DNA of 64,000 nucleotides from Halomarina pelagica. GTDB lineage: Archaea; Halobacteriota; Halobacteria; Halobacteriales; Haloarculaceae. Below, piece after piece: positions 1 through 64,000 of this stretch (its first letter is position 1; each line of letters begins with the position of its first letter). Location of the stretch: positions 2,542,001-2,606,000 of the forward strand of contig NZ_CP100454.1 in the NCBI RefSeq assembly GCF_024228315.1. The letters run 5' to 3'. Under the pieces are notes generated by a model. That model ran no database searches, was not told where the DNA came from, and saw only the letters and a program-made list of their open reading frames with translations. A program made the position numbers and the translations under genes.

Positions 1-1064
1 GCGGCCCCTACAAGGGCGGCATCCGCTATCACCCGAACGTCACCCGCGACGAGGTGAAGGCGCTCTCGGGGTGGATGGTCTACAAGACCGCCGTCGTCGA
101 CATCCCCTACGGCGGCGGGAAGGGCGGGATCGCCATCGATCCCCGCGAGCACTCCGACGAGGAGATGGAGCGGGTCACTCGGTCGTTCGCGAAGGAACTC
201 CGGCCGTTCATCGGCCCGGACAAGGACATCCCCGCCCCCGACGTGAACACGGGACAGCGGGAGATGAACTGGATCAAGGACACCTACGAGACGCTGGAGA
301 ACACGACCGCGCCGGGCGTCATCACCGGGAAGGCCCCCGACAGCGGCGGGAGCGCGGGGCGCGTCGAGGCGACCGGTCGATCGGTCATGCTCACCGCGCG
401 CGAGGCGTTCGAGTACCTCGGCAAGGGGATCGAGGACGCGACGGTCGCCGTCCAGGGCTACGGCAACGCCGGGTCGGTCGCCGCGAAGCTCATCGAGTCC
501 GACCTCGGGGGGAAGATCGTCGCGGTCTCCGACTCCAGCGGCGCGGTCTACAACCCGGAGGGCCTCGACGCGCGGGCGGTCAAGGACTTCAAGGACGAGA
601 CCGGGTCGGTGGCCGGGTACGAGGGCGCGAGCGAGGAACTCACCAACGAGGAGTTGCTGACGCTCGACGTGGACCTGCTCGTCCCCGCCGCGCTGGAGAA
701 CGCGATCGACGCCGACGTCGCGCGGGACGTCGGGGCCGACGTGATCGTCGAGGCGGCCAACGGCCCCGTCACGCCCGACGCGGACGAGATCCTCACCGAG
801 CGCGACGTCGAGGTGCTCCCCGACATCCTCGCCAACGCGGGCGGCGTCACCGTGAGCTACTTCGAGTGGGTGCAGAACCGCCAGCGCTTCTACTGGACCG
901 AGGAGCGCGTCAACGACGAACTCGAGCGGGTCATCACCGAGGCGTTCGACGCGCTCGTCGAGGCCTACGAGGGGAAGGGAACGCCCAACTTCCGGACCGC
1001 CGCCTACGTCGTCGCCATCGAGCGGGTCGTGACGGCGTACGAACAGGGCGGCACGTGGCCGTAG
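1..1064 (+). CDS. gdhA: Glu/Leu/Phe/Val-family dehydrogenase, probably glutamate dehydrogenase (5' end outside window)
   Basis: This enzyme interconverts glutamate and 2-oxoglutarate plus ammonium with NAD(P)H in the cytoplasm. The reading frame is open from base 3, so the gene begins upstream of the window. About 353 residues of a family that usually has 420-430 are visible, so roughly 70 N-terminal residues are missing. The substrate-domain signature PYGGGKGG, with its catalytic lysine, is encoded near base 110. The Rossmann motif GYGNAGS lies near base 460, and the C-terminal segment [16 protein letters not shown]-like (here [16 protein letters not shown]) is typical of archaeal GDH. The gene ends in TAG. 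Cofactor preference cannot be read from the sequence, and haloarchaea often carry several paralogues, so this copy could work in either direction. Confidence 0.93.
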
Positions 1065-1424
1065 GATCCGCTCGAGTGAGTCGTCCGGCTCCGGTCAGCG
1101 GGATCGACGCGTCGGTTCGAACGTCTCGGGCGTCCCCCGATCGACGAACTCCCGACTGATTCCCGTCGGGTAAAAGCACTTATACGGTGGCGATAATATC
1201 ATACTGGAGTGCATGTCTGGCGCGTGACACGGGGATTCGCGCGTCCGACGCCGGGACGGAGGAGGTCGAGCGTGGAGACGGCCGCGGAGTCGCGTCCCGA
1301 CGCCCGGGATCGACTCACGATTGTCGGGAGGACGTGACGCCGACCTGTCGGTTCGACGGGTGAGCGGGACGGTCGCCGTCTCGGATCCCGTGAACCCGAA
1401 CAGAATCCCCGGCCGGAACACACC
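1065..1424. other. Intergenic region, no gene recognised
   Basis: These 360 bp separate gdhA from the KaiC-like gene. A short AT-rich patch at about 1171-1205 contains a TATA-like cttatac at 1179-1185 and is bracketed by gcact (1176-1180) and agtgc (1208-1212). It could be a promoter, but no convincing gene starts 25-30 nt downstream, and it lies over 200 nt from the next start codon. The long overlapping reading frames here are Arg-rich antisense shadows. Confidence 0.5.
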
Positions 1425-2930
1425 ATGACCGAAATCACTGACACGCTGACTGACAAATCCCCGCCGCTGACGCGGGTATCGACCGGGATCGACGGCCTCG
1501 ACGAGGTTCTCGACGGGGGGTATCTGGCTCGCCGGAACTACCTCGTTCGCGGCAGTCCTGGCGTCGGCAAGACGCTCGTCGGGTTCCACTTTCTCGCGGC
1601 CGGCGCGGACGCGGGCGACCAGTCGCTCTTCATCAACCTCGGCGAGGCGGAAGAGGACGTCCGCCGCGACGTCGAACGGTTCGGGTTGGGGAGCGAGTTC
1701 GAGTCGGTACCGATCGTCGACCTGAGCCCGTCGTCGGGATACTTCACCGACGCCGGCGACATCTTCCCGCCGGACGAGACCGAGGGCAGGTCCGTCACGC
1801 AGGAGATCGTCGACGAGGTTCGGGCGTACGACCCCGACCGCGTCGTCGTCGATCCGCTCTCGCAGTTCCGGTACCTCTCGACCGACGAGGCACACTTCCG
1901 CAAACAGGTCCTGTCGTTCCTGAAGTTCCTCAAGGAGTCCGAGGCGACGGTGGTGTTCACCGCCGAGAGCACCGCGGCCACCCCCGACGACGACCTCCAG
2001 TTCATGAGCGACGGCGTCGTCACCCTCGACTACCCGTCGCCGTCGCGGACGCTCGAGGTCAGCAAGTTCCGAGGGTCCGAGTTCCAGGGTGGAACTCACG
2101 CCGTCCGCATCACCGGGGAGGGGATGACGGTCTTTCCCCAGCTCCTCCCCGGGGAGTATCAGGCCGAGTTCTCACCGGATCCGATCCCCTCCGGCGTCCC
2201 GGAGATGGATCGACTCCTGCACGGCGGGCTGGAACGTGGGACCGTCACGCTCATGAGTGGGCCGACTGGCGTCGGGAAGACCACTACCGGGACCCAGTTC
2301 ATGAAGGAGGCGGCCGGACGGGGTGATCGATCGGTCATCTACCTGTTCGAGGAGTCGAAGGCGACCTTCATGCACCGTCTGGAGGCGATCAACATGCCCG
2401 TTCGGGACATGATCGACCGCGGCTCGCTGGCGGTGAAGGAGATCGAGGCGCTCCAGCTCTCGTCGGCGGAGTTCGCCCGCGACGTCCGGCGCGAGGTGGA
2501 GGAGGAGAACACCGGGATCGTGATGATCGACGGGATCGACGGGTATCGGCTCTCCATCCGGGGCGACAGCGACCGGGGCATCACCGAACTTCACGCGCTC
2601 GGCAGCTACCTCCAGAACGTGGGGGTCACGACGATCCTGATCGGCGAGGTGGAGACCGTCACCGGGGACTTCCGGGTCACGAAAGACGAGATCAGCTACC
2701 TGGCCGACAACGTCCTGTTCCTCCGCTATCTGGAACTCGACGGTCAGCTCCGGAAGGCGGTCGGCGTGTTGAAGATGCGGGCGAGCGACTTCGAACGGAC
2801 GTTGCGGGGGTTCGAGATCACCGAGTACGGAATCGCCGTCGGCGACCCGCTCACCGGACTCCGGGGCGTCCTGCGGGGCGAACCCAGGTGGATCGAAGAT
2901 CCCAATACGAGCGCCGGATCGGACGGCTGA
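1425..2930 (+). CDS. Double-domain KaiC/RadA-like RecA-superfamily ATPase
   Basis: The protein has 501 residues and two tandem KaiC-type RecA ATPase domains. Domain 1 spans about residues 15-240, with Walker A GSPGVGKT near residue 45 and a Walker B-like RVVVDPLSQ near 141. Domain 2 spans about 245-490, with Walker A GPTGVGKT near 283 and Walker B GIVMIDGID near 364. Cyanobacterial KaiC has the same duplicated layout, but no kaiA or kaiB is nearby. In haloarchaea such proteins (HTR-like/KaiC-like) are thought to act in signalling or as ATP-dependent switches. Both P-loops look intact. The start is the first ATG of the frame. The role is inferred only at family level. Confidence 0.88.
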   Translation: MTEITDTLTDKSPPLTRVSTGIDGLDEVLDGGYLARRNYLVRGSPGVGKTLVGFHFLAAGADAGDQSLFINLGEAEEDVRRDVERFGLGSEFESVPIVDLSPSSGYFTDAGDIFPPDETEGRSVTQEIVDEVRAYDPDRVVVDPLSQFRYLSTDEAHFRKQVLSFLKFLKESEATVVFTAESTAATPDDDLQFMSDGVVTLDYPSPSRTLEVSKFRGSEFQGGTHAVRITGEGMTVFPQLLPGEYQAEFSPDPIPSGVPEMDRLLHGGLERGTVTLMSGPTGVGKTTTGTQFMKEAAGRGDRSVIYLFEESKATFMHRLEAINMPVRDMIDRGSLAVKEIEALQLSSAEFARDVRREVEEENTGIVMIDGIDGYRLSIRGDSDRGITELHALGSYLQNVGVTTILIGEVETVTGDFRVTKDEISYLADNVLFLRYLELDGQLRKAVGVLKMRASDFERTLRGFEITEYGIAVGDPLTGLRGVLRGEPRWIEDPNTSAGSDG

Positions 2931-2990
2931 ACGGGTCGCGGTCGAAACCGCGACCTCACGAACCGGGACGCGTCATCGCGCGGACCCGAA

Positions 2991-3000
2991 CCGCTTAAGC
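2991..3000 (+). promoter_or_regulatory. Core promoter of mvaD
   Basis: The sequence ccgcttaagc places a TTAAGC TATA-type element (2995-3000) 24-29 nt before the ATG at 3024, with a purine-rich BRE-like ccgaacc just upstream. This spacing predicts a leaderless transcript starting at or next to the start codon. Confidence 0.55.
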
Positions 3001-3023
3001 GGGTATCGGGCCGCGGGGTTGGT

Positions 3024-3992
3024 ATGAAAGCGACCGCGCGGGCCCACCCGATCCAGGGGCTCGTGAAGTACCACGGGATGCGCGACGCCGACCTGCGCCT
3101 GCCGTACCACGACAGCATCAGCGTCTGCACCGCGCCGAGCAACACGACGACGACGGTCGAGTTCGACCCCGACCTCGACGCCGACGACCTCACCATCGAC
3201 GGGGAGGCGGTGACGGGGCGGGCCGCCGAGCGGGTCGCGCACGTCGTGGACCACGTCCGCTCGCTCGCGGGCATCGACCATCGGGTGCGGTTCGAGAGCG
3301 AGTCGTCGTTCCCGACGAACATCGGCTTCGGCTCCTCCTCATCGGGGTTCGCCGCCGCCGCGACGGCGCTCTGTGCGGCGGCCGACCTCGACATGACCCG
3401 CCCGGAGATCTCGACGGTCGCCCGCCGCGGGTCGTCCTCGGCCGCCCGCGCCGTCACGGGCGCGTTCTCCCACCTCCGGACGGGGTTGAACGACGAGGAC
3501 TGCCGCTCCGAGCGCATCGAGACGGACCTGGAGGACGACCTGCGGATCGTCGCCGCCGAGGTGCCCGCCTACAAGGAGACCGAGGAGGCCCACGCCGAGG
3601 CCGCCGAGAGCCACATGTTCGAGGCGCGGATGGCCCACATCCACGGCCAGATCGCGGAGATGCGCGACGCGCTCTACCGCGCCGACTTCGACGCCGCCTT
3701 CGAACTCGCGGAGCACGACTCGCTCTCGCTCGCCGCGACGACGATGACCGGCCCCGCGGGGTGGGTCTACTGGCAGCCGACGACCCTCCGCGTGTTCGAC
3801 ACGGTCCGGGATCTCCGCGACGACGGCGTCCCCGTCTACTTCTCGACGGACACCGGCGCGAGCGTCTACGTCAACACCACCCGCGAGCACGTAGAGCGCG
3901 TCGAGAGGGCGGTGAGCGAGCACGCCCCCACCCGCGTCTGGGAGGTGGGCGGCCCCGCGCGGGTGCTAGAACCGGACGAAGCGCTGTTCTGA
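3024..3992 (+). CDS. mvaD: Phosphomevalonate decarboxylase (archaeal mevalonate pathway)
   Basis: This 322-residue GHMP-family enzyme should decarboxylate mevalonate 5-phosphate to isopentenyl phosphate in the modified haloarchaeal mevalonate pathway, feeding archaeal lipid synthesis. Visible signatures are the N-terminal IQGLVKYHG with the conserved Lys15, the glycine/serine loop TNIGFGSSSSGFAAA near residue 95, the RRGSSSAARAV segment carrying the conserved arginine near 143, and STDTGASVYV carrying the catalytic aspartate near 275. The length fits mevalonate (di)phosphate decarboxylases. The assignment to phosphomevalonate rather than the diphosphate follows what is known of the Haloferax volcanii enzyme and is not read from this sequence. 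It is transcribed alone. Confidence 0.92.
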   Translation: MKATARAHPIQGLVKYHGMRDADLRLPYHDSISVCTAPSNTTTTVEFDPDLDADDLTIDGEAVTGRAAERVAHVVDHVRSLAGIDHRVRFESESSFPTNIGFGSSSSGFAAAATALCAAADLDMTRPEISTVARRGSSSAARAVTGAFSHLRTGLNDEDCRSERIETDLEDDLRIVAAEVPAYKETEEAHAEAAESHMFEARMAHIHGQIAEMRDALYRADFDAAFELAEHDSLSLAATTMTGPAGWVYWQPTTLRVFDTVRDLRDDGVPVYFSTDTGASVYVNTTREHVERVERAVSEHAPTRVWEVGGPARVLEPDEALF

Positions 3993-4022
3993 GCGGTCGG
4001 CTGCTCGACCGACGTACGCGTA

Positions 4023-4508
4023 CTACCGCTCCAGCCCGCACTCGTTGCAGGTCATCTCGAATCCGCCGTCGGCGAGCGCGACGCCGTGGCCCGTCTCCTC
4101 CTCGCACTCCGGACAGTAGACGATCGACTCGATCTCGTCCCACTCGTGGCTCGCGCCCGGCGCGCCGATCGCGAGGCCGACGACGCGCTCCTCGCCCCTG
4201 TTGATACCCTGCTGGAACTCCCCCGGCTCGAACCGGACGGCCGCGTCGGGACCGACCTCGACCTCCTCGGTCTCGTCGTCGATCTCCCCGCGGACCTCGA
4301 ACGTGGCCGTCCCCTCCTGCACGTAGAACACCTCCTCCTGGTCGTGGTGGGTGTGGAGCCCGCCGGAGAACGACTCGCCGGTGCCGAGTTCGAAGTAGTT
4401 CATCGCGAAGTCGGCGGTGCCGAGCACCTTCGAGACGGGCTTTCTGACCTCGTGGACCTGCAGCGGGTTCGGCTCGTTTCGGATCTCGTCCAGGGCGACC
4501 TTCTTCAT
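4023..4508 (-). CDS. Cupin-domain protein with C-terminal zinc ribbon
   Basis: This 161-residue protein joins a cupin barrel (about residues 30-115, metal-binding HTHHDQEEVFYV motif) to a treble-clef/zinc-ribbon tail with CPECE and CNECG pairs near the C-terminus. I chose the start at MKKVALDEI (4508) rather than the upstream ATG at 4538: the family begins there, and a TATA-like ctatgtg lies at about 4535, the right spacing for a leaderless transcript. Substrate is unknown; single-domain cupins of this type often bind small organic ligands or sugars. It stands alone, convergent with mvaD. Confidence 0.85.
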   Translation of the reverse strand: MKKVALDEIRNEPNPLQVHEVRKPVSKVLGTADFAMNYFELGTGESFSGGLHTHHDQEEVFYVQEGTATFEVRGEIDDETEEVEVGPDAAVRFEPGEFQQGINRGEERVVGLAIGAPGASHEWDEIESIVYCPECEEETGHGVALADGGFEMTCNECGLER

Positions 4509-4578
4509 GGCGTGTACGTGCTGGGAGGCGGAACACATAGCTGTACGGCCTCGGTTCGGGTTGGCTATCGCCGTTCGG

Positions 4579-5742
4579 CTACCCCATCGCCCGTTCGATC
4601 GCCCGCTCCAGGTCCGCCCGGAGGTCCTCGACGTGCTCGACGCCCACGGAGACGCGGATCAGGCCGTCGGTGAGGCCGGCGGCGAGGCGCTCCTCACGCG
4701 GGACCGCGGCGTGGGTCATCGCCGCGGGTTGCTCGATCAGGCTCTCGACGCCGCCCAGCGACTCGGCCAGCGCGAACACCTCGGTCCCCGTGACGACGGC
4801 GCTCGCCTGCTCCAGCGTGCCGTCGAGTTCGAAGCTCAGCATCCCGCCGAAGTCGTCCATCTGCTCGCGGGCCACCTCGTGCTGGGGGTGCGAGTCGAGG
4901 CCGGGGTAGTGGACGGCGGCCACGTCGGGGTGGTCGTCCAGCCACGCGGCCAGCGCGCGGGCGTTCTCGCAGTGGCGGTCCATCCGCACGGGGAGCGTCT
5001 TCGTCCCCCGGAGGACGAGGAAGCAGCCGAAGGGATCGGGCGTCGCGCCGACGGCGTTCTGGTAGTAGCCGATGCGCTCGTCGAGGTCGGGGTCGTCCGT
5101 GATCAGCGCCCCGCCGACCACGTCCGAGTGGCCGCCGAGGTACTTCGTCAGCGAGTGGGAGACGACGTCCGCGCCGAGATCGAGCGGCCGCTGGAGGTAC
5201 GGCGTGGCGAAGGTGTTGTCCACGGCGCAGAGCGCGCCGTGCTCGTGTGCGATCGCCGCGACGCGCTCTACGTCCACGACCCGCATCAGGGGGTTCGTCG
5301 GCGTCTCGACCCAGACGAGCGCGGTCTCGGGGCGCATCGCCGCCTCGATCGCCGCCGGGTCGGTCGTGTCGACGAAGTCGAACTCGAGGTCGTAGGACTC
5401 GTAGACGCCCGTGAACAGGCGGTGGGTCCCGCCGTAGACGTCGTCGCCCGTCACGACGTGATCGCCGGCCTCGAGGAGGTTCATCACGGTGTTGATCGAC
5501 CCCATCCCGGAGGAGAAGGCGCGGCCGTGCGCGCCCCCCTCCAGGCTCGCGAGGTTCGCCTCCAGGGCGGTCCGAGTCGGGTTGCCCGTCCGGGAGTACT
5601 CGTAGCCCCGGTGGTCGCCCGGGCCGTCCTGGGCGTACGTCGAGTTGGCGAAGATGGGCGTCATCAGCGCGCCCGTCTCGGGGTCGGGGTCCTGTCCGGC
5701 GTGGATCGCGCGCGTCTCGATGCGGTGGGCGGGATCGTCCAT
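4579..5742 (-). CDS. metB: PLP-dependent cystathionine gamma-synthase/gamma-lyase
   Basis: This 387-residue Cys/Met-metabolism PLP enzyme makes or cleaves cystathionine in transsulfuration. Visible features are the cofactor-contact YEYSRTGNPTR near residue 48, the SSGM loop near 78, DNTFATP near 170 and the Schiff-base lysine in SHSLTKYLGGHSD near 195. The ATG at 5742 (MDDPAHRIETRAIHAGQ) matches the family start; the much longer open frame upstream is Arg-rich noise. It lies downstream of, and on the same strand as, a cysteine/cystathionine synthase-like gene, separated by 509 bp. That pairing resembles mccA-mccB reverse transsulfuration, so gamma-lyase is as likely as gamma-synthase; sequence alone does not decide. 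Confidence 0.9.
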   Translation of the reverse strand: MDDPAHRIETRAIHAGQDPDPETGALMTPIFANSTYAQDGPGDHRGYEYSRTGNPTRTALEANLASLEGGAHGRAFSSGMGSINTVMNLLEAGDHVVTGDDVYGGTHRLFTGVYESYDLEFDFVDTTDPAAIEAAMRPETALVWVETPTNPLMRVVDVERVAAIAHEHGALCAVDNTFATPYLQRPLDLGADVVSHSLTKYLGGHSDVVGGALITDDPDLDERIGYYQNAVGATPDPFGCFLVLRGTKTLPVRMDRHCENARALAAWLDDHPDVAAVHYPGLDSHPQHEVAREQMDDFGGMLSFELDGTLEQASAVVTGTEVFALAESLGGVESLIEQPAAMTHAAVPREERLAAGLTDGLIRVSVGVEHVEDLRADLERAIERAMG

Positions 5743-6251
5743 GGGGAGACCAGCGTCGCCTCCGGTGTGTCTCTTGCCCTTCGCGCGAGCGTGTGGTAGC
5801 GGTCGGAATCGGGAACGCTCCCGAAGCCCTCGCGTGCTACGCTCGCGCGAACCACACTGCGCTCCTCGTTCGCTTCGCTCACTCCGGTGCTCGTGAGTTC
5901 GTGCTTCGCTTACCCCGCTCGCCCTTCGAGTCCACCAGGCGAGCCTGCCCTCTCCCGGGTCGCGCGACGAGACGCGCTCCCGGCCGGGGAACCTGCGGCC
6001 GGGCGCGTTCCTGCGCGCCCGACGGATCGGGTGGGACACCGAACACGGCCCGTTCCCCGGCGGACTGAACGGGGAGGGGGTAGCGATCCCGGAGGCCGCA
6101 CGCACCGCAGGTGAGCGAGTGTAACGAGCGAACCCGAGGACGCGACGCGACCGAGTTGGGCGCACAGCGTGTCTCCGGGAGCGAAGCCCGCGAGGGCTTT
6201 CGAGGTCACGTTCACCGCGGAAGACCCACAGAACAGGGTGCGGACGACGTA
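5743..6251. other. 509-bp non-coding gap rich in short inverted and EAR-like repeats
   Basis: No acidic, halophile-like protein is encoded here on either strand; the open frames are Arg/Pro-rich shadows. Recurrent motifs are ctcgttcgcttcgctcac (about 5866-5883), gtgctcgtgagttcgtgcttcgctt (about 5888-5912), and a mirrored gagcgaagcccgcgagggcttt (about 6179-6200). Similar cgctcgcttcac-type strings recur near 16.23 kb and 37.59 kb. A degenerate dispersed intergenic repeat is plausible. Confidence 0.5.
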
Positions 6252-7229
6252 CTACCCCTGCCACTCCTCGAAGCTCCCGTAGATGCCCTTCGAGAGGTAG
6301 CGCTCGCTGGAGTCGGGGAAGACGGTGACGACGCTGTCGAAGGGGGCGTCGATCGCCCCCTCGTCGATTCCCTCGGCCACCTGCCGCGCGGCGACGCTCG
6401 CCGCGCCCGAACTGGAGGCGACGAGGTGCCCCTCCTCGCGCGCGAGGCGCTTCAGTTCGTCCTGCGCGTCGCGGTCGGGGACCGCGATCACGTCGTCGAC
6501 CAGATCGGGGTCGAACAGCTCGTTCGTCGCCACGTCGCTCGTCCCGATCCCCTCCGTCTTGTACTCGTGGTGGCGGGGGTGGCGGCCGACCGCGCGACCG
6601 TAGACCGACCCCTCGGGCTCGACCGCCGCGACGTGAGTGCTCGGGTGGCGCTCTCGGGCGTAGCGGGCCACCCCCATCAGCGTGCCGGCGGTCCCGACCC
6701 CGGCGACGACCGCGCCGACCCGCCCGTCGAGCGCCTCGTAGATCTCCGGGGCGGTCGTGGCGAAGTGGGCCTCGGCGTTGAGCGGGTTCGAGAACTGCTG
6801 GGGGACGACGCCGTCGCGCGCCGCGGCCAGTTCGCGGGCGCGCTCGATCGCCCCGGCCATCCCGTCCTCGGTGGGGGTGTTCACGACCTCCGCGCCGAGC
6901 GCGCGCATGAGCTGTTGCTTCTCGACGCTGAACCGCTCGGGGACGACGAACACCGCGTCCACGTCGAGCTGGCCCGCCGCGATAGCGAACCCGATGCCCG
7001 TGTTGCCCGCCGTCGGCTCGACGACCGTGCCGCCGGGTTCGAGGGTCCCCTCCTCCAGCATCCGTTCGAGCATGTACCGCCCGATGCGGTCCTTCACGCT
7101 CGCGCCGGGGTTGAACGACTCCAGCTTGGCGTAGATCGGGACCGACTCGGGACCGGCGTGGACGCGGACGAGCGGCGTCTCGCCGATCGTCTCGAGCACC
7201 GACGGGAGGGGGTCGCGGCGTGTCGTCAT
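6252..7229 (-). CDS. cysK: Cysteine synthase / cystathionine beta-synthase family enzyme
   Basis: This 325-residue fold-type II PLP enzyme carries the Schiff-base lysine in FNPGASVKDRIG near residue 45, the substrate loop EPTAGNTGIG near 75 and the phosphate-binding GVGTAGTLMG near 180. It should condense an activated serine with sulfide to form cysteine, or with homocysteine to form cystathionine if it acts in reverse transsulfuration with the downstream metB-like gene. A TATA-like cattaatg at about 7256-7263 sits 27 nt before the ATG and supports the chosen start and a leaderless mRNA. The length lacks the CBS regulatory domain of eukaryotic cystathionine beta-synthase. Confidence 0.9.
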   Translation of the reverse strand: MTTRRDPLPSVLETIGETPLVRVHAGPESVPIYAKLESFNPGASVKDRIGRYMLERMLEEGTLEPGGTVVEPTAGNTGIGFAIAAGQLDVDAVFVVPERFSVEKQQLMRALGAEVVNTPTEDGMAGAIERARELAAARDGVVPQQFSNPLNAEAHFATTAPEIYEALDGRVGAVVAGVGTAGTLMGVARYARERHPSTHVAAVEPEGSVYGRAVGRHPRHHEYKTEGIGTSDVATNELFDPDLVDDVIAVPDRDAQDELKRLAREEGHLVASSSGAASVAARQVAEGIDEGAIDAPFDSVVTVFPDSSERYLSKGIYGSFEEWQG

Positions 7230-7362
7230 CTATCGGCAAATCTTGCTCGTCGGCGCATTAATGTAGTGGGTTCGCGTGCGGAGGTCGCCCGTGCGTGGCG
7301 GGACGACGCGGCGCGCGGGACGCGGAAGGGTGCGAGGGGCGGAACGCGGACGAGCGCGGCCG

Positions 7363-8151
7363 CTACCGCCCCGCCGCCTCGACCAGCGCCCGGACGCGCC
7401 CCTCGTCCACCGGGTCGGCCGCGTCGCCCGCCTTGAGCGCGCTCCCGACGACGACGCCGTCGGCGACCGCGAGGAGGTCCGCGACGGTGTCGGCGGTCGC
7501 CCCGCTCCCGACGAACGCCGGCACGCCGTGCTCCTCTGCGACGGCGGCCACCGTCCGCAGGCGCTCGTCGTCGACGGGTCGGCCGGTTCCGCCGCCCGAG
7601 GCGATCACGCCGTCGGCGAGGCCGCGCTCGACGGCGTCGCGGGTCTCCGCCGCGAGGTCCTCCGGGGCGAGCGGGGCGCTGTGTTTCACCGCCACGTCCG
7701 CGAGGATCGCGACGTCCCGGTCGAGGCGCTCGCGCAGGCGGAGCGTCTCGTGGGCCCGCCCCTCGACGATCCCCTGATCGGTGAGGCGCGCCCCCGAGTG
7801 GACGTTCACCCGGATCGCGTCCGCGCCGGTCGCGGCGGCGACCGACAGCGCCGCCGCGGCGTCGTTGCGGAGGACGTTGACGCAGACGGGGAGGTCGATC
7901 GCCCCGCGGACCGCGCCGACGTGGGCCGTCATCTCGGCGACGACGTGTTTCGGCACGTCCGCCGGGTGGAACGGCGCGTCGCCGAAGTTCTCGACCATCA
8001 CGGCGTCGACGCCGCCCGATTCCAGCGCGCGGGCGTCGGCCAGCGCGCGCTCCCGGACCGCCCGCCGGTCGCCGCCGTACCGCGGCGCGCCGGGGAGCGC
8101 CGGCAGGTGAACCATCCCGACGATCGGCCCGTCGTGGAGCCACTCGTGCAT
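7363..8151 (-). CDS. BtpA/SgcQ family TIM-barrel protein
   Basis: The 262-residue product matches the BtpA family: an N-terminal GMVHLPALPGAPRYGG signature, an ENFGDAPF segment near residue 55, a VCVNVLRND strand near 92, an internal ADVAVKHSAPL near 150 and a C-terminal GSALK phosphate-loop-like segment near 235. BtpA was named for photosystem I assembly in cyanobacteria, which is irrelevant here; other members (SgcQ) sit in sugar-phosphate operons, and the barrel suggests a phospho-sugar or nucleoside substrate. I set the start at MHEWLHDG (8151); the longer upstream frame is Arg/Pro-rich. It is divergent from the gamma-carbonic anhydrase gene. Confidence 0.87.
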   Translation of the reverse strand: MHEWLHDGPIVGMVHLPALPGAPRYGGDRRAVRERALADARALESGGVDAVMVENFGDAPFHPADVPKHVVAEMTAHVGAVRGAIDLPVCVNVLRNDAAAALSVAAATGADAIRVNVHSGARLTDQGIVEGRAHETLRLRERLDRDVAILADVAVKHSAPLAPEDLAAETRDAVERGLADGVIASGGGTGRPVDDERLRTVAAVAEEHGVPAFVGSGATADTVADLLAVADGVVVGSALKAGDAADPVDEGRVRALVEAAGR

Positions 8152-8282
8152 GCGTTCGCCGACGGACGGGCGGGTGAAAGCTGTGCCGTCGGGCGTACCG
8201 CGTTTCGCGGTGTTCACGGGGTGTCGAGCGTCGGGCGTCGAACGCGGCGTAGCTTTTTCCCCTCCCCCGTCGGTCATCGCGC

Positions 8283-8786
8283 ATGGTCGTACGCAGCTTC
8301 GACGGGACGGAACCGACGATCCACGAGACCGCTCGCGTGGACGAGACCGCGGTGGTCATCGGCGAGGTGACGATCGAGGCCGACGCGAGCGTCTGGCCGA
8401 ACGTCACGCTCCGGGGCGACTCGGGCGGCATCGTCGTGCGGGAGGGTGCGAACGTGCAGGACAACGCCGTCTGCCACGAGGGGACCGAGATCGGCCCGTC
8501 CGCGACGATCGGCCACACCGCCATCGTCCACGCCGCGACCGTCGGGGAGCGCGCGATGGTCGGCATGGGCGCGATCGTCCTCGACGGCGCGACGGTCGGC
8601 GACCGGGCGCTGGTCGCCGCGGGCGCGGTCGTCACCGAGGACACGGAGGTGCCGCCGGACACGCTCGTCGCGGGGACGCCCGCGGAGGTGATAAAGGAGG
8701 TCGAGGACTCCCCGTGGGCGCACGCCGGCGATCACTACGTCGAGCTGGCGACGCGCCACGCCGAGACGAGCGAGCGCCTCGAGTGA
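8283..8786 (+). CDS. Gamma-class carbonic anhydrase-like hexapeptide-repeat protein
   Basis: This 167-residue left-handed beta-helix protein carries repeated hexapeptides (for example IEADASVWPNVTLRGD) followed by a C-terminal helix. Candidate zinc ligands are the histidine of VCHEGTEIG near residue 62 and two histidines in IGHTAIVH near 79 and 84, matching the three-His pattern of Cam/CamH-type enzymes. It lacks the acidic loop of the Methanosarcina Cam archetype, so it belongs with the CamH or YrdA-like group. The predicted activity is CO2 hydration, but many YrdA-like members are inactive without further maturation. Confidence 0.88.
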   Translation: MVVRSFDGTEPTIHETARVDETAVVIGEVTIEADASVWPNVTLRGDSGGIVVREGANVQDNAVCHEGTEIGPSATIGHTAIVHAATVGERAMVGMGAIVLDGATVGDRALVAAGAVVTEDTEVPPDTLVAGTPAEVIKEVEDSPWAHAGDHYVELATRHAETSERLE

Positions 8787-8825
8787 TCGCGACCGTCGGT
8801 TACGGCGATCCGCCGCGGCGAGCGC

Positions 8826-9305
8826 TCACGACGATCGGCTCCCGCACTCGACGACGGCGGGATCCGTCGCGGCGGCCATCGAGATCGCGTCCGTCTCGGA
8901 GACGTCGCTACCGACCGCGACGTTGATCCCGTAGGCCTCCGAGGGGTACGAGTCGGCGGTCAGGTCGAGGGACGTCCACTCGTCGTCGCCCGCGTGCCGC
9001 GCGCGGACGACGTGGTGGCCCGCCTCGTTCGACCACGCGCACTCGACGTCCCGCTCCCCCGGCTCGCCCGATTTCCGCGCGGCGGGAACGTCGTACGCCC
9101 GCTCGTGTACCACCCCGCCGTCGCGCAGTACCCGCACCTCGATCCGCCGCGCTCGGTCGGTGAAGTTGGAGATCCACACCCGTCCGAGGGCGGGAGCGGC
9201 CGGCTCCCCGGTCAGCCCGGGAGACGAACAGCCGCCGAGGGTCGCCAGCGCCGCGAGGCTGCTCGCGCCGCTGACGAGGAACCGGCGGCGGGATCGGGTG
9301 CTCAT
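8826..9305 (-). CDS. Tat-exported putative lipoprotein, haloarchaeal
   Basis: The 159-residue protein starts with a twin-arginine signal (MSTRSRRRFLVSG), a hydrophobic stretch, and a lipobox LGGC ending near residue 26, so it should be exported folded by Tat and lipid-anchored outside the cell. The mature part holds a predicted beta-rich domain (VWISNFTDRARRIEVRVLRDG) resembling small extracellular immunoglobulin-like folds of haloarchaeal lipoproteins. No catalytic motif is visible. Its function is unknown. Confidence 0.8.
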   Translation of the reverse strand: MSTRSRRRFLVSGASSLAALATLGGCSSPGLTGEPAAPALGRVWISNFTDRARRIEVRVLRDGGVVHERAYDVPAARKSGEPGERDVECAWSNEAGHHVVRARHAGDDEWTSLDLTADSYPSEAYGINVAVGSDVSETDAISMAAATDPAVVECGSRSS

Positions 9306-9428
9306 CTCTCGGTGTACTTCTCGCCCGACTGAAAAACCTGTCGTCCGTTCGGTCGCACCGTCCGCCGTGCGTCGTGCGTCTCGACGCCCGTCCCTCGACC
9401 CCCGTCTCCGGCCTCGGACGCCCTCGAC

Positions 9429-9776
9429 TCAGGTCGGTTCGGGCGTTCTTTCGAGAGGGCGAAGGCAGAGGCGGCCGTCAGCGTGCACCACGACGCGGTA
9501 TCCGTCGTAGACGAACGCGACGTGCCCGTCGGTTCGCGGGACGCCGCAGAGCGACTCGAACAGTCGGTCGAGGGCGTCGAAGTCGAGGTGATCGGAGAGG
9601 GGGACGATCTCCGTCAGCCCTCGGCCGGTGACCGCGGCGAGCGCCAGCACCACGGAGGTGCTGACGGGATCGTTCGATTTCCAGTCGTGGACGGCGCAGT
9701 ACCACCCCGTCTCGGGGTCGTATGCGACCGTCTCGCTTCCACCGTGGTGGAATCCGTCGGTAGGTTCGTCGTTCAT
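9429..9776 (-). CDS. HalOD1 output-domain protein
   Basis: This 115-residue protein is a single HalOD1 domain, a haloarchaea-specific module usually found alone or as an output domain in signalling proteins. Characteristic elements are VSTSVVLALAAVTG near residue 38, LDFDALDRLFESL near 64 and a terminal beta-hairpin VAFVYDGYRVVVHADG. It lies in front of an HTH_10 regulator gene transcribed in the same direction, so the two may share a regulatory context. A TATA-like cttataaacc on the minus strand at about 9870-9880 could serve it with a leader of roughly 70 nt. Confidence 0.85.
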   Translation of the reverse strand: MNDEPTDGFHHGGSETVAYDPETGWYCAVHDWKSNDPVSTSVVLALAAVTGRGLTEIVPLSDHLDFDALDRLFESLCGVPRTDGHVAFVYDGYRVVVHADGRLCLRPLERTPEPT

Positions 9777-9903
9777 GGGGACACTGCCGAGGACGGACCG
9801 AGCGGTACTCCGCCCGTCCTCGTCCGTCCCAACGACCCTGATGCCGGTGGAACCGGCGGTTCTCGGCAGAAGGGGTTTATAAGTGATTCCTCGGGGGAGC
9901 GCC

Positions 9904-10554
9904 CTATCGGTCGGCCGCCAGCGTGTTCCCGACCAACCGGTACAGCCCGCGCTGGATCCGCTGGGAGACCGCCCGCTGGCTCACTCCGAAGTGGTCGGCC
10001 AGTTCCTGCTGCGTAGTTCGGCGGGGGTCGTCGAAGTAGCCCCGTTCGTACGCGGCCACGATCGTCGTGCGTTGTTCCTCGGTCAGGTCGTACCGCTCCC
10101 CGGCGCGCATTTGCGTCACGCCGTATAGCCGCCGCAGTCGCAGAGGGATCTCGTTCTCGACGGTGTATCGTCGGAACTCCCGAAGTACGTCGCGGTCCGG
10201 AAAGCGAAGTTCGAACCGCCAGCCGTCAGCCGTCCCCCGAGCTTCGAGGATCGACGCCCCCGCCTCGGTAATGCCCGCGACGAGCCCGGCGACGGCGTGA
10301 TTCCACCGCGCTCGGTACAGGACGCCGGTCCCGACGCGATCGACGGCGGTCAGCGACTCGACGGCTCGCTTCTCCCGCACTCGACGCTCGAACTCGTCGA
10401 AGTCACCGCTGTCCCACGCCCAGAAGAACGGCAGCACCCCCTCCTCGGCCGGTACGATGCGCTCCAGTTCGATCCGTATCTCCGACTCGGCCGTGAGCGC
10501 GTCACCGAGCGGAAACGCCCCGACCGGAAGCGTGAACTCCGCGATCGTCGCCAT
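9904..10554 (-). CDS. Bacterio-opsin-activator type HTH_10 transcriptional regulator
   Basis: The 216-residue protein has an N-terminal Bat-like alpha/beta ligand or multimerisation domain (about residues 1-150) and a C-terminal HTH_10 DNA-binding domain (about 155-205, with LTEEQRTTIVAAYERGYFDDPRR followed by the helix-turn-helix TQQELADHFGVSQRAVSQ, shown in part). This pattern defines the haloarchaeal Bat family of DNA-binding activators. The start MATIAEF at 10554 is preferred over an upstream ATG at 10581, because other family members begin with this beta strand. No target can be inferred. Confidence 0.92.
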   Translation of the reverse strand: MATIAEFTLPVGAFPLGDALTAESEIRIELERIVPAEEGVLPFFWAWDSGDFDEFERRVREKRAVESLTAVDRVGTGVLYRARWNHAVAGLVAGITEAGASILEARGTADGWRFELRFPDRDVLREFRRYTVENEIPLRLRRLYGVTQMRAGERYDLTEEQRTTIVAAYERGYFDDPRRTTQQELADHFGVSQRAVSQRIQRGLYRLVGNTLAADR

Positions 10555-10683
10555 ACCGACCCCTTGTCGCCCGGCCGTCAAAGGTACCGAGGCCGCTCGA
10601 AAGCCGTGTACGTGTCCGGGACGTACCCGTCCGCGTTCGAGGGCGTCCGTAGAGTGAGGTGACTCCGCGCCCTACGACGCGCG

Positions 10684-11493
10684 ATGACTTCGTTCGAGAC
10701 CGGCGACCTGCTCGGCCGGTTCCCGTACGTCCGGGTCGGGTCCGAATCAGAGCGGCTCGTCGTCTTCCCCGGCGTGGGCGACGCGATGTTCGACGGGGAC
10801 TATCCGCCGCCGAGCGGATGGGCGCTCAGGACCTACTTCCGTCGGTTCGTCGACGACTACGCCGTCTACGTCGTGAGCCGCCCGCGAGGACTGCCGGCGG
10901 GACAGCGCATCGAGGACATGGCGGCCGACTACGCGGACGCCCTGGAGCGGGAACTCGGCCCCGCCGACGTGCTCGGTATCTCGATGGGCGGGATGATCGC
11001 CCAGGCGTTCGCCGCCGATCACCCGGATCTCGTCGACGAACTCGTGCTCGTCAACACCGGGTGTCGCGTGGCCGACGGTGCCCGGGACGCCGTCCGTCGG
11101 CTTCGGCGGTACGCGCGGACGCACGACTGGGCGCGAATCCGCGCCGAACTCGCGGTCGCGATGTTCACCGACTGGCGGGCGGTATCGTACCCGACGCTCG
11201 CGCTGACCGTCGGTCGGTTCGTCATGCCCAGGCCGGCCGTCGCGAGCGACGTCGGCGTCTCGCTCGACGCCGTCCTGTCGTTCGACGGGCGCGACCGACT
11301 CGACGACATCGCCGCCCGGACGCTCGTGGTCGGCGGCACCGACGACCCGTACTTCCCAAGGTCGATACTCGAGGAGACGGCCGCCGAGATCCCCGACGCG
11401 ACGCTCTGTGCGTTCCGCGGGGCGAAGCACGGCGCGTTCCACGAACGGAAACCGGCCTTCGACTCCCGCGTCGAGGCGTTTCTGGGGCAGTAG
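10684..11493 (+). CDS. Alpha/beta hydrolase
   Basis: This 269-residue alpha/beta hydrolase has the nucleophile elbow GISMGG with Ser near residue 100, an acidic residue in VGGTDDPYFP near 222, and the terminal histidine in RGAKHGAF near 246, so the triad is complete. The start ATG is preceded by gcgcgatg with no obvious TATA. Its substrate cannot be assigned; it may be an esterase, lipase or C-C hydrolase. An SDR gene follows on the same strand after about 140 bp. Confidence 0.85.
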   Translation: MTSFETGDLLGRFPYVRVGSESERLVVFPGVGDAMFDGDYPPPSGWALRTYFRRFVDDYAVYVVSRPRGLPAGQRIEDMAADYADALERELGPADVLGISMGGMIAQAFAADHPDLVDELVLVNTGCRVADGARDAVRRLRRYARTHDWARIRAELAVAMFTDWRAVSYPTLALTVGRFVMPRPAVASDVGVSLDAVLSFDGRDRLDDIAARTLVVGGTDDPYFPRSILEETAAEIPDATLCAFRGAKHGAFHERKPAFDSRVEAFLGQ

Positions 11494-11634
11494 CGGTCGC
11501 GTCGGGCGGCCGTGTCGGGTCCTTCCGTCGGGTGCTCCCGTCGTCCCGGTGCGCGAAACCGAGCGACGAGAGCCCGGTCCGATCGCCGAGTCTGCAAGTG
11601 CAACGACTACCGAACCGCGCGACGAAGCCCTCGT

Positions 11635-12468
11635 ATGGCCGACGACACGGTCCTCATTACGGGGTGCGGGTCCGGGATCGGGCGCGAGACGGCGCTCGCG
11701 TTCCGCGAGCGGGGATGGAACGTCTGCGCCACTGACCCCGACCCGGACGCGATGGCCGACCTCGCGGAGCGCGGCTGTCTGACTCTCGAACTCGACGTGA
11801 CCGAGGACGGCGACGCGACGGCTGTCGTCGAGCGCGTCGCTGGCGAGTTCGGCGGGATCGACTGCCTGTTCAACAACGCGGGATACGGGCAGATCGGCCC
11901 CCTGGAGGAACTTCCGACCGACCGGCTCCGAGAGCAGTTCGAGGTGAACGTCTTCGGCCAGCACCGCCTCCTGCGCGCGGTCCTGCCGGTGATGCGACGG
12001 CGGGACGGCGGGACGGTCGTCAACATGGCGAGCGTCTACGGACGGACCGTCTTCCCCGGCCAGGGGGCCTACTGCGCATCCAAATGGGCGGTCGAGGCGG
12101 TGACCGACACGCTCAGGACCGAGGTCGCGGATCACGGTATCGACGTTGTGACGATCGAACCTGGGCCGGTCGAGACGCGGTTCGGGGAGCGGGCGCTCGC
12201 GCGGAAGGAGGACCTCGAACCGACGGGGGCGTACGGCTGGTTCTACAGGCTCTACGACCCGGAACTGTACGACCGCCGGTTCATCGATCGCGGAGTCGGG
12301 TACGTCCAGCCCCGACGGGTAGCGGCGGTGGTCGTGGACGCCGCGACCGACGACGACCCCGACCGGCGTTACGTCGTCGGTCCGTGGAAGTACCCCCTGC
12401 TGCTCGGGGTCGTCGTGCCCGACGCGGCGCGCGACCTGCTCTATGGGCTCCTGAAGCGGTTCGCGTAG
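11635..12468 (+). CDS. Short-chain dehydrogenase/reductase
   Basis: This 277-residue classical SDR has the cofactor loop TGCGSGIG near residue 9, NNAG near 83, and the catalytic YCASK (Tyr/Lys) near 148. A cap of about 25 residues beyond the standard 250 carries a Trp/Tyr-rich stretch (GAYGWFYRLYDP) that may shape a hydrophobic pocket. The Asp after the second beta strand (CATDPDPDAM) points to NAD(H) rather than NADP(H). I chose the ATG at 11635 since the upstream frame is Arg-rich. Substrate is unknown. Confidence 0.88.
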   Translation: MADDTVLITGCGSGIGRETALAFRERGWNVCATDPDPDAMADLAERGCLTLELDVTEDGDATAVVERVAGEFGGIDCLFNNAGYGQIGPLEELPTDRLREQFEVNVFGQHRLLRAVLPVMRRRDGGTVVNMASVYGRTVFPGQGAYCASKWAVEAVTDTLRTEVADHGIDVVTIEPGPVETRFGERALARKEDLEPTGAYGWFYRLYDPELYDRRFIDRGVGYVQPRRVAAVVVDAATDDDPDRRYVVGPWKYPLLLGVVVPDAARDLLYGLLKRFA

Positions 12469-12673
12469 CGTCCTCGACGAACCGCGACGTCCCCGAGCAG
12501 AAGTCACTCACTCCCAGCCGTCCTACCCTTCACACGGGTGGCGTAGCGCCCGGGCGACGAGCGAGGACCGAGAGAAGCGATCGGGCGATTACTACGTGGT
12601 AGCGCCGCGACGAATCGAGTCGGAGTGGCGACCCGGACGGCAGGCGCAACCGTTACCCCCCGACCCCGGGGCG

Positions 12674-12925
12674 TCAGAGCACCACGCCGTGCATCAGAAA
12701 TCCGACGGTGAGCCAGCCGCCGACGAGCACCCCGACGGCGACGGCGAGCGCGAGCAATCGGGGCGAGACGCCCGCGGTTCGTCCGTCGGCGTCCGCCGCC
12801 GCGCCGCAGCGGACGCACGTCCGGCGAGCGTGCTCCCCCGGCTGATCGATCCAGTCGTGGCCGTCGCGCCGACAGACGACGGGACCGAACAGCGGCGCGG
12901 CGGGCGACGGCGGTTCGTCGGTCAT
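12674..12925 (-). CDS. Small zinc-ribbon plus transmembrane protein
   Basis: The 83-residue protein carries a CxxC-type half-site (CRRDGHDW then RTCVRCGAAAD) within residues 15-48 and one C-terminal hydrophobic helix (LLALAVAVGVLVGGWLTVGFL) near 58-78, so it is predicted to be a membrane-anchored metal-binding protein. The upstream extension of the same frame is Arg-rich and was excluded. Its function is unknown. Confidence 0.7.
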   Translation of the reverse strand: MTDEPPSPAAPLFGPVVCRRDGHDWIDQPGEHARRTCVRCGAAADADGRTAGVSPRLLALAVAVGVLVGGWLTVGFLMHGVVL

Positions 12926-13062
12926 GATCGGTGGGTACTGTCCGCCTCGGCGGGATCCCCGATCGGGCGGCGTACAGCGTACGGGCGTTGAGTGCGCCAC
13001 TGCGCCTAAATACTTGCCGGGTCGGTCGCGTGCGTCGGGCGGACGCCCGGCCACGATCCTCT

Positions 13063-13518
13063 CTACTCCCGAGTCGACCGATCGTACCGCCGGACGACCG
13101 ACGCCACCCAGCCGAGTTTCAGCCCCGTCGACAGCGCGATGCCGACCGCCGCCCGGATCGGCTTTCGCGCGTAGGCGGCGTACAGCGCGTACCCGAACAG
13201 GGGGACGTTCAGCGCGTTGAGGACGTTCGGCCAGCCGAGACCGAACGCGCCGTTGCCCTCGTCGAGCCACCAGCGCTCCGCGCGCACCGCCCGGGTCATC
13301 CAGCCGTCGGCGTCCGGGTCCGGCCGACCGAACGCGATCGGATTGAGGACGGTCGCGAGGACGACCAGCGCGAACAGCCGCCGATCCCGCCGGTAGAGCG
13401 CGACCACCAGCAACGGACCCAGCAGCGTGCGCGACCAGCCGCTCTTCGGGTTCGAGTGACGCTCCCAGAACGCGTCTTCGAGTCGACCGCGCGTCGAACG
13501 CTCCGCTTCCCGCTCCAT
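13063..13518 (-). CDS. DUF6653-like haloarchaeal membrane protein
   Basis: This 151-residue protein has a short charged N-terminus with the motif FWERHSNPKSGWSR near residue 18, two close hydrophobic segments (about 30-60), a tryptophan-rich loop (ERWWLDEG near 84) and further hydrophobic helices near 97-140. The HxNPxSGW motif and layout match my memory of the haloarchaeal family DUF6653. No enzymatic motif is visible and no function is known. Confidence 0.75.
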   Translation of the reverse strand: MEREAERSTRGRLEDAFWERHSNPKSGWSRTLLGPLLVVALYRRDRRLFALVVLATVLNPIAFGRPDPDADGWMTRAVRAERWWLDEGNGAFGLGWPNVLNALNVPLFGYALYAAYARKPIRAAVGIALSTGLKLGWVASVVRRYDRSTRE

Positions 13519-13685
13519 GCGTCCGGTACGCCGGTCGTCGACAAAAGCGTAGAGCCGCGCCGATCGAGTCGGAGGATCGCTCTATCCGACCCACCCGACA
13601 CTCCCCGTCGCCGCTCCGTCCCCGTTCTCGACCGATCTATCAGAATATGGTAATAGTTATCCGCGGGTATCACCTCCCGAACTTC

Positions 13686-13868
13686 GTGGTTCGAGGGGAA
13701 CGGCGGAAACTGGCGGTATGTACCGCGTGCGGAAGCTCGCGGGTGGTGCTGATCCAGTTAGACGGGGATCTCCACCCGATGAACCGCGACGGCACGTGTG
13801 AATGCGGTTCGGACAAGTTCGAACTGGTGAGCTGGGAGGACGTGGAACGACCGGTAGAGGAGGAGTGA
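13686..13868 (+). CDS. Small CxxC zinc-finger protein
   Basis: This is a 60-residue protein with two zinc half-sites, CTACGS and CECGS, separated by about 28 residues, typical of the many small zinc-finger proteins of haloarchaea. I chose the GTG at 13686 because an AT-rich TATA-like gttatcc lies at 13655-13661, about 27 nt upstream. An alternative ATG at 13647 would add 13 non-acidic residues. Target or partner is unknown. Confidence 0.6.
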   Translation: MVRGERRKLAVCTACGSSRVVLIQLDGDLHPMNRDGTCECGSDKFELVSWEDVERPVEEE

Positions 13869-13968
13869 GAGGAGTGGAGCGGTTCTATTCTCCTGGCTGC
13901 CTGCCGAAACAGAAAGGTAGACGAGCTTCGACGGACGTAGAACACCGCTCTCGAGGGGGTGGTTGACG

Positions 13969-14166
13969 TCACTCGCCTGCTTTTACGATGATTATTCCGA
14001 CGAGTACGAGCGTCAGTTCCGTCTTGCAGTGGGGGAGATTGCGGAGGCCATCCATCCCGCCTGTACAACGTATCGTGAGATAGCTTCCGATCAAGAACAC
14101 TACCAGTCCGACGAGGATCACGACTTCGGCTTGGCCCCTCGTGTCCGATGACTGGCGGTCGGTCAT
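13969..14166 (-). CDS. Small two-helix membrane protein of the HNH cassette
   Basis: The 65-residue protein has a short polar N-terminus with RGQAEVVILVGLVVFLIGSYL, a hydrophobic helix near residues 14-32, and a second short one near 50-63. The gene starts 8 nt after the stop of the 89-aa gene upstream, so the two are probably cotranscribed with the membrane HNH gene. Base composition is less GC-rich than the flanks. A plus-strand open frame overlaps it but has no halophile-like composition. Function is unknown. Confidence 0.55.
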   Translation of the reverse strand: MTDRQSSDTRGQAEVVILVGLVVFLIGSYLTIRCTGGMDGLRNLPHCKTELTLVLVGIIIVKAGE

Positions 14167-14174
14167 CGGACTCG

Positions 14175-14444
14175 TTATCGGAAGAGGCCGAAGCCTCCGC
14201 CGAGTGCACTCCCCCCGCGATCGGACTGTTTGGCGTACTTCTGGAACTCCTGTTCCGCGCCTTTGAAGTTTCGGACCTCTATCGTTCTCGTCATCACGTC
14301 CATCCCGACCTCGTCTATCATCCCCGTCGGTTCGTATTCGTCCGTGATGACGCGAGCCTTGAGGTCGCCCCGTCGCTTAATCTCGTACACGCCGTTCTGC
14401 ACCTTTTCGAGGGTCCACTTACCGTCCCTTCGAACAACTGCCAT
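14175..14444 (-). CDS. Hypothetical 89-aa protein of the HNH cassette
   Basis: The protein reads MAVVRRDGKWTLEKVQNG at its start and ends with a glycine-rich GGSALGGGFGLFR tail. It is mixed-charge and lacks the strong acidity of core halophile proteins. It sits 23 nt downstream of the HNH gene stop and 8 nt upstream of a small membrane protein, suggesting a three-gene transcript. I do not recognise a domain. It may be a partner or immunity-like factor of the nuclease, but this is inference from position only. Confidence 0.65.
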   Translation of the reverse strand: MAVVRRDGKWTLEKVQNGVYEIKRRGDLKARVITDEYEPTGMIDEVGMDVMTRTIEVRNFKGAEQEFQKYAKQSDRGGSALGGGFGLFR

Positions 14445-14467
14445 ACGTGAATTTCACCTTCTCGTAC

Positions 14468-14995
14468 TTATCTGTTCACTTGGTACTTAAGCTTTGACCG
14501 GCTGATGGTTCCACCGTCAGCTTTTCGATGACAGTTCGGACAGAGTACGATCAGGTTGCCCGGGGCGTTGGAGCCTCCTTCCGATCGCGGTTCGATGTGA
14601 TGGACATCGGGGGAGTCAACGCGCTCGTTACACCACTCACATCGCCGATCAGCACGCTCGAAGTCGAGTTCGTTTTTGAGGCTCTCGGGAGCCGGCGGGG
14701 TCTTTTCTGTGTTTGTGCGTGTCCGTTCGGAAGCTCCCGAGACTCCACCTCCGGACCCGCTGAACAGCCAGTTGACGGCTCTGTGAAGCCCCGACCGTTG
14801 GCGAACTCCTCTGAACCCCACGATGATATAGAGCAGACCCAACGCCGAGAGACCGACGATGACCCACCGCAGAAAGGCGGTTCGCGCCGAGAATGGTTCG
14901 TTTACTAACATGTACCCTCCGAAGATGAGCGAAACGATGAGGATACCGATTGGAGAGGGACTACCACTTCCAATACTATCTTGATCTAATGACAT
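14468..14995 (-). CDS. Membrane-anchored HNH endonuclease
   Basis: This 175-residue protein has two transmembrane segments (about residues 15-31 and 43-61), a Ser/Gly/Thr-rich linker (about 79-105), and a C-terminal HNH nuclease domain. HNH residues are all present: zinc pairs C119/C122 and C152/C155, the tandem histidines H132-H133, N147, and H156 after CPNC. The nuclease should face the cytoplasm. A minus-strand TATA-like catatttatg lies about 25 nt before the ATG, consistent with a leaderless transcript for the cassette. GC content is visibly lower than in neighbours. Defence nuclease is a possibility; a mobile-element remnant is another. Confidence 0.85.
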   Translation of the reverse strand: MSLDQDSIGSGSPSPIGILIVSLIFGGYMLVNEPFSARTAFLRWVIVGLSALGLLYIIVGFRGVRQRSGLHRAVNWLFSGSGGGVSGASERTRTNTEKTPPAPESLKNELDFERADRRCEWCNERVDSPDVHHIEPRSEGGSNAPGNLIVLCPNCHRKADGGTISRSKLKYQVNR

Positions 14996-15117
14996 ACATA
15001 ATTCACTACATCAACGGAACATAAATATGTGCACTTCGACACGCGCTCTTTATCGGCGGGCGAGCGTATCGGGCACGAAATCGAATGGCAAAGACGACCC
15101 GGACGTAGAGGGGTTCG

Positions 15118-16074
15118 TTATCGCCCCAGCCAGTCGACCATCGCGTCTTCGTTTTCCACGATGGCGGAGACATGTCCGAGATCGGGGTAGAAGTGCGCCT
15201 CCGCAGTGGGAATCGCGTCCCACAGGGACAGTCCCATTTCGATCGGGGTGATCCGATCGGCCCGTCCGTGCCAGATTCCGACGGGCACGTCGATGGTCTC
15301 GAGGGGGAACCCCCAGTCGCCCGCGAACAGCCGTAGATCCCTGACGAACGTCGCGTTGCCGTGATGCTGGCTGGCGGCCGGTACTGAAGCGACCAGGAGC
15401 TTCCCGACCTCGCTTCTCCAGATCTCCTCGTCCCTCGGCGCGGCGGCTTCGATCCGCCGTTCGAGCGTCCACTCGGGCGCGTACAGCGCCGAGAGTTCCT
15501 CCGCTCGCAAGAACGTTCGGATCACCCACGGTACGTACGAAGCGCCGAGAGGGAGGAGCCGGGGTTTGAGACCGACCGATTCGATCGGGCCGAACCCGCA
15601 ACAGACGGCGACCCGTGGAAATCGTTCGGGGGCTAACGCAGCGCACGCGACGGCGTACGGCCCGCCGGCAGAAATACCGAGCACGGGGGCCGCGTCGACG
15701 TCGAGGGCGTCCAACACCCCGGCAGCGTCGGCCGGCCAGTCGGCTATCTCCCGATCGGGGTCCGGGTCGGAGACGCCGACGCCCGGGCGCTCGGGGGCGA
15801 CGATCCGAACCCCTCGCTCTCGACCGACGCGGTCGAACAGGGCGGCCCCCAGCCTGCCACTGGGCACGCCGTGAACGGCCAGAACCGGATCGCCGTCCGG
15901 ATCACCCGTCTCTGCATACCCGAGCTTTCGGCCGTCCGGGAGCGTCACCGTATCCGGGTTTTCGAACAGGTCACGCGCGATAGCGAGCACTCCCCCGGCA
16001 TCCTCCCCGAGGAATGGCGGCGTGGCGTTCCGCCCCCACCAGCGCCGGAACGGGACGTCGACGAGACTATGCAT
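15118..16074 (-). CDS. Alpha/beta hydrolase
   Basis: This 318-residue alpha/beta hydrolase has a ~45-residue N-terminal extension, an oxyanion-hole AVHGVPSGR near residue 67, the nucleophile elbow GISAGG with Ser near 134, and the catalytic histidine in DLGHVSA near 302. The acid is probably in GRADRITP near 271. A GC-rich sequence distinguishes it from the adjacent AT-richer HNH cassette. Substrate is unknown. Confidence 0.85.
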   Translation of the reverse strand: MHSLVDVPFRRWWGRNATPPFLGEDAGGVLAIARDLFENPDTVTLPDGRKLGYAETGDPDGDPVLAVHGVPSGRLGAALFDRVGRERGVRIVAPERPGVGVSDPDPDREIADWPADAAGVLDALDVDAAPVLGISAGGPYAVACAALAPERFPRVAVCCGFGPIESVGLKPRLLPLGASYVPWVIRTFLRAEELSALYAPEWTLERRIEAAAPRDEEIWRSEVGKLLVASVPAASQHHGNATFVRDLRLFAGDWGFPLETIDVPVGIWHGRADRITPIEMGLSLWDAIPTAEAHFYPDLGHVSAIVENEDAMVDWLGR

Positions 16075-16204
16075 CGTCCGTATACCGGTGGCCGTCTAAG
16101 TAAGGGTTGACGTCGACGGGCGCTACCAGCCGCTCTCCACCTCGATGCCGGATTTATTCGAACCCTCTGCGCCGGTTCGCTCGTCACGTCTCGCAGGATC
16201 ATGA

Positions 16205-16272
16205 GGGCTGCAGGATTTGAACCACGGTCGTTCCGCTCGCTCACGCTCGCTTCACTCCCTGATTCAAATCCT
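16205..16272. repeat. Duplicated tRNA-Arg T-arm and inverted copy (possible attachment-site scar)
   Basis: The 16 bp ctgcaggatttgaacc occurs at 16208-16223 and again at 16318-16333 within the 3' half of tRNA-Arg. Its core is also inverted: aggatttgaa at 16212-16221 faces ttcaaatcct at 16263-16272. The piece reproduces only a tRNA T-arm and acceptor start (preceded by aggg), so it is not a functional tRNA. A duplicate of a tRNA 3' end beside the gene is the usual trace of integrase-mediated insertion. Confidence 0.6.
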
Positions 16273-16311
16273 TCGGAGCCGTTTTCACGGCTCACTTCGT
16301 TCGCCGGAAAA

Positions 16312-16386
16312 CGGGCGCTGCAGGATTTGAACCCGCGGCAACTTGGTCCGAAGCCAAGCACTCTGTCCAGACTGAGCTAAGCGCCC
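16312..16386 (-). tRNA. tRNA-Arg (anticodon UCG)
   Basis: The reverse complement folds as a canonical cloverleaf. The acceptor GGGCGCT pairs with AGCGCCC and is followed by discriminator G; the anticodon arm CTTGG-CTTCGGA-CCAAG has TCG in the central positions, which reads CGA (Arg); the T-loop is TTCAAAT. No intron is seen and CCA is not encoded. Confidence 0.95.
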
Positions 16387-16440
16387 TCACTTCCATCGAA
16401 CAGAGTCTGCGATTTAACTCTGTCCATCGGTTTCGCGGGC

Positions 16441-16446
16441 TTTATC
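16441..16446 (+). promoter_or_regulatory. TATA box of the UbiA-family gene
   Basis: The tttatc element lies 24-29 nt before the ATG at 16470, as expected for a leaderless haloarchaeal transcript. Confidence 0.55.
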
Positions 16447-16469
16447 CCACGCGTCGGAAATCGGGACGT

Positions 16470-17306
16470 ATGCGCGAGGCGCTCCGCGGACTGATCGAAC
16501 TCACCCGTCCGGTGAACGCGATCGCCGCGGGCGTCCTCACCCTCATCGGCGCGTACGTCGCGGAGGGGATCGCCGGACACCCCGTCGCCGCGGCGGCCGC
16601 CGCGACCGCGACCGTCTTCGCCGTGGGGGCCGGGAACGCCATCAACGACTACTTCGACGCGGACATCGATCGCATCAACGCGCCCGGGCGACCCATCCCG
16701 CGCGGCGCGGTCGGGGAGCGCGCGGCGCTCGCGTTCGCCGTCGCCCTGTTCGCCGTCGCCGTCGCGCTGGCGCTCACCCTGCCGCTACTCGCCGTCGCGA
16801 TCGCCGCGTTCAACCTGCTCGCGCTGGTCGCCTACACGGAGTTCTTCAAGGGCCTGCCGGGCGTCGGCAACGCCGTCGTCGCCTACCTCGGCGGGAGCAC
16901 GTTCCTCTTCGGCGGCGCGGCGGTCGAGGGCGAACTCGCGCCCGTCGTCGCGCTGTTCGCGCTCGCCGCCCTCTCGACGTTCACCCGCGAGGTGATCAAG
17001 GACGTGGAAGACCTCGCCGGCGACCGCGAGGAAGGGCTCAACACGCTCCCGATCGCCGTCGGCGAGCGTCGCGCGCTCCTGCTCGGGACCGCCTGCCTGG
17101 TCGTCGCGGTGCTCGCGAGTCCGCTTCCGTACCTCACCGGGACCCTCGGGTTCGCCTACCTCGCGCTCGTGATCCCGGCGGACCTCGTCATGCTCGCGGC
17201 CGCGGCGGAGAGCTTCTCCGATCCGACCGGGGGCCAGACGCACATCAAGTACGGGATGTTCCTCGCGGCGGCGGCGTTCGTCGTCGGGCGGGCGGTCGCG
17301 CTGTGA
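16470..17306 (+). CDS. Digeranylgeranylglyceryl phosphate synthase (UbiA prenyltransferase)
   Basis: This 278-residue UbiA-superfamily membrane enzyme attaches the second geranylgeranyl chain to geranylgeranylglyceryl phosphate, an essential step in archaeal ether-lipid synthesis. The two Asp-rich Mg/diphosphate-binding motifs are NDYFDADIDRIN near residue 58 and KDVEDLAGDREEG near 177. About eight hydrophobic helices are visible. The immediate RPIPRGAV after motif 1 is typical of archaeal DGGGP synthases rather than menaquinone MenA. The adjacent mevalonate gene elsewhere in the window supplies the same pathway, but they are not in one operon. Confidence 0.93.
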   Translation: MREALRGLIELTRPVNAIAAGVLTLIGAYVAEGIAGHPVAAAAAATATVFAVGAGNAINDYFDADIDRINAPGRPIPRGAVGERAALAFAVALFAVAVALALTLPLLAVAIAAFNLLALVAYTEFFKGLPGVGNAVVAYLGGSTFLFGGAAVEGELAPVVALFALAALSTFTREVIKDVEDLAGDREEGLNTLPIAVGERRALLLGTACLVVAVLASPLPYLTGTLGFAYLALVIPADLVMLAAAAESFSDPTGGQTHIKYGMFLAAAAFVVGRAVAL

Positions 17307-17441
17307 CCGTCGCGTCCGGAGCGATCGGAGGCCCCGAGCGATCTCGAGGCCCCGAACCCCGGAGGCGACCCGAGCGACGAGGGGTCCCGAACGACCCGGA
17401 GCGACGCCACGCTTTTGGACGCGGCGGGGGTAGTCGAGGGT

Positions 17442-17852
17442 ATGCCCGTCGAATCAGACGAGGAACTCAGGGACGTCCTGGGACAGGAGACGATCGCCGT
17501 GGTCGGGTGCTCGGCGACACCCGGCAAGGACGCCCACGAGATCCCGAAGTACATGCGGGAGCACGGCTACGAGGTCGTCCCGGTCAACCCCTACGCCGAC
17601 GAGATCTTCGGACGCGAGCCGTACGACTCGCTGACCGAGGTGGAAGAGGAGATCGACGTGGTCGACGTGTTCCGTCCGAGCGAGGAGGTGTCCGGGATCG
17701 TAGACCAGGTGCTCTCCCGCGACGACGTGGACACCGTCTGGCTGCAGCTCGGCATCCGCGACGACGAGGCGGGCGAGCGCGTCGAGGAGTCCGGCCGGCG
17801 GTTCGTTCAGGACCACTGCCTGAAGGTCGAACACGGCCGACTGATGGGCTGA
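17442..17852 (+). CDS. CoA-binding-domain protein (YccU-like)
   Basis: The 136-residue protein is a single CoA_binding Rossmann domain: AVVGCSATPGKDAHEIPKYM near residue 21 binds the nucleotide, PVNPYADEIFG near 50 matches the family PVNPxxxEI signature, and VWLQLGI lies near 103. The start MPVES at 17442 is supported by a TATA-like cttttgg at about 17412-17418, 24-30 nt upstream. The exact ligand and role are unknown. It ends head-to-tail against the DUF5798 gene. Confidence 0.88.
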   Translation: MPVESDEELRDVLGQETIAVVGCSATPGKDAHEIPKYMREHGYEVVPVNPYADEIFGREPYDSLTEVEEEIDVVDVFRPSEEVSGIVDQVLSRDDVDTVWLQLGIRDDEAGERVEESGRRFVQDHCLKVEHGRLMG

Positions 17853-17853
17853 C

Positions 17854-18210
17854 TCAGTCGTCGAGCGGCGGGTTCGACTCGTCCGACCCCGACCCGTCGC
17901 TCGCGCCGCCGTCGGTGGTCGTACTCGCGTCGGCGCTCGCACCCGCGTCGCTGCCCACGTTCGCGCCGGCGTCGTCCGTACGCTCGGCCTCCTCGATCGA
18001 CGCCTCGGCGAGGACGGCGTCCACGTCGATTCCCTGCTCGTTCGCGATCGCTTCGAGCAGCGCGCGGTTGTCCTCGGCGGTTCTATCGACGCGCTCGACC
18101 GTCTCGCGCACCTCGACCAGCTGCTGACGCAGGTCGTTGAGCTTCTCGTAGACGTCCTCTGCCATCGCGGCGACCTTCTGGAGCTTCGATGCGGTTCCTC
18201 CGAGTCCCAT
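17854..18210 (-). CDS. DUF5798 family protein
   Basis: This 118-residue protein has an N-terminal coiled coil (about residues 8-58, KLQKVAAMAEDVYEKLNDL and following heptads), then an acidic Gly/Ser/Asp-rich tail. The start MGLGGTASKLQKVA matches my memory of haloarchaeal DUF5798. No catalytic residues are apparent; a scaffolding or DNA-associated role would be a guess. Confidence 0.85.
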   Translation of the reverse strand: MGLGGTASKLQKVAAMAEDVYEKLNDLRQQLVEVRETVERVDRTAEDNRALLEAIANEQGIDVDAVLAEASIEEAERTDDAGANVGSDAGASADASTTTDGGASDGSGSDESNPPLDD

Positions 18211-18331
18211 AGGCGTGTACGTGAGCCGAAGCCACCTGTGCCTTGCGAACCGGTTCGGGGAGACGCGAAGTCTCTCGCTCGGACGTGTCGCGGGTCGTGG
18301 CGGTTAAGCCCCTGGCGGTCGCTCCTCCGGT

Positions 18332-18745
18332 ATGGACGACGCCCGCCTCGCCCCCGCAGTCGGAATCACCGCGTGTCTCGCCGTCGTGGTCGTCCTCGCT
18401 CTGCCCTACCTCCTCGTCGACAGCGCCCGCGCCGTCGGGGCGTACTACGCCGAGGGCGTGCTCGACCCACAGTTCGCCGGGCTGTTCGCCCTCGTCTGCG
18501 TCATCGTCTTCGCCGCGGGCAGGCAGGACCGCTCCGACCCGGCACTCGCGGCGGGTGCGGCGCTCGTCTTCGGTCTGTTCATCCTCCTGTTCTGCCTGCT
18601 GTGGGCGCTCACGGTCCCGACCGACCTCGTCCTCTCGCTGACCCGGGACACGACGATCCAGTATCACCGTTACCTGCTCGTCGTCGTCGCGGCGCTCGTC
18701 CCGGCGAGCGCGCTCTGGTACGCCCGCACGCTCCGACTGATCTGA
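18332..18745 (+). CDS. Small haloarchaeal membrane protein
   Basis: The 137-residue protein has four hydrophobic segments (about residues 9-30, 46-62, 75-95 and 113-132), with a conserved-looking QYHRYLL between the last two. It is not a recognised transporter. The ATG at 18332 follows a taagcc element at 18305-18310, the right distance for a TATA. Function is unknown. Confidence 0.7.
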   Translation: MDDARLAPAVGITACLAVVVVLALPYLLVDSARAVGAYYAEGVLDPQFAGLFALVCVIVFAAGRQDRSDPALAAGAALVFGLFILLFCLLWALTVPTDLVLSLTRDTTIQYHRYLLVVVAALVPASALWYARTLRLI

Positions 18746-18784
18746 CCGACGAACTGGACGAACACTGGGCGAACGATGGGGGAT

Positions 18785-18828
18785 CGACGAACCGGTGACG
18801 AACTAGTGACGAACCGGCGACGAACCGA
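18785..18828. repeat. Four 11-bp tandem repeats upstream of the SRP RNA
   Basis: Four units with consensus ygacgaaccgg (18785-18795, 18796-18806, 18807-18817, 18818-18828) lie head to tail about 60 bp upstream of the SRP RNA start. The 11-bp period equals about one helical turn, so it could present a protein-binding face; it could also be simple slippage. Confidence 0.55.
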
Positions 18829-18860
18829 ACGCGAACGGCGAAATCGACGTACCGAAAGGC

Positions 18861-18867
18861 GTTTATG
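18861..18867 (+). promoter_or_regulatory. TATA box of the SRP RNA gene
   Basis: The sequence gtttatg with upstream cgaaagg (BRE-like) lies about 25-30 nt before the inferred RNA 5' end. Confidence 0.65.
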
Positions 18868-18890
18868 CCGCAACCGGCTACGATGTTACT

Positions 18891-19219
18891 GGACTAGGTC
18901 GGGCAGTTAGGCCCTGCTCACAACCCGCACTACGGTCTTCAGCGGGGGCCGAACCCCGGGCGCGTCCGGTCAGACCGGTACGGGCCCCGCAAGCCGACGC
19001 AGAAGCCTCGTCCGTCGGGGGCAGCGGTCCACGGCGGAGCGCCTGCAGGGGCGCTTCGTCGTGGTTAACCGTGGACAGCCCGCCAGGCGCGGAAGCGAGC
19101 AGCGGACCCGCGGACACCTGTCGCTCGACGGGTCGCGGGGTGGAGAAGGTGCGCGGGATTCCCCGTACCGGAACGCCGGGCAACCCCGGGCGTCCGTCCA
19201 TTCATCGACACCCACCTTT
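18891..19219 (+). ncRNA. Signal recognition particle (7S) RNA
   Basis: The roughly 320-nt RNA has the archaeal SRP S-domain signature: the SRP54-binding helix 8 element CAGGCGCGGAAGCGAGCAGC at 19084-19103, within a stem closed by flanking GTGGACAGCCC and GGACACC. The Alu-like 5' domain (about 18895-18925) has ggtcgggcag / ggccctgctc paired. A T-run (cctttta, 19213-19219) marks the 3' end. A TATA box lies at 18861. Ends are estimated to within a few nt. The RNA binds SRP54 and SRP19 and directs cotranslational membrane targeting. Overlapping open frames are not genes. Confidence 0.92.
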
Positions 19220-19802
19220 TACTGCGGTCGCCTCGGGAGCGACCGCGAAGCGTGTCGCTCCGGGTACCCTGGTAAAAGCTGCACTGCGAGACGCGAAGCG
19301 TCTCGCAGGCTTCCAGAACCGCCCGCGGGTCTGGGAGGAGCAAAACCCCCCTCACCCTCTCAGTCGCTTCGCTCCTTCGAGGGTTCGTCACCGGAACGCA
19401 CCGCGTTCCGGTTGGCTCACGAGGGTGTAACTCCCGTGAACGTCGGCCCGCTCGTTCGGGCCTCCCGGCCCTCACTCACGGCCGGTAGAGCCGGTCGTTC
19501 GTGTGGGCCGCGGGATTCGGAGCGCCCCGCGCTCCTCGCGGGTGGAGCGCCGGCGTTCGGTCGATCGGTCGGTCGGCTCGGTTTCTCGGCCCGTACCTTT
19601 ATAACGGAGAGCGGGACCAGCGTCCGTGTGACGTAACGTTCGTCGCGGGGTGCTCGCGGTTGCGCGACGCCACGCCCCGCGAAGTCGTCCCCGCCGCGGC
19701 GTCGCCTGTCCGCCACCGGCGTCTACTCCACTCGCTCGTAGTGTCACCGCTCGACGGGTTCGATCGGAGGCGGGGAGAGGTCCGTAGGAGTTGGGAGGGC
19801 GT
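19220..19802. other. 583-bp non-coding region with a run of stable hairpins
   Basis: No acidic protein is encoded. Several perfect or near-perfect inverted repeats with three-base loops follow one another: 19284-19294/19298-19308 (11-bp arms, GAA loop), 19390-19399/19403-19412 (10-bp arms, ACC loop), and GGAGCGAC/GTCGCTCC near 19237-19260. Shorter stems lie near 19448 and 19520-19555. A strong TATA-like cctttataacg lies at 19597-19607; it is nearly symmetrical, so its direction is unclear. A structured RNA is possible. Confidence 0.5.
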
Positions 19803-20291
19803 TCACGCTCGGTTCGACTCGAGCCACTCGACCGCGAAGTCCACGAGCGACCGCTGGGGTAAGAGCTTCGCGTCGGCGACACCGACGCCGCCCGTCTCGA
19901 AGGCGTCCGGATACGCCCGCTCGTACGCGGCACCGCAATCCGGAAAGTCTCCGTCGTCGAAATCGAGTTCCTCCCATCGCACCCACGCTCGTTCTCCGTC
20001 GACAAGCACCGCGCCCGCGCGGGTCTCCGTGCCGAGGTCGAGGTCGGCCCGGTACTCGGCCAGGTGGAGGGAGGTATTTGTGGCATGTGACGTCCCGAGG
20101 AACGACACGTCCCCGTCGAGATCGTAGACGCGGGCCAGCGGCGACTCCTCGCCGAACGAGTAGTCGTACGAGTGGTTCTCGACGACGAATCCGGCGTCAG
20201 CGCCCCACGCGGCGAACGAATGCTGGGGGTGGGCGCTCCGACGTACGCTCGGACACGAGCGGAAACGCTCGAAATCGCCCGAATTATCCAC
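19803..20291 (-). pseudogene. 5'-truncated aminoglycoside N(3)-acetyltransferase (AAC(3)/antibiotic_NAT) fragment
   Basis: The 162-residue frame matches only the C-terminal half of AAC(3)-type acetyltransferases. It begins around the family segment HPQHSFAAWGADA (position about 115 in a full enzyme) and continues through ESPLARVYDLDGDVSFLG and the catalytic-site region SHATNTSLHLAEYRAD. Intact members have about 260-280 residues, so roughly 110 N-terminal residues, including part of the acetyl-CoA site, are missing. The apparent GTG start lies inside the 3' end of livF (20284-21093), which suggests the 5' half was lost when this junction formed. It is probably non-functional. Confidence 0.75.
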
Positions 20292-21093
20292 CGAGGTACG
20301 ACTCGCGGATGTGCTCGTCGCCGCGGAGGGTGTCGGGCGTCCCCTCGCGGACCACCTCGCCGTTCTCGAGCAGGTAGATCCGGTCGGCGTGTTTCAGCGC
20401 GAACGTCACGTTCTGCTCGCAGAGGAGGACCGTGACGCCCTCCTCGCGGATGCGCTCGATGCCGTCGCTGATGTCCTGGAGGATGACGGGGGCGAGCCCG
20501 AGCGTCGGTTCGTCGAGCACGAGGAGGTCGGGGTCGCCCATCAGCGCCCGGCCGATGGCGAGCATCTGCTGTTCGCCCCCGCTCATCGTGTTCGCCTCTT
20601 GTTCGGTGCGCTCTGCCAGCGCGGGAAAGAGGTCGTAGACGAACGCGAGGCGCTCGTCTGCGTCCTCGCCGTGGCGGTACGCGCCGAGTTCGAGGTTGTC
20701 CTCGACGCTCATGAAGCCGAACAGGTCGCGCTTCTCCGTGCAGTGGATGAGGCCGTCCTGCACGAGGTCGCGGGGTCGGCTGTCGCGCACCTCCCGCCCG
20801 GCGTAGGCGACCGACCCCTCGTAGGGGAGAAAGCCCGACACCGTGTTGGCGAGCGTGGACTTCCCGGCCCCGTTGGGGCCGATGACCGCGACGAACTCGC
20901 CGCGGTCGACCCGGAGGTCGACGTCCCGCAGCGCGCTCACCTTCCCGTAGGAGACCGAGCAGTCGGCCACCGAGAGCAGCGCCTCCCCGGTCCCGACCGG
21001 GGGGGACGCGTCGCCCGACGCGTCCCCCGATGCGTCGTCCGTGCCGTCCGCCGCCGAGGCGAGCAGCCCCGGCAGTCGAGTCGGGAACGTCAT
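20284..21093 (-). CDS. livF: Branched-chain amino acid-type ABC transporter ATPase LivF
   Basis: This 269-residue ATPase has an N-terminal acidic extension of about 38 residues (DGTDDASGDASGDASPP) before the ABC core. Core motifs are Walker A GPNGAGKS near 73, signature MSGGEQQ near 165, Walker B LLVLDEP near 187, and the switch histidine replaced by a cysteine-containing LLCEQN segment typical of LivF. It energises uptake by the LivHM channel. The ATG overlaps the livG stop by 4 nt, so the two are translationally coupled. Confidence 0.93.
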   Translation of the reverse strand: MTFPTRLPGLLASAADGTDDASGDASGDASPPVGTGEALLSVADCSVSYGKVSALRDVDLRVDRGEFVAVIGPNGAGKSTLANTVSGFLPYEGSVAYAGREVRDSRPRDLVQDGLIHCTEKRDLFGFMSVEDNLELGAYRHGEDADERLAFVYDLFPALAERTEQEANTMSGGEQQMLAIGRALMGDPDLLVLDEPTLGLAPVILQDISDGIERIREEGVTVLLCEQNVTFALKHADRIYLLENGEVVREGTPDTLRGDEHIRESYLGG

Positions 21094-21890
21094 ACCTCAC
21101 CTCCGAGGTAGGCCCGCTGGACCGTCGGATCGTTCGTGATCTCCTCCGGGGTGCCCTCCGCGAGCTTCGAGCCGAAGCGGATGACGACCGCACGGTCGAT
21201 GAGCGAGAGCAGCCCGCGCATGTTGTGGTCGACGACCACGAGCGTCAGCCCCTCCTCCCGCAGTTCGCGCAGGAGCCGTGAGATGCTCTCGACCTCCGAC
21301 CCGGCGAGGCCGGCGAACGGTTCGTCCACCAGCAGGAGGCTGGGGTCGGTCGCGAGCGCCCGGGCGAGTTCCAGCCGGAGGAGTCCGGCGTGCGGGAGTT
21401 CGTCCGGCATCTGGTGGAGGCGGTCGCCGAGGCCGACCCGCTCGCACAGCTGCGCGGCTCGCTCGCGGGTCCCGCCGCGCAGCCCCGACAGCGAGAACAG
21501 CCGGTCGGGGACGAGCGCGAGCGCGACGTTGTCGACCACCGGACGGTCGTGCAGCGGCCGGAACGACTGGAACGTCCGCGCCAGCCCCCGCTTGACCATC
21601 TCGTAGGCCGGCTCGCCGGTCACGTCCTCGCCCCGGTACCAGACGGTGCCGGACGTGGGCGGGAACGTGCCGGTGACGCAGTTGAACGTGGTGGACTTAC
21701 CCGCCCCGTTCGGCCCGATGAACCCGAGGATCTCCCGCTCCTCGACGGCGAACGAGAACTCGTCGACCGCGGTGAGCCCGCCGAAGCGCTTCGTGAGGTC
21801 CCGCACGACGAGGATCCCGTCGTCCGGGCCGTACGTCTCCGGCGGCGATTCGGCCCCTGCGCCCCCGGCGGCTCCGGAATCAGTGCTCAT
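21090..21890 (-). CDS. livG: Branched-chain amino acid-type ABC transporter ATPase LivG
   Basis: This 266-residue ATPase has Walker A GPNGAGKS near residue 62 and Walker B LLVDEPFAG near 188, with the LivG-type insertion ARTFQSFRPL near 105 and D-loop/switch VVDHNMRGLL near 221. The ABC signature is unusual: where LSGGQ is expected it reads LPHAGLLRLELARAL. I chose the start MSTDSGAAG (21890), 11 nt inside the livM 3' end; the frame extends upstream in a non-acidic sequence. It pairs with LivF to drive the LivHM channel. Confidence 0.92.
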   Translation of the reverse strand: MSTDSGAAGGAGAESPPETYGPDDGILVVRDLTKRFGGLTAVDEFSFAVEEREILGFIGPNGAGKSTTFNCVTGTFPPTSGTVWYRGEDVTGEPAYEMVKRGLARTFQSFRPLHDRPVVDNVALALVPDRLFSLSGLRGGTRERAAQLCERVGLGDRLHQMPDELPHAGLLRLELARALATDPSLLLVDEPFAGLAGSEVESISRLLRELREEGLTLVVVDHNMRGLLSLIDRAVVIRFGSKLAEGTPEEITNDPTVQRAYLGGEV

Positions 21891-23094
21891 CGTCCTCACC
21901 CCGGAGTTCGTCCGCGAACGTTCGGTACGCCCGCCGTTCGGGTGCGTCGATCCCACCGTCCGTGGCGACGGTCTCGTCCCGGTCGGAGCGCCGTCTGAGC
22001 ACCCGTCGGCCCCACCGGACGCCCGCGCGGACGATGCCGCCCGGGAGCGCGAGCAGGAGGACGAGCGTGATGACGGCGAACAGGAGGAAGTCGATCTGGT
22101 GGACGGGGACGGGGAGCGAGAACACGAGCGACAGGTCGGTGAGGGGGATGGGGACGGCGACGGTGTCGCCGATGTTGCTCAGCGCGTCCTGCAACAGGGA
22201 GAGGAAGATCCCGCCGACGGCCGCGCCGACGATGGTCCCCATCCCGCCGAGGATGGCGGCGATGATGACCTCGACGTTGATCATGACGCTCATCAGCTCC
22301 GAGGGGCGCGGACCGCCGACCGGCGAGTGGACGAACATCGCGCCCGCGAGACCGCCGACGGCGGCGCTCAGCACGAACGCGAAGATCTTGAACTTCGCCG
22401 GGTTCAGACCGGCGGCGGCGACGGCATCCTCGTCCTCGCGGATGGCGGTGAACACCTTCCCGGCGTCGGAGCGCGTCACCACGAACAGCACCGCGAAGAT
22501 GAACACGAACAGCGCGAGCGCGACGTAGTACGGCATCGTCGCGTCGGCACCGCTGAAGCCGAGGAAGTTGTCCTGCCCGATGAGGCCGCGCTCGCCGCCG
22601 AAGACGTCGCTCCGCCAGATGAAGATCTGGAGCAGGATGAGCGGCGCGACGAGCGTCACGAGCGAGAGGTACGGCCCGCGCAGGCGCAGCGCCGGGACGC
22701 CGATGACGATCCCCGCGATCGCCGACAGCAGGACGCCGACGGGGATCGACAGCAGCGGGTCGATCCCGAACTCGATGTTCAACAGCGCGGACGTGTAGCC
22801 GCCGACGGCGAAGAACACGCCGTGACCGAACGAGATCTGTCCGGTGTAGCCGGAGACGGCGTCCCAGCTCATCGCGAACATCCCGAAGTAGAGCGCCGCC
22901 ATGATCTTGAGCAGGAGCAGGTTGTCGACGACCAGGACGAAGAGACCCGGAACGCCGATCCCGAGTTCCAGTTCGGACAGGAGCGGCAGTACTGCGAGGA
23001 AGACGAGCCCGAGCAGCCCGATGACGTAGCGCAGCGAGAGGCCCGACGAGTTGAGCCGCTCGAACAGCCCGCCCGAGACGGTGTCGCCGCTCAT
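21880..23094 (-). CDS. livM: Branched-chain amino acid-type ABC permease LivM
   Basis: This 404-residue inner-membrane permease has about ten helices and the LivM-type substrate-channel signature GYTGQISFGHGVFFAVGGY near residue 83, plus the cytoplasmic EAA-like loop VFTAIREDEDAVAAAGLNPAKFK near 218 (quoted in part) that docks the ATPases. It carries an acidic C-terminal tail after the last helix. It forms the heterodimeric pore with LivH and is followed by livG (11-nt overlap). Confidence 0.93.
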   Translation of the reverse strand: MSGDTVSGGLFERLNSSGLSLRYVIGLLGLVFLAVLPLLSELELGIGVPGLFVLVVDNLLLLKIMAALYFGMFAMSWDAVSGYTGQISFGHGVFFAVGGYTSALLNIEFGIDPLLSIPVGVLLSAIAGIVIGVPALRLRGPYLSLVTLVAPLILLQIFIWRSDVFGGERGLIGQDNFLGFSGADATMPYYVALALFVFIFAVLFVVTRSDAGKVFTAIREDEDAVAAAGLNPAKFKIFAFVLSAAVGGLAGAMFVHSPVGGPRPSELMSVMINVEVIIAAILGGMGTIVGAAVGGIFLSLLQDALSNIGDTVAVPIPLTDLSLVFSLPVPVHQIDFLLFAVITLVLLLALPGGIVRAGVRWGRRVLRRRSDRDETVATDGGIDAPERRAYRTFADELRGEDDEH

Positions 23095-23131
23095 CTTCCC
23101 CCCTCCGGATCGACGGCGTGTGCGTTCGGGA

Positions 23132-23998
23132 TCACGCTTCCACCAGTTCCCGGCCGAACAGGCCCTCCGGTTTCGCGAGCAGTACCAGCACCAGCACGAT
23201 CAGCGGCGTCAGCCCGGTGAGGCTCGCGTCGATGAACTCGACGGTCGCCACCTCGAGGAAGCCGATGAGGTACGCCCCGAGCACGCTTCCCTTGATCGAC
23301 CCGATGCCGCCGAGCACGACGATGGTGAACGACAGCACCAGCGGCGTCTGCCCCATGGTCGGGTAGGCCGTCTGGAACGACCCGAGGAACACGCCCGCGA
23401 CGCCGGCGATGCCCCCCGCGAGCACCCAGGTCACGAGGTTGATGCGGTCCGCCTCGATGCCGACGAGCGCCGCGCCCTTGTGGGTCATGCTCGTCGCGAG
23501 CAGCGCCTTGCCCGGCTTCGTGTAGTTGACGAACGCGAACAGCCCGCCGATGACGAGCCACGACAGGACGAACACGACGACCATGTTCAACTGGACGTTG
23601 ACGCCGGCGACGCCGACGTTCCCGGCCAGGAGCGACGGGATCGTCTTCGGCTGCGTGCCGAAGACGACGAGGAACACCTGCTCGATGGCGACGGCGGTGA
23701 CGAGGGTGGTGATCATCACCATGATCGGTTCGTCCTGGATCCGTTTGACCAGCCCGAGGTAGAGGACCGCGCCGAACAGGCTCGCGACGGCGAGCGCCGC
23801 GAGGATCCCGAGCCAGATGTCGAGCCCGTAGACGCGGGTCACGTAGTAGGCCGTGTACGCGCCGATCGCGATGCTCGCGCCGTGGGCCAGGTTGAGCACG
23901 CCGCCGACGCCGAAGATGAGGGTGAAGCCGATGGCCACCAGCGCGTACAGCGCGCTGATGGTGGTGGCTCCGACCACGACCTCTGCGAGTGCGGACAT
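23132..23998 (-). CDS. livH: Branched-chain amino acid-type ABC permease LivH
   Basis: This 288-residue permease has about eight hydrophobic helices, the N-terminal signature LVAIGFTLIFGVGGVLNLAHG near residue 22 (LivH LNLAHG motif) and the coupling loop LATSMTHKGAALVGIEADRIN near 170 (shown in part). It pairs with LivM. It starts 3 nt after the livK stop (24002), so the gene lies in the same transcript. Confidence 0.93.
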   Translation of the reverse strand: MSALAEVVVGATTISALYALVAIGFTLIFGVGGVLNLAHGASIAIGAYTAYYVTRVYGLDIWLGILAALAVASLFGAVLYLGLVKRIQDEPIMVMITTLVTAVAIEQVFLVVFGTQPKTIPSLLAGNVGVAGVNVQLNMVVVFVLSWLVIGGLFAFVNYTKPGKALLATSMTHKGAALVGIEADRINLVTWVLAGGIAGVAGVFLGSFQTAYPTMGQTPLVLSFTIVVLGGIGSIKGSVLGAYLIGFLEVATVEFIDASLTGLTPLIVLVLVLLAKPEGLFGRELVEA

Positions 23999-24001
23999 GG
24001 G

Positions 24002-25390
24002 TCAGATCCACGACGGTTTCTTGTACTCGGCCGTCGCCAGGCCGTCGGGGAAGATGACCTCCTGCTTGCCGTCCTGCCACTGCTGGTAGACGGGATAGAC
24101 CTTCTCCTCGTCGTAGATCACGTCGTGGGCGAACTCGTTGTCCTTTGGGTAGTACGAGATGGTGCCCGCCGTGCCGAGGTAGGAACTCCCCTCCAGCCCC
24201 GAGACGACCGCGTCGGACGCGACGCTGCCGGCCTCCTTGACGACCTGCGCGTACTGCTTGACCGCGTCGAAGGTGATGTAGCCGGTGTAGACCGGGTAGC
24301 TCCCGAACGCCTCGTTGTACGCGTTCGAGAACGGGACCGTCTTCTCCGTCACCTCGCTCTGAGGGGTCGCGGAGTTCTGCGTGACGCCGTAGTTGCACGC
24401 CCCGCTGACCGCCTCGTAGTAGGAGGGGAGCTGCATCGGGACGTGGATGCCGCCGAACTCGAACGGGCGCTGCTGTTTCGCCCACTGGACGACCGCCGGC
24501 GTGCCCGTGTGGGCCATCGCGATGAACGCCGCGTCCGCGCCGGAACTCTCCACGTCGTCGTAGATCGGCGAGAAGTTCTTCGTCCCCGCGGCGTAGCGCT
24601 GTTTCATCACGATCTCGACGCCCGTCTCGGCGAGCTTCTTGTCGAGGGCGTCCTGGACGGGACCCGTCCACTCGTAGTCCTCGACCAGCACCGCGACCGA
24701 CTCCCAGCCCAGGTCGCTCTTCTTCGCCCCGAGGAAGTCGACCATGTTGACGCCCAGCTGGTAGGCGTTGAGCGGACCCGTCCGGAAGTGGTACTTGTAG
24801 TTCTCGTAGTCCTCGTGAACTCGCTTGCTCGCCTCGGGCGTCGCCGCGCCGGTCGTCATGTGGACGGTCCCCTGGCTGGCGATGTCGTCGAGGATGGCGA
24901 GCAGCACCTCGCTCGTGAACACGCCGGTGGTCACGTGCACGCCCTCCCCCTGCGTCAGCTCGCGGTACTTCGTGCGCCCGGTCCCGGGGTTCTCCTTCGT
25001 GTCCTCGACGACGACCTCGAACGTCGTCCCCTCGATGAAGCCCTCCTCGTTCAGCTGCGTCGCCGCCAGCTTCGCCGCGTTGGCGATCGAGCCGCCGATC
25101 GGGTTCTTCGCCGGTTCGGGAGCCAGGACGCCGATCTTGATCGTCTCGGGGAGGTCACCGCCGCCGCCACCGCCGGAACCGTTGCCACCGGAACCGTTGC
25201 CGCCGCCGTCTCCCCCCTCGTCGCTATCGTTGCTCACGCTCACACAGCCGGCGAAGCCGACCGCGACGGTCCCCGCGCCGGCCGCCCGAAGGAACTGTCG
25301 CCTCCCGACTCGACTACCATCGGTCGGTACTGTCAGTGATTTCTTACCATTGTTCGGCGAGTCGCCGGAACGGTTTCCATCCGTAACCAT
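24002..25390 (-). CDS. livK: Branched-chain amino acid/amide-type ABC substrate-binding lipoprotein LivK
   Basis: This 462-residue periplasmic-binding-type protein begins with a charged region and the twin-arginine signal GRRQFLRAAGAGTVAVGF, ending in lipobox FAGC near residue 48, then a Gly/Asp/Ser linker (SDEGGDGGGNGSGGNG) typical of haloarchaeal lipoproteins. The mature part is a type I periplasmic-binding fold (Peripla_BP_6). It should be exported by Tat, lipid-anchored outside the cell, and hand ligand to LivHM. Ligand class (branched-chain amino acids, amides or urea-like compounds) cannot be decided. The start might be at an internal Met, but the signal lies within about 60 residues either way. 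Confidence 0.92.
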   Translation of the reverse strand: MVTDGNRSGDSPNNGKKSLTVPTDGSRVGRRQFLRAAGAGTVAVGFAGCVSVSNDSDEGGDGGGNGSGGNGSGGGGGGDLPETIKIGVLAPEPAKNPIGGSIANAAKLAATQLNEEGFIEGTTFEVVVEDTKENPGTGRTKYRELTQGEGVHVTTGVFTSEVLLAILDDIASQGTVHMTTGAATPEASKRVHEDYENYKYHFRTGPLNAYQLGVNMVDFLGAKKSDLGWESVAVLVEDYEWTGPVQDALDKKLAETGVEIVMKQRYAAGTKNFSPIYDDVESSGADAAFIAMAHTGTPAVVQWAKQQRPFEFGGIHVPMQLPSYYEAVSGACNYGVTQNSATPQSEVTEKTVPFSNAYNEAFGSYPVYTGYITFDAVKQYAQVVKEAGSVASDAVVSGLEGSSYLGTAGTISYYPKDNEFAHDVIYDEEKVYPVYQQWQDGKQEVIFPDGLATAEYKKPSWI

Positions 25391-25465
25391 GCGTCATCAT
25401 GGGTTGCTATACCACGGCCTTAAATCTAGAGGGTCGTTGCCGCGAGTATGGTCCCGGTACCCGAC

Positions 25466-26230
25466 TCAACGGGCCGTCCACCCGCCGTCGACGGCAAGAA
25501 TTGCCCCGGTGACGTAGCTCGCGGCGTCGCTCGCGAGGAAGACCGCGGGGCCCGCGATCTCCTCGGGGTCGGCGAAGCGGTCGAGCGGCGTGCGCTCGAC
25601 GATCGACGCGCGCAGGTCCTCGTTCGCCCGCAGTTCGTCCGTGAGGTCGGTCGCGACGTACCCCGGCGCGATGCAGTTGACGCGGACGTCGGGGGCCCAG
25701 TCGAGCGCGAGGCTCTTCGTCAGGCCGACGAGTCCGTGCTTCGAGGCGACGTACGGATGCTGGCGGGGGAGCCCGACGAGGCCGCCGACGCTCGCCACGT
25801 TGATCACCGACCCGCCCCGCTCGTGCAGGTGCTCGGCGGCCGCGCGGGCGCAGAGGAACGCCCCCCGGAGGTTCACGTCCGTGACGAGGTCGAACCCCTC
25901 GGCGTCCACCCGCTCGGGCGTCCCGAGCGCCGCGGCGGGGTTGACGCCCGCGTTGTTCACCACGACGTCCGCGCCGCCGAACGCCTCCCCGACGCGCTCG
26001 AACAGCGCGTCGACGCTGTCGGGGTCGGTCACGTCGGTCGAGACGGCGAGGGCGTCCCCGCCCTCGGCTTCGATGCCCTCGACGACCGCGGCGAGGTCGT
26101 CCTCGCTGCGCGCGGTCGGGACGACCGTCGCGCCCGCCGACGCCAGTCCCTCCGCGATGGCCCGCCCGATGCCCCTGCTCCCGCCGGTCACGACCGCGGT
26201 CCGCCCCGTGAGGTCGAACTGTCCGTGCAT
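25466..26230 (-). CDS. Short-chain dehydrogenase (3-oxoacyl-ACP reductase-like)
   Basis: This 254-residue classical SDR has the cofactor motif TGGSRGIGRAIA near residue 15, NNAG near 94, the catalytic Ser in INVASVGG near 145 and YVASK near 159. The C-terminal VDGGWTAR is typical of FabG-like enzymes. The Arg/Ser pattern after the second strand (TARSEDD) points to NADP(H). The start MHGQFDL at 26230 replaces an earlier Met (26245) because SDRs of this clade begin there. Substrate unknown. Confidence 0.88.
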   Translation of the reverse strand: MHGQFDLTGRTAVVTGGSRGIGRAIAEGLASAGATVVPTARSEDDLAAVVEGIEAEGGDALAVSTDVTDPDSVDALFERVGEAFGGADVVVNNAGVNPAAALGTPERVDAEGFDLVTDVNLRGAFLCARAAAEHLHERGGSVINVASVGGLVGLPRQHPYVASKHGLVGLTKSLALDWAPDVRVNCIAPGYVATDLTDELRANEDLRASIVERTPLDRFADPEEIAGPAVFLASDAASYVTGAILAVDGGWTAR

Positions 26231-26382
26231 GTCCCTGCCTGCCACGTACGCCGGGATAAGTGACGTGGTCCGGTCGCCGTCGCTCGGATCGGGTCCGCGG
26301 TACGCGACGCTACCCGCCGCGACGCTGACGTCCGCGAGCCGCGACCCCGACCTATACGGCGGTTCGATCCCTCTCTCGGCAC

Positions 26383-27783
26383 ATGTTGCTGCACTGGCAC
26401 CGGCGCGACCTGCGGGCGACCGACAACGTCGCGCTCGCCCGGGCCGCCGCGGACGCCGTCCTCCCGGTCTTCGTCTTCGACGACGGCGTGCTCGCTCACG
26501 CCTCGCCGCCGCGCGTCGCGTTCATGCTCGACGCGCTCGACGAGCTGCGGCGGTGGTATCGCGATCGCGGCGGGGAACTCCTCGTCGCGCGCGGCGATCC
26601 GGCGGACGCGCTCGTCGAGATGGCCGAGGCGCACGACGCCGACGGCGTCCACTGGAACCGCGACTACTCGGGGCTCGCACAGCGCCGCGACGAGCGGGTC
26701 GCCGGGGCGCTCGACGCGGCGGGCCTAATCCACGACCGGTTTCACGACGCCGTTCTCCACGAACCGGGGAGCATCACGACGAACGACGGCGATCCCTACT
26801 CGGTGTACTCCTACTTCTGGAAGAAGTGGCGCGACCGGGAGAAGGAGGCCCCGTACGACGCTCCCGACGGGGACGCGCTCGTCGTCGCTCGCGGCGACCC
26901 GTTGCCGTCGCTCGCCGACCTCGGGTTCGACGATCCGGAGGCGGACGTCGAACCCGCCGGGACGGACGCCGCCCGCGAGCGCCTCGACGCGTTCTGCGAC
27001 GGCCCCATCTACGAGTACGCCGAGCGCCGGGACTACCCCGCCGACGGGTGCACCTCGCGGCTGTCGGCGCACCTGAAGTGGGGGACGATCGGGATCCGCT
27101 CGGCGTACGCCGCGACCGAGGACGCGATGGATCGCGCGGAGAGCGACGCGGAGCGCGAGAGCGTCGAGGCGTTCCGGGGACAGCTCGCCTGGCGGGAGTT
27201 CTACGCGCACGTCCTCTACTTCGCCCCCGACGTGGTGACCGAGAACTACCGCGACTACGAGAGCGAGATCGAGTGGCGTGACGACGAGGAGGAACGCCGC
27301 GCGTGGAAGGACGGTCGGACGGGCTACCCCATCGTCGACGCCGGGATGCGCCAACTGCGCGAGGAGGGGTACGTGCACAACCGCGTTCGGATGATCGTCG
27401 CCTCCTTCCTCACGAAGGACCTGCTCGCCGACTGGCGTGAGGGCTACGACTGGTTCCGCGAGCGCCTGGTCGACCACGACACCGCCAACGACAACGGCGG
27501 GTGGCAGTGGGCCGCGTCGACCGGCACGGACGCCCAGCCGTACTTCCGGATCTTCAACCCCTGGACGCAGGGGGAGCGCTACGACCCGGACGCCGAGTAC
27601 GTCCGCGAGTATGTCCCGGAACTGGCGGACGCCGATCCCGAGGAGATCCACTCGTGGGCCGAAATCGACGCCGACGAGCGGGCGTCGATCGCCCCGGACT
27701 ACCCCGCGCCGATCGTCGACCACGGGGAGCGCCGCGAGCGGGCCCTGGCGATGTTCGAGCGGGCGCGAGGCGAGGACGGGTGA
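26383..27783 (+). CDS. phr: Deoxyribodipyrimidine photolyase / cryptochrome
   Basis: This 466-residue enzyme has the antenna-binding alpha/beta domain (about residues 1-130, LLHWHRRDLRATDNVAL at the start) and the C-terminal FAD-binding helical domain. FAD and DNA contacts are recognisable as GYPIVDAGMRQL near 309, HNRVRMIVASFLTKDLL near 326 (shown in part), and the electron-transfer tryptophans in WREFYAHVL near 267 and GGWQWAAS near 372. A TATA-like gacctatac at about 26349-26357 lies 27 nt before the ATG. Light-driven repair of UV pyrimidine dimers is the expected role. It precedes a superoxide dismutase, the order known from Halobacterium. Confidence 0.93.
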   Translation: MLLHWHRRDLRATDNVALARAAADAVLPVFVFDDGVLAHASPPRVAFMLDALDELRRWYRDRGGELLVARGDPADALVEMAEAHDADGVHWNRDYSGLAQRRDERVAGALDAAGLIHDRFHDAVLHEPGSITTNDGDPYSVYSYFWKKWRDREKEAPYDAPDGDALVVARGDPLPSLADLGFDDPEADVEPAGTDAARERLDAFCDGPIYEYAERRDYPADGCTSRLSAHLKWGTIGIRSAYAATEDAMDRAESDAERESVEAFRGQLAWREFYAHVLYFAPDVVTENYRDYESEIEWRDDEEERRAWKDGRTGYPIVDAGMRQLREEGYVHNRVRMIVASFLTKDLLADWREGYDWFRERLVDHDTANDNGGWQWAASTGTDAQPYFRIFNPWTQGERYDPDAEYVREYVPELADADPEEIHSWAEIDADERASIAPDYPAPIVDHGERRERALAMFERARGEDG

Positions 27784-27905
27784 CGGGCCGAACCATAAGA
27801 TTTCGATACCATACCGACCGGCCGACAACGGGCGGGCGTATCAGAACCTGTTAACGTTGCTAAATGTTTAACCCGCCGGGCGTCGACCGGCTAGTGGGGT
27901 TACTC

Positions 27906-28508
27906 ATGGCCGTGTACGAACTTCCCGACCTGCCGTACGACTACGACGCGCTCGAACCGAGTATCGACCAGCGGATCATGGAACTGCACCACGACAAGCA
28001 CCACCAGAGCTACGTCGACGGTGCCAACAGCGCGCTCGAGAAGCTACAGTCGATGCGCGAGAACGACGAGTGGGGCGACGTGAAGGGTGTAAAGCGCAAC
28101 CTCGCGTTCAACCTCTCCGGGCACGTCAACCACTCCGTGTTCTGGGAGAACATGTCCCCCGACGGCGGCGGCGAACCGGGCGGCGACCTCGCGGACGCCA
28201 TCGAGGCGGACTTCGGCTCCTTCGACGGGTTCAAGGGCGACTTCTCGGCGACCGCCAAGGGCGTCGAGGGGTCCGGGTGGGGGATGCTGCTCTACGACCA
28301 CGTCGGCGACCGGATGATCGTCTCGATGGCCGAGAACCACCAGAACCAGACCCCACAGGGGACGACGCCGCTGCTCGTCCTCGACGTCTGGGAACACGCC
28401 TACTACCTCCAGTACGAGAACGACCGCGGCGAGTACGTCGACAACTTCTGGGACGTCGTCGACTGGGACGACGTGGCCCAGCGCTACGACGCCGCGTCCT
28501 CGATGTAG
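27906..28508 (+). CDS. sod: Superoxide dismutase (Fe/Mn), divergent paralogue
   Basis: This 200-residue Fe/Mn SOD has metal ligands in the family positions: His in MELHHDKHHQ near residue 28, His in SGHVNHSVFW near 78, and Asp/His in VLDVWEHAYY near 160. The active-site helper Gln falls in ENHQNQ near 142. Its motif NHSVFWENMSPDGGGEPGG and the NDRGEYVDNFWDVV end are closer to the Sulfolobus/bacterial branch than to haloarchaeal Sod1. The start MAVYELPDL at 27906 is preceded by a TATA-like tgtttaac at about 27865-27872. It removes superoxide in the cytoplasm. Confidence 0.92.
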   Translation: MAVYELPDLPYDYDALEPSIDQRIMELHHDKHHQSYVDGANSALEKLQSMRENDEWGDVKGVKRNLAFNLSGHVNHSVFWENMSPDGGGEPGGDLADAIEADFGSFDGFKGDFSATAKGVEGSGWGMLLYDHVGDRMIVSMAENHQNQTPQGTTPLLVLDVWEHAYYLQYENDRGEYVDNFWDVVDWDDVAQRYDAASSM

Positions 28509-28659
28509 GCCGTACCCTCGAACATCGCCGTTTTCTTCGCGACGACCCCGTGCGATCCCCGACGATCCCCTGCGACCCGCGCCGTATCGGCACGTGCTAA
28601 CGTAGGTATCCTCAACGTTTAACAGTCCCGCGACCAATACACTCACGAGGTGGAATCTC

Positions 28660-29271
28660 ATGCCTGAACACTCCAATCCCGAACTGCCGCCGCTCCCGTA
28701 CGACTACGACGCGCTCGAACCGAGCATCTCCGAGCAGGTGCTCACGTGGCACCACGACACGCACCACCAGGGCTACGTAAACGGCCTCGAGAGCGCGGAG
28801 CAGACGCTGGCGGAGAACCGCGAGAGCGGCGACTTCGGCTCCTCCGGGGGCGCGATGCGCTCCGTGACCCACAACGGCTGTGGACACTACCTCCACACGC
28901 TGTTCTGGGAGAACATGTCCCCGAACGGCGGCGGCGAGCCGTCCGGCGACCTCGCCGACCGCATCGAGGCGGACTTCGGCTCCTACGAGGGCTGGAAGGG
29001 CGAGTTCGAGGCCGCCGCGTCCGCCGCGGGCGGCTGGGCGCTGCTGGTCTACGACCCCGTCGCGAAGCAGCTTCGCAACCTCGTCGTCGACAAGCACGAC
29101 CAGGGCGCGCTCTGGGGCAGTCACCCGATCCTGGCGCTCGACGTCTGGGAGCACTCGTACTACTACGACTACGGTCCGTCGCGCGGCGACTTCGTCTCCG
29201 CGTTCTTCGACGTCGTCGACTGGGACAACGTCGCCGAGAACTACCAGGAAGTCGTCTCGACGTACGAGTGA
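28660..29271 (+). CDS. sod: Superoxide dismutase (Mn/Fe), haloarchaeal type
   Basis: This 203-residue SOD matches the classical Halobacterium enzyme: SEQVLTWHHDTHHQ near residue 25, NGCGHYLHTLFWENMSP near 68, HDQGALWGSHP near 142 and LDVWEHSYYYDYGPSRG near 157. All four metal ligands are in place. It follows the divergent sod by 151 bp. Its upstream region repeats the gtttaac promoter word (28617-28623), with an extra taacgt 14-20 nt earlier, also present before the first sod. They may be separately transcribed and share a regulator. Confidence 0.94.
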   Translation: MPEHSNPELPPLPYDYDALEPSISEQVLTWHHDTHHQGYVNGLESAEQTLAENRESGDFGSSGGAMRSVTHNGCGHYLHTLFWENMSPNGGGEPSGDLADRIEADFGSYEGWKGEFEAAASAAGGWALLVYDPVAKQLRNLVVDKHDQGALWGSHPILALDVWEHSYYYDYGPSRGDFVSAFFDVVDWDNVAENYQEVVSTYE

Positions 29272-29399
29272 GCCGACCCGGTCGGTAGACCTTCCTCCGT
29301 TTTTCGCGCCGAACAGTGGCGACGCTCGTCGGCCGCACTGTCCGCCGGGCGTCGTCGGAGATGGGACGACTTACGGGTACGGTCCGCGTACCGCCGTCC

Positions 29400-29663
29400 A
29401 TGCCGCGACCGAAGGACGACTTCGACCGACTCCGACCGCTCGAGTTTCGGACGCCCGACGAGGTGCTGGACGCGAACGAGATGTACACGATCTACGAGAT
29501 CGCGCGGCTCCTCCAGGGACTCGACGCCGATCGCGAACTCGACGCGGAGACCGAGGACGTGCTGCTCGACTGGGCCATCCCGTGGGTGATCGTCAACGCC
29601 GACGCGTTCGTCTTTGGCGAACCGGAGGCCGACGACGAACCGGGATACTACGGCCTCGCATGA
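29400..29663 (+). CDS. DUF5827 family protein
   Basis: This is an 87-residue acidic protein with the motif EMYTIYEIARLLQGLD near residue 26, LDWAIPWVIVNAD near 53 and a terminal EPGYYGLA. The pattern matches my memory of haloarchaeal DUF5827; function is unknown. The ATG at 29400 is chosen because the family starts MPRPKDDFD. Its stop overlaps the start of the downstream P-loop ATPase gene by 4 nt, so the two are coupled. Confidence 0.82.
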   Translation: MPRPKDDFDRLRPLEFRTPDEVLDANEMYTIYEIARLLQGLDADRELDAETEDVLLDWAIPWVIVNADAFVFGEPEADDEPGYYGLA

Positions 29664-30469
29664 GGCTGCTGGTGGTCGGGGCCGCCGGAGTGGACGCGGG
29701 AAAGACCACGTTCTCGACCGGCCTCGCGGCGTCCCTCGACGCGGCGGGGTTCAAGCCCCGCGCGGGCAACGACTACTGGTTCGACCACGACGACTACCGC
29801 CGCGCCGTCGCCGAGCGACGCCTCTACGGGAAGGACGCCCGACGGCTCGCGGCCGTCGGCGACGAGATCGAGGAGCGGATCAACCCAGTCCATCGCCTCT
29901 GGCGACCCTCGCCGGGGCCGTCGACGGGGTTGCTGGGACGCGAGCGACGGGAGTTCGTCTGCGACCGGGTGACGATCGACGGGACCGACGCGTTCGTCGT
30001 CAACGGGACGGCGGACGTTCCGGCGTCTGTCCGCGAATCGCTGCCGCTCGAGGAGGCGACGGTCGTCGAGTCGCTCCCCGCGTTCGACGACGTGATGGCC
30101 GACCTGCACCGCCGGGCGCTCGACGCGCTCGCCGAGCGCGTGGCCGCCGCTGACCGGGCGGTCGTCGAGTCGTACGCCGACATCGCGCTCCCCCTCCGGG
30201 AGTTCGTCCCGGACGCCGTCGCCGTCGTCGAACCCGGACGGGCGCGGGTCTACGACGGCGATCGGTACGCGAAGGCCTGCGCCGTCGTGAGCGGGAGCGC
30301 CTACGAGGGGCGGCTGGAGACCCGCGTCGGGAACGTCGTCGACCTCCTCGATCCGCGGGCGCAGACGTATCTCCCCGCGCTGGCGAGCGAGGCGCGGGGG
30401 GATCCTGCGTCGGTGGCGGACGCCTACGAACCTGCGTACGAGGCGCTGATGGCGGCCGCTCGGGAGTGA
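29660..30469 (+). CDS. P-loop ATPase/GTPase of the haloarchaeal DUF5827 pair
   Basis: This 269-residue P-loop protein begins with the Walker A segment VVGAAGVDAGKTTF near residue 5; its N-terminus resembles dethiobiotin synthetase/SIMIBI-class enzymes in which a deviant Walker A with two Lys is typical. Other features are an RDY/RR-rich region near 75 and VVESYADIALPL near 172. The gene overlaps DUF5827 by 4 nt, which suggests that they act together. The natural substrate is unknown; a G3E or DTBS-like enzyme is possible. Confidence 0.78.
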   Translation: MRLLVVGAAGVDAGKTTFSTGLAASLDAAGFKPRAGNDYWFDHDDYRRAVAERRLYGKDARRLAAVGDEIEERINPVHRLWRPSPGPSTGLLGRERREFVCDRVTIDGTDAFVVNGTADVPASVRESLPLEEATVVESLPAFDDVMADLHRRALDALAERVAAADRAVVESYADIALPLREFVPDAVAVVEPGRARVYDGDRYAKACAVVSGSAYEGRLETRVGNVVDLLDPRAQTYLPALASEARGDPASVADAYEPAYEALMAAARE

Positions 30470-30660
30470 GGACGATCGCACACTGCGGGACGGTCACGGC
30501 CTGCGTTCGGACCGCGTGATGGCGAACAGGCGACGCGCGGGTGATCGCCGACGGGTGCGTCGCGCTCCCGCGAGGCCGTCGGCGGCGGCTCTCAGGTCAC
30601 GGGAGTGCTGGTCCCGTCTTCCGTGATAAATCTGCGGGCGTCGGCGTTCGGGAGCGACGT
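30470..30660. other. Short intergenic region
   Basis: This is the 191-bp space between convergent genes (P-loop ATPase on the plus strand, MBL hydrolase on the minus strand). No gene, promoter or strong hairpin is evident. Confidence 0.6.
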
Positions 30661-31236
30661 TCAGAACCGGGCGGCCTGGCTCGCCAGCTCGAGGTCGTGG
30701 GCGGGGGTCGTCGTGACGCTCGGGCCGTGGCCGGTGTGCATCTCGGCGAGGTCGTCGCCGACGGTCTCGCGCAGCCGGTCGATGCTCTCGATGAGCGTCC
30801 GCCGGTCGCCCTCCGCGAGGTCGGTGCGCCCGAAGCTACCGTTGGCGAAGACGAGATCCCCCGCGAAGAGGATCCCCGGGTCGCGGGCGTAGAAGCAGAG
30901 GTGGTCGTCCTTGTGACCGGGCGTGTGGAGCGCGAGGTAGTCGTGATCGCCCATGCGCACGGTCTCGCCGTCCTCGATCGCGCGGTCGATCCCCGGTTGA
31001 CTCGCGTCGAACCCCCACGCCTCGACGCCGAACGCCTCCTTCACGGCGTCGAGGTTGCCGACGTGGTCGGGGTGTGTGTGCGTGACGATCACCGCGTCGA
31101 GGTCGTCGACGCGCTCGCGGACGGCGGCGACGGCGTCGAAGTCGTTGCCCGGATCGACGACGACGGTCCGGTCACCGTCGATCAAGAAGGCGTTACTCGT
31201 GAACACGCGCTGGCCCTGCGCGAGGTTCGTGATCAT
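30661..31236 (-). CDS. MBL-fold metallo-hydrolase (glyoxalase II-like)
   Basis: This 191-residue metallo-beta-lactamase-fold enzyme has the metal-binding THTHPDHVGN near residue 52, the third ligand in LHTPGHKDDH near 104, the bridging Asp in LFAGDLVF near 126, and the last His in HTGHGPS near 169, so a binuclear site is complete. Length and motif spacing fit small glyoxalase II-like hydrolases. I chose the start MITNLAQGQ (31236) over an upstream Met at 31287. It might hydrolyse thioesters, but this is inferred from the fold. Confidence 0.88.
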   Translation of the reverse strand: MITNLAQGQRVFTSNAFLIDGDRTVVVDPGNDFDAVAAVRERVDDLDAVIVTHTHPDHVGNLDAVKEAFGVEAWGFDASQPGIDRAIEDGETVRMGDHDYLALHTPGHKDDHLCFYARDPGILFAGDLVFANGSFGRTDLAEGDRRTLIESIDRLRETVGDDLAEMHTGHGPSVTTTPAHDLELASQAARF

Positions 31237-31320
31237 GGCGCGGGCTACGGCGGCCCGTCGCTTGTGCGTGTCGTTCGGTTCCTTCACGCGCGCGTTCGAC
31301 GCTATCGGTCCGGCGGCGGC

Positions 31321-32091
31321 TCAGACGTGCTCGCGGGGGAGGAGTTCGTCGGGTTCGCGCGCCGCGAGCCACTGGCAGAGTTCGATCAGCTGCTCCGTCG
31401 CGGCCTCGAACAGACGCCGTCCCTTCTCCGCGGTGGCGTCGGTCTGGTCGCCGAACGCGCCGTTGTCGGCGTTCTCGATACAGTCGTAGAAGGTTCGCGC
31501 GCCGTTGACGCAGGCGGCGTCGTACGTGAAGTCCACCCAGCCGCCGTCGCGCGCGGCTTCCAGCCGATCCTCCCGGACGAGGTCGGGGCGGAGGTGCATG
31601 ATCATCGCCGTCTCCTTCGGCCCCGCGTGCGGGCCGTTGTACGCGAAGAGGTCGCTCACGAGGTCGGGGATGGACTCGTCCCACATCCACTCGAGGCAGT
31701 AGGCGTCGCCCGACTCGTGGAGGCGCTGTCCCACCTCGCGGAGGTGCTGGACGTTGCCGCCGTGGGCGTTCACGTAGACGACCCGGTCGATCCCGTGGTA
31801 GGCGAGGTTGCGCGTGAACGACGCCACGTAGTCGCGGAAGGCGGGCGGATCGACCCACATCGTGCCGTGGAACTGCCGGTGGTGGGAGCTGACGCCGACG
31901 TTCACCGTCGGGGTGCAGAGGTAGCCGGTCCGCTCGGCGGCCTCGCGCGCCAGCGCCTCCGCGATGAGGTGGTCGGTCGCCTCCGGGAGGTGGGGACCGT
32001 GCTGCTCGGTGCTGCCGAGGGGAACGAGCGCCAGCGACTCGCGCTCGAAGTAGTCGCCCAGTTCCTCCCACGTGCGGTCGGCGAGGTACAT
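31321..32091 (-). CDS. Creatininase-family amidohydrolase (possible ArfB-type deformylase)
   Basis: This 256-residue creatininase/ArfB-family metal amidohydrolase begins MYLADRTWEEL and has the family motif LGSTEQHGPHLP near residue 26 (Glu and His ligands), the segment SSHHRQFHGT near 67 and VNAHGGN near 107. In archaea such enzymes include the 5'-monophosphate formamide hydrolase ArfB of F420/riboflavin synthesis; other members act on creatinine-like substrates. Sequence alone does not decide between them. It is transcribed with the same orientation as the MBL gene 85 nt downstream. Confidence 0.85.
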   Translation of the reverse strand: MYLADRTWEELGDYFERESLALVPLGSTEQHGPHLPEATDHLIAEALAREAAERTGYLCTPTVNVGVSSHHRQFHGTMWVDPPAFRDYVASFTRNLAYHGIDRVVYVNAHGGNVQHLREVGQRLHESGDAYCLEWMWDESIPDLVSDLFAYNGPHAGPKETAMIMHLRPDLVREDRLEAARDGGWVDFTYDAACVNGARTFYDCIENADNGAFGDQTDATAEKGRRLFEAATEQLIELCQWLAAREPDELLPREHV

Positions 32092-32141
32092 ACCGTCGCC
32101 TCGGGCGGGCGGCGTGAAAGAACTATGCTGTCGGGAGGTGC

Positions 32142-32477
32142 TCAGGGAGCGCCGACGAGGACGAGCCGGGCGCGCTCGTCGCCCCGGTTGACGATCTGTC
32201 GAGTCTGATCGGGCGACAGCCGAATCGCCTCGTTCCGTCCGAGGGTCACCGTCTCGCCGTCGCAGTCCACGTCGACCGTCCCCTCGACGACGACGTACAC
32301 CTCCTCGTGGTCGTCGCCCGCGTGATCGTGTTCCTTCCCCTTCCCGCCGGGGGCGAGTTCCAACAGCGTCACGCCGACCGCCTCGCAGCCGAGCGCGTCG
32401 CGCAGGAACCACATGCCGCCCCACTCCTCGTCGATGACCGAGTCCACGTCGTCGGTGCTCGCGGTCCGGTAGCTCAT
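32142..32477 (-). CDS. Small cupin protein
   Basis: This 111-residue protein is a single cupin barrel with the metal motif EHDHAGDDHEEVYVV near residue 54 and the second motif LSPDQTRQIVNRG near 86. The start is set at MSYRTAS (32477), after an AT-poor spacer; the frame extends 10 codons upstream. It is divergent from thyA. A small-molecule binding or isomerase role is typical, but none is known for this member. Confidence 0.82.
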   Translation of the reverse strand: MSYRTASTDDVDSVIDEEWGGMWFLRDALGCEAVGVTLLELAPGGKGKEHDHAGDDHEEVYVVVEGTVDVDCDGETVTLGRNEAIRLSPDQTRQIVNRGDERARLVLVGAP

Positions 32478-32585
32478 CTCACTGGCGACGACGCGCGCGG
32501 TGCACATCAGTGCACGGTCTGTCGATCCCCGGAAAGACAGTCCTTATACCGTCCACCCCCTCACCACGGACAGCGATCGCGCCCC

Positions 32586-33587
32586 ATGAGACAGTACCTC
32601 GACCTCGTCGAACGGGTCCTCCGAACGGGGACCCACAAGCCGAACCGGACCGGCGTGGACACGATCTCGTCGTTCAGCCAGCACTACCGCGTGGACCTCG
32701 GGGAGGGCTTCCCGCTCCTGACGACGAAGAAGCTCGACGGCTTCCGCTGGGACTCGATGGTTCACGAGCTACTCTGGTACCTCTCGGGCGAGGAGCACGT
32801 TCGGAATCTCCGCGAGCACACGGGCATCTGGGACGCCTGGGCCGACGAGGAGGGGCGGCTCGACACCGCCTACGGGCGGTTCTGGCGGCGCTACCCGCTC
32901 CCCGAGTCGGGCCTCGACGGCGAGTCGTGGCCCGACGACGCCCACCGCTGGGTGAACGAGGACGAGCGCACCTTCGATCAGCTCCGGTACGTCCTCGACA
33001 CGCTCCGGGAGAACCCCAACTCCCGGCGCATCGTCGTGAACGCGTGGCACCCCGGGAACGCGACCGTGAGCACCCTCCCGCCGTGTCACTACACCTTCGT
33101 CTTCAACGTCCAGGGCGACCGGCTGAACCTCCACCTCACCCAGCGCTCGGGCGACGTCGCGCTCGGGATCCCGTTCAACCTCGCCGCCTACTCGCTGCTG
33201 GCGCAGGCGATCGCACAGCGGACGGGCTTCGAGGTGGGCGAGTTCGCCCACACGATCGTCGACGCCCACGTCTACTGCGGCGCGGACGCCCGCGGCGAGT
33301 GGTACGCCGAGCACCTCGCGGACCTCCGGGCGCGCCTCGGGAGCGTCGAGACGCGCGAGGACTACCTCGACGTGCGCGAGTGGCTGGAGGGAGCCGCCCC
33401 CGACGAGGACGGCGGCGAGGAGGGATACGATCACGTGCCGGGGCTACTCGAACAGCTCTCCCGCGAGCCGCGCGACCGGCCGCGCGTCGAGATCGCCGAC
33501 AAGCCCCTCGACGAACTCACCTACGACGACGTCCGGCTCCGGAACTACGACTCGGCACCGGGCATCCGGTTCGCGGTCGCCGAATGA
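32586..33587 (+). CDS. thyA: Thymidylate synthase
   Basis: This 333-residue enzyme converts dUMP to dTMP with methylene-tetrahydrofolate. Catalytic Cys lies in STLPPCHY near residue 163, folate/dUMP-binding residues in SRRIVVNAWHPG near 143 and in RSGDVALGIPFNLAAYS near 185, and the C-terminal IRFAVAE matches the end of the family. It carries an acidic insert (about residues 255-290). The stop codon overlaps the folA start, so both are made from one mRNA, an arrangement known as hts-hdrA in Haloferax. Confidence 0.95.
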   Translation: MRQYLDLVERVLRTGTHKPNRTGVDTISSFSQHYRVDLGEGFPLLTTKKLDGFRWDSMVHELLWYLSGEEHVRNLREHTGIWDAWADEEGRLDTAYGRFWRRYPLPESGLDGESWPDDAHRWVNEDERTFDQLRYVLDTLRENPNSRRIVVNAWHPGNATVSTLPPCHYTFVFNVQGDRLNLHLTQRSGDVALGIPFNLAAYSLLAQAIAQRTGFEVGEFAHTIVDAHVYCGADARGEWYAEHLADLRARLGSVETREDYLDVREWLEGAAPDEDGGEEGYDHVPGLLEQLSREPRDRPRVEIADKPLDELTYDDVRLRNYDSAPGIRFAVAE

Positions 33588-34264
33588 GCGACCGATCCGA
33601 CGGAAGCGATCGGGGCGATCGGAGCGACCGGGGCGATCGAGGCGATCGGAGTGATCGGGACGACCGGAGCGGTGGGGAGCGTCGCGAGGACGAGCGCGAC
33701 CGCGGCGAGGGAACGGATCGAGCGAGCGAGCGCCCCGAGATCGCGCTCGTGGCCGCGGTCGCCGCGAACGGCGTCATCGGCGCGGACGGCGACATGCCGT
33801 GGCACTACCCCGAGGACCTGCGCCGGTTCAAGCGGCTCACGACCGGCCACCCCGTCGTGATGGGACGGCGGACCTACGAGAGCATCGCGGCCCGGCTCGG
33901 CGGGCCGCTCCCCGATCGGACGAACGTGGTGTTGAGCACGCGCGACCTCGCCCTGCCCGAGGGGGCGGTCCGCGCCGGATCGGTCGAGGAGGCGCTCGAC
34001 GCGGCGCAGGAGGTCGCCGCCGGCACGGGCGGCGTCGAGGACGGCGGCGGTGGGGACGGTGCGGTCGACGCGGTGTTCGTCGTCGGCGGGGCGACGGTGT
34101 ACGAGCAGTTCCTCCCGCGCGCGGACCGCATGTACCTCACCGAGATCCGCGCGGCGTACGAGGGCGACACGCGCTATCCCGAGTGGGATCGGGACGCCTG
34201 GACCGAGGTCGACCGCGACGACCGGGGCGAGTTCGCGTTCGTCGAGTACGAGCGGCGATCCTGA
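33584..34264 (+). CDS. folA: Dihydrofolate reductase with expanded N-terminal low-complexity tail
   Basis: The 226-residue protein ends in a normal DHFR domain (about residues 51-226): ALVAAVAANGVIGADGDMPWHYPEDL with the catalytic Asp-equivalent in the loop (quoted only as ANGVIGADGDMPWH), the cofactor motif VVMGRRTYES near 90 and the second motif FVVGGATVYEQF near 162. The first 50 residues are a Ser/Asp/Arg/Gly repeat (SDRGDRSDRGDR), not seen in typical DHFRs. The GTG-free start is the 4-nt overlapping ATG after thyA. It recycles dihydrofolate produced by ThyA. Confidence 0.93.
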   Translation: MSDRSDGSDRGDRSDRGDRGDRSDRDDRSGGERREDERDRGEGTDRASERPEIALVAAVAANGVIGADGDMPWHYPEDLRRFKRLTTGHPVVMGRRTYESIAARLGGPLPDRTNVVLSTRDLALPEGAVRAGSVEEALDAAQEVAAGTGGVEDGGGGDGAVDAVFVVGGATVYEQFLPRADRMYLTEIRAAYEGDTRYPEWDRDAWTEVDRDDRGEFAFVEYERRS

Positions 34265-34349
34265 CGGGCCTCCAGGGGGTGTTCGTCGCTCCGGGAACGA
34301 CGGTACCGTCGCCCACAGGAGTTATACCCCGCGTCGGACTGCTACGGAC

Positions 34350-36113
34350 ATGGAGGAGCCGATCGACTACGGCGCGCTCGACGCCGGGCGCGACTGCAAC
34401 TACTGGGAACTCGACCGGACGCTGCAGCGGGCGGCGGAGCGGGCGTACCCCGACGAGTCGTTCGCGTGGGCGAGCGACCGGCTCCGCGAGTTCGGCGAGG
34501 TGGTGGGGACGACCGTCGTGGAGAACTCCGAGGCCGTCGAGGCCCACGGGCCGGAACTGCACACCTACGACCGCCACGGCGAGGTGCAGAACCGCGTGGA
34601 GTACCACCCCGCGCTGGAGGAGACCGAGCGCATCGCCTACAGCGACTTCGGCCTCTCCCACGACGCGTTCCACGCGCCGCCGGGCGCGGACGCGCCGATG
34701 GGGTTCGTCCACGCGCTGACGCTCCAGACGCTGTTGTCGTACGCCGATCCCGGCTTCGTCTGTCCGGCGTCGATGACCGTCGGGGCGGCGCTCGTGCTCG
34801 ACCGGTTCGCGGACGACGATCGCCTGGAGGAGTACTTCCAGCGTCTGACGACCCGCGACGCCGAGGACTACATCGAGGGGGCGATGTTCCTCACCGAGAA
34901 GCAGGGCGGGAGCGACGTCGGCGCGATCGAGACGACGGCCGTCGAGACCGACGAGGAGGGCGTCTACCGCCTCACCGGCGAGAAGTGGTTCTGCTCGAAC
35001 GTCGACGCCGAGGGGACGCTCGCGCTCGCCCGCCGCGAGGGCGCGCCCGAGGGGACCGAGGGGCTCTCGCTGTTTCTCGTCCCGCACACGAAGGCCGACG
35101 GGGAGCTGAACGACCAGCTCTACCGACGCCTGAAGGACAAGCTCGGAACGATCTCCGTGCCGACCGGGGAGGTGGAGTTCCGCGGCGCGGAGGGGTACCT
35201 CGTGGGCGAACCCGAGCGCGGGTTCCGCTACATGACGGAGATGCTCAACTACGAGCGGCTCTCGAACGCCGCCGCCAGCGTCGGCGTCGTGGGGCGCTGT
35301 CTCCTCGAGTCGAAGGTCCACGCGGCGAACCGCGAGGCGTTCGGTCGGACCATCGACCAGTACCCGCTCATGCGTCGGGACCTCGTGGAGATGAGCGTCG
35401 ACTACGAGGCCGCGGTCGCCTTCACCTTCGCTGCCGTGCGGCTGTTCGACCGCTACCACCGCGAGGACGACGAGGAGGCCTACCGCCTGATGCGCCTGCT
35501 CGTCCCGGTCGCGAAGTACCGCACGGCGCGGGAGGCCGTCGACGCGGCGTCCTACGCCTGCGAGGTGCTCGGCGGCAACGGCTACGTCTCGGGGTTCACC
35601 ACCGAGCGGATGCTCCGGGACGCCCAGGTGCTTCCGATCTGGGAGGGGACCTCGAACGTCCTCTCGCTCGACGTGCTCCGCGTCCTCGCGCGCGAGGGGG
35701 CCCGTGAGGAGTTCGCCGACGCCGTCCAGGAGCGCCTCGACGCGGTCGAGCACGAGTCGCTGTCGGACGTGCGCGATACGGTCGCGGCGGAGTTCGCCGA
35801 TCTACGGGCCGCGTTCGCCACGCTCGCGGCCGCCGCCGCCGACTACGCCCAGCTCCAGGCGAAGGAACTCGCGGACTACGTCTACGACGTGTTCGCGGCC
35901 GCCGAACTCCTCGCCGTCGCGGGGGAGGAAATCGAGAACGGCGACGGTCGCGCGGCGCTCGTGGCGCGGGAGTTCGCGACCGCCCGCTTCGGCCGACGGA
36001 CCGCCCGCGGCATCACCGACGGCGACCGTCGGGCGCTCGACGCGTTCGACGCGCTCGTCCGCCACGCCGGCGTCGAACCGACGGTCGCGGAACCCGAAGT
36101 GGCCGACGACTGA
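34350..36113 (+). CDS. AidB-like acyl-CoA dehydrogenase
   Basis: This 587-residue flavoenzyme is longer than classical acyl-CoA dehydrogenases (about 380) and matches the AidB/isovaleryl-like subgroup. Visible motifs are MFLTEKQGGSDVGAI near residue 170, RLTGEKWFCSN near 205, VEFRGAEGYLVG near 277, and IWEGTSNVLSLD near 426. The extra C-terminal 150 residues form a helical domain. A TATA-like gttatac at about 34320-34326 lies 24-30 nt before the ATG. Its substrate is not known; AidB in E. coli binds DNA and helps against alkylation, but that cannot be transferred here. Confidence 0.88.
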   Translation: MEEPIDYGALDAGRDCNYWELDRTLQRAAERAYPDESFAWASDRLREFGEVVGTTVVENSEAVEAHGPELHTYDRHGEVQNRVEYHPALEETERIAYSDFGLSHDAFHAPPGADAPMGFVHALTLQTLLSYADPGFVCPASMTVGAALVLDRFADDDRLEEYFQRLTTRDAEDYIEGAMFLTEKQGGSDVGAIETTAVETDEEGVYRLTGEKWFCSNVDAEGTLALARREGAPEGTEGLSLFLVPHTKADGELNDQLYRRLKDKLGTISVPTGEVEFRGAEGYLVGEPERGFRYMTEMLNYERLSNAAASVGVVGRCLLESKVHAANREAFGRTIDQYPLMRRDLVEMSVDYEAAVAFTFAAVRLFDRYHREDDEEAYRLMRLLVPVAKYRTAREAVDAASYACEVLGGNGYVSGFTTERMLRDAQVLPIWEGTSNVLSLDVLRVLAREGAREEFADAVQERLDAVEHESLSDVRDTVAAEFADLRAAFATLAAAAADYAQLQAKELADYVYDVFAAAELLAVAGEEIENGDGRAALVAREFATARFGRRTARGITDGDRRALDAFDALVRHAGVEPTVAEPEVADD

Positions 36114-36210
36114 GTCGCGGCTGACGACCGCCCGTCGGCGAGCGTCCCCGTACCGCGACCGGCCCGCCGCGACCCTTCCGCCGGCCCGTACCATGGTGTC
36201 CGTGACCGTC

Positions 36211-36240
36211 CCCCACTGGCTAGCCGTGGGGATTTTATAG
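36211..36240 (+). promoter_or_regulatory. Palindrome abutting the TATA box of the membrane regulator gene
   Basis: The dyad ccccac-N9-gtgggg (36211-36231) directly precedes the TATA element gattttatag (36231-36240), which is 24-30 nt before the ATG at 36264. The dyad core (ggctagcc) is itself palindromic. Its place over the BRE suggests an operator; an alternative is the end hairpin of a decayed IS1341/IS605-type element or a terminator for the upstream gene. Confidence 0.55.
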
Positions 36241-36263
36241 TACGATTGGTTTGGGTACGATAG

Positions 36264-37415
36264 ATGTCGCGTGCGCTAGTAGTCGTTCTCTTCGCCGTGA
36301 TTCTTGTCGGTTCTTCGACGGCTACTGGCGTCGCCACCGCCGACGTGGCGGCACAAACGCAGGACTTCGACCAGACGGTGTTCAGCGTCGAGGTCTACGA
36401 GAACGGATCGGCCCGGTGGACGTTCGTCTACAAGCGAGCGCTCGACACGAACAACGACACCGAGCGTCGACAGTTCGAAACGTTCGCCGAGGAGTTCAAC
36501 GGGGGCGAGACGCCGCTCTATCGCGACTTCAAGAACCGCTCGAAGCGGTTGACCACGGCCGGTTCGGACGTGACCGGGCGGGAGATGTCGGCTACCGACT
36601 TCCGCAAGCGGGCGTACGTCACCCCGCTCGGGAACCAGGGCGTCGTCGAGATGTCGTTCCTCTGGGACGGGTTCGCGTTCGTCGACGGCAAACGCGTCGT
36701 CGTCGGGGACGTCTTCGAGGGGGGCCTGTACCTCGGTCCCGACCAGCGGTTCGTCGTCTCCTGGGGCGGCGACCTCTCGCTCGTCTCCGCCGCCCCTCAG
36801 CCCAAGCAACAGGACAACGACACCGTCGTCTGGGTCGGCGGCGAGGAGGGGCGACAGTTCCTCGACGGCAACCCGCAGGTCGTGCTCGCACCGCCGGAGA
36901 GCGCGAACGGAACTGCCGATCCCGGCGGCGACGGCGAGGCCGGCGAGTTCGGCGCTGGCGTCCCGCTCTGGTCGGCCGGCGTCGTGCTCGCGGTCGCGCT
37001 CCTCGCGGTCGGTACCTTCCTCGCCTATCGGTTCGACGTTTTCGACCGCTTCGACGGGTTCGGTGGCGACGGCGCTGCCGACGGCCCGGGAGCCCCGGGA
37101 CGACCGGGGCCGCCGGGGGCCGCGAACGAGCGGCGGGGCGACCGAACGACGACGACCGAGCCGTCGATCTCGGACGAGGCGCTCCTGACGGACGAGGATC
37201 GAGTGATGAACCTCCTCGCCGAGAACGGCGGCCGGATGAAGCAGGTCAACATCGTCGAGGAGACGGACTGGTCGAAGTCCAAGGTGAGCATGCTCCTCTC
37301 GGACATGGAGGAGGAGGGGTACATCAGCAAGCTCCGCGTCGGCCGCGAGAACATCATCAGCCGGGCGGGCGACGAGCCGCGGGCGGCGCGCTCGCCGTTC
37401 GATGATGACGAGTGA
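36264..37415 (+). CDS. Membrane-anchored winged-helix transcriptional regulator
   Basis: This 383-residue protein has a signal peptide (about residues 1-28), an extracellular domain (about 30-225), one transmembrane helix (about 233-253), a cytoplasmic Pro/Gly-rich linker resembling collagen (GAPGRPGPPGA) near 275-295, and a C-terminal winged HTH (about 305-370, MKQVNIVEETDWSKSKVSMLL in part). It should sense a signal outside the cell and act on DNA from the membrane. Similar haloarchaeal proteins with this layout exist (DUF7343/DUF7345-type). A palindrome at its promoter could reflect autoregulation. Confidence 0.85.
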   Translation: MSRALVVVLFAVILVGSSTATGVATADVAAQTQDFDQTVFSVEVYENGSARWTFVYKRALDTNNDTERRQFETFAEEFNGGETPLYRDFKNRSKRLTTAGSDVTGREMSATDFRKRAYVTPLGNQGVVEMSFLWDGFAFVDGKRVVVGDVFEGGLYLGPDQRFVVSWGGDLSLVSAAPQPKQQDNDTVVWVGGEEGRQFLDGNPQVVLAPPESANGTADPGGDGEAGEFGAGVPLWSAGVVLAVALLAVGTFLAYRFDVFDRFDGFGGDGAADGPGAPGRPGPPGAANERRGDRTTTTEPSISDEALLTDEDRVMNLLAENGGRMKQVNIVEETDWSKSKVSMLLSDMEEEGYISKLRVGRENIISRAGDEPRAARSPFDDDE

Positions 37416-37490
37416 CAAAGGACCGCCGAAGCGGAACCGTTAAGCGTCATTCCCCGGTACTCGTGAACGCAGACGCACGACGCGTCGGGC

Positions 37491-37565
37491 GCTCCGTTAG
37501 TGTAGTCCGGCCAATCATATTGCCCTCTCGAGGCAATGACCGGGGTTCAAATCCCCGACGGAGCA
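37491..37565 (+). tRNA. tRNA-Glu (anticodon CUC)
   Basis: The cloverleaf is complete: acceptor GCTCCGT pairs with ACGGAGC, discriminator A at 37565; anticodon arm TTGCC-CTCTCGA-GGCAA has CTC, reading GAG (Glu); T-loop TTCAAAT with stem CGGGG/CCCCG. No intron or encoded CCA. Confidence 0.95.
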
Positions 37566-37675
37566 CTACAGCGAACGAGTTTTTACGAGTGAGCGAAGTG
37601 CGGGGGGTTCTTCATCGAGGAATTACTTGAGCAGAACAGACCAAACGAGAGAACCCCGCACCCGATCCGCTGTAG
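37566..37675. repeat. 110-bp imperfect palindrome directly after tRNA-Glu
   Basis: Outer arms CTACAGCG (37566-37573) and CGCTGTAG (37668-37675) and inner arms GTGCGGGGggTTCT (37598-37611) and AGAACCCCGCAC (37650-37661) form a long stem with a roughly 38-nt apical loop. It begins one base after the tRNA. A MITE-like insertion or att remnant is plausible; it may also act as a terminator. Confidence 0.55.
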
Positions 37676-38271
37676 ATCGCTCCGCCTCGGTCTCCTGCCA
37701 CGAATTCGCGTGATCCCGGGATAGCGTTCCGACGCCGTCTCGATGAATTGCCGGAGTTACAACGATATCAGATCTCCTGACGAATTCAACGCTTTCGTGA
37801 TCGTACTTCAGAGTATCGTATGGCGTACTCATAGCTCGACGACGGGGTACTTCGATCAGACACCTGCGTCGACATTTCTCGATGCCGGGAACCGAGGAGG
37901 GTTCGTCCCCGGTCGCTCGCCGCGTCTCGACACTGCCACGTCGCGTACCGCTCGAACGAGGTCGTCTCGTACCCGGGATCGCCGCGACCGTCGGCGACCG
38001 GGAGGACGACGGTCTGGTTCGACGCGTGGCACCGCGCGTCCCCGAACGTCGGGGAACCCTGGCCGCGATACGATCGTCGACCGCGCCAGCACCGACGCCG
38101 CCCCCGAGCGCCGAGAGGATCTCGGGGTTCCTCGCGAATTCGGCGTCGCTCTCGCCGACCTCACGGACGTGAAAGCACCGACACATTCATTCGCCTGCAT
38201 CTACCATTCATTCTATCAGGTTATTCACAGAAAACGATATATTTGTGCGCGTACTCGTTCGGCGTACGATC
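37676..38271 (-). pseudogene. Possible decayed minus-strand coding sequence
   Basis: No intact gene is seen. On the minus strand, one frame reads REVGESDAEFARNPEILSAL (about 38170-38110) and then another continues SPTFGDARCHASNQTVVLPV (about 38055-37995), halophile-like in composition but interrupted by a frame change near 38060. Further downstream a stretch starting MSTPYDTLKYDHESVEF (about 37835) is AT-richer. I cannot name the family. A short promoter-like AT-rich stretch at 38208-38265 precedes the next plus-strand gene. Confidence 0.3.
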
Positions 38272-39192
38272 ATGCCCCGGTTGTACGAGCGGCGGGCGAC
38301 GGCCGACGGTGAGCGGTGGGTCGTCCATCCCGACGACGGGCCACCGGACGCGTCCGAGCGAACGGTGCAGGTGACCCCGCGCGGCCAGCGCATCCTCGCT
38401 GACGCCGGCTTCGGGGCGGACGACTACCTCGACGGCGGCCTCGTCGCTGCGCTCTCGGCGCTCGACGTCCTCTACACCGTCGACGGGACCGACCCGCTGG
38501 AGACGGTCCCCGCGACCGGGGACCGGCGGGCGAGCGAGCGCCACGTCTCCGTCGCCTGCGAACTCCTCGAGTCGTTTCCGCCGAGCGCGTTCGTCGACGA
38601 CGATCTCGTGGCGTTTCTCCGCTCGCTCGGTGCGCTCGATGCGGACGCCCTCCGCCCGTTCGTCGAGGTCTGTTGCCGGGAGACGCCGTTCGATCCGGGG
38701 ACGGTGCTCGCGGTCGACGAGGCCGTAGAGCGGTTCGCCCGCGGCGATCCCGACGGCGGGCCGTACGACCCGGCGCTGTTCGCGCTGCTCGTTCATCTCG
38801 GCTGGGAGACCGCCTACTCGAAGACGGTCCTCTACCTCGACGTCGCCGCCGGACCGACGACCGCCCGCCTCTGTCGGATCGACGGGTTCGACTACTTCGT
38901 CGGCGACGACCGCCTCTGGGAGGACGGTCTCTCCCACCCGCTTCGCGAGGCGTTCCCGGACAGCCCGGTGCTCGCGGCCGCCGCTCGCGCGGCCGACGGG
39001 GACGTTCGAACCTTCTTCGGTCGCGAGTTCGCCGCGCTGGCGAAGGCGCAGGCGATCCGGACGCTCGACCGGCTCGGCGACCCGCGCGCCGCGCTGTTCG
39101 CCGACGGACTCGTCGCGGCGACCCTCGACGTGGTGGCCCTCCCAGGCCCGACGGGCGCGTCCGGCCCGACGTACGTCTGGACGTCACCCTGA
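38272..39192 (+). CDS. Unrecognised 306-aa haloarchaeal protein
   Basis: This acidic 306-residue protein is of unknown family, with no membrane helices or signal peptide. Landmarks are MPRLYERRATADGERWVVHP at its start, a likely helix FVDDDLVAFLRSLGALDADAL near residue 107, WETAYSKTVLYLDVAAGPT near 185 and a second helical half. The ATG at 38272 is preceded by AT-rich gatatatttgtg (about 38236-38247), a strong TATA candidate 25-36 nt upstream. Codon use is normal. It is next to tRNA-Glu and decayed sequence, so it may be accessory. Confidence 0.75.
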   Translation: MPRLYERRATADGERWVVHPDDGPPDASERTVQVTPRGQRILADAGFGADDYLDGGLVAALSALDVLYTVDGTDPLETVPATGDRRASERHVSVACELLESFPPSAFVDDDLVAFLRSLGALDADALRPFVEVCCRETPFDPGTVLAVDEAVERFARGDPDGGPYDPALFALLVHLGWETAYSKTVLYLDVAAGPTTARLCRIDGFDYFVGDDRLWEDGLSHPLREAFPDSPVLAAAARAADGDVRTFFGREFAALAKAQAIRTLDRLGDPRAALFADGLVAATLDVVALPGPTGASGPTYVWTSP

Positions 39193-39323
39193 CCCGAATC
39201 GCACTCGCTCTCCGGGCGACCGACCCGCCACGACGCGGCGACCCCCTGCACGGCAGAGTACGTTCACCGAACTGGTTAATTAGAACAATAATCGATAAGA
39301 ATGAGAAGAACGTCTCGGTTCGT

Positions 39324-40028
39324 ATGCCCTCCGATCGTGCTCGGGAGTCGTCGACCCGGAGCGAGCGACAGTCGAGCGTCTTCGGAGAGGTCGGCGACCT
39401 GGCGATCGTCGCGGTCAGCGCCGTCGTGGTCCTGGCCGGGGTCGCCACGCTCGTCGTCTGGGGCGTCCCGAGCCTGATCGACGCCGGTGCCGACGCGCCG
39501 CCCGCGGGAGCGAGCGCCGGAAACGGGACCGACGCCCCCGATCCCCGCACGGAATCGACGGCCGCCGGTGCGCCGACCGGGAACGACTCGGGTGGGACGG
39601 GGGCGGGGATGTCGGCTTCGGAGCGAACCGCGACGTCGGATCGGACGCCGACGCCAACGCCGAGTCCGACACCCACTCCGACACCGACGGCCGAGCGGTC
39701 GAACGAGACGCCGGCTCCCTCTCCCGGTACCGACGCCAACGCGTCCGGGAAGGTCTGGCACGACCTCCGCCTCGTGGGGGAGAGCGGGCAGATGGAGCCC
39801 TACGCGATCACCGTCTCCGGCGAACTCCGACAGACCGGGCCTCCCGATCCGAACGACGACCAGGACGCGATCGGCGCGAGCGGGAGGCGGGTGACCGGCG
39901 AAGTCGGCGGGGGGGCCGACACCTACGAGTTCACCGGGTCGGTGACCCGAATCCAGGCGGGCGGGAACACGACCGTCTACGTGGACGGTCGCCCCGTCGC
40001 CGGAACCGCCGGCGGTGGAGCGAGTTAG
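39324..40028 (+). CDS. Single-pass membrane protein with Thr/Pro-rich linker
   Basis: This is a 234-residue protein with a charged N-terminus, one hydrophobic helix near residues 29-48, a Gly/Ser/Ala/Thr region, a PTPTPSPTPTPTPT linker (about 111-125) typical of exported haloarchaeal surface proteins, and a C-terminal beta-rich domain (KVWHDLRLVGESGQ... VYVDGRPVAG). It is probably anchored by the N-terminal helix with the domain outside the cell. A TATA-like ttaattag at about 39275-39283 lies ~45 nt before the ATG. Function is unknown. Confidence 0.72.
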   Translation: MPSDRARESSTRSERQSSVFGEVGDLAIVAVSAVVVLAGVATLVVWGVPSLIDAGADAPPAGASAGNGTDAPDPRTESTAAGAPTGNDSGGTGAGMSASERTATSDRTPTPTPSPTPTPTPTAERSNETPAPSPGTDANASGKVWHDLRLVGESGQMEPYAITVSGELRQTGPPDPNDDQDAIGASGRRVTGEVGGGADTYEFTGSVTRIQAGGNTTVYVDGRPVAGTAGGGAS

Positions 40029-40073
40029 TCGTCGGTGTCGCTCGCGTTCGCACCCGGCGTTGGACGACGCGAC

Positions 40074-40164
40074 GATACGTCCCGGCGACACGTCCCGGCG
40101 ACACGTCCCGGCGACACGTCCCGGCGACACGTCCCGGCGATACATGCCGGCGACACGTCGCGAC
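40074..40164. repeat. 13-bp tandem repeat array (7 units)
   Basis: Seven head-to-tail copies of gacacgtcccggc run from 40074 to 40164; units 2-5 are identical, and units 1, 6 and 7 carry substitutions. The period is not a multiple of three, so it is not coding repeat expansion. There are no unique spacers, so it is not CRISPR. It lies between two plus-strand genes. Confidence 0.85.
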
Positions 40165-40471
40165 GATGTGACGGTACGAGCACCGTAGAGGGGGTGACGG
40201 GAGCGGTCGGTACGGATCGAATCGGAGCGGACCGGAGGATGGTTCGGACGCCGGGATCTGATGGCAGCACGGCACGGAGGCCGAACTGATCCCCGCGTCG
40301 TCGAGCGTCGGTGTCACGCACTTGGCGACGTCGACAGTCGTTGGTCCGGGTGTACGTGTATGAGTTTTGTGGCCAACGGGCGCTCGATTCGAGTCGATGG
40401 GCACACCGTCGAGGGGGAGACGCCAGTGGAAGATAGGAACGCTTTCGCCCTCCCGATCCCGCCTTCGAATC

Positions 40472-41416
40472 GTGACTCGACGGTATCGGAACGCGGCGCT
40501 GTTCGTCGCGCTGGCCGCCATCTGGGGGTCTGCGTTCGTCGTGACCAAGGTCGGACTGCGGCACCTGCCGCCGACGCTCTTCGCGGCGCTACGGTTCGAC
40601 CTCGCGGCGGTCCTCCTGTTCGGCTACGTCGCCGCGACGAAGGCCGAGTGGCGGCCGCGCACGGGAGACGACTGGCTCTATCCGCTCGCTGGCGGCCTGT
40701 TCGCCATCGCCGGCCACCACGCCTTCCTCTTCGCCGGCCAGCAGTACGTCTCGTCGGGCGTCGCCGCGGTCCTCCTCGGACTCGTCCCCATCGTCACGCC
40801 CGCGTTCACCCGCGTCTTCTCGACCGGCGAACGGCTCTCGCCGACCGGCGCGGCCGGCCTGGGCCTCGGCTTTCTGGGCGTCGTCGTCATCGCGAGCCCC
40901 GACCCCTCCGACCTCCTGTCGTCGGACCTCCTCGGCGTCGCGCTCGTCCTCGTCTCGGCGGTCGTGTTCGCCTTCGGGGCAGTCTTCACCCACAGCCGCG
41001 CGCCCGACCTGTCGCTCGTCGCGACCCAGGCGTGGATGATGGCCGTCGGCGCGGTCGCCCTGCACGTCGCGAGCGTCCTCCTGCCGACGGAGTCGGTCGC
41101 CGCCGCCGCGTGGACGCCCGAGGCGCTCGGAGCCGTCGCCTACCTCGGCGCGGTCGCGGGGGCGCTCGGCTTCACCCTCTACTTCTCCCTGCTGGACCGC
41201 ATCGGGCCGATCGAGGCGAGCCTCATCGAGTACGTCATCCCGCTGTTCGCCGCCCTCGCCGGGTGGCTCGCGCTCGGCGAGCGCGTGACGGCGACCACCG
41301 TCGCGGGGTTCGTCGTGATCCTCTCCGGGTTCCTCCTGATGAAGCGACGCGCCATCGCGGAGGACGTCCTCGGGCGTCGCGGCCGTCGCGCCGAGCGGCC
41401 GAGCGCGGACGACTGA
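40472..41416 (+). CDS. EamA-family (DMT) transporter
   Basis: This 314-residue protein has ten hydrophobic helices and two EamA halves (AALFVALAAIWGSAFVVTK near residue 6 and GVALVLVSAVVFAFGAVF near 156 open the two repeats). I chose the GTG at 40472 because the EamA fold begins immediately after it; the frame open upstream is Arg-rich. Members of this superfamily export amino acids, nucleosides or other metabolites; this one's substrate is unknown. The upstream 13-bp repeats and about 300 bp of leader carry no gene. Confidence 0.88.
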   Translation: MTRRYRNAALFVALAAIWGSAFVVTKVGLRHLPPTLFAALRFDLAAVLLFGYVAATKAEWRPRTGDDWLYPLAGGLFAIAGHHAFLFAGQQYVSSGVAAVLLGLVPIVTPAFTRVFSTGERLSPTGAAGLGLGFLGVVVIASPDPSDLLSSDLLGVALVLVSAVVFAFGAVFTHSRAPDLSLVATQAWMMAVGAVALHVASVLLPTESVAAAAWTPEALGAVAYLGAVAGALGFTLYFSLLDRIGPIEASLIEYVIPLFAALAGWLALGERVTATTVAGFVVILSGFLLMKRRAIAEDVLGRRGRRAERPSADD

Positions 41417-41499
41417 CAGTCCTCACGACGAGGAACGACACGCAATCGGGAAATTGTCTGACGTAGACTTATAAGCGAAGCGGCGAGTACGTGGAGGTG

Positions 41500-41964
41500 A
41501 TGACTCGCGCCGACAACCTCGAAGCGCGGATCGAGGACCTGCAGGTGCGGTTCGCGGGACTCCTCGACGAGTATCTCGTCGTCCGGGAACGACTCCGGAC
41601 GCTGGAGGCGGCGACGGGTGACGGACCGCGCGACGACGCGGCGACCGGCGAGGAGGTGAGGACGCGGACGCCGGGGGACGGTCCCGACGAGCGCGTCGCC
41701 TGGCCGGAGTGGCGATCGCGGAGCGGTCGGGGCGGCGTCGGTCCGGCGACGCAGGCGGAGGTGGAGGCGGCGATCGAACGCGTCGAGGCGACGATCGAAG
41801 ACGAGGTGGGGACCGGGGGAGGGTTCGACGGCGGAACCGACGGAACCGGCGGAGCGGGCGGAACCGACGGAACCGACGGAGCGAGCCGCGGCGATCGCGG
41901 CGAAGGGAGCGGGACCGGCGGCGACGGCCGCGAGCGTCCCGCCGACGACGTCGTCGTCGGTTGA
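41500..41964 (+). CDS. Coiled-coil protein with Gly/Thr/Asp-rich tail
   Basis: This 154-residue protein starts MTRADNLEARIEDLQVRF with a short coiled coil (about residues 4-38), a second helical region near 80-100 (TQAEVEAAIERVEATIEDE) and a tail rich in GGTDGT repeats. No catalytic motif is visible. The ATG follows a TATA-like cttataag (41468-41475). Similar haloarchaeal proteins are annotated as hypothetical. It may be a small scaffolding or chromatin-associated protein; this is speculation. Confidence 0.72.
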   Translation: MTRADNLEARIEDLQVRFAGLLDEYLVVRERLRTLEAATGDGPRDDAATGEEVRTRTPGDGPDERVAWPEWRSRSGRGGVGPATQAEVEAAIERVEATIEDEVGTGGGFDGGTDGTGGAGGTDGTDGASRGDRGEGSGTGGDGRERPADDVVVG

Positions 41965-41967
41965 CTC

Positions 41968-42861
41968 TCACCCCCGCGCGGTCACGTAGATGCCGAGGAG
42001 GACGACGCCGCCCCCGAGCGCCGTGAGGGGCCCGGGGACCTCCGCGAGCAGGGCGAGCGCGAGGAGCGTGCTCCCGACGGGTTCCGCGAGCAGCGAGACG
42101 CTCACGACGCTCGATTCGACGTGCGCCAGCGCCCAGTTGATCACCGTGTGGCCGAAGATCCCCGGTCCGGCGGCCATCGCGAGGAAGAGCGCCCACTCGC
42201 GCGGCGGATACGGCCAGAGCGGGTACCCCCGGGCGGCGACGAACGCGAACAGGGCGATCGCGCACGTCGCGTAGACGACGGTGACGTAGGGGAGGAGCGC
42301 GATGCGACGCCGGAGCGACCGCCCGGCGAGCACGTAGACGGCGGTCATGAGCGCCGCGAAGACCGCGAGCGCGTTCCCGTAGAGCGGCCGCGCGCCGACC
42401 GACGACCCGCCGAGGAGATCGGCCGACGCCATGAGCGCCATCCCGACCAGCGCGACGAGGATGCCGGCGACGGTCCGCCCCGTCACCCGCTCGTCGAGCA
42501 GGAGGAACGCGCCGATCGCGACGAACACCGGCTGGGCCTGGACGAGCGTGACGCTGGCGGCGACGCTCGTCCACTCCAGGCTCTCGAACCACGCGCCGAA
42601 GTGGACGGCGAGCGCCGCGCCCGCGACGCCCGCGCCGAGGAGGTCGCGCCGCGAGAGCGCGCCGAAGTCGGCGCGCGCGTCGGCGTGCCAGAGCGCGAAC
42701 GGCGCGACCATCGCGAGCGTGAACAGCACCCGGTAGAAGGCCTTCACCGCGCTCGGCGCGTCGCTCCAGCGGATCAGGATGGCGCTCGTGCTCACCGCGA
42801 GGATGGCGACGCCGAGCGCGAGCGCGGGGGAGACGGGGACGGACGCCGAGTCGCGGGCCAC
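41968..42861 (-). CDS. EamA-family (DMT) transporter
   Basis: This 297-residue protein has ten hydrophobic helices in two EamA repeats (GVAILAVSTSAILIRWSDAPS near residue 19 and ALAVFAALMTAVYVLAGRSL near 164 in part). It converges on the coiled-coil gene with 3 bp between stops. It is clearly not the same gene as the EamA protein at 40.5 kb, so two DMT transporters lie within 2.5 kb. Substrate is unknown. Confidence 0.9.
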   Translation of the reverse strand: MARDSASVPVSPALALGVAILAVSTSAILIRWSDAPSAVKAFYRVLFTLAMVAPFALWHADARADFGALSRRDLLGAGVAGAALAVHFGAWFESLEWTSVAASVTLVQAQPVFVAIGAFLLLDERVTGRTVAGILVALVGMALMASADLLGGSSVGARPLYGNALAVFAALMTAVYVLAGRSLRRRIALLPYVTVVYATCAIALFAFVAARGYPLWPYPPREWALFLAMAAGPGIFGHTVINWALAHVESSVVSVSLLAEPVGSTLLALALLAEVPGPLTALGGGVVLLGIYVTARG

Positions 42862-42919
42862 GCCCCCGATCCGCGGACGACCGTCTTACCGGTTTTCGTT
42901 TCGATCCGCCGCCTCTCCG

Positions 42920-43399
42920 TTACTCGAACAGCGTCCGCGTCCGGTGGTGGCGGTAGCGGAACATCGGCCCGAACCCGAGGTCGCCGAACGCGGCGGCGAC
43001 CGCCCCGAGCCGACCGCACGGCAACTCGTACTCGACGCGGTCGCGGACGATCGTCCCGTCGCCGTCGCGCTCGAACCGGTGAGTGTGCCGCCAGCGGGGG
43101 AACGGCCCGCCCTCCATCTCGTCGACGAAGCGCGCCGCGTCCTCGCCCGCCTCGCGCTCGACGATGACCGACACCCACCGCCGACGCGGGCCGACGCCGA
43201 AGGGGCGTATCGACGCGTACACGCGGGTCCCCGCCGCGAGCACCTCGGGGTTCCGCTCGTCGTCGGGCCCGACCACGCGCTCGATCTCGAGGTTCAGAAA
43301 GCCCGGCGTGAGCGCCTCCAGCCCCTGGATCCGGGAGTGGAAGCGCCAGACGTTCTCGAAGGGGGCGTCGACGCGCGTCTCGCGTTCGAATACGACCAT
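42920..43399 (-). CDS. SRPBCC-family (START-like) protein
   Basis: This 159-residue protein is a single SRPBCC domain: MVVFERETRVDAPFENVWRFHSR at the start (the family APxExVW motif), a predicted helix after that, a WRHTHRFERDGDGTIVRD beta strand pair near residue 104, and a terminal helix FRYRHHRTRTLFE. The fold provides a hydrophobic pocket for lipid- or polyketide-like ligands. The ligand is unknown. Confidence 0.85.
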   Translation of the reverse strand: MVVFERETRVDAPFENVWRFHSRIQGLEALTPGFLNLEIERVVGPDDERNPEVLAAGTRVYASIRPFGVGPRRRWVSVIVEREAGEDAARFVDEMEGGPFPRWRHTHRFERDGDGTIVRDRVEYELPCGRLGAVAAAFGDLGFGPMFRYRHHRTRTLFE

Positions 43400-43458
43400 G
43401 CGCCGGACTTCGACCGGGACTGCCTAATGGCCACCGACGGCGATCACGTCGCAGTACG

Positions 43459-43887
43459 TCACTTGAGCCGCTCCTGCAGGAACGAGGGGTGGGCGGCCGT
43501 GACGCCGTCGATCGAGAGGATCTCCTCGCTGATGAACTCCCCCAGGGCGTTGCCGTCGGCCCCGCGGATCTCCGCCATGAGCATGTGGTCGCCCGACGAG
43601 GAGTAGAGCGCCTCGACCTCGTCTAAGGCCTTCAGCGCGCGCGTGGCTTCGACGTAGCGTTCGCTCGCCACGTCGATGCCGACCATCGCGATCGACTTGC
43701 TGGACAGTTTCTTGGGGTCGACGTCGGCGGAGTAACCGACGATGACGCCGTCCGTCTCGAGTTTGTTGATGTACTTCCGAACCGTCGGTTTCGACACCCC
43801 CGCTCGCTCCGCGATCTCCGCATAGGAGGCCTGCGCATCCTCTTCCAGCACCGACAGGATGCGGTCCTCGGTGGTGTCAGCACTCAT
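43459..43887 (-). CDS. lrpA1: Lrp/AsnC-family transcriptional regulator (LrpA1-like)
   Basis: This 142-residue feast/famine regulator has an N-terminal HTH (DRILSVLEEDAQASYAEIAE then GVSKPTVRKYI, residues about 8-50) and a C-terminal RAM effector-binding domain (about 62-135, MVGIDVASERYVEATRAL). A TATA-like tattttttac lies at about 43904-43913, ~25 nt before the ATG. The gene sits downstream of and in the same orientation as korBA; I recall the same korA-korB-lrpA1 order in Halobacterium. It may sense an amino acid and regulate itself and neighbours. Confidence 0.9.
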   Translation of the reverse strand: MSADTTEDRILSVLEEDAQASYAEIAERAGVSKPTVRKYINKLETDGVIVGYSADVDPKKLSSKSIAMVGIDVASERYVEATRALKALDEVEALYSSSGDHMLMAEIRGADGNALGEFISEEILSIDGVTAAHPSFLQERLK

Positions 43888-43971
43888 TGACGTTATTTTT
43901 GCGTCCAGTAAAAAATACCTTGCGAATGTGTAAACGGTCTGCGGTCGACCGCGGCGGAACTTCGCGGGTCG

Positions 43972-44907
43972 CTAGCGGTGGCGCTCCATCAGGTCGTAGC
44001 TGCGCTCCCACTCGTAGGAGTCGTCGAAGTAGCGCTCGGCCAGCGGCGTCTCGGGCATCTCGCCCGTCGCGCGCTTCTCCTGTCCGTAGGAGGGCCGGTC
44101 GCTCTTGAAGAACCGCCCCGTGAGCACCTCGCCCTCGTAGAGGCGCGACTCGGCCTCGTACATCGCCTCGCCGGCCTGCCGGCGGTCCTCGACGTCGAAG
44201 TCGAACTCGTCGTCCTGCTGGATGTCCGTGTAGGGGACGTACTGTCGCGCGTCCTTGTTCCACGTCGGACACTGCGTCAGGAAGTCGATGTGGGCGAAGC
44301 CGTCGTGTTCGACGGCCTCCTTGATGATCTCCTTGGCCTGGTTCGGGTTCACCGCCGCGGTGCGGGCGATGTAGGACGCACCGGCCGAGAGCGACATCGA
44401 CAGCGGCCGCACGGGGTCCTTCGCGCTCCCGTGGGGCTGGGTCTTCGACTTGTGGCCCTTCGGGCTGGTCGGGGAGGTCTGTCCCTTGGTCAGCCCGAAG
44501 ATCTCGTTGTTGAACACGATGTAGACCATGTCGTGGTTCTCCCGGGCGGTGTGCATGAAGTGGTTCCCGCCGATGCCGTAGCCGTCGCCGTCGCCGCCGG
44601 CCGCGATCACTTCGAGGTCGGGGTTGGCGAGTTTCGCGGCGCGGGCCACGGGTAGCGACCGCCCGTGGATGGAGTGGAACCCGTAGCTGTTGAAGTACGA
44701 CGAGAGCTTGCCCGAGCAGCCGATGCCCGTGACGAGCAGCACCTCGTCGGGGTTCTTCCCGAGTTCGGCCATCGCGCCCTTCAGCGCCTTGAGGACGCCG
44801 AAGTCGCCACAGCCCGGACACCACGTCGCCTGCGGCTCGATGCCGGGGGTGAACTCGTTCTGGTCGATCTCTCGCTCCTCTCCGATCGCGCTGAATGAAC
44901 TACTCAT
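43972..44907 (-). CDS. korB: 2-oxoacid:ferredoxin oxidoreductase, beta subunit
   Basis: This 311-residue thiamine-diphosphate subunit has the early cluster signature TWCPGCGDFGVLKALK near residue 28, the ThDP-binding GDGDGYGIGGNHFMH near 100, and NNEIFGLTKGQTSPTS near 130. Together with KorA it oxidises a 2-oxoacid (2-oxoglutarate or pyruvate) to the acyl-CoA, passing electrons to ferredoxin. Its ATG is right after the korA stop (2 nt apart), so the two are cotranscribed. The GDGDG and NNxxxxMTGGQ-like motif (here NNEIFGLTKGQ) are family-diagnostic. Confidence 0.94.
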   Translation of the reverse strand: MSSSFSAIGEEREIDQNEFTPGIEPQATWCPGCGDFGVLKALKGAMAELGKNPDEVLLVTGIGCSGKLSSYFNSYGFHSIHGRSLPVARAAKLANPDLEVIAAGGDGDGYGIGGNHFMHTARENHDMVYIVFNNEIFGLTKGQTSPTSPKGHKSKTQPHGSAKDPVRPLSMSLSAGASYIARTAAVNPNQAKEIIKEAVEHDGFAHIDFLTQCPTWNKDARQYVPYTDIQQDDEFDFDVEDRRQAGEAMYEAESRLYEGEVLTGRFFKSDRPSYGQEKRATGEMPETPLAERYFDDSYEWERSYDLMERHR

Positions 44908-44909
44908 GA

Positions 44910-46802
44910 TCAGTCACCTGCCGCGGGGACGTACTTCGTGGTCTCTCCCGGAAGGTCCCCGCCGTTGATGCTCGCTTCGAAGCCCTCGACGATCTCCGCG
45001 GGCTCGAAGGGGTTGCCGTTGTACTTCAGCAGGCTCGACAGCTTCTCGCCGAACCGACCGAGTTCCTTCTGCGTCAGCCCGCGGAACTGTGCCGTCGCGT
45101 TCATCTCGACGACGAGGCACTCGTCGACCGACTCCAGGAACGCCGTGACCTCGTCCTTCGGGTAGGGCATCAGGTCGCTCACGCCCATCGACTTCACCGA
45201 GTGGCCGCCCTCGTTGAGTCGGTCGACGGCCTCCTCGACGGTCCCCTGGTGGCTACCCCAGGTGAGGATACCGTACTCGGCGTCGCCCGAGGGATCGTGG
45301 AGGGTCTGGTTGGACTCCTCGGCGTCGTCGAGTTCCGCGCGGATGGACTCGAGCTTCCGCATGCGGCGGTCCATCTGGAAGACGCGGTTCTCGGGGTCCT
45401 CGCTGATGTGCCCCTGGGGGTTGTGCTCGTTGCCCGACGCCAGGAAGCGGCCGTCCCGCTGACCGGGGAGCGACCGGGGGCTGACGCCGTTCTCGGGGTC
45501 GTAGGTGTAGCGGTTGAACTTCCCCGAGGCGTGGTGGGCCGCCTCCGCGATCTCCTCCTCGGTGAGCGTCGCCCCGAGCGAGGGGTTCGGCTCGCGGTCG
45601 AAGAACGACTCGGGGACGTTCCGCAGTTCGCCCGAGAGCTTCTGGTCGTAGACGACGATCGAGGGGATCTGGTAGTCGTAGGCGATCTGGAAGGCCGTCC
45701 GCGTCTGCTCGTAGGCCTCCCGCACGTCCCCGGGCGCGAAGACGACGCGGTTGGAGTCGCCCTGGCTCGTGTAGAGGACGTGCTCCAGGTCGCCCTGCTC
45801 GGGCTTCGTCGGCATCCCGGTGGAGGGACCGGCGCGCATCGACTCGACGAGCACGACCGGCGTCTCGGTGATCTCGGCGAGGCCGAGCGGTTCGGACATG
45901 AGCGCGAACCCGCCGCCCGAGGAGCCGGACATGGCCTTCGCGCCCGCGTGGCTCGCGCCGAGGGCGAGCGCGGCGGCCGCGATCTCGTCCTCGACCTGCT
46001 CGGAGATGCCGCCCACGTCGGGCAGGTTCTGGGACATGATCGTGAACACGTCCGTCCACGGCGTCATGGGATAGCCGGCGATGAACCGACAGCCCTCGTC
46101 GAGCGCGCCGTAGGCGATCGACGTGCTGCCCGAGACGAGCACCTGCGTCTCGTCGTGCTCGCCCTCGGGGATCCGCAGGTCGTGGGAGTGGTCCATCTCC
46201 GCGACCTGCTCGTAGGCCATCTCGAGGATCTCGACGTTCTGCTCCAGGATGTCGCCGCCCATGCGCTCCTCCATGAGCTGTTCGAACGGGCCGGTGTCCA
46301 TCCCGAGGAGGGCGGCGGTCGCGCCGACGCCCGCCGTGTTGCGCATGACCTCGCGGCCGTGCTCGCGGGCCATGCCGCGGAGGTCGAGCGGGTAGACGTG
46401 CCAGTCGTTCTCCTCGGCGCGCTCCTCGAAGTCCTCGATCTCGCTCGCGTCGAGCAGCCCCTCGTCGTAGACGATGATGCCGCCCTCGCGAAGCTCGTCC
46501 AGGTTCTCCGACAGCGGCTTCACCTCCTCGTTCCCGTAGTACGCCTCCTGCTGTGGGTTGCGCGCGAAGCTGTCGCCCAGCGCGAGCAGGAAGTTGTACC
46601 CGTCGCCGCGGGATTTAACTTCGTCCGCCGCGGCGCGTACCTCGACGTACGTGTGACCGCCGCGGATCCGCGACGGGTAGTGCCGATGCGTAAATACCGA
46701 GAGGCCCGAGCGCATCAACGCCTTCGCGAAGTTCTGGCTGGTGGAGTCGATCCCGTCACCAGAACCGCCGGCGATGCGCCAGACCAGTTCGTTGTCAGTC
46801 AT
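44910..46802 (-). CDS. korA: 2-oxoacid:ferredoxin oxidoreductase, alpha subunit
   Basis: This 630-residue subunit fuses the gamma-type domain (about residues 1-190, WRIAGGSGDGIDSTSQNFAKAL at the start) to the alpha domain (about 210-600). The GYPMTPWTDVFTIM segment near 241 matches the KorA/OorA substrate-loop. Absence of ferredoxin-type Cys clusters fits the haloarchaeal two-subunit enzyme. Together with KorB it feeds acyl-CoA into the oxidative pathway. A dyad around the promoter (46844-46880) suggests regulation. Whether the substrate is 2-oxoglutarate or pyruvate cannot be read from sequence. Confidence 0.93.
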   Translation of the reverse strand: MTDNELVWRIAGGSGDGIDSTSQNFAKALMRSGLSVFTHRHYPSRIRGGHTYVEVRAAADEVKSRGDGYNFLLALGDSFARNPQQEAYYGNEEVKPLSENLDELREGGIIVYDEGLLDASEIEDFEERAEENDWHVYPLDLRGMAREHGREVMRNTAGVGATAALLGMDTGPFEQLMEERMGGDILEQNVEILEMAYEQVAEMDHSHDLRIPEGEHDETQVLVSGSTSIAYGALDEGCRFIAGYPMTPWTDVFTIMSQNLPDVGGISEQVEDEIAAAALALGASHAGAKAMSGSSGGGFALMSEPLGLAEITETPVVLVESMRAGPSTGMPTKPEQGDLEHVLYTSQGDSNRVVFAPGDVREAYEQTRTAFQIAYDYQIPSIVVYDQKLSGELRNVPESFFDREPNPSLGATLTEEEIAEAAHHASGKFNRYTYDPENGVSPRSLPGQRDGRFLASGNEHNPQGHISEDPENRVFQMDRRMRKLESIRAELDDAEESNQTLHDPSGDAEYGILTWGSHQGTVEEAVDRLNEGGHSVKSMGVSDLMPYPKDEVTAFLESVDECLVVEMNATAQFRGLTQKELGRFGEKLSSLLKYNGNPFEPAEIVEGFEASINGGDLPGETTKYVPAAGD

Positions 46803-46843
46803 GTGAAATCAACGGCCCGAAGGTCCGTACCCGGGAAAACGGA

Positions 46844-46880
46844 GTGTGCGAACTAAAGCGTTTACCATACGTTAGCACAC
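46844..46880 (-). promoter_or_regulatory. Inverted repeat over the korA promoter
   Basis: The arms gtgtgcgaac (46844-46853) and gttagcacac (46871-46880) match in nine of ten positions and are separated by 17 bp that hold the minus-strand TATA-like ggtaaacg (about 46857-46866). The dyad centre is about 60 bp before the korA ATG. Such symmetry over the core promoter suggests an operator. LrpA1, encoded two genes downstream, is a natural candidate to bind it. Confidence 0.6.
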
Positions 46881-47036
46881 ATTGATTATGATAGATTGGT
46901 AAATATGAGCACGGTCGTTCGTGAACGACCGACTGTCGGGTCGGTCGACAGGTCGGGAAGTCGACGGGGGAAAATCGCGTGACACGACCGAGTAAAGGTC
47001 TATAAGTGGCGGTGGCGTGTGGGTGGACACGGAGGT

Positions 47037-47771
47037 ATGTCACTCACCGAACTGATCGCCGGCGTCGAGGCCCACGAGAAGACCCTCACGGTCTTCAACG
47101 CCGACGCGGGCGTGACCGAGGCGTTGCGCGAGCACTTCGCCGACCGCAACGTCGTCGTCGAGCGGGGGGAGGCCGCGGGGGGCCCCCGGGAGTACGTCGT
47201 CCTGAGCAAGGACGAGCAGTTCCTTACGGCCGCGAGCGTCGAGGACGTCGTCAACCCGCGCCGCGCGACCGATCCGCACTTCGACCGGAAGGCCCGCAAG
47301 CCCATCCTCGATCACCTCGACGAGACGATGTTCACCTCGTACGATACCGGGCAGATGATCGCCGCCTCGCGCGAGATCGAGGACCGGGCCTGGCGCGTCG
47401 GGAGCGGCGAACTCCACGCCGGCTTTCAGCGGCTCTCGGTGCTCGAGACCCAGCTCGACGTCTACGAGCAACTGGGCGGTCGGGCGAACCTCGACGTGCA
47501 CACCTACGCCGTCCCGGACGCCCCCGTCCCGTCGCACGAGTCGTTCACCGTCCACGTCGAGCGCTCGAGGGAGGTCGCCGACTCCTGGTTCGTCGTCTAC
47601 GACGGCGCGGGCGTCGAGGCGAACAAGTGCGCGCTGCTGGCCGAGGAGCGCGAACCCCGCAGGTTCTACGGCTTCTGGACGTACGACCCCGACACGGTCG
47701 ACTGGATCGTCGACCACCTGCGGACCGCCTACGGTCTCGTCGAAACGGACGGCGGTGCCCCGGTCGAGTGA
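47037..47771 (+). CDS. DICT sensory-domain protein
   Basis: This 244-residue protein is a DICT domain, a sensory module seen in diguanylate cyclases, histidine kinases and haloarchaeal regulators. Landmarks are MSLTELIAGVEAHEKTLTVFN at the start (in part), FDRKARKPILDHLDETMFTS near residue 80, SWFVVYDGAGVEANKCALLAEE near 180 (in part), and FYGFWTYDPDTVDWIVDHL near 210. No DNA-binding domain is present, so it may act through partners. A TATA-like tctataag (46999-47006) lies ~31-38 nt before the ATG. Confidence 0.87.
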   Translation: MSLTELIAGVEAHEKTLTVFNADAGVTEALREHFADRNVVVERGEAAGGPREYVVLSKDEQFLTAASVEDVVNPRRATDPHFDRKARKPILDHLDETMFTSYDTGQMIAASREIEDRAWRVGSGELHAGFQRLSVLETQLDVYEQLGGRANLDVHTYAVPDAPVPSHESFTVHVERSREVADSWFVVYDGAGVEANKCALLAEEREPRRFYGFWTYDPDTVDWIVDHLRTAYGLVETDGGAPVE

Positions 47772-47900
47772 CGGGGCCGTCCACCGTCGACGTCCGGGGT
47801 GACAGGCTCGCCCGCCGTCGCCGTCCGCGGTCATCGGGCGCGTCGCCGCGCCCGAACCCTTTCGAGGCGCTTATCAATCGGCCGGCCTGTCTGTAGGACA

Positions 47901-47942
47901 ATGACAACAGCGGTTGGCTGCGAGCGACGGCGGTGGTCCTGA
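47901..47942 (+). other. Possible 13-codon upstream ORF in frame with the surface-protein gene
   Basis: ATG at 47901 opens 13 codons (MTTAVGCERRRWS) ending in TGA at 47940-47942, immediately followed by the GTG at 47943. A TATA-like cttatcaa lies at 47870-47877, the right distance for a leaderless start at 47901. The uORF and the main gene are in the same frame, so it may couple translation, or the stop may be a mutation near an older start. Confidence 0.4.
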
Positions 47943-49286
47943 GTGCGACGCCCCCTCCTGATCGTGACCCTCCTGCTCGTCTCGACTGCGGTCGTCGGTC
48001 TCGCGCCGACGGGCGCGTTCGGACAGGAGTCCCCGGAGAACGCGTCGAACGTCTCGAACCGAACCGCTCAGGTCGGGACGGGGAACGCGACGACGCCCGG
48101 CGCGGGCGGCGGACCGGCGCAGGGACCCCGGACGGGCACGCCCGCGCAACCGGCGACGCCGTCCGGGCCGCAGGCGGCCCCGGCCGACCTGGAGGTCGTG
48201 GACGCGAACACGTCCGCGGGCGTCGGCGGGAGCGGCATGGTCGAGGTCGTCGTCGAGAACACGGGCGAGGAGGACCTCTCAGACGTGGCGATCACGTTCG
48301 GGAGTTCGAACGCGGCGCTCACGTTCGGCGGCGCGACCACGGCGCGCACCTACGTCGGCGACCTCGACGCGGGCGAGGAGGCGACGATCGCCACGGAAGC
48401 CTCGTTCGCGCCGACCGCCGAGAACCGCTCGTACGCGATCGACCTCACCGTCGACTACACCGACGAGGACGGAAATCGGGGGCGCGTCGGGCCGTACGCC
48501 GCGGGCGTGACGCCCGACGCGCGCCAGGCGTTCGCCGTCGAGGACGTGAACGCCTCGCTCCGCGTCGGCACCGACGGCACCCTCGCCGGGACCGTCGTCA
48601 ACGAGGGGCCGAACGACGTCGAGGACGCCGTGCTCGTCCTCCGCGAGCGCGGCGGGACGATCGCCGCGAGCGAGACCGAGTACGCCCTCGGCGACCTCGC
48701 CGCCGGCGACGGCGCGCGCTTCGCGTACGACCTCGCCGTGAGCGACGCCGCGAGCGCCGGCCCCCGGCAGTTCGACTTCGTCGTCCGATACCCGACCGAC
48801 GACGGGGGCGTGACCGAGAGCGCGCCGCTGTACGTCACCTCGAACGTGAGCGCGGCCAGCGACGTCTTCGCGGTCGAGCCGGTGCGGACGAACGTCACGG
48901 CCGGCGGCGGCGGGGAGGTGCGCCTGCGCGTGACGAACGTCGGGGACGAGCGGGTGACCGACGTCTCCGCGAAGCTGTTCGGCGACGAACCCGTGTCGGT
49001 GGACGACAGCGAGGCGTACGTCCGGGCGCTCGACCCCGGCGAGTCCGCCACCCTCACGTTCAAGGTGAGCGTCGCCGGGAGCGCGCTGGCGAAGGACTAC
49101 CCGGTCTCGCTCGACTTCCAGTACGAGGACGCGGACGGCGACACGAAGCTCTCGACCACCTACCGCGTCCCCGTCGAGGTCGGACGGAGCGAGGGCGGCG
49201 GCCTGCTCTGGCAGCGGTGGCTCCCCGGCCTGGGCGGCGGCCTCGGCGTGCTCGCGCTCGGCTACCTCCTCGTCGGTCGGCGCTGA
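47943..49286 (+). CDS. Surface protein with COG1361-type S-layer repeats
   Basis: This 447-residue protein has a signal peptide (about residues 1-28, RRPLLIVTLLLVSTAVVGL then FGQE), a Gly/Pro/Thr-rich stretch, three or four immunoglobulin-like COG1361 beta repeats (VEVVVENTGEEDLSDVAITF near 99 as the first), and a C-terminal helix (GGLGVLALGYLLVGRR). It is exported and membrane-anchored outside the cell. GTG is used as start. It lies 6 bp upstream of an MMPL/RND transporter; such pairs occur in haloarchaea and suggest a common export-and-envelope function. Confidence 0.83.
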   Translation: MRRPLLIVTLLLVSTAVVGLAPTGAFGQESPENASNVSNRTAQVGTGNATTPGAGGGPAQGPRTGTPAQPATPSGPQAAPADLEVVDANTSAGVGGSGMVEVVVENTGEEDLSDVAITFGSSNAALTFGGATTARTYVGDLDAGEEATIATEASFAPTAENRSYAIDLTVDYTDEDGNRGRVGPYAAGVTPDARQAFAVEDVNASLRVGTDGTLAGTVVNEGPNDVEDAVLVLRERGGTIAASETEYALGDLAAGDGARFAYDLAVSDAASAGPRQFDFVVRYPTDDGGVTESAPLYVTSNVSAASDVFAVEPVRTNVTAGGGGEVRLRVTNVGDERVTDVSAKLFGDEPVSVDDSEAYVRALDPGESATLTFKVSVAGSALAKDYPVSLDFQYEDADGDTKLSTTYRVPVEVGRSEGGGLLWQRWLPGLGGGLGVLALGYLLVGRR

Positions 49287-49292
49287 CCGACG

Positions 49293-51749
49293 ATGGACGC
49301 AGCGCGCCTCGTCGACCGGATCGACGCTCTCGTCGTCGGGCGGACGAAGACCGTCGTGCTCGCCTTCCTGCTCGTGACGGGCGTGTTCGCCGTCGGCCTC
49401 GGGAACATCTCGACGGAGACCGGCACGGACCAGTTCACGACCGACGTGCCCGCCCAGGCGGCGTTCGAGGACGTGAACCGCGAGTTCACGCCGCCGTTCG
49501 CGCCGGGCACCGCGAGCACGTCGCTCATCCAGCGCGAGGGGAACGTCCTCTCGAAGCCCGCGCTGTTGCGGATGCTCGAGACCCAGGAGGCGCTCTCGGA
49601 ACGGGAGGGCCTCCGGGTCGTCGGGACGAGCAGCGCCGCCCAGGGCGTCGCCCGACAGCTCGATCCGACCGCGACCACGCTCGACGCGCAGATCCGCGCC
49701 GTCGAGCGGGCGACGCCCGGCGAGATCGACGCCGCCGTCGAGCGCGCCGCCGAGCGCCCGGGCTTCGCCGCCGCTCTCTCGACGGACTTCAACCCCGAGG
49801 CGGCGACCGCCTCCGCGTCGATCGGCTCCGTCTCTCACTCGATCCCCGGCTACTCGGCGACCGCCGGCGGACCGAGCGGCGGTTCCGACCCGCTGACGAG
49901 CATCCAGCTCCGGTCGGAGCGGGTCGTCGCGGCGACGGCCCCGAGCATCGAGGTGTTCGGCTCCGGCATCGTCAACGACGAGTTCTCGCGGGTTATCTTC
50001 GACTCGCTGATCGTCGTCGTCCCCGCGGCGGCGCTGTTCATCGTCCTCTTCCTCGTCGTCGCCTACCGCGACCCGCTCGACCTCCTGCTGGGGCTGGTCG
50101 CGCTCGCCATGACGCTCGTCTGGACGTTCGGCTTCACCGGCCTCGCCGGGATTCCGTTCTCCCAGCTGCTCATCGCGGTGCCGCCGCTGCTGCTCGCGGT
50201 CGGCATCGACTTCGGCATCCACGCGATCAACCGCTACCGCGAGGAGCGCCTGACGGAAGCGCGCGGCGAGTCGATGCGCGTCACCCTGAGACAGCTCCTG
50301 GTCGCCTTCTTCATCGTCACCGGGACGACCGTCATCGGCTTCGCCGCCAACGGGACGAGTTCGCTCGGCCCGATCCGACAGTTCGGCCTCGTCGCCGCCG
50401 TCGGCATCACGTTCACCTTCCTCATCTTCGGCGTGTTCCTCCCCGCGGCGAAGCTCCTGCTCGACCGACTCGCCGCCCGCACTCGTATCCCGCAGTTCAG
50501 CCAGCAACCGCTCGGCCGCGAGGGAACCGTCCTCGGGCGCGCCCTCTCGGCGGGCGTCGTCCTCGCGCGCCGCGCACCCGTCGCCGTCCTGCTCGTCGTC
50601 GCCGTCCTCACCGTCGCCTCGGGGGGCTACGCGACGGGCGTCGACACGAGCTTCCAGCAGGAGGACTTCCTCCCGCCGGAGGAGGTCCCGGCCTACCTCG
50701 ACGCGCTCCCCGAGCCGTTCGCGCCGGGGGAGTACACCGTCACGAGCACGCTCAACTACCTCGAGTCGAACTTCGCCTCCGGTAACCAGCAGTCGGTGAC
50801 CGTGTACGTCGAGGGACCGATGGAGCGCGACACCGCCCTCGAGACCATGTACCGCGCGTCGGCGGATCCCCCCGCCGTCCTGGTCAGCGAGGACCGCCGC
50901 GCGCGCTCACAGAGCATCGTCACCGTCATCCGGGCGCAGGCGGCCGCCGATCCCGAGTTCGCCGCGCTCGTCGCCCGGAACGACCTGGACGGCAACGGCG
51001 TCCCGGACGACGACCTGGAGGAGGTGTACGCGGCGCTCGAATCGTCGCCCGCGGGCGAGCGGGCGGAGCGATACCTCGCCTCCGACCACCGGAGCGCGCA
51101 GGTCGTCTACACCGCGGAGGGCGACGCCGGGCAGGACGCCGTCGCCGACGCGGGTCGACGGATGGCAGACCGCTACCGCGCCGACGCGACCGCCACCGGC
51201 CAGACGGTCGTCTTCGCCGCCGTCTCCGGGGTCATCTTCGCCTCCGCGTTCCGCAGCCTGGCGCTCGCGCTCGCGCTCACCGCCGTCTTCCTCGTGATCG
51301 TCTACCGCGCCGTCACGGGCTACTGGTCGCTCGGGCTCGCCAACCTCGTCCCGATCCTCGTCACGCTCGGCCTCATCGGCGGGTCGATGCGCGCGCTCGG
51401 CATCCCCTTCAACGCCCTCACGGCGACGATCCTCTCGATCACGATCGGCCTCGGCATCGACTACTCGGTCCACGTCGTCCACCGCTTCGCCGACGAGTAC
51501 GAGGAGCGCGACCTCGGGCCGGCTCTGACCCGGACCGTCCAGGGGACCGGCGGGGCGCTCACGGGGAGCATGCTCACCACGGTCTTCGGCATCGGCGTGC
51601 TCGTGCTCGCCATCACGCCCATCCTCGGGCAGTTCGGCGTCCTCACCGGCCTCTCGATCCTCTACGCCTACCTCACCGCGCTGCTCGTCACGCCCGCGGC
51701 GCTCGTCGTCTGGGCGCGGCTGGAGGGGCTGGTGAACGGGGTAGCGTAG
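49293..51749 (+). CDS. MMPL/RND-family transporter
   Basis: This 818-residue membrane protein has twelve predicted helices in two halves, each with a large loop on the outside. The RND/patched signature is seen in LLLAVGIDFGIHAINRYREER near residue 304 and ILSITIGLGIDYSVHVVHRFADE near 711 (both in part), with GxxxDYG/GIDYS-type motifs placing Asp in helices 4 and 10, which use proton flow. Loop domains lie about residues 40-230 and 450-630. Members export lipids or hydrophobic compounds. It is cotranscribed with the COG1361 gene. Confidence 0.9.
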   Translation: MDAARLVDRIDALVVGRTKTVVLAFLLVTGVFAVGLGNISTETGTDQFTTDVPAQAAFEDVNREFTPPFAPGTASTSLIQREGNVLSKPALLRMLETQEALSEREGLRVVGTSSAAQGVARQLDPTATTLDAQIRAVERATPGEIDAAVERAAERPGFAAALSTDFNPEAATASASIGSVSHSIPGYSATAGGPSGGSDPLTSIQLRSERVVAATAPSIEVFGSGIVNDEFSRVIFDSLIVVVPAAALFIVLFLVVAYRDPLDLLLGLVALAMTLVWTFGFTGLAGIPFSQLLIAVPPLLLAVGIDFGIHAINRYREERLTEARGESMRVTLRQLLVAFFIVTGTTVIGFAANGTSSLGPIRQFGLVAAVGITFTFLIFGVFLPAAKLLLDRLAARTRIPQFSQQPLGREGTVLGRALSAGVVLARRAPVAVLLVVAVLTVASGGYATGVDTSFQQEDFLPPEEVPAYLDALPEPFAPGEYTVTSTLNYLESNFASGNQQSVTVYVEGPMERDTALETMYRASADPPAVLVSEDRRARSQSIVTVIRAQAAADPEFAALVARNDLDGNGVPDDDLEEVYAALESSPAGERAERYLASDHRSAQVVYTAEGDAGQDAVADAGRRMADRYRADATATGQTVVFAAVSGVIFASAFRSLALALALTAVFLVIVYRAVTGYWSLGLANLVPILVTLGLIGGSMRALGIPFNALTATILSITIGLGIDYSVHVVHRFADEYEERDLGPALTRTVQGTGGALTGSMLTTVFGIGVLVLAITPILGQFGVLTGLSILYAYLTALLVTPAALVVWARLEGLVNGVA

Positions 51750-51800
51750 GAGGGACGAACAGCTGCGAGGACGCACGTCGCCGTTATCGGTTTGAACACC

Positions 51801-52190
51801 TCACCACCGTAATTTCACGAAGAGAAATCCCAGAGGAAGAGCGAACGAAAAGCCGAGGATCAACGCGATGAGTGGCGTAAGAGATGATTCAAATAGAAAC
51901 ACGAGGCCGATGAAGACACTCGCCGCAACGATGATGAGTGTGACAGTTAGGGGGTCGCGTAAAGCCCGACGTCCCGACGTATCGTCGTTTATCGCGGTTC
52001 TATAGGAGATAGCGATCGATGCCACGCCGACCAAAGCGCCCACGATCGAGACTGTGACCAGGATACTCGTTGGATAGCCCTCCAAGCTTCGCTCAGACAG
52101 TACGAGAAGCGAATAGATGACCCCCACGATACCGAGAACGCTCTCTCTGAGTACCCAGGTGAACGGGACTTTTCTCTCTTGTCCCACCAT
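51801..52190 (-). CDS. Small four-helix membrane protein in an AT-richer patch
   Basis: This 129-residue protein has four hydrophobic helices (about residues 15-29, 37-55, 77-95 and 103-125). The start MVGQERKVPF (52190) is taken because the frame upstream is polar and Arg-rich. Base composition is lower in GC than neighbours, which suggests horizontal acquisition or a recent insertion. It has no recognised motif. Function is unknown. Confidence 0.65.
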   Translation of the reverse strand: MVGQERKVPFTWVLRESVLGIVGVIYSLLVLSERSLEGYPTSILVTVSIVGALVGVASIAISYRTAINDDTSGRRALRDPLTVTLIIVAASVFIGLVFLFESSLTPLIALILGFSFALPLGFLFVKLRW

Positions 52191-52406
52191 CGTAAGCGAA
52201 ACGTACCTCGAGTGGCAGATATGTTTCGTACGAACCGTCCGTGATGCTCGTGGTCGTAGTCGCCGAACCCGCCGCGAGTATACGGTGAGTTCGCCACCCA
52301 CGTCCTCACTCTCCGACCTGATTGACGGTCCACGTCCTGCCGGATACTATCGACGCTCCCGACCAGGTTCGGATATTGCTCCGCCGAGATTCTACCGATA
52401 GATCAT

Positions 52407-53207
52407 CTACAGCACCGACCGCATCTCCTCGAACCGCTCCGGGTCGTGCCCGAGGACGACGTAGGCGTCGGTCCGGCGCTCGATCTCCCGCGCGCGGGCG
52501 AGCGTCTCTCGCCACGCGGCGTTGTTCCAGAGCAGGCTCGTCGCCATCGGCCGCCCCTCCTCGTAGTTCGCCGCCACGTACGCCTCGTCGCCGACGACGA
52601 GCACCGGACGGTCGTCCCCCCGGCGGATCAGCGCGCCCAGCAACCCGGGCGTGTGCCCGGGCAGGTGGAGCAGTTCGACGCCCTCGAAGGGCGTCGCGCG
52701 CTCCCCGTAGACCACCCGCCAGTTCAGGTCGTGGTCGAAGTCAGAGGCGAGGTAGGCGATCGAGCCCTCCGTCGTCTTGGCGCTGAAGTAGGCGTAGGGC
52801 AGCTCCTCGGCGTGGACGTAGATCGGCACGTCCGTCCCGGCGAAGTGTTCGAGGCCACCCGCGTGATCGAGGTGGAGGTGGCTCGTCACCACGGCGTCGA
52901 CGTCGGCCAGGTCGTAGCCCGCCGCGTCGAGGTCGTCGGGGAGGGGGTGGTCCGCGGCGTCGACGTGCGCGAACGCGTCGTACAGCGGTTCGGGCCAGTA
53001 GCCGTCGCCCGCCTCCGGGTGCGACCCGGTGTCCCAGAGCACCGTCGCCTCCGGCGTCTCGATCACCAGGTTCCACACCGCGAACTCGGCGTAGTCGTGT
53101 TCGGGCTCCGGGTTCGACGCCGTGGCGACGGCGGAGCCGTCGACGACGAAGTTCGTATCGGCGCGGACGCGCCCCCGGTCGAGCACGGTGAGATCGACGT
53201 CTGCCAT
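52407..53207 (-). CDS. N-acyl homoserine lactonase-like MBL-fold hydrolase
   Basis: This 266-residue MBL-fold enzyme carries the metal site SHLHLDHAGG near residue 108, the next ligand in HLPGHTPGLLG near 189, Asp in VVGDEAYVA near 212 and the last His in LGHDPERF near 253. The layout, including a 30-residue loop after the first strand (SNPEPEHDYAEF), fits AiiA-like lactonases. In bacteria these open the lactone ring of quorum signals, but haloarchaeal members may act on other esters or lactones. The start MADVDLTVLD (53207) is chosen at the first strand; the gene converges on no other. Confidence 0.83.
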   Translation of the reverse strand: MADVDLTVLDRGRVRADTNFVVDGSAVATASNPEPEHDYAEFAVWNLVIETPEATVLWDTGSHPEAGDGYWPEPLYDAFAHVDAADHPLPDDLDAAGYDLADVDAVVTSHLHLDHAGGLEHFAGTDVPIYVHAEELPYAYFSAKTTEGSIAYLASDFDHDLNWRVVYGERATPFEGVELLHLPGHTPGLLGALIRRGDDRPVLVVGDEAYVAANYEEGRPMATSLLWNNAAWRETLARAREIERRTDAYVVLGHDPERFEEMRSVL

Positions 53208-53362
53208 GTCGCACACGTCGTCCGCTCGACGCATAAAGCCGCGAGTCGAAGCGCCGGGTCCGCCGTCGAACGGCTCGACGGCGTTACTATCATTCAAGAC
53301 TACTTTATTTCGTACGTCACTGTTGCCACAGGTGCTAAGCCGCGTGAGTGCGAAGCCGTGGC

Positions 53363-53695
53363 ATGGACCCGCCACCGACCGAGGAGTGGCCCGACGCTCC
53401 GCTGACGGAGCGCGAGGCGCGCGACCTGCTCGGCGGCGACGTCGTCGCGGTGTGGGTGATGGACCACGACGAGGCCACCCGCGCCGTCCTCGCGGACGAC
53501 GGCGCGAAGGGGGGCGGCGTCATCGACGTCGTGCTCGAAACCGCCGACGCCTTCCACCCGTACAGTTACACCCGCTACGGCGACGGGACGCGATGGGTCA
53601 CCTACGGAGCGAAGCGGAAGGGCTCCGACGGAGCGGCGGAGGCGCGGGAGCCTCCCGAGGGCTACCGCCTCCTCGCCGACGACCGAGACCGCTAG
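53363..53695 (+). CDS. Hypothetical 110-aa protein
   Basis: This is an acidic protein of unknown family that begins MDPPPTEEWPDAPLTEREARD and contains a beta-hairpin-like RWVTYGAKRKGSDG near residue 77. A TATA-like actttattt lies at 53303-53311. I do not recognise it; the neighbours are an MBL lactonase (divergent) and a luciferase-domain protein (same strand). Confidence 0.6.
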   Translation: MDPPPTEEWPDAPLTEREARDLLGGDVVAVWVMDHDEATRAVLADDGAKGGGVIDVVLETADAFHPYSYTRYGDGTRWVTYGAKRKGSDGAAEAREPPEGYRLLADDRDR

Positions 53696-53780
53696 GCGAC
53701 GCCCTCATCCGCGCCCGCGTCCTACCCGTCTCGATGGACGGCGGACGGCGTCGGACGCGCCGGCCTCCATCGGGTGAACC

Positions 53781-54197
53781 ATGATCGACATCACGGCCGA
53801 AGTCGAGACCTGGCCCGGCGTCTCGACGGCACCCCACCGCTTCGCTGGACGGGAGTTCAGCGTCGGGGGACGCGAGATCGGCCACCTCCACGGGCAGTGG
53901 CAGGTCGACGTACCGCTCACGAGGCGACTCAGGGACGCGCTGGTCGATGAGGGCGTCGCGTCGCCGCACCACATCTACCCCGAGTCGGGGTGGGTGACCT
54001 ACTACCTCGACAGCGAGGCGGGCGCGAGGGGGGCGGTACGGCTCCTCAGACTGTCGTACCTCAGGCACGTGCGGGCGCTCGGCCGCCGGGACGACGCGCC
54101 GCCCGAGATCGGGACGGTCGACGTGGACGCGGAACTCGACCGCCTGGATCCGAGCGACGCCGTCCGCGAGGCGTTCGGCGTCGGCACGGTCGCGTAG
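53781..54197 (+). CDS. Luciferase-domain (DUF5519-like) protein
   Basis: This 138-residue protein matches the small luciferase-like family: FAGREFSVGGREIGHLHGQW near residue 21 (conserved HLHG), DVPLTRRLRDALVDEG near 43, and HHIYPESGWVTYYL near 63 with the LLRLSYLRHVR helix near 88. The family name comes from similarity to a bacterial luciferase-associated segment and does not prove light emission. Function unknown. Confidence 0.82.
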   Translation: MIDITAEVETWPGVSTAPHRFAGREFSVGGREIGHLHGQWQVDVPLTRRLRDALVDEGVASPHHIYPESGWVTYYLDSEAGARGAVRLLRLSYLRHVRALGRRDDAPPEIGTVDVDAELDRLDPSDAVREAFGVGTVA

Positions 54198-54277
54198 CCG
54201 CACCGATTCGGAACGCCGTGCGGTAGCGCGTGACGCTCTCGGGGTGCGTTTAAGCCGCCGCGCGCGCACCATCGGGC

Positions 54278-55489
54278 ATGACGGACGCCGAGTACGACTA
54301 CCGCCCCGTCCCCGACGACGACGTCGAGGCGTTCCGCCGCCTCGTCACCTACGCCTTCCGCCCGACCGAGCGCCCCGATCCGCTCGACGATCCCGACGAC
54401 CTCCCCGCCCCGGCGCGGATCGGCGCGCGCCGGGGGATCTACGACGGCGACGAGCTGTGCTGCACCGGCCGGCACTACTGGTTCACCCACCGTATCAGGG
54501 GGGAGCGACACGCCGTCGGCGGTCTCTCGGCGGTCTCGACGCCGCCGAAGCACCGCCGGCGCGGCCTCGTCCGCCGGCTGCTCGCCGAGTCCCTCGCCGA
54601 GTACCGCGAGCGCGAACACCACTTCGCCTCGCTGTGGCCCTTCGAGTACGCTTTCTACCGGCAGTTCGGCTGGGAGACCGCCTCGCGGTACGCCGTCGCG
54701 ACGTTCGAACCGGACGCGATCGACTTCCTCGACCGCGTCGATCCGCCCGAGTGCGGCCGGTTCGTCGACCTCGACGCCGACCGCTGGGCGGACTGCGAGG
54801 CCGTCTACCGCGCCGAAAACGACCGCGCGCTCGCCATGTACCGGACCGAGGAGTGGTGGCGGAAGCGCGTCTTCGCCGGCTGGGACGACGACCCCTACGT
54901 CGCGGGCTGGGAGCGCGACGGCGAACTCCGCGGGTACCTCGTCTACGACATCGAGGACGGCGACGATTCGGAGGGCCGCCGGATGAGAGTCTACGAGACG
55001 GGAGCCGTCGACTTCGAGGCGCACCTCGAAGTCCTCCGGTTCTGCCGCTATCACGACTCGCAGGTGGCGAAGGTGACGCTGCACGGTCCCGTCGATTCGA
55101 GCCTCCACGACCTCGTCGAGGACCCCCGCGCCGTCGAGATCGAGATCGAACCGGGGGCGATGATCCGCGTCGTCGACGTCGAGCGCGCGCTCTCGGGACT
55201 GGCCTCCCCCGCCGACGGCGCGACGACGATCGCGGTCGAGGATCCGCTGGTCGAGCGGAACCGCGGGACGTTCCGCCTGGAGGCGAGCGGCGGGCGGGCC
55301 ACCTGCGAGCGGACCGACGGCGCGGCGGACGCCGAAGTGTCGATCGGGACGCTCTCGCAACTCGCCGTCGGCTACCTCTCGGTCGAGGAGGCGGCGCGGT
55401 TCGGTCGCCTCGACGCGAGCGCCGAGGCGCGTGAGACGCTGGCGGCGCTGTTCCCGCCGGATGAGACGTTCCTCCGCGAGGGGTTCTAA
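54278..55489 (+). CDS. Eis-like GNAT N-acetyltransferase
   Basis: This 403-residue protein has three parts: an N-terminal GNAT domain with acetyl-CoA loop PKHRRRGLVRRLL near residue 91, a second GNAT-like middle domain (about 150-285), and a C-terminal SCP2-like domain ending in FLREGF. This layout is that of Eis/enhanced-intracellular-survival acetyltransferases. The natural substrate is unknown; Eis members acetylate amines in small molecules. A TATA-like gtttaag (54247-54253) lies 25-31 nt before the ATG. Confidence 0.88.
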   Translation: MTDAEYDYRPVPDDDVEAFRRLVTYAFRPTERPDPLDDPDDLPAPARIGARRGIYDGDELCCTGRHYWFTHRIRGERHAVGGLSAVSTPPKHRRRGLVRRLLAESLAEYREREHHFASLWPFEYAFYRQFGWETASRYAVATFEPDAIDFLDRVDPPECGRFVDLDADRWADCEAVYRAENDRALAMYRTEEWWRKRVFAGWDDDPYVAGWERDGELRGYLVYDIEDGDDSEGRRMRVYETGAVDFEAHLEVLRFCRYHDSQVAKVTLHGPVDSSLHDLVEDPRAVEIEIEPGAMIRVVDVERALSGLASPADGATTIAVEDPLVERNRGTFRLEASGGRATCERTDGAADAEVSIGTLSQLAVGYLSVEEAARFGRLDASAEARETLAALFPPDETFLREGF

Positions 55490-55492
55490 CCC

Positions 55493-55612
55493 CTATCGGA
55501 GGTAGAGCACGATCCCCACGAGGAGGAGGGCCAGTCCGAGGAGCGTCGTCGCGGGTTCGGGGAACACGACGAGACCGATGCCGGCGAGCAGGAGCAACGT
55601 TGCGCGGCGCAT
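55493..55612 (-). CDS. 39-aa small membrane protein
   Basis: The reverse strand encodes a 39-residue, strongly hydrophobic protein starting MRRATLLLLAGIGLVVFP and ending LLLVGIVLYLR, with two helices separated by PEPATT. Base composition at third positions is high in C/G. It lies 3 bp from the convergent Eis-like stop and 42 bp upstream of the acyl-CoA dehydrogenase stop. It could be a real small gene; conservation is not shown. Confidence 0.55.
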   Translation of the reverse strand: MRRATLLLLAGIGLVVFPEPATTLLGLALLLVGIVLYLR

Positions 55613-55654
55613 ACGTCCACGACGGGGTGAGGCGACGAAAACGTTGGGGCCCGA

Positions 55655-56806
55655 TCAGAACGTCGACTGGCTGTAGATGAGGTTGCGCTGGATCTCGTTC
55701 GCCCCCTCGTAGATGACCGGGATGCGGACGTCGCGGTAGACCCGCGAGACGCGCCGGTCCCGGAGGATCGAGCGCCCGCCGTGGAGTTGCATCGCGCGCT
55801 CGGCGCAGTCGTTCGCCGTCTCGGTCGCCTTCGTCTTCGCCATCGCGGCCCACAGCCCGGCGTTGTCCTGATCCGCGACCCTGTCGGCGGCCCGCCAGGT
55901 GAGCGCTCGTGCCGACTCGAACTCCATGCGCATGTCGGCGAGGATGTGCTGGACGGCCTGGAACTCGCTCACGTCGCGGCCGAACGCCTGCCGGCCGTGG
56001 ACGAACTCCCACGCCTCCTCGATGGCGGCGGCGGCCAGCCCCAGGCCGTGGCCGCCCACGACCACGCGACCGTGGTTGAAGAACTCCGCGAGCATGTAGA
56101 AGCCCGCGCCCTCGACGCCGATCAGGTTCTCCTCCGGGATCCGGCAGTCGTCGAGCACGACGTGCCCCTGCTTGGAGGCGCGCATGCCGATCTTCTCGGG
56201 GATGTGCTCGGCCTCGTACCCCGGCGCGTCCGTCGGGACGATGAACAGCGAGTAGTTCGAGTAGCGGTCGTCGGAGTCGCCCGTCTTCGCGTAGAGGGTG
56301 ACCCAGTCGCCCTCGACGGCGTTGCCGATCCAGTACTTCTCGCCGTCGAGCACCCACTCGTCGCCCCGGCGCTCGGCGCTCGTGGTCATCCCGGCGAGGT
56401 CGCTGCCCGTCTCCGGTTCGGAGGCGGCGAGCCCCGTGACCACCTCGTTCTCGGCCACCGGGCGCAGGTACTCCTCCTTCTGCTCCTCGCTGCCGAACTC
56501 CTCGACGATCTCAGCGCCGAAGGAGGCGAGCATCATCGTCAGGCCGATGCCCGCGTCCGCGCGGAAGAACTCCTCCGCGACGGCGAGCATCTCGTGGAGG
56601 TCGAGGCCGCGCCCGCCGTACTCCTCGCCGACGTCCTGGGCGACGAGCCCCGCGTCCATCCCCGCCTCGAGGATCTCCCACGGGTACTCCCCGGAGTTGT
56701 GGTACTCCTGAGCCGCGGGGGCGATGTGCTCCGCGGCGAACTCGCGGGCCTCCCGCTTGACGCCCCGCGCGTGCTCCGGAACGACGCCCTCGTCTAACAG
56801 TTCCAT
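55655..56806 (-). CDS. Acyl-CoA dehydrogenase
   Basis: This 383-residue FAD enzyme introduces a double bond in acyl-CoA substrates in fatty-acid oxidation. Landmarks are LAASEPETGSDLAGM near residue 127, YWIGNAVEGDW near 158, VVLDDCRIPEENLIG near 213, and the catalytic Glu in VIYEGANEIQRN near 368. I chose the ATG at 56806 over the in-frame GTG two codons upstream. An acyl-CoA ligase gene lies upstream on the same strand, so they probably form a fatty acid activation/oxidation pair. Confidence 0.93.
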   Translation of the reverse strand: MELLDEGVVPEHARGVKREAREFAAEHIAPAAQEYHNSGEYPWEILEAGMDAGLVAQDVGEEYGGRGLDLHEMLAVAEEFFRADAGIGLTMMLASFGAEIVEEFGSEEQKEEYLRPVAENEVVTGLAASEPETGSDLAGMTTSAERRGDEWVLDGEKYWIGNAVEGDWVTLYAKTGDSDDRYSNYSLFIVPTDAPGYEAEHIPEKIGMRASKQGHVVLDDCRIPEENLIGVEGAGFYMLAEFFNHGRVVVGGHGLGLAAAAIEEAWEFVHGRQAFGRDVSEFQAVQHILADMRMEFESARALTWRAADRVADQDNAGLWAAMAKTKATETANDCAERAMQLHGGRSILRDRRVSRVYRDVRIPVIYEGANEIQRNLIYSQSTF

Positions 56807-56905
56807 GGTCACCGGGTACGGTTTCGAGCGTAATGTAGCTCCTGAAACCCGGAACGCCGGAACGACAGTTCAACGGGACGGTTCGAAAACGAGTCGCTTC
56901 GAGAC

Positions 56906-58561
56906 TCAGTCGTCGTCGGGGGCCGCCTCCTCGGGAGCCTGCCCCTCGAACATGGACGCGTCGCTGTACTGATCGCGGAGGTCCTTCTTCGAGAACTTCC
57001 CGGTGGCGGTCTTCGGGACGTCGTCGATGAACACCACGTCGTCGGGGAGCCACCACTTCGGGTACTCCGCCGCGAGCATGTCCATCACCTCGGACTCGAC
57101 GGTCGCCTCGTCGGCCCCCTCCGCGGCCACGATGAACGCGATGGGCCGCTCCTGCCACTTCTCGTGGGGGACGCCGATGACGGTCGCCTCGGCCACGCCG
57201 TCGTGGGCCATGATGGCGTTCTCCAGTTCGACGCTGGAGATCCACTCGCCGCCGGACTTGATCACGTCCTTCGCGCGGTCGACGATCTTGATGTAGCCCT
57301 CCTCGTCGACGGTGACGACGTCGCCGGTCTTCAGCCAGTTGCCCTCGAAGTCCTCCTCGTTCGCGTCGGGGCGCTCGAAGTACTCCGTCGTCACCCACGG
57401 ACCGCGCACCCAGAGTTCGCCGAAGTCCTCGCCGTTCCACGGCACCTCCTCGCCGTCGTCGTCGACGACGCGGAACTCGAGGCCGGGCACCATGAGGCCC
57501 TGCTTGGCGCGCTTGTCCACCTGCGTCTCGTAGTCGGCGTCCGCGAGGTTCGACTTGAGGTGCGAGATGGAGCCGATCGGCGACATCTCGGTCATGCCCC
57601 AGGCGTGGAGCACCTCGACGTCCCGGTCGTCGAACCAGCGGATCATGGACTTCGGCGCGGCCGACCCGCCGACGATGACGTGCTCGAGCGACGAGAGGTC
57701 CACCTCGTGCTCCTTGCAGTAGTCCATCAGCCCGAGCCACACGGTGGGGACGCCGGCCGTGAAGGTGACTCCCTCCTCCTCGATGAGGCCGGCGAGGTCC
57801 TCGGGGGTCGGCGAGGGGCCGGGGTAGACGTGCTTCGCGCCGCCGGCGGTGGTGCTGAACGGCATCCCCCACGCGTTGACGTGGAACATCGGCACGACGG
57901 GCATCACCACGTCGTCGGAGGCGATTCCGAGCCCCTGGGGCGTGATCGTCGCCATCGTGTGCGCCCAGAGCATCTTCTGGGTGTACTCGACGCCCTTCGG
58001 GTTCCCGGTCGTGCCGGAGGTGTAGCACATCCCCGCCGGCTGGTCCTCGCTCACGTCCGGCCAGTCGTACTCCGTCGGGCGATCGCCGATGAACTCCTCG
58101 TAGGAGACGACGGGGTCGAGGGAGGTCTCGGGGACCTCCTCGCCCATCACGACGTACCGCTCCACCGCGTCGAACTCCGGCGACTGGACGGCGGATTCGA
58201 GCGCCCCGATCAGCGACGGATCGACGAACAGTACCCGGTCCTCGGCGTTGCCGACGATGTAGCGGACGTGCTCGGCCGGGAGCAGCGGGTTGATCGTGTG
58301 TAACTGCGCGCCGACGGAGGGCGTGGCGAAGTACGCCTCGAAGTGCCGGTGGTGGTTCCAGCAGAACGTCGCCACGCGGTCGCCCGCCTCGACGCCGAGG
58401 TCGTCGAGGGCGTTCGCGAGCTGGCGGACGCGGTCGCCGTACTCGCGGTAGGTGTAGCGCGTGATGCCCTCCGCCGTCCGGGAGACGATCTCCGTGTCCG
58501 GGTAGAGCCGTTCGGCTCGCCACAGAAACGGTCGAAGCGTCATGTCAGTGCCGCCTGGCAT
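56906..58561 (-). CDS. AMP-forming acyl-CoA synthetase (medium/long-chain)
   Basis: This 551-residue adenylate-forming enzyme activates a carboxylic acid with ATP and CoA. Key motifs are the P-loop MCYTSGTTGNPKG near residue 181, HAWGMTEMSP near 322, LKTGDVVTVDEEGYIKIVDRAKD near 420 (in part), and the catalytic Lys in KTATGKFSKKDL near 521. The start MPGGTDMTLRPFLWRAE (58561) matches my memory of haloarchaeal AlkK-like members; the internal ATG at 58543 is the alternative. It sits upstream of an acyl-CoA dehydrogenase, consistent with beta-oxidation. Confidence 0.92.
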   Translation of the reverse strand: MPGGTDMTLRPFLWRAERLYPDTEIVSRTAEGITRYTYREYGDRVRQLANALDDLGVEAGDRVATFCWNHHRHFEAYFATPSVGAQLHTINPLLPAEHVRYIVGNAEDRVLFVDPSLIGALESAVQSPEFDAVERYVVMGEEVPETSLDPVVSYEEFIGDRPTEYDWPDVSEDQPAGMCYTSGTTGNPKGVEYTQKMLWAHTMATITPQGLGIASDDVVMPVVPMFHVNAWGMPFSTTAGGAKHVYPGPSPTPEDLAGLIEEEGVTFTAGVPTVWLGLMDYCKEHEVDLSSLEHVIVGGSAAPKSMIRWFDDRDVEVLHAWGMTEMSPIGSISHLKSNLADADYETQVDKRAKQGLMVPGLEFRVVDDDGEEVPWNGEDFGELWVRGPWVTTEYFERPDANEEDFEGNWLKTGDVVTVDEEGYIKIVDRAKDVIKSGGEWISSVELENAIMAHDGVAEATVIGVPHEKWQERPIAFIVAAEGADEATVESEVMDMLAAEYPKWWLPDDVVFIDDVPKTATGKFSKKDLRDQYSDASMFEGQAPEEAAPDDD

Positions 58562-58633
58562 GTACGGACGGTGGGACCGTGGACTACTAACTTTTGTCAT
58601 GGAACTGAGCCTCGTCTGGCGATCAGCGCGTCG

Positions 58634-59299
58634 CTACCCGGTGCGGTAGCTCACCGCGATCCCCTCCCCGACGGGGATCAGCGCCGTCTCGAACGCCGGG
58701 TCGTCGCGGACGGTCGTCAGGTACTCGTGGACGCCGCGGGTGTGCTCGTCGGTCTCGACCGACTCGCCCGCCATCAGCGCGACCAGCGCGTCGAAGTCGA
58801 TCGGACCGGCGGTGATCGCGTTGTCGGCGACGACCACGCCGCCGGGGGCGACCTTCTCCCGGACGGCGCGGAACGCCTCCGCGTAGCGATGCTTCTCGTT
58901 GTCGATCAGCACCGCGTCGAACGGGCCGTCGTAGCGCTCGACGACCTCGATCGCGTCGCCCTCCTCGAAGACGGCGCGGTCGAGGTAGCCGCCGCGCTCC
59001 AGGTACGCGCGGGCGCGGTCGAGGTCGTCCGGGTCGCGGTCGGTGAGGACGACCTCGCCGGACCCGGGGAGTGCCCCGGCGAACCAGTACGCCGAGTAAC
59101 CGAAGCCCGACCCGAACTCGAAGATCCGTTCGGCGTCCACCATCGTCGCGAGCAGGCGCAGCCACCCCCCGACGGCGGGACCGACCGTCGGGAAGCCCCG
59201 CTCCTCGGCGTAGGCGTCCATCTCCGCGACGACCTCGTCGGCGGCGGGACCGACGAGGCGGGCGAACCGTTCGACGCGCTCGGGAACGACGTCGTTCAT
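58634..59299 (-). CDS. O-methyltransferase (COMT-like, SAM-dependent)
   Basis: This 221-residue enzyme has the SAM motif IFEFGSGFGYSAYWFAGAL near residue 59 (in part), VVLTDRDPDD near 83 as motif post-I, and AVLIDNEKHRY near 129 as the metal/catalytic region that identifies catechol-type O-methyltransferases, with a second metal ligand in VVVADNAI near 155. Mg-dependent transfer of methyl from SAM is expected; the acceptor is unknown. The start MNDVVPERV at 59299 is used rather than the Arg-rich upstream frame. Confidence 0.9.
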   Translation of the reverse strand: MNDVVPERVERFARLVGPAADEVVAEMDAYAEERGFPTVGPAVGGWLRLLATMVDAERIFEFGSGFGYSAYWFAGALPGSGEVVLTDRDPDDLDRARAYLERGGYLDRAVFEEGDAIEVVERYDGPFDAVLIDNEKHRYAEAFRAVREKVAPGGVVVADNAITAGPIDFDALVALMAGESVETDEHTRGVHEYLTTVRDDPAFETALIPVGEGIAVSYRTG

Positions 59300-59736
59300 A
59301 CCATCGGCTCGCGCGGCGAGGGCAAAAGCCTCGGGGCGAACGGGCGACTCCGCGGACGATGCTCGCGAGGCACGGTGTCGCGCTACCGTGAACGAGGCCG
59401 GAGGCCGAACGGAGGCTGACCCAGCCGTTCGAACGGACTCGGCGCGGACCGAAGGGAGCACCGAGGTTTTGGTCCAGATTTTGCCAGGGAGCGGCCGGAG
59501 GCCGCTCCCGCAGCGAAAGGTGGGCGAACAGGCGACGCGGGGGGCCGGCGGGAGCCGCCCGAGGGTCGGCGGCCGGCCAGGGAGCGTGCGGCGGTGCGTC
59601 GCGCAACCGCGGGACGCCACACGGCGACTCTCAGCTCACGGGGTCGCTGGCCTCCCTCTGGTATGTAAACCTTCTCACACTCGGATCGCGTGACGACGCC
59701 TTTATCCGGTCGGTCGCCGATCCTCGGGTAATTTGC
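59300..59736. other. 437-bp intergenic region with a long hairpin and a strong promoter
   Basis: No acidic protein is encoded. The region holds a perfect stem GGGAGCGGCC (59487-59496) / GGCCGCTCCC (59500-59509) with a three-base loop, preceded by gaggttttggtccagattttgcca, which looks like a dispersed intergenic element. A tttatc TATA (59701-59706) lies 31-36 nt before the permease ATG. Poly-Arg frames here are shadows. Confidence 0.55.
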
Positions 59737-61320
59737 ATGGGTCGCGAGGTGGACGACGTGAGTGAGGACGGATCGCGGAGCGAGGAGGAATCGTCGCTGG
59801 TCGAGTACGGCATCGAGGACAGGCCGCCGATGGGGACCTCGGTAGTCCTCGGCGTCCAGCACTACCTCACGATGGTGGGGGCGAACATCGCGGTGCCGCT
59901 GATCCTGGCCGGCCTGATGGGGATGCCGGAGGACGTGACGGCGAAGTTCGTCGGGACGTTCTTCGTCGTCTCCGGGGTCGCGACGCTGGCCCAGACGACG
60001 ATCGGAAACCGGTACCCGATCGTCCAGGGTGCGCCGTTCTCGATGCTCGCGCCGGGCATCGCCATCGTCACGGCGGCCCCGGTCGTCGCCGGGTTGCCCG
60101 ACTGGCAGTCGAAGCTCCTCTACCTCCAGGGGGCGATCGTCGTCGCGGCGCTGGCGGAGGTCGCCATCGGCTACCTCGGCGTCGTCGGCCGCCTTCGCTC
60201 GTACATCTCGCCGGTCGTCGTCGCCCCCGTGGTGGCGCTCATCGGCCTGTCGCTCTTCTCCGCCCCGCAGATCGTCGACGTGAACCCGGGCGTCGCGGGC
60301 GCACAGCAGAACTGGTGGCTCGTGCTCCTCACCCTCGGGCTCATCGTCCTGTTCTCCCAGTACCTCGACGGTCGGAACCGGGCGTTCAGCCTCTTCCCCG
60401 TCATCCTCGGGATCGCGGGGGCGTGGCTCGTCGCGGCCGTCCTCTCGGTCGCCGGGGTCTACGCGCCGGGGTCGATCGGGTACGTCGACCTGGACTCGGT
60501 CGCGTCGGCGGAACCGATCTACGCCATCTACCCGCTCATGTGGGGGGTGCCGAAGGTCCAGGCGTCGTTCGTCGTCGGGATGTTCGCCGGCGTCCTCGCG
60601 TCGATCATCGAGAGCTTCGCGGACTACCACGCCGTCGCGCGCCTCTCCGGCGTCGGCGCGCCGAGCCGGAAGCGCATCGACCACGGCATCGGCATGGAGG
60701 GGCTGATGAACGTCTTCGCGGGGATGATGGGCACGGGCGGGTCCACCTCGTACTCGGAGAACATCGGCGCGATCGGGCTGACGGGGGTCGCCTCGCGCTA
60801 CGTGGTCCAGATCGGCGCGGCGGTGATGCTCCTCGTCGGCTTCGTCGGCTACTTCGGGACGCTCATCGCGACCATCCCGGATCCCATCGTCGGGGGGCTC
60901 TACCTCGCCATGTTCGGGCAGATCGTCGCCGTCGGGCTGTCGAACCTCAAGTACGTCGACCTCGATTCCTCACGGAACATCTTCACGATCGGCCTCGCGG
61001 TCTTCGCGGGGATGGCCGTCCCCTCGTACATGGGCGCGGTGGGCGGCACGGCGGCGTTCCAGCAGGGACTCGCGACGGTGCCCGTCGTCGGGTCGATCCT
61101 CGCGACGAGCGCCGTCGGCGGGACGCTCTACATCCTCGGGACGACGAACATGGCCGTCGGCGGCATCGTCGCGTTCGTCCTCGACAACACCGTCGAGGGG
61201 ACGCCCGAGGAGCGCGGCCTCGCCGACTGGGCCCGCATCGCCGAGAGCGACGAGGACTTCCAGTCGGCCTACGACCGCTTCTTCCGCGACGAGGGAACGA
61301 CCGCGGAGAGCGCCGACTGA
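59737..61320 (+). CDS. NCS2 nucleobase:cation symporter (uracil/xanthine permease)
   Basis: This 527-residue permease has about 14 helices, an N-terminal charged region (REVDDVSEDGSRSEEESS) and the NCS2 signature in the second half (GTGGSTSYSENIGAIGLT near residue 330). Further family segments are LVGFVGYFGTLIATIPDPI near 360 and QIVAVGLSNLKYVDLDS near 394. It should import uracil, xanthine or a related base with a proton or sodium. The exact base cannot be read. It lies alone, with a clear promoter upstream. Confidence 0.92.
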   Translation: MGREVDDVSEDGSRSEEESSLVEYGIEDRPPMGTSVVLGVQHYLTMVGANIAVPLILAGLMGMPEDVTAKFVGTFFVVSGVATLAQTTIGNRYPIVQGAPFSMLAPGIAIVTAAPVVAGLPDWQSKLLYLQGAIVVAALAEVAIGYLGVVGRLRSYISPVVVAPVVALIGLSLFSAPQIVDVNPGVAGAQQNWWLVLLTLGLIVLFSQYLDGRNRAFSLFPVILGIAGAWLVAAVLSVAGVYAPGSIGYVDLDSVASAEPIYAIYPLMWGVPKVQASFVVGMFAGVLASIIESFADYHAVARLSGVGAPSRKRIDHGIGMEGLMNVFAGMMGTGGSTSYSENIGAIGLTGVASRYVVQIGAAVMLLVGFVGYFGTLIATIPDPIVGGLYLAMFGQIVAVGLSNLKYVDLDSSRNIFTIGLAVFAGMAVPSYMGAVGGTAAFQQGLATVPVVGSILATSAVGGTLYILGTTNMAVGGIVAFVLDNTVEGTPEERGLADWARIAESDEDFQSAYDRFFRDEGTTAESAD

Positions 61321-61351
61321 CCGGCCGGAGGGGTCGGTCGCCCCGCCCGTC

Positions 61352-62398
61352 TCAGGCGTTCGGCGTGATGACCGCCCGCCCCTCGATCTCGCCGTGTTCG
61401 AGGCGCTCGGCCACGTCGTTGATCTCCTCCAGTCCGTAGCGCGAGGTGCGGAGTTCGACGTCGCCCTGAGCGACGAGGGCCATCAGCTCCTGGAGTTCGG
61501 TGTACTTGCCGACGAGCGTGCCGACGTAGGAGAACTCGCCGTTGACGAGCGACTGCGCCGGTTCGTGGACGTGCCCGCCGTACCCGACGACGTGGTGCTC
61601 GCCCGTGCCGGCGACGATCTCCGGCGCGAGCGCGAGCGTCGGATCCCGCCCCACGAAGTCGACCACCTGCTTCGCCAGCTGGCCGTCCGTGATGGACTCG
61701 ATCTCGGCGGGCACGTCGTCGTCCTGCGGGTCGAGCGTGTAGTCCGCGCCGAGTTCCTCGGCCAGGTCGCGGGCCTCCGGCTTCACGTCCAGGGCGACGA
61801 TCCGCGCGGCGCTCATCGCCTCCAGGCACTGGAGCCCGATGTGGCCGAGCCCGCCCACGCCCACGACGACGGCGTAGTCGCCGGGGACGAGCCGCGAGAC
61901 GGCCTTCTTCACGGCGTGGTAGGCGGTGATCCCCGCGTCCGCGTGGGGCGCGATGTCGATCGGGTCGACGCCGTCGGGGAGCGCCACCACCGACCGTTCG
62001 GAGGTGAGCAGCGCCTCCGCGAACCCCCCGTCGGTCGTGAGCCCCGGGAACGAGAGGTTCACGCAGTGCATGTCCTCGCCGAGGCGACAGGGCCGACACT
62101 TCCCGCAGGGGAGGACCGGGTGGCAGATGACCCGGTCGCCCTCCGAGACGGTCGTCACCTCCTCCCCGGTCTCGACGACGGTCCCGGCGTTCTCGTGGCC
62201 CAGCGTCAACGGGAGGTCCTGCTCGACGTAGTCGGTCCACATCCCCTCGATGATGTGGTTGTCCGTCTGGCACCAGCCCGCGCCCTCGACCTCCACGACC
62301 ACGTGGTCAGAGCGCGTCGGTTCGGGTCGGTCCACGTCGTCGATCGAGAGCGCCTCGCTCATCTCGTCGGTGTACTCGTGCAGTCGGGCGGCTCGCAT
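61352..62398 (-). CDS. adh: Zinc-dependent alcohol dehydrogenase (NAD-type)
   Basis: This 348-residue medium-chain ADH has the catalytic zinc ligands Cys in GAGWCQTDNH near residue 41 and His in LGHENAG near 65, the four-cysteine structural zinc site CGKCRPCRLGEDMHC near 96, and the Rossmann motif GVGGLGHIG near 177. The Asp after the second strand (ALDVKPEA) suggests NAD(H). It resembles the ADH of actinobacterial propane/acetone monooxygenase loci. It is divergent from the amidohydrolase gene; the start MRAARLHEYT is used rather than an upstream in-frame ATG. Confidence 0.92.
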   Translation of the reverse strand: MRAARLHEYTDEMSEALSIDDVDRPEPTRSDHVVVEVEGAGWCQTDNHIIEGMWTDYVEQDLPLTLGHENAGTVVETGEEVTTVSEGDRVICHPVLPCGKCRPCRLGEDMHCVNLSFPGLTTDGGFAEALLTSERSVVALPDGVDPIDIAPHADAGITAYHAVKKAVSRLVPGDYAVVVGVGGLGHIGLQCLEAMSAARIVALDVKPEARDLAEELGADYTLDPQDDDVPAEIESITDGQLAKQVVDFVGRDPTLALAPEIVAGTGEHHVVGYGGHVHEPAQSLVNGEFSYVGTLVGKYTELQELMALVAQGDVELRTSRYGLEEINDVAERLEHGEIEGRAVITPNA

Positions 62399-62514
62399 GG
62401 TATCCCACCGCACGACCGGCGACGAGTAAAAGGTATGTCCACGGTCTCCTGACTCTCTGGTGTGTGTTAACCAGTCATAAGTAATTTGTTATCATGCCTC
62501 GATGTAGGATCGGT
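62399..62514. promoter_or_regulatory. Divergent promoter region between adh and the amidohydrolase gene
   Basis: This 116-bp spacer separates divergent genes. It contains AT-rich gtcataagtaatttgttatcatg (about 62473-62496), the likely plus-strand TATA region for the amidohydrolase. On the minus strand, ttttactcg at about 62422-62430 is a candidate TATA for adh, 24-32 nt before its ATG. Both genes may be co-regulated here. Confidence 0.5.
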
Positions 62515-63576
62515 ATGTACCACCACGAAGGGGAGGACGTGTTCGTCCTCGACTCGCACGTCCACATGTGGGACGCGAGCGAGGAGAACATCGTCCACGA
62601 GGGGGGAGAGCAGTTCATCCAGTGCTTCTACGACTACCACACCGGGTTCACGCCCGAGGAGCACCAGTGGGACCTCTCCACGTACCGCAAGTACGGACCC
62701 GATCGGCTGCTCCGCGACCTGTTTCGCGACGGCCACGTGGACATGGCGATCTTCCAGCCGACGTACCTCACGGAGTTCTACGAGGAGGGGTTCAACACGA
62801 CCGAGCAGAACGCCGAACTGGCGGAGGAGCACCCCGAGCGGTTCGTCCTCAACGGGCGGTTCGACCCGCGCGACGGCGAGGAGGGCCTGGAGCAACTCGA
62901 ACGCGACCACGAGCGGTACGACCTCCAGGGCGTGAAGGTCTACACCGCCGAGTGGAAGGGCGACTCGAAGGGCTGGCGGCTCGACTCGGAGGAGGCCTTC
63001 GAGTACCTGGAGAAGTGCGCCGAACTCGGCATCGAGAACGTCCACCCGCACAAGGGACCGACCATCCGGCCGCTCAACCGCGACGCATTCGACGTGGCGG
63101 ACGTGGACGACGCGGCGACGTCGTTCCCGGAGTTGAATTTCGTCGTCGAGCACGTCGGGCTGCCGCGGCTGGACGACTTCTGCTGGATCGCCGCCCAGGA
63201 GCCGAACGTGTACGGCGGGCTGGCCGTCGCCGCCCCGCTCGCGCTGTCGCGCCCGCGGAAGTTCGGCGAGATCCTGGGCGAACTCCTGTTCTGGCTGGGC
63301 GAGGACAGGGTGCTGTTCGGCAGTGACTACGCCATCTGGGAACCCGACTGGCTCGTCGAGGCGGTCATGGAGTTCGAACTCGCGCCCGATCAGGAGGCCG
63401 AATACGGCGTGGAGTTCGACCTCGACGTGAAGCGGAAGGTGATGGGCGAGAACGCCGCGCGGCTCTACGACATCGACCTCTCGCGGCGGGAGCGCGACCT
63501 CCGGGGCGACGAGATCAGCGAGCGGTTCGACCTCGCCGATCAGTACGACCGGGGGCCGGCGACGGCCGACGACTGA
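62515..63576 (+). CDS. Amidohydrolase-family TIM-barrel metal hydrolase (SDIMO-companion type)
   Basis: This 353-residue amidohydrolase 2-type barrel has the metal motif DSHVHMWD near residue 13, a CFYDYHTGF segment near 38, KVYTAEWKGDSKGW near 142, NVHPHKGPTIRPLNRDAFD near 178, and the last-strand Asp in LFGSDYAIWEPD near 275. These motifs closely match amidohydrolases encoded beside soluble di-iron monooxygenases in actinobacteria. Start at MYHHEGEDV is preferred, with an alternative ATG at 62494. It overlaps the DUF59 gene downstream. Confidence 0.88.
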   Translation: MYHHEGEDVFVLDSHVHMWDASEENIVHEGGEQFIQCFYDYHTGFTPEEHQWDLSTYRKYGPDRLLRDLFRDGHVDMAIFQPTYLTEFYEEGFNTTEQNAELAEEHPERFVLNGRFDPRDGEEGLEQLERDHERYDLQGVKVYTAEWKGDSKGWRLDSEEAFEYLEKCAELGIENVHPHKGPTIRPLNRDAFDVADVDDAATSFPELNFVVEHVGLPRLDDFCWIAAQEPNVYGGLAVAAPLALSRPRKFGEILGELLFWLGEDRVLFGSDYAIWEPDWLVEAVMEFELAPDQEAEYGVEFDLDVKRKVMGENAARLYDIDLSRRERDLRGDEISERFDLADQYDRGPATADD

Positions 63577-64000
63577 TGAGCGGACGCACACCCACCCCCA
63601 CGCGCGCCGCCGTCCTCGACCGGCTGGATCGGGTCACCGACCCGGAACTCGACCGCTCGATCGTCGAACTCGAGTACGTAGAGCGCGTCGAGGTCGACCC
63701 CCCGCGCGTCTCCGTCCGGATCGCGCTCCCGACGGCGTGGTGCTCGCCCGCCTTCGCGTGGATGATGGCGAGCGACGCCCGCGAGGAGACCCTCGCGCTC
63801 GACGGCGTGGAGGCGGTCCGGGTCGAACTGGTCGATCACATGCACGAACGGGAGATCAACGAGGGGGTCAACGGAGGGCTCGACTTCGAGACCGTCTTCG
63901 AGGACGCGACCGAAGGCGTGGAGGCCATCCGGGCCGTCCTCGACGACAAGGCCAGACTGGCCCGCCAGCACGGAGCGGTCGAGGCCCTGCTCGACGCGGG
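63576..64000 (+). CDS. DUF59/MIP18-family metal-sulfur cluster assembly protein (3' end outside window)
   Basis: The gene begins at the ATG in gactgatgag, overlapping the amidohydrolase stop by one base, and runs off the window after 141 full codons. The visible part has an N-terminal DUF59 domain, LDRVTDPELDRSIVELEYVE near residue 17, VRIALPTAWCSPAFAWMMA near 47 with a conserved Cys, and a helix-rich extension (about 90-141). MIP18-family proteins help assemble Fe-S or other metal centres. Translational coupling to the amidohydrolase implies joint action. Confidence 0.85.
   Translation, partial: MSGRTPTPTRAAVLDRLDRVTDPELDRSIVELEYVERVEVDPPRVSVRIALPTAWCSPAFAWMMASDAREETLALDGVEAVRVELVDHMHEREINEGVNGGLDFETVFEDATEGVEAIRAVLDDKARLARQHGAVEALLDA

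Follow-up and report, generated by a model that had tools for sequence, protein, structure and literature searches.

A window of Halomarina pelagica DNA (the whole stretch analysed, 64,000 nucleotides) contains three close minus-strand ORFs encoding proteins of 175, 89 and 65 aa, spaced by 23 and 8 bp. Which of these genes belong together, and what might a nuclease carried on membrane helices do in an archaeal cell? An earlier note, made from the letters of the window, had taken the ORFs for a membrane-anchored HNH nuclease and two small partners in AT-richer DNA. The three ORFs lie exactly where that note had placed them (Table 1), and the difference in composition was confirmed: the cassette has a GC content of 56.1%, compared to 69.1% for the whole window, and is the lowest 1-kb stretch in the 64 kb. 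The position of a TATTTAT box ahead of the HNH gene resembles that of the haloarchaeal TATA box of a leaderless transcript, and this box may act as the promoter. Scans for sigma-70-type promoters and terminators were uninformative here, as their models are not suited to archaea.

Table 1 Features of the cassette and its surroundings (positions in the window)
Feature	Position	Strand	Evidence or remark
175-aa membrane-anchored HNH nuclease gene	14468..14995	-	PF01844 (E 2.3e-11), relatives, two-helix prediction
Predicted transmembrane helix 1, residues 13-31	14903..14959	-	hydropathy 1.85
Predicted transmembrane helix 2, residues 41-59	14819..14875	-	hydropathy 2.18
Family motif TPPxPExLKNELxFERA, residues 99-115, ahead of the HNH domain	14651..14701	-	alignment
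HNH domain, McrA-like fold, residues 118-157	14525..14644	-	Pfam; Foldseek
89-aa partner gene	14175..14444	-	homology to split partners and fused N-termini
65-aa small membrane ORF	13969..14166	-	no convincing homologue
TATTTAT box	15021..15027	-	25 nt upstream of the HNH start codon
Species-variable interval beside tRNA-Arg(TCG), holds the cassette	8787..16311		flank synteny
tRNA-Arg(TCG) bordering the variable interval	16312..16386	-	ARAGORN

The HNH nuclease and its 89-aa partner

The 175-aa protein scores 44.1 bits against the HNH endonuclease family PF01844 (curated cut-off 21.4) and retains the catalytic residues H133, N147 and H156, which places it among the HNH endonucleases. The complete HNH site described in the earlier note is intact: in an alignment with catalytic haloarchaeal relatives, C119, C122, H132, H133, N147, C152 and H156 are invariant, and only C155 varies, some relatives having H or D at this position. 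The two N-terminal membrane helices that had been proposed are also borne out by prediction. A flexible linker separates them from the HNH domain, and the second helix is followed by a basic stretch, FRGVRQRSGLHR, which under the positive-inside rule suggests that the C-terminus is cytosolic. Since a DNA-binding helix-turn-helix is able to precede helix 1 in a homologue (see below), we infer that both ends of the protein face the cytosol. The PP of the family motif ahead of the HNH domain is invariant throughout the alignment of two-helix HNH (2TM-HNH) proteins, including those from Thermoplasmata and Dehalococcoidia.

To place the nuclease structurally, we used the AlphaFold model of a fused homologue from Halosimplex, which consists of a domain like the 89-aa protein, two long helices and an HNH domain, with helices at the place equivalent to helix 1 of the 175-aa protein. 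In Foldseek, the best hits to its HNH domain were EcoKMcrA (6ghc) and ScoMcrA (5zmm; probability 1.00, E 4e-3), and the same two proteins are the best sequence matches. The similarity covers the HNH core fold and the catalytic residues. Unlike these McrA-type nucleases, however, the pair has membrane helices and contains no modification-binding domain in Pfam and NCBIfam scans. A modification-dependent restriction enzyme (type IV, McrA-like) tethered to the membrane, in which the 89-aa domain reads modified bases, would fit these matches and a hit to the PADLOC mREase_IV model at 1e-5, but the likeness is limited to the generic HNH core, and the scans revealed no SRA, EVE, SBD or McrA recognition domain. 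We regard this explanation as highly improbable.

The 89-aa protein is a stand-alone version of the N-terminal domain of the fused homologues, with 62-63% identity to the separate partners in Natrinema zhouii and in genome G055 and ~30-42% to the fused N-termini. Its predicted core comprises a four-strand beta-meander, a fifth strand and an alpha helix (AlphaFold, mean pLDDT 80, core ~90). Fold searches gave no confident match, the best VIA-align Z of 5.5 lying below the tool's noise guide, and neither did a search of BFVD. The candidates that came up (the pierisin catalytic fragment, the methane-monooxygenase inhibitory subunit and an integrase arm-binding domain) are all within the noise, and a match to SiAga1 (E 0.03 over 21 residues) was judged to be chance. 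Most members of the domain family carry a negative net charge, which speaks against the role proposed next, although the window copy is unusually basic. Most likely, this domain binds or recognizes nucleic acid or a complex at the site of entry. A recognition role is suggested by the helix-turn-helix that takes its place in one homologue, whereas nucleic-acid binding as such is assigned tentatively, since the fold searches returned no confident match.

Split, fused and domain-swapped forms of the pair

The order of an HNH gene followed by an 89-aa gene is kept in the window and at three further loci, with gaps of 23 bp in the window, 2 bp in Natrinema zhouii (L062), 3 bp in the Natrialbaceae-like genome G055 (L144) and -10 bp in G409 (L235), which lies outside Halobacteriales. 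Identities to the window proteins are 66% (HNH) and 62% (89-aa) for N. zhouii, 51% and 63% for G055, and 37% and 46% for G409. At ten loci the same modules form one protein of ~260-300 aa, arranged as 89-aa-like domain, two helices, linker and HNH domain (G149, G155, G101, G100, G023, G286, G013, G380, a second G055 locus and Halosimplex aquaticum); the G100 copy is carried by a Natronosalvus plasmid. In Halomarina halobia, a helix-turn-helix (PF04545, 7.9e-7; HTH_23, 5e-6) stands in place of the 89-aa domain before the two helices and the HNH domain. A tree of the helix-plus-HNH part clusters the split forms and places the H. halobia form adjacent to them, with modest support. In a set of 335 phylum-wide genomes, only two from outside Halobacteriales carry the 89-aa domain, both times directly behind a 2TM-HNH gene; one copy, in G418, is decayed. 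Fusion plus repeated adjacency is strong evidence, at the level of sequence, that the HNH and 89-aa modules act together.

The third ORF behaves differently from this pair. Searches of 293 genomes with the 65-aa protein gave nothing better than E 0.003, plasmids and viral contigs gave no hit, and no homologue was found behind the pairs in N. zhouii, G055 and G409. Of the two membrane helices that had been read into it, the first is clearly predicted and the second is weak. Thus, a three-gene unit is rejected: the pairing of the HNH and 89-aa genes recurs in four lineages and in ten fusions, but for the 65-aa ORF no convincing homologue turned up, and the homologous pairs lack it. By these comparisons, only the HNH and 89-aa genes form the conserved unit; in the window, the 65-aa ORF may be co-transcribed with them. 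The earlier note had also considered a toxin-like cassette. In the sense of a toxin-antitoxin system this is disfavoured, because the partner domain is fused in cis to the nuclease at ten loci and occurs alone, without any HNH gene, in eight genomes.

Distribution, mobility and wider family

We found the 89-aa domain in 21 of 392 Halobacteriales genomes: ten carry an intact pair or fusion, eight the domain alone, and three a truncated copy or remnant. It was not found in the five congeners searched. The closest HNH protein is in another family (66% identity to Natrinema, Natrialbaceae, versus ~42% to G286 of the same family), and the cassette has a GC content of 48-56%, below that of its flanks, at 13 of 14 haloarchaeal loci. 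Stand-alone genes of 77-89 aa without any HNH gene (for example L155:9166-9423, L156:9141-9383, L158:8961-9230 and L190:8957-9199) occupy two conserved syntenic positions, beside an IMP-dehydrogenase-like or a phosphoribosyltransferase-like gene; the one in G088 lies behind a tRNA-Lys gene, a site it shares with the Natrinema pair.

In the window, the cassette sits in a species-variable interval beside tRNA-Arg(TCG), flanked by a gamma-carbonic-anhydrase-like gene (8283-8786) and UbiA (16470-17306). Both flanks are syntenic in G256, G357, G384 and G204, the gene content between them differs, and the flank-to-flank distance is 7.7 kb in the window versus 1.9, 6.7, 2.4 and 1.6 kb in these genomes, respectively. 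Other copies lie 120-420 bp behind tRNA-Lys (L062), tRNA-Val (L144) and tRNA-Val (L146). With only ~50 tRNA genes per 4 Mb, it is unlikely that three of 14 loci would fall within ~500 bp of a tRNA by chance (a rough estimate is about 1e-3). Copies of tRNA 3' ends, 17-26 bp long, directly follow the tRNAs at four sites: one is the 17-bp copy of the 3' part of tRNA-Arg(TCG) at 16207-16223 of the window, and the others are in G055, G101 and G357 (L144:8662-8680, L148:5112-5137, L186:8516-8538). These look like the remains of old integrations; since the repeats do not bracket the cassette, no complete element could be delimited. Some copies adjoin tyrosine recombinases or tail-like genes, as recognized by eye from sequence and partly by Pfam. 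Judged from these relationships, the HNH/89-aa pair has spread horizontally, and it is very probable that the unit consists of two modules and is mobile.

Two further observations concern individual sites. A plasmid of Salinigranum marinum carries a frameshifted, unannotated remnant of the HNH gene (L191:5923-6400). In the congener G357, the same tRNA-Arg interval contains a gene resembling, by eye, a PD-(D/E)XK-type nuclease (L202:12089-13048), so this interval may collect nuclease or defence genes.

The mobility bears on whom the pair might serve. As cargo of integrative elements, proviruses or plasmids, it would exclude competitors of the element (superinfection exclusion) rather than defend the host, in keeping with what several loci show (tRNA-proximal sites, neighbouring tyrosine recombinases, tail-like genes or residence on a plasmid) and with the low GC content nearly everywhere. 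An intact element is missing around most copies, however, and the 89-aa domain had no match in 50,697 phage records or in IMG/VR contigs; together with the lack of a confident fold match in BFVD, this also led us to reject a viral origin of the domain. We consider the cargo explanation distinctly unlikely.

Two helices before a linker and an HNH domain are present in nearly all members of the wider family, including those in Thermoplasmata, Micrarchaeota and Dehalococcoidia. HNH proteins with two helices but no 89-aa domain are encoded in Thermoplasmata (L070:7737-8279), Micrarchaeota (L071:7605-8336) and Dehalococcoidia (L075:1447-2055), all three with the PP motif before the HNH domain, and in the archaeal genomes G406 and G523 (loci L237:8230-8892 and L238:9079-9648). 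Marine Group IV archaea have a relative with one helix and a basic coil (L064:7704-8282, L067:2299-2859) that shows 71-73% identity in the HNH part, occupies a fixed chromosomal place and looks vertically inherited. A conserved two-helix HNH-like protein in genus g47 (L161:9273-9758, L153:9331-9819) has its catalytic histidines partly replaced (VEHV; CPxC without the final His) and is, from these substitutions, probably a non-catalytic paralogue. The fixed place in Marine Group IV and the conserved, apparently non-catalytic g47 paralogues would suit a housekeeping enzyme that processes DNA at the membrane during uptake, use of extracellular DNA, mating or repair. The haloarchaeal pairs are rare (intact in 10 of 392 genomes), mobile and sometimes decayed, which makes such a role very unlikely for them.

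Proposed function and comparison with known systems

We propose that the pair is a mobile two-module system in which a nuclease moored to the membrane cuts foreign DNA at its point of entry, a reading to which we assign a probability of about 0.42. The first module would be a McrA-type beta-beta-alpha-metal HNH nuclease, tethered to the cytosolic side of the membrane through its two helices and flexible linker. The second would be a small cytosolic domain working with the nuclease, either in cis as an N-terminal fusion or in trans as the product of the downstream 89-aa gene. Mooring would keep a non-specific nuclease away from the nucleoid and chromosome, and would set it where a virus genome, a plasmid, or mating or uptake DNA crosses the membrane. 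There, the recognition module would grip the incoming DNA or the entry complex and the HNH domain would cut. An antiviral benefit would follow if the incoming DNA were that of a virus.

The closest parallel is SNIPE, a membrane-bound GIY-YIG anti-phage nuclease of E. coli. It has a DNA-binding region, cuts phage DNA while this is being injected, and turns toxic once its membrane anchor is deleted (PMC13190303). Like SNIPE, the pair is a single small system with a C-terminal nuclease, variable N-terminal modules and, by prediction, an N-terminal anchor and a cytosolic recognition region; in both, anchoring is the proposed rule for telling self from non-self. The SNIPE-type anchor would correspond to the two helices predicted in the HNH protein, if these are oriented with the nuclease in the cytosol. 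In contrast to the GIY-YIG domain of SNIPE, only HNH nuclease families match the pair, and no DUF4041 was found in Pfam scans. In addition, the pair is archaeal, has two helices as a rule, and obtains its 75-aa recognition domain by fusion or from a second gene. On these grounds the pair is analogous to SNIPE, not homologous to it, and not a SNIPE member. A broader and more tentative reading, which we hold at less than even odds, is that an undescribed mobile family of two-helix HNH nucleases with a dedicated recognition module, fused or separate, destroys incoming viral or plasmid DNA at the membrane as an archaeal, HNH-based counterpart of SNIPE, and has nuclease-only relatives in other archaea and Dehalococcoidia. 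If so, location-based DNA restriction at the membrane would extend from bacteria to archaea with another nuclease fold, and the strategy would seem to have arisen more than once. The split, fused and domain-swapped versions of one module pair offer a testable handle on the job of the small domain, and virus-plating and mating tests are easily done with the genetics of haloarchaea.

Other systems share single features with the pair. The ZorE protein of Zorya type II is an HNH nuclease that acts with the ZorAB membrane complex, and thus likewise works near the membrane. Here, the nuclease has helices of its own, the ZorE model scores 12.9 bits against a cut-off of 600, and no ZorAB was found among the gene calls and Pfam matches around the window cassette. 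The CBASS HNH-SAVED effector (Cap5) is also an HNH effector nuclease, but the pair has no SAVED domain, HNH-SAVED models match the HNH protein over the HNH core only, and a cyclase was noticed near only one of 14 loci.

CBASS and Ptu-type systems often employ HNH effectors, and the HNH domain of the pair is weakly similar to both. This raises abortive infection as an alternative, in which the 89-aa domain senses infection and frees the moored HNH nuclease, all DNA of the cell is degraded and the cell dies. The membrane anchor, the small sensor-like partner, the patchy distribution and the decay of some copies are compatible with this, as is the Natronosalvus plasmid locus, where a CD-NTase-like gene lies 1.2 kb from the fused HNH gene (L162:12067-12984) with an integrase and a type I restriction-modification system nearby. 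That gene was noticed at one locus only, however, the partner is only ~75 aa and is cis-fused in most homologues, and there is no ligand-binding domain and no SAVED or CARF match in Pfam. We therefore regard abortive infection as unlikely.

A defence role is plausible from the anatomy, the patchy spread and the tRNA- or integrase-linked sites. The membrane-tethered defence effector of the earlier note stands in so far as a membrane-anchored HNH nuclease is linked to the 89-aa protein, but the co-occurrence with defence islands that it proposed to look for was little seen: clear PADLOC partners were present at two of 14 neighbourhoods (119 neighbour proteins), those of the Natronosalvus plasmid copy and of the fused gene in G055. 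This tally is weak evidence either way, as it covers the 25 commonest of 90 families as raw counts without a baseline. Many copies stand alone amid housekeeping genes. In the literature, our searches turned up no relevant work on archaeal HNH nucleases with a membrane anchor, and the papers searched contained no experiment on any family member. At the fused locus of G055, a C5 methylase and a Fic-like protein lie alongside. Three loci have a PIN-domain (VapC-like) gene no more than ~1.5 kb from the fused HNH gene (L145:8552-9141, L148:10268-10588, L150:10388-11025), and at two of the three a small gene lies directly upstream of it.
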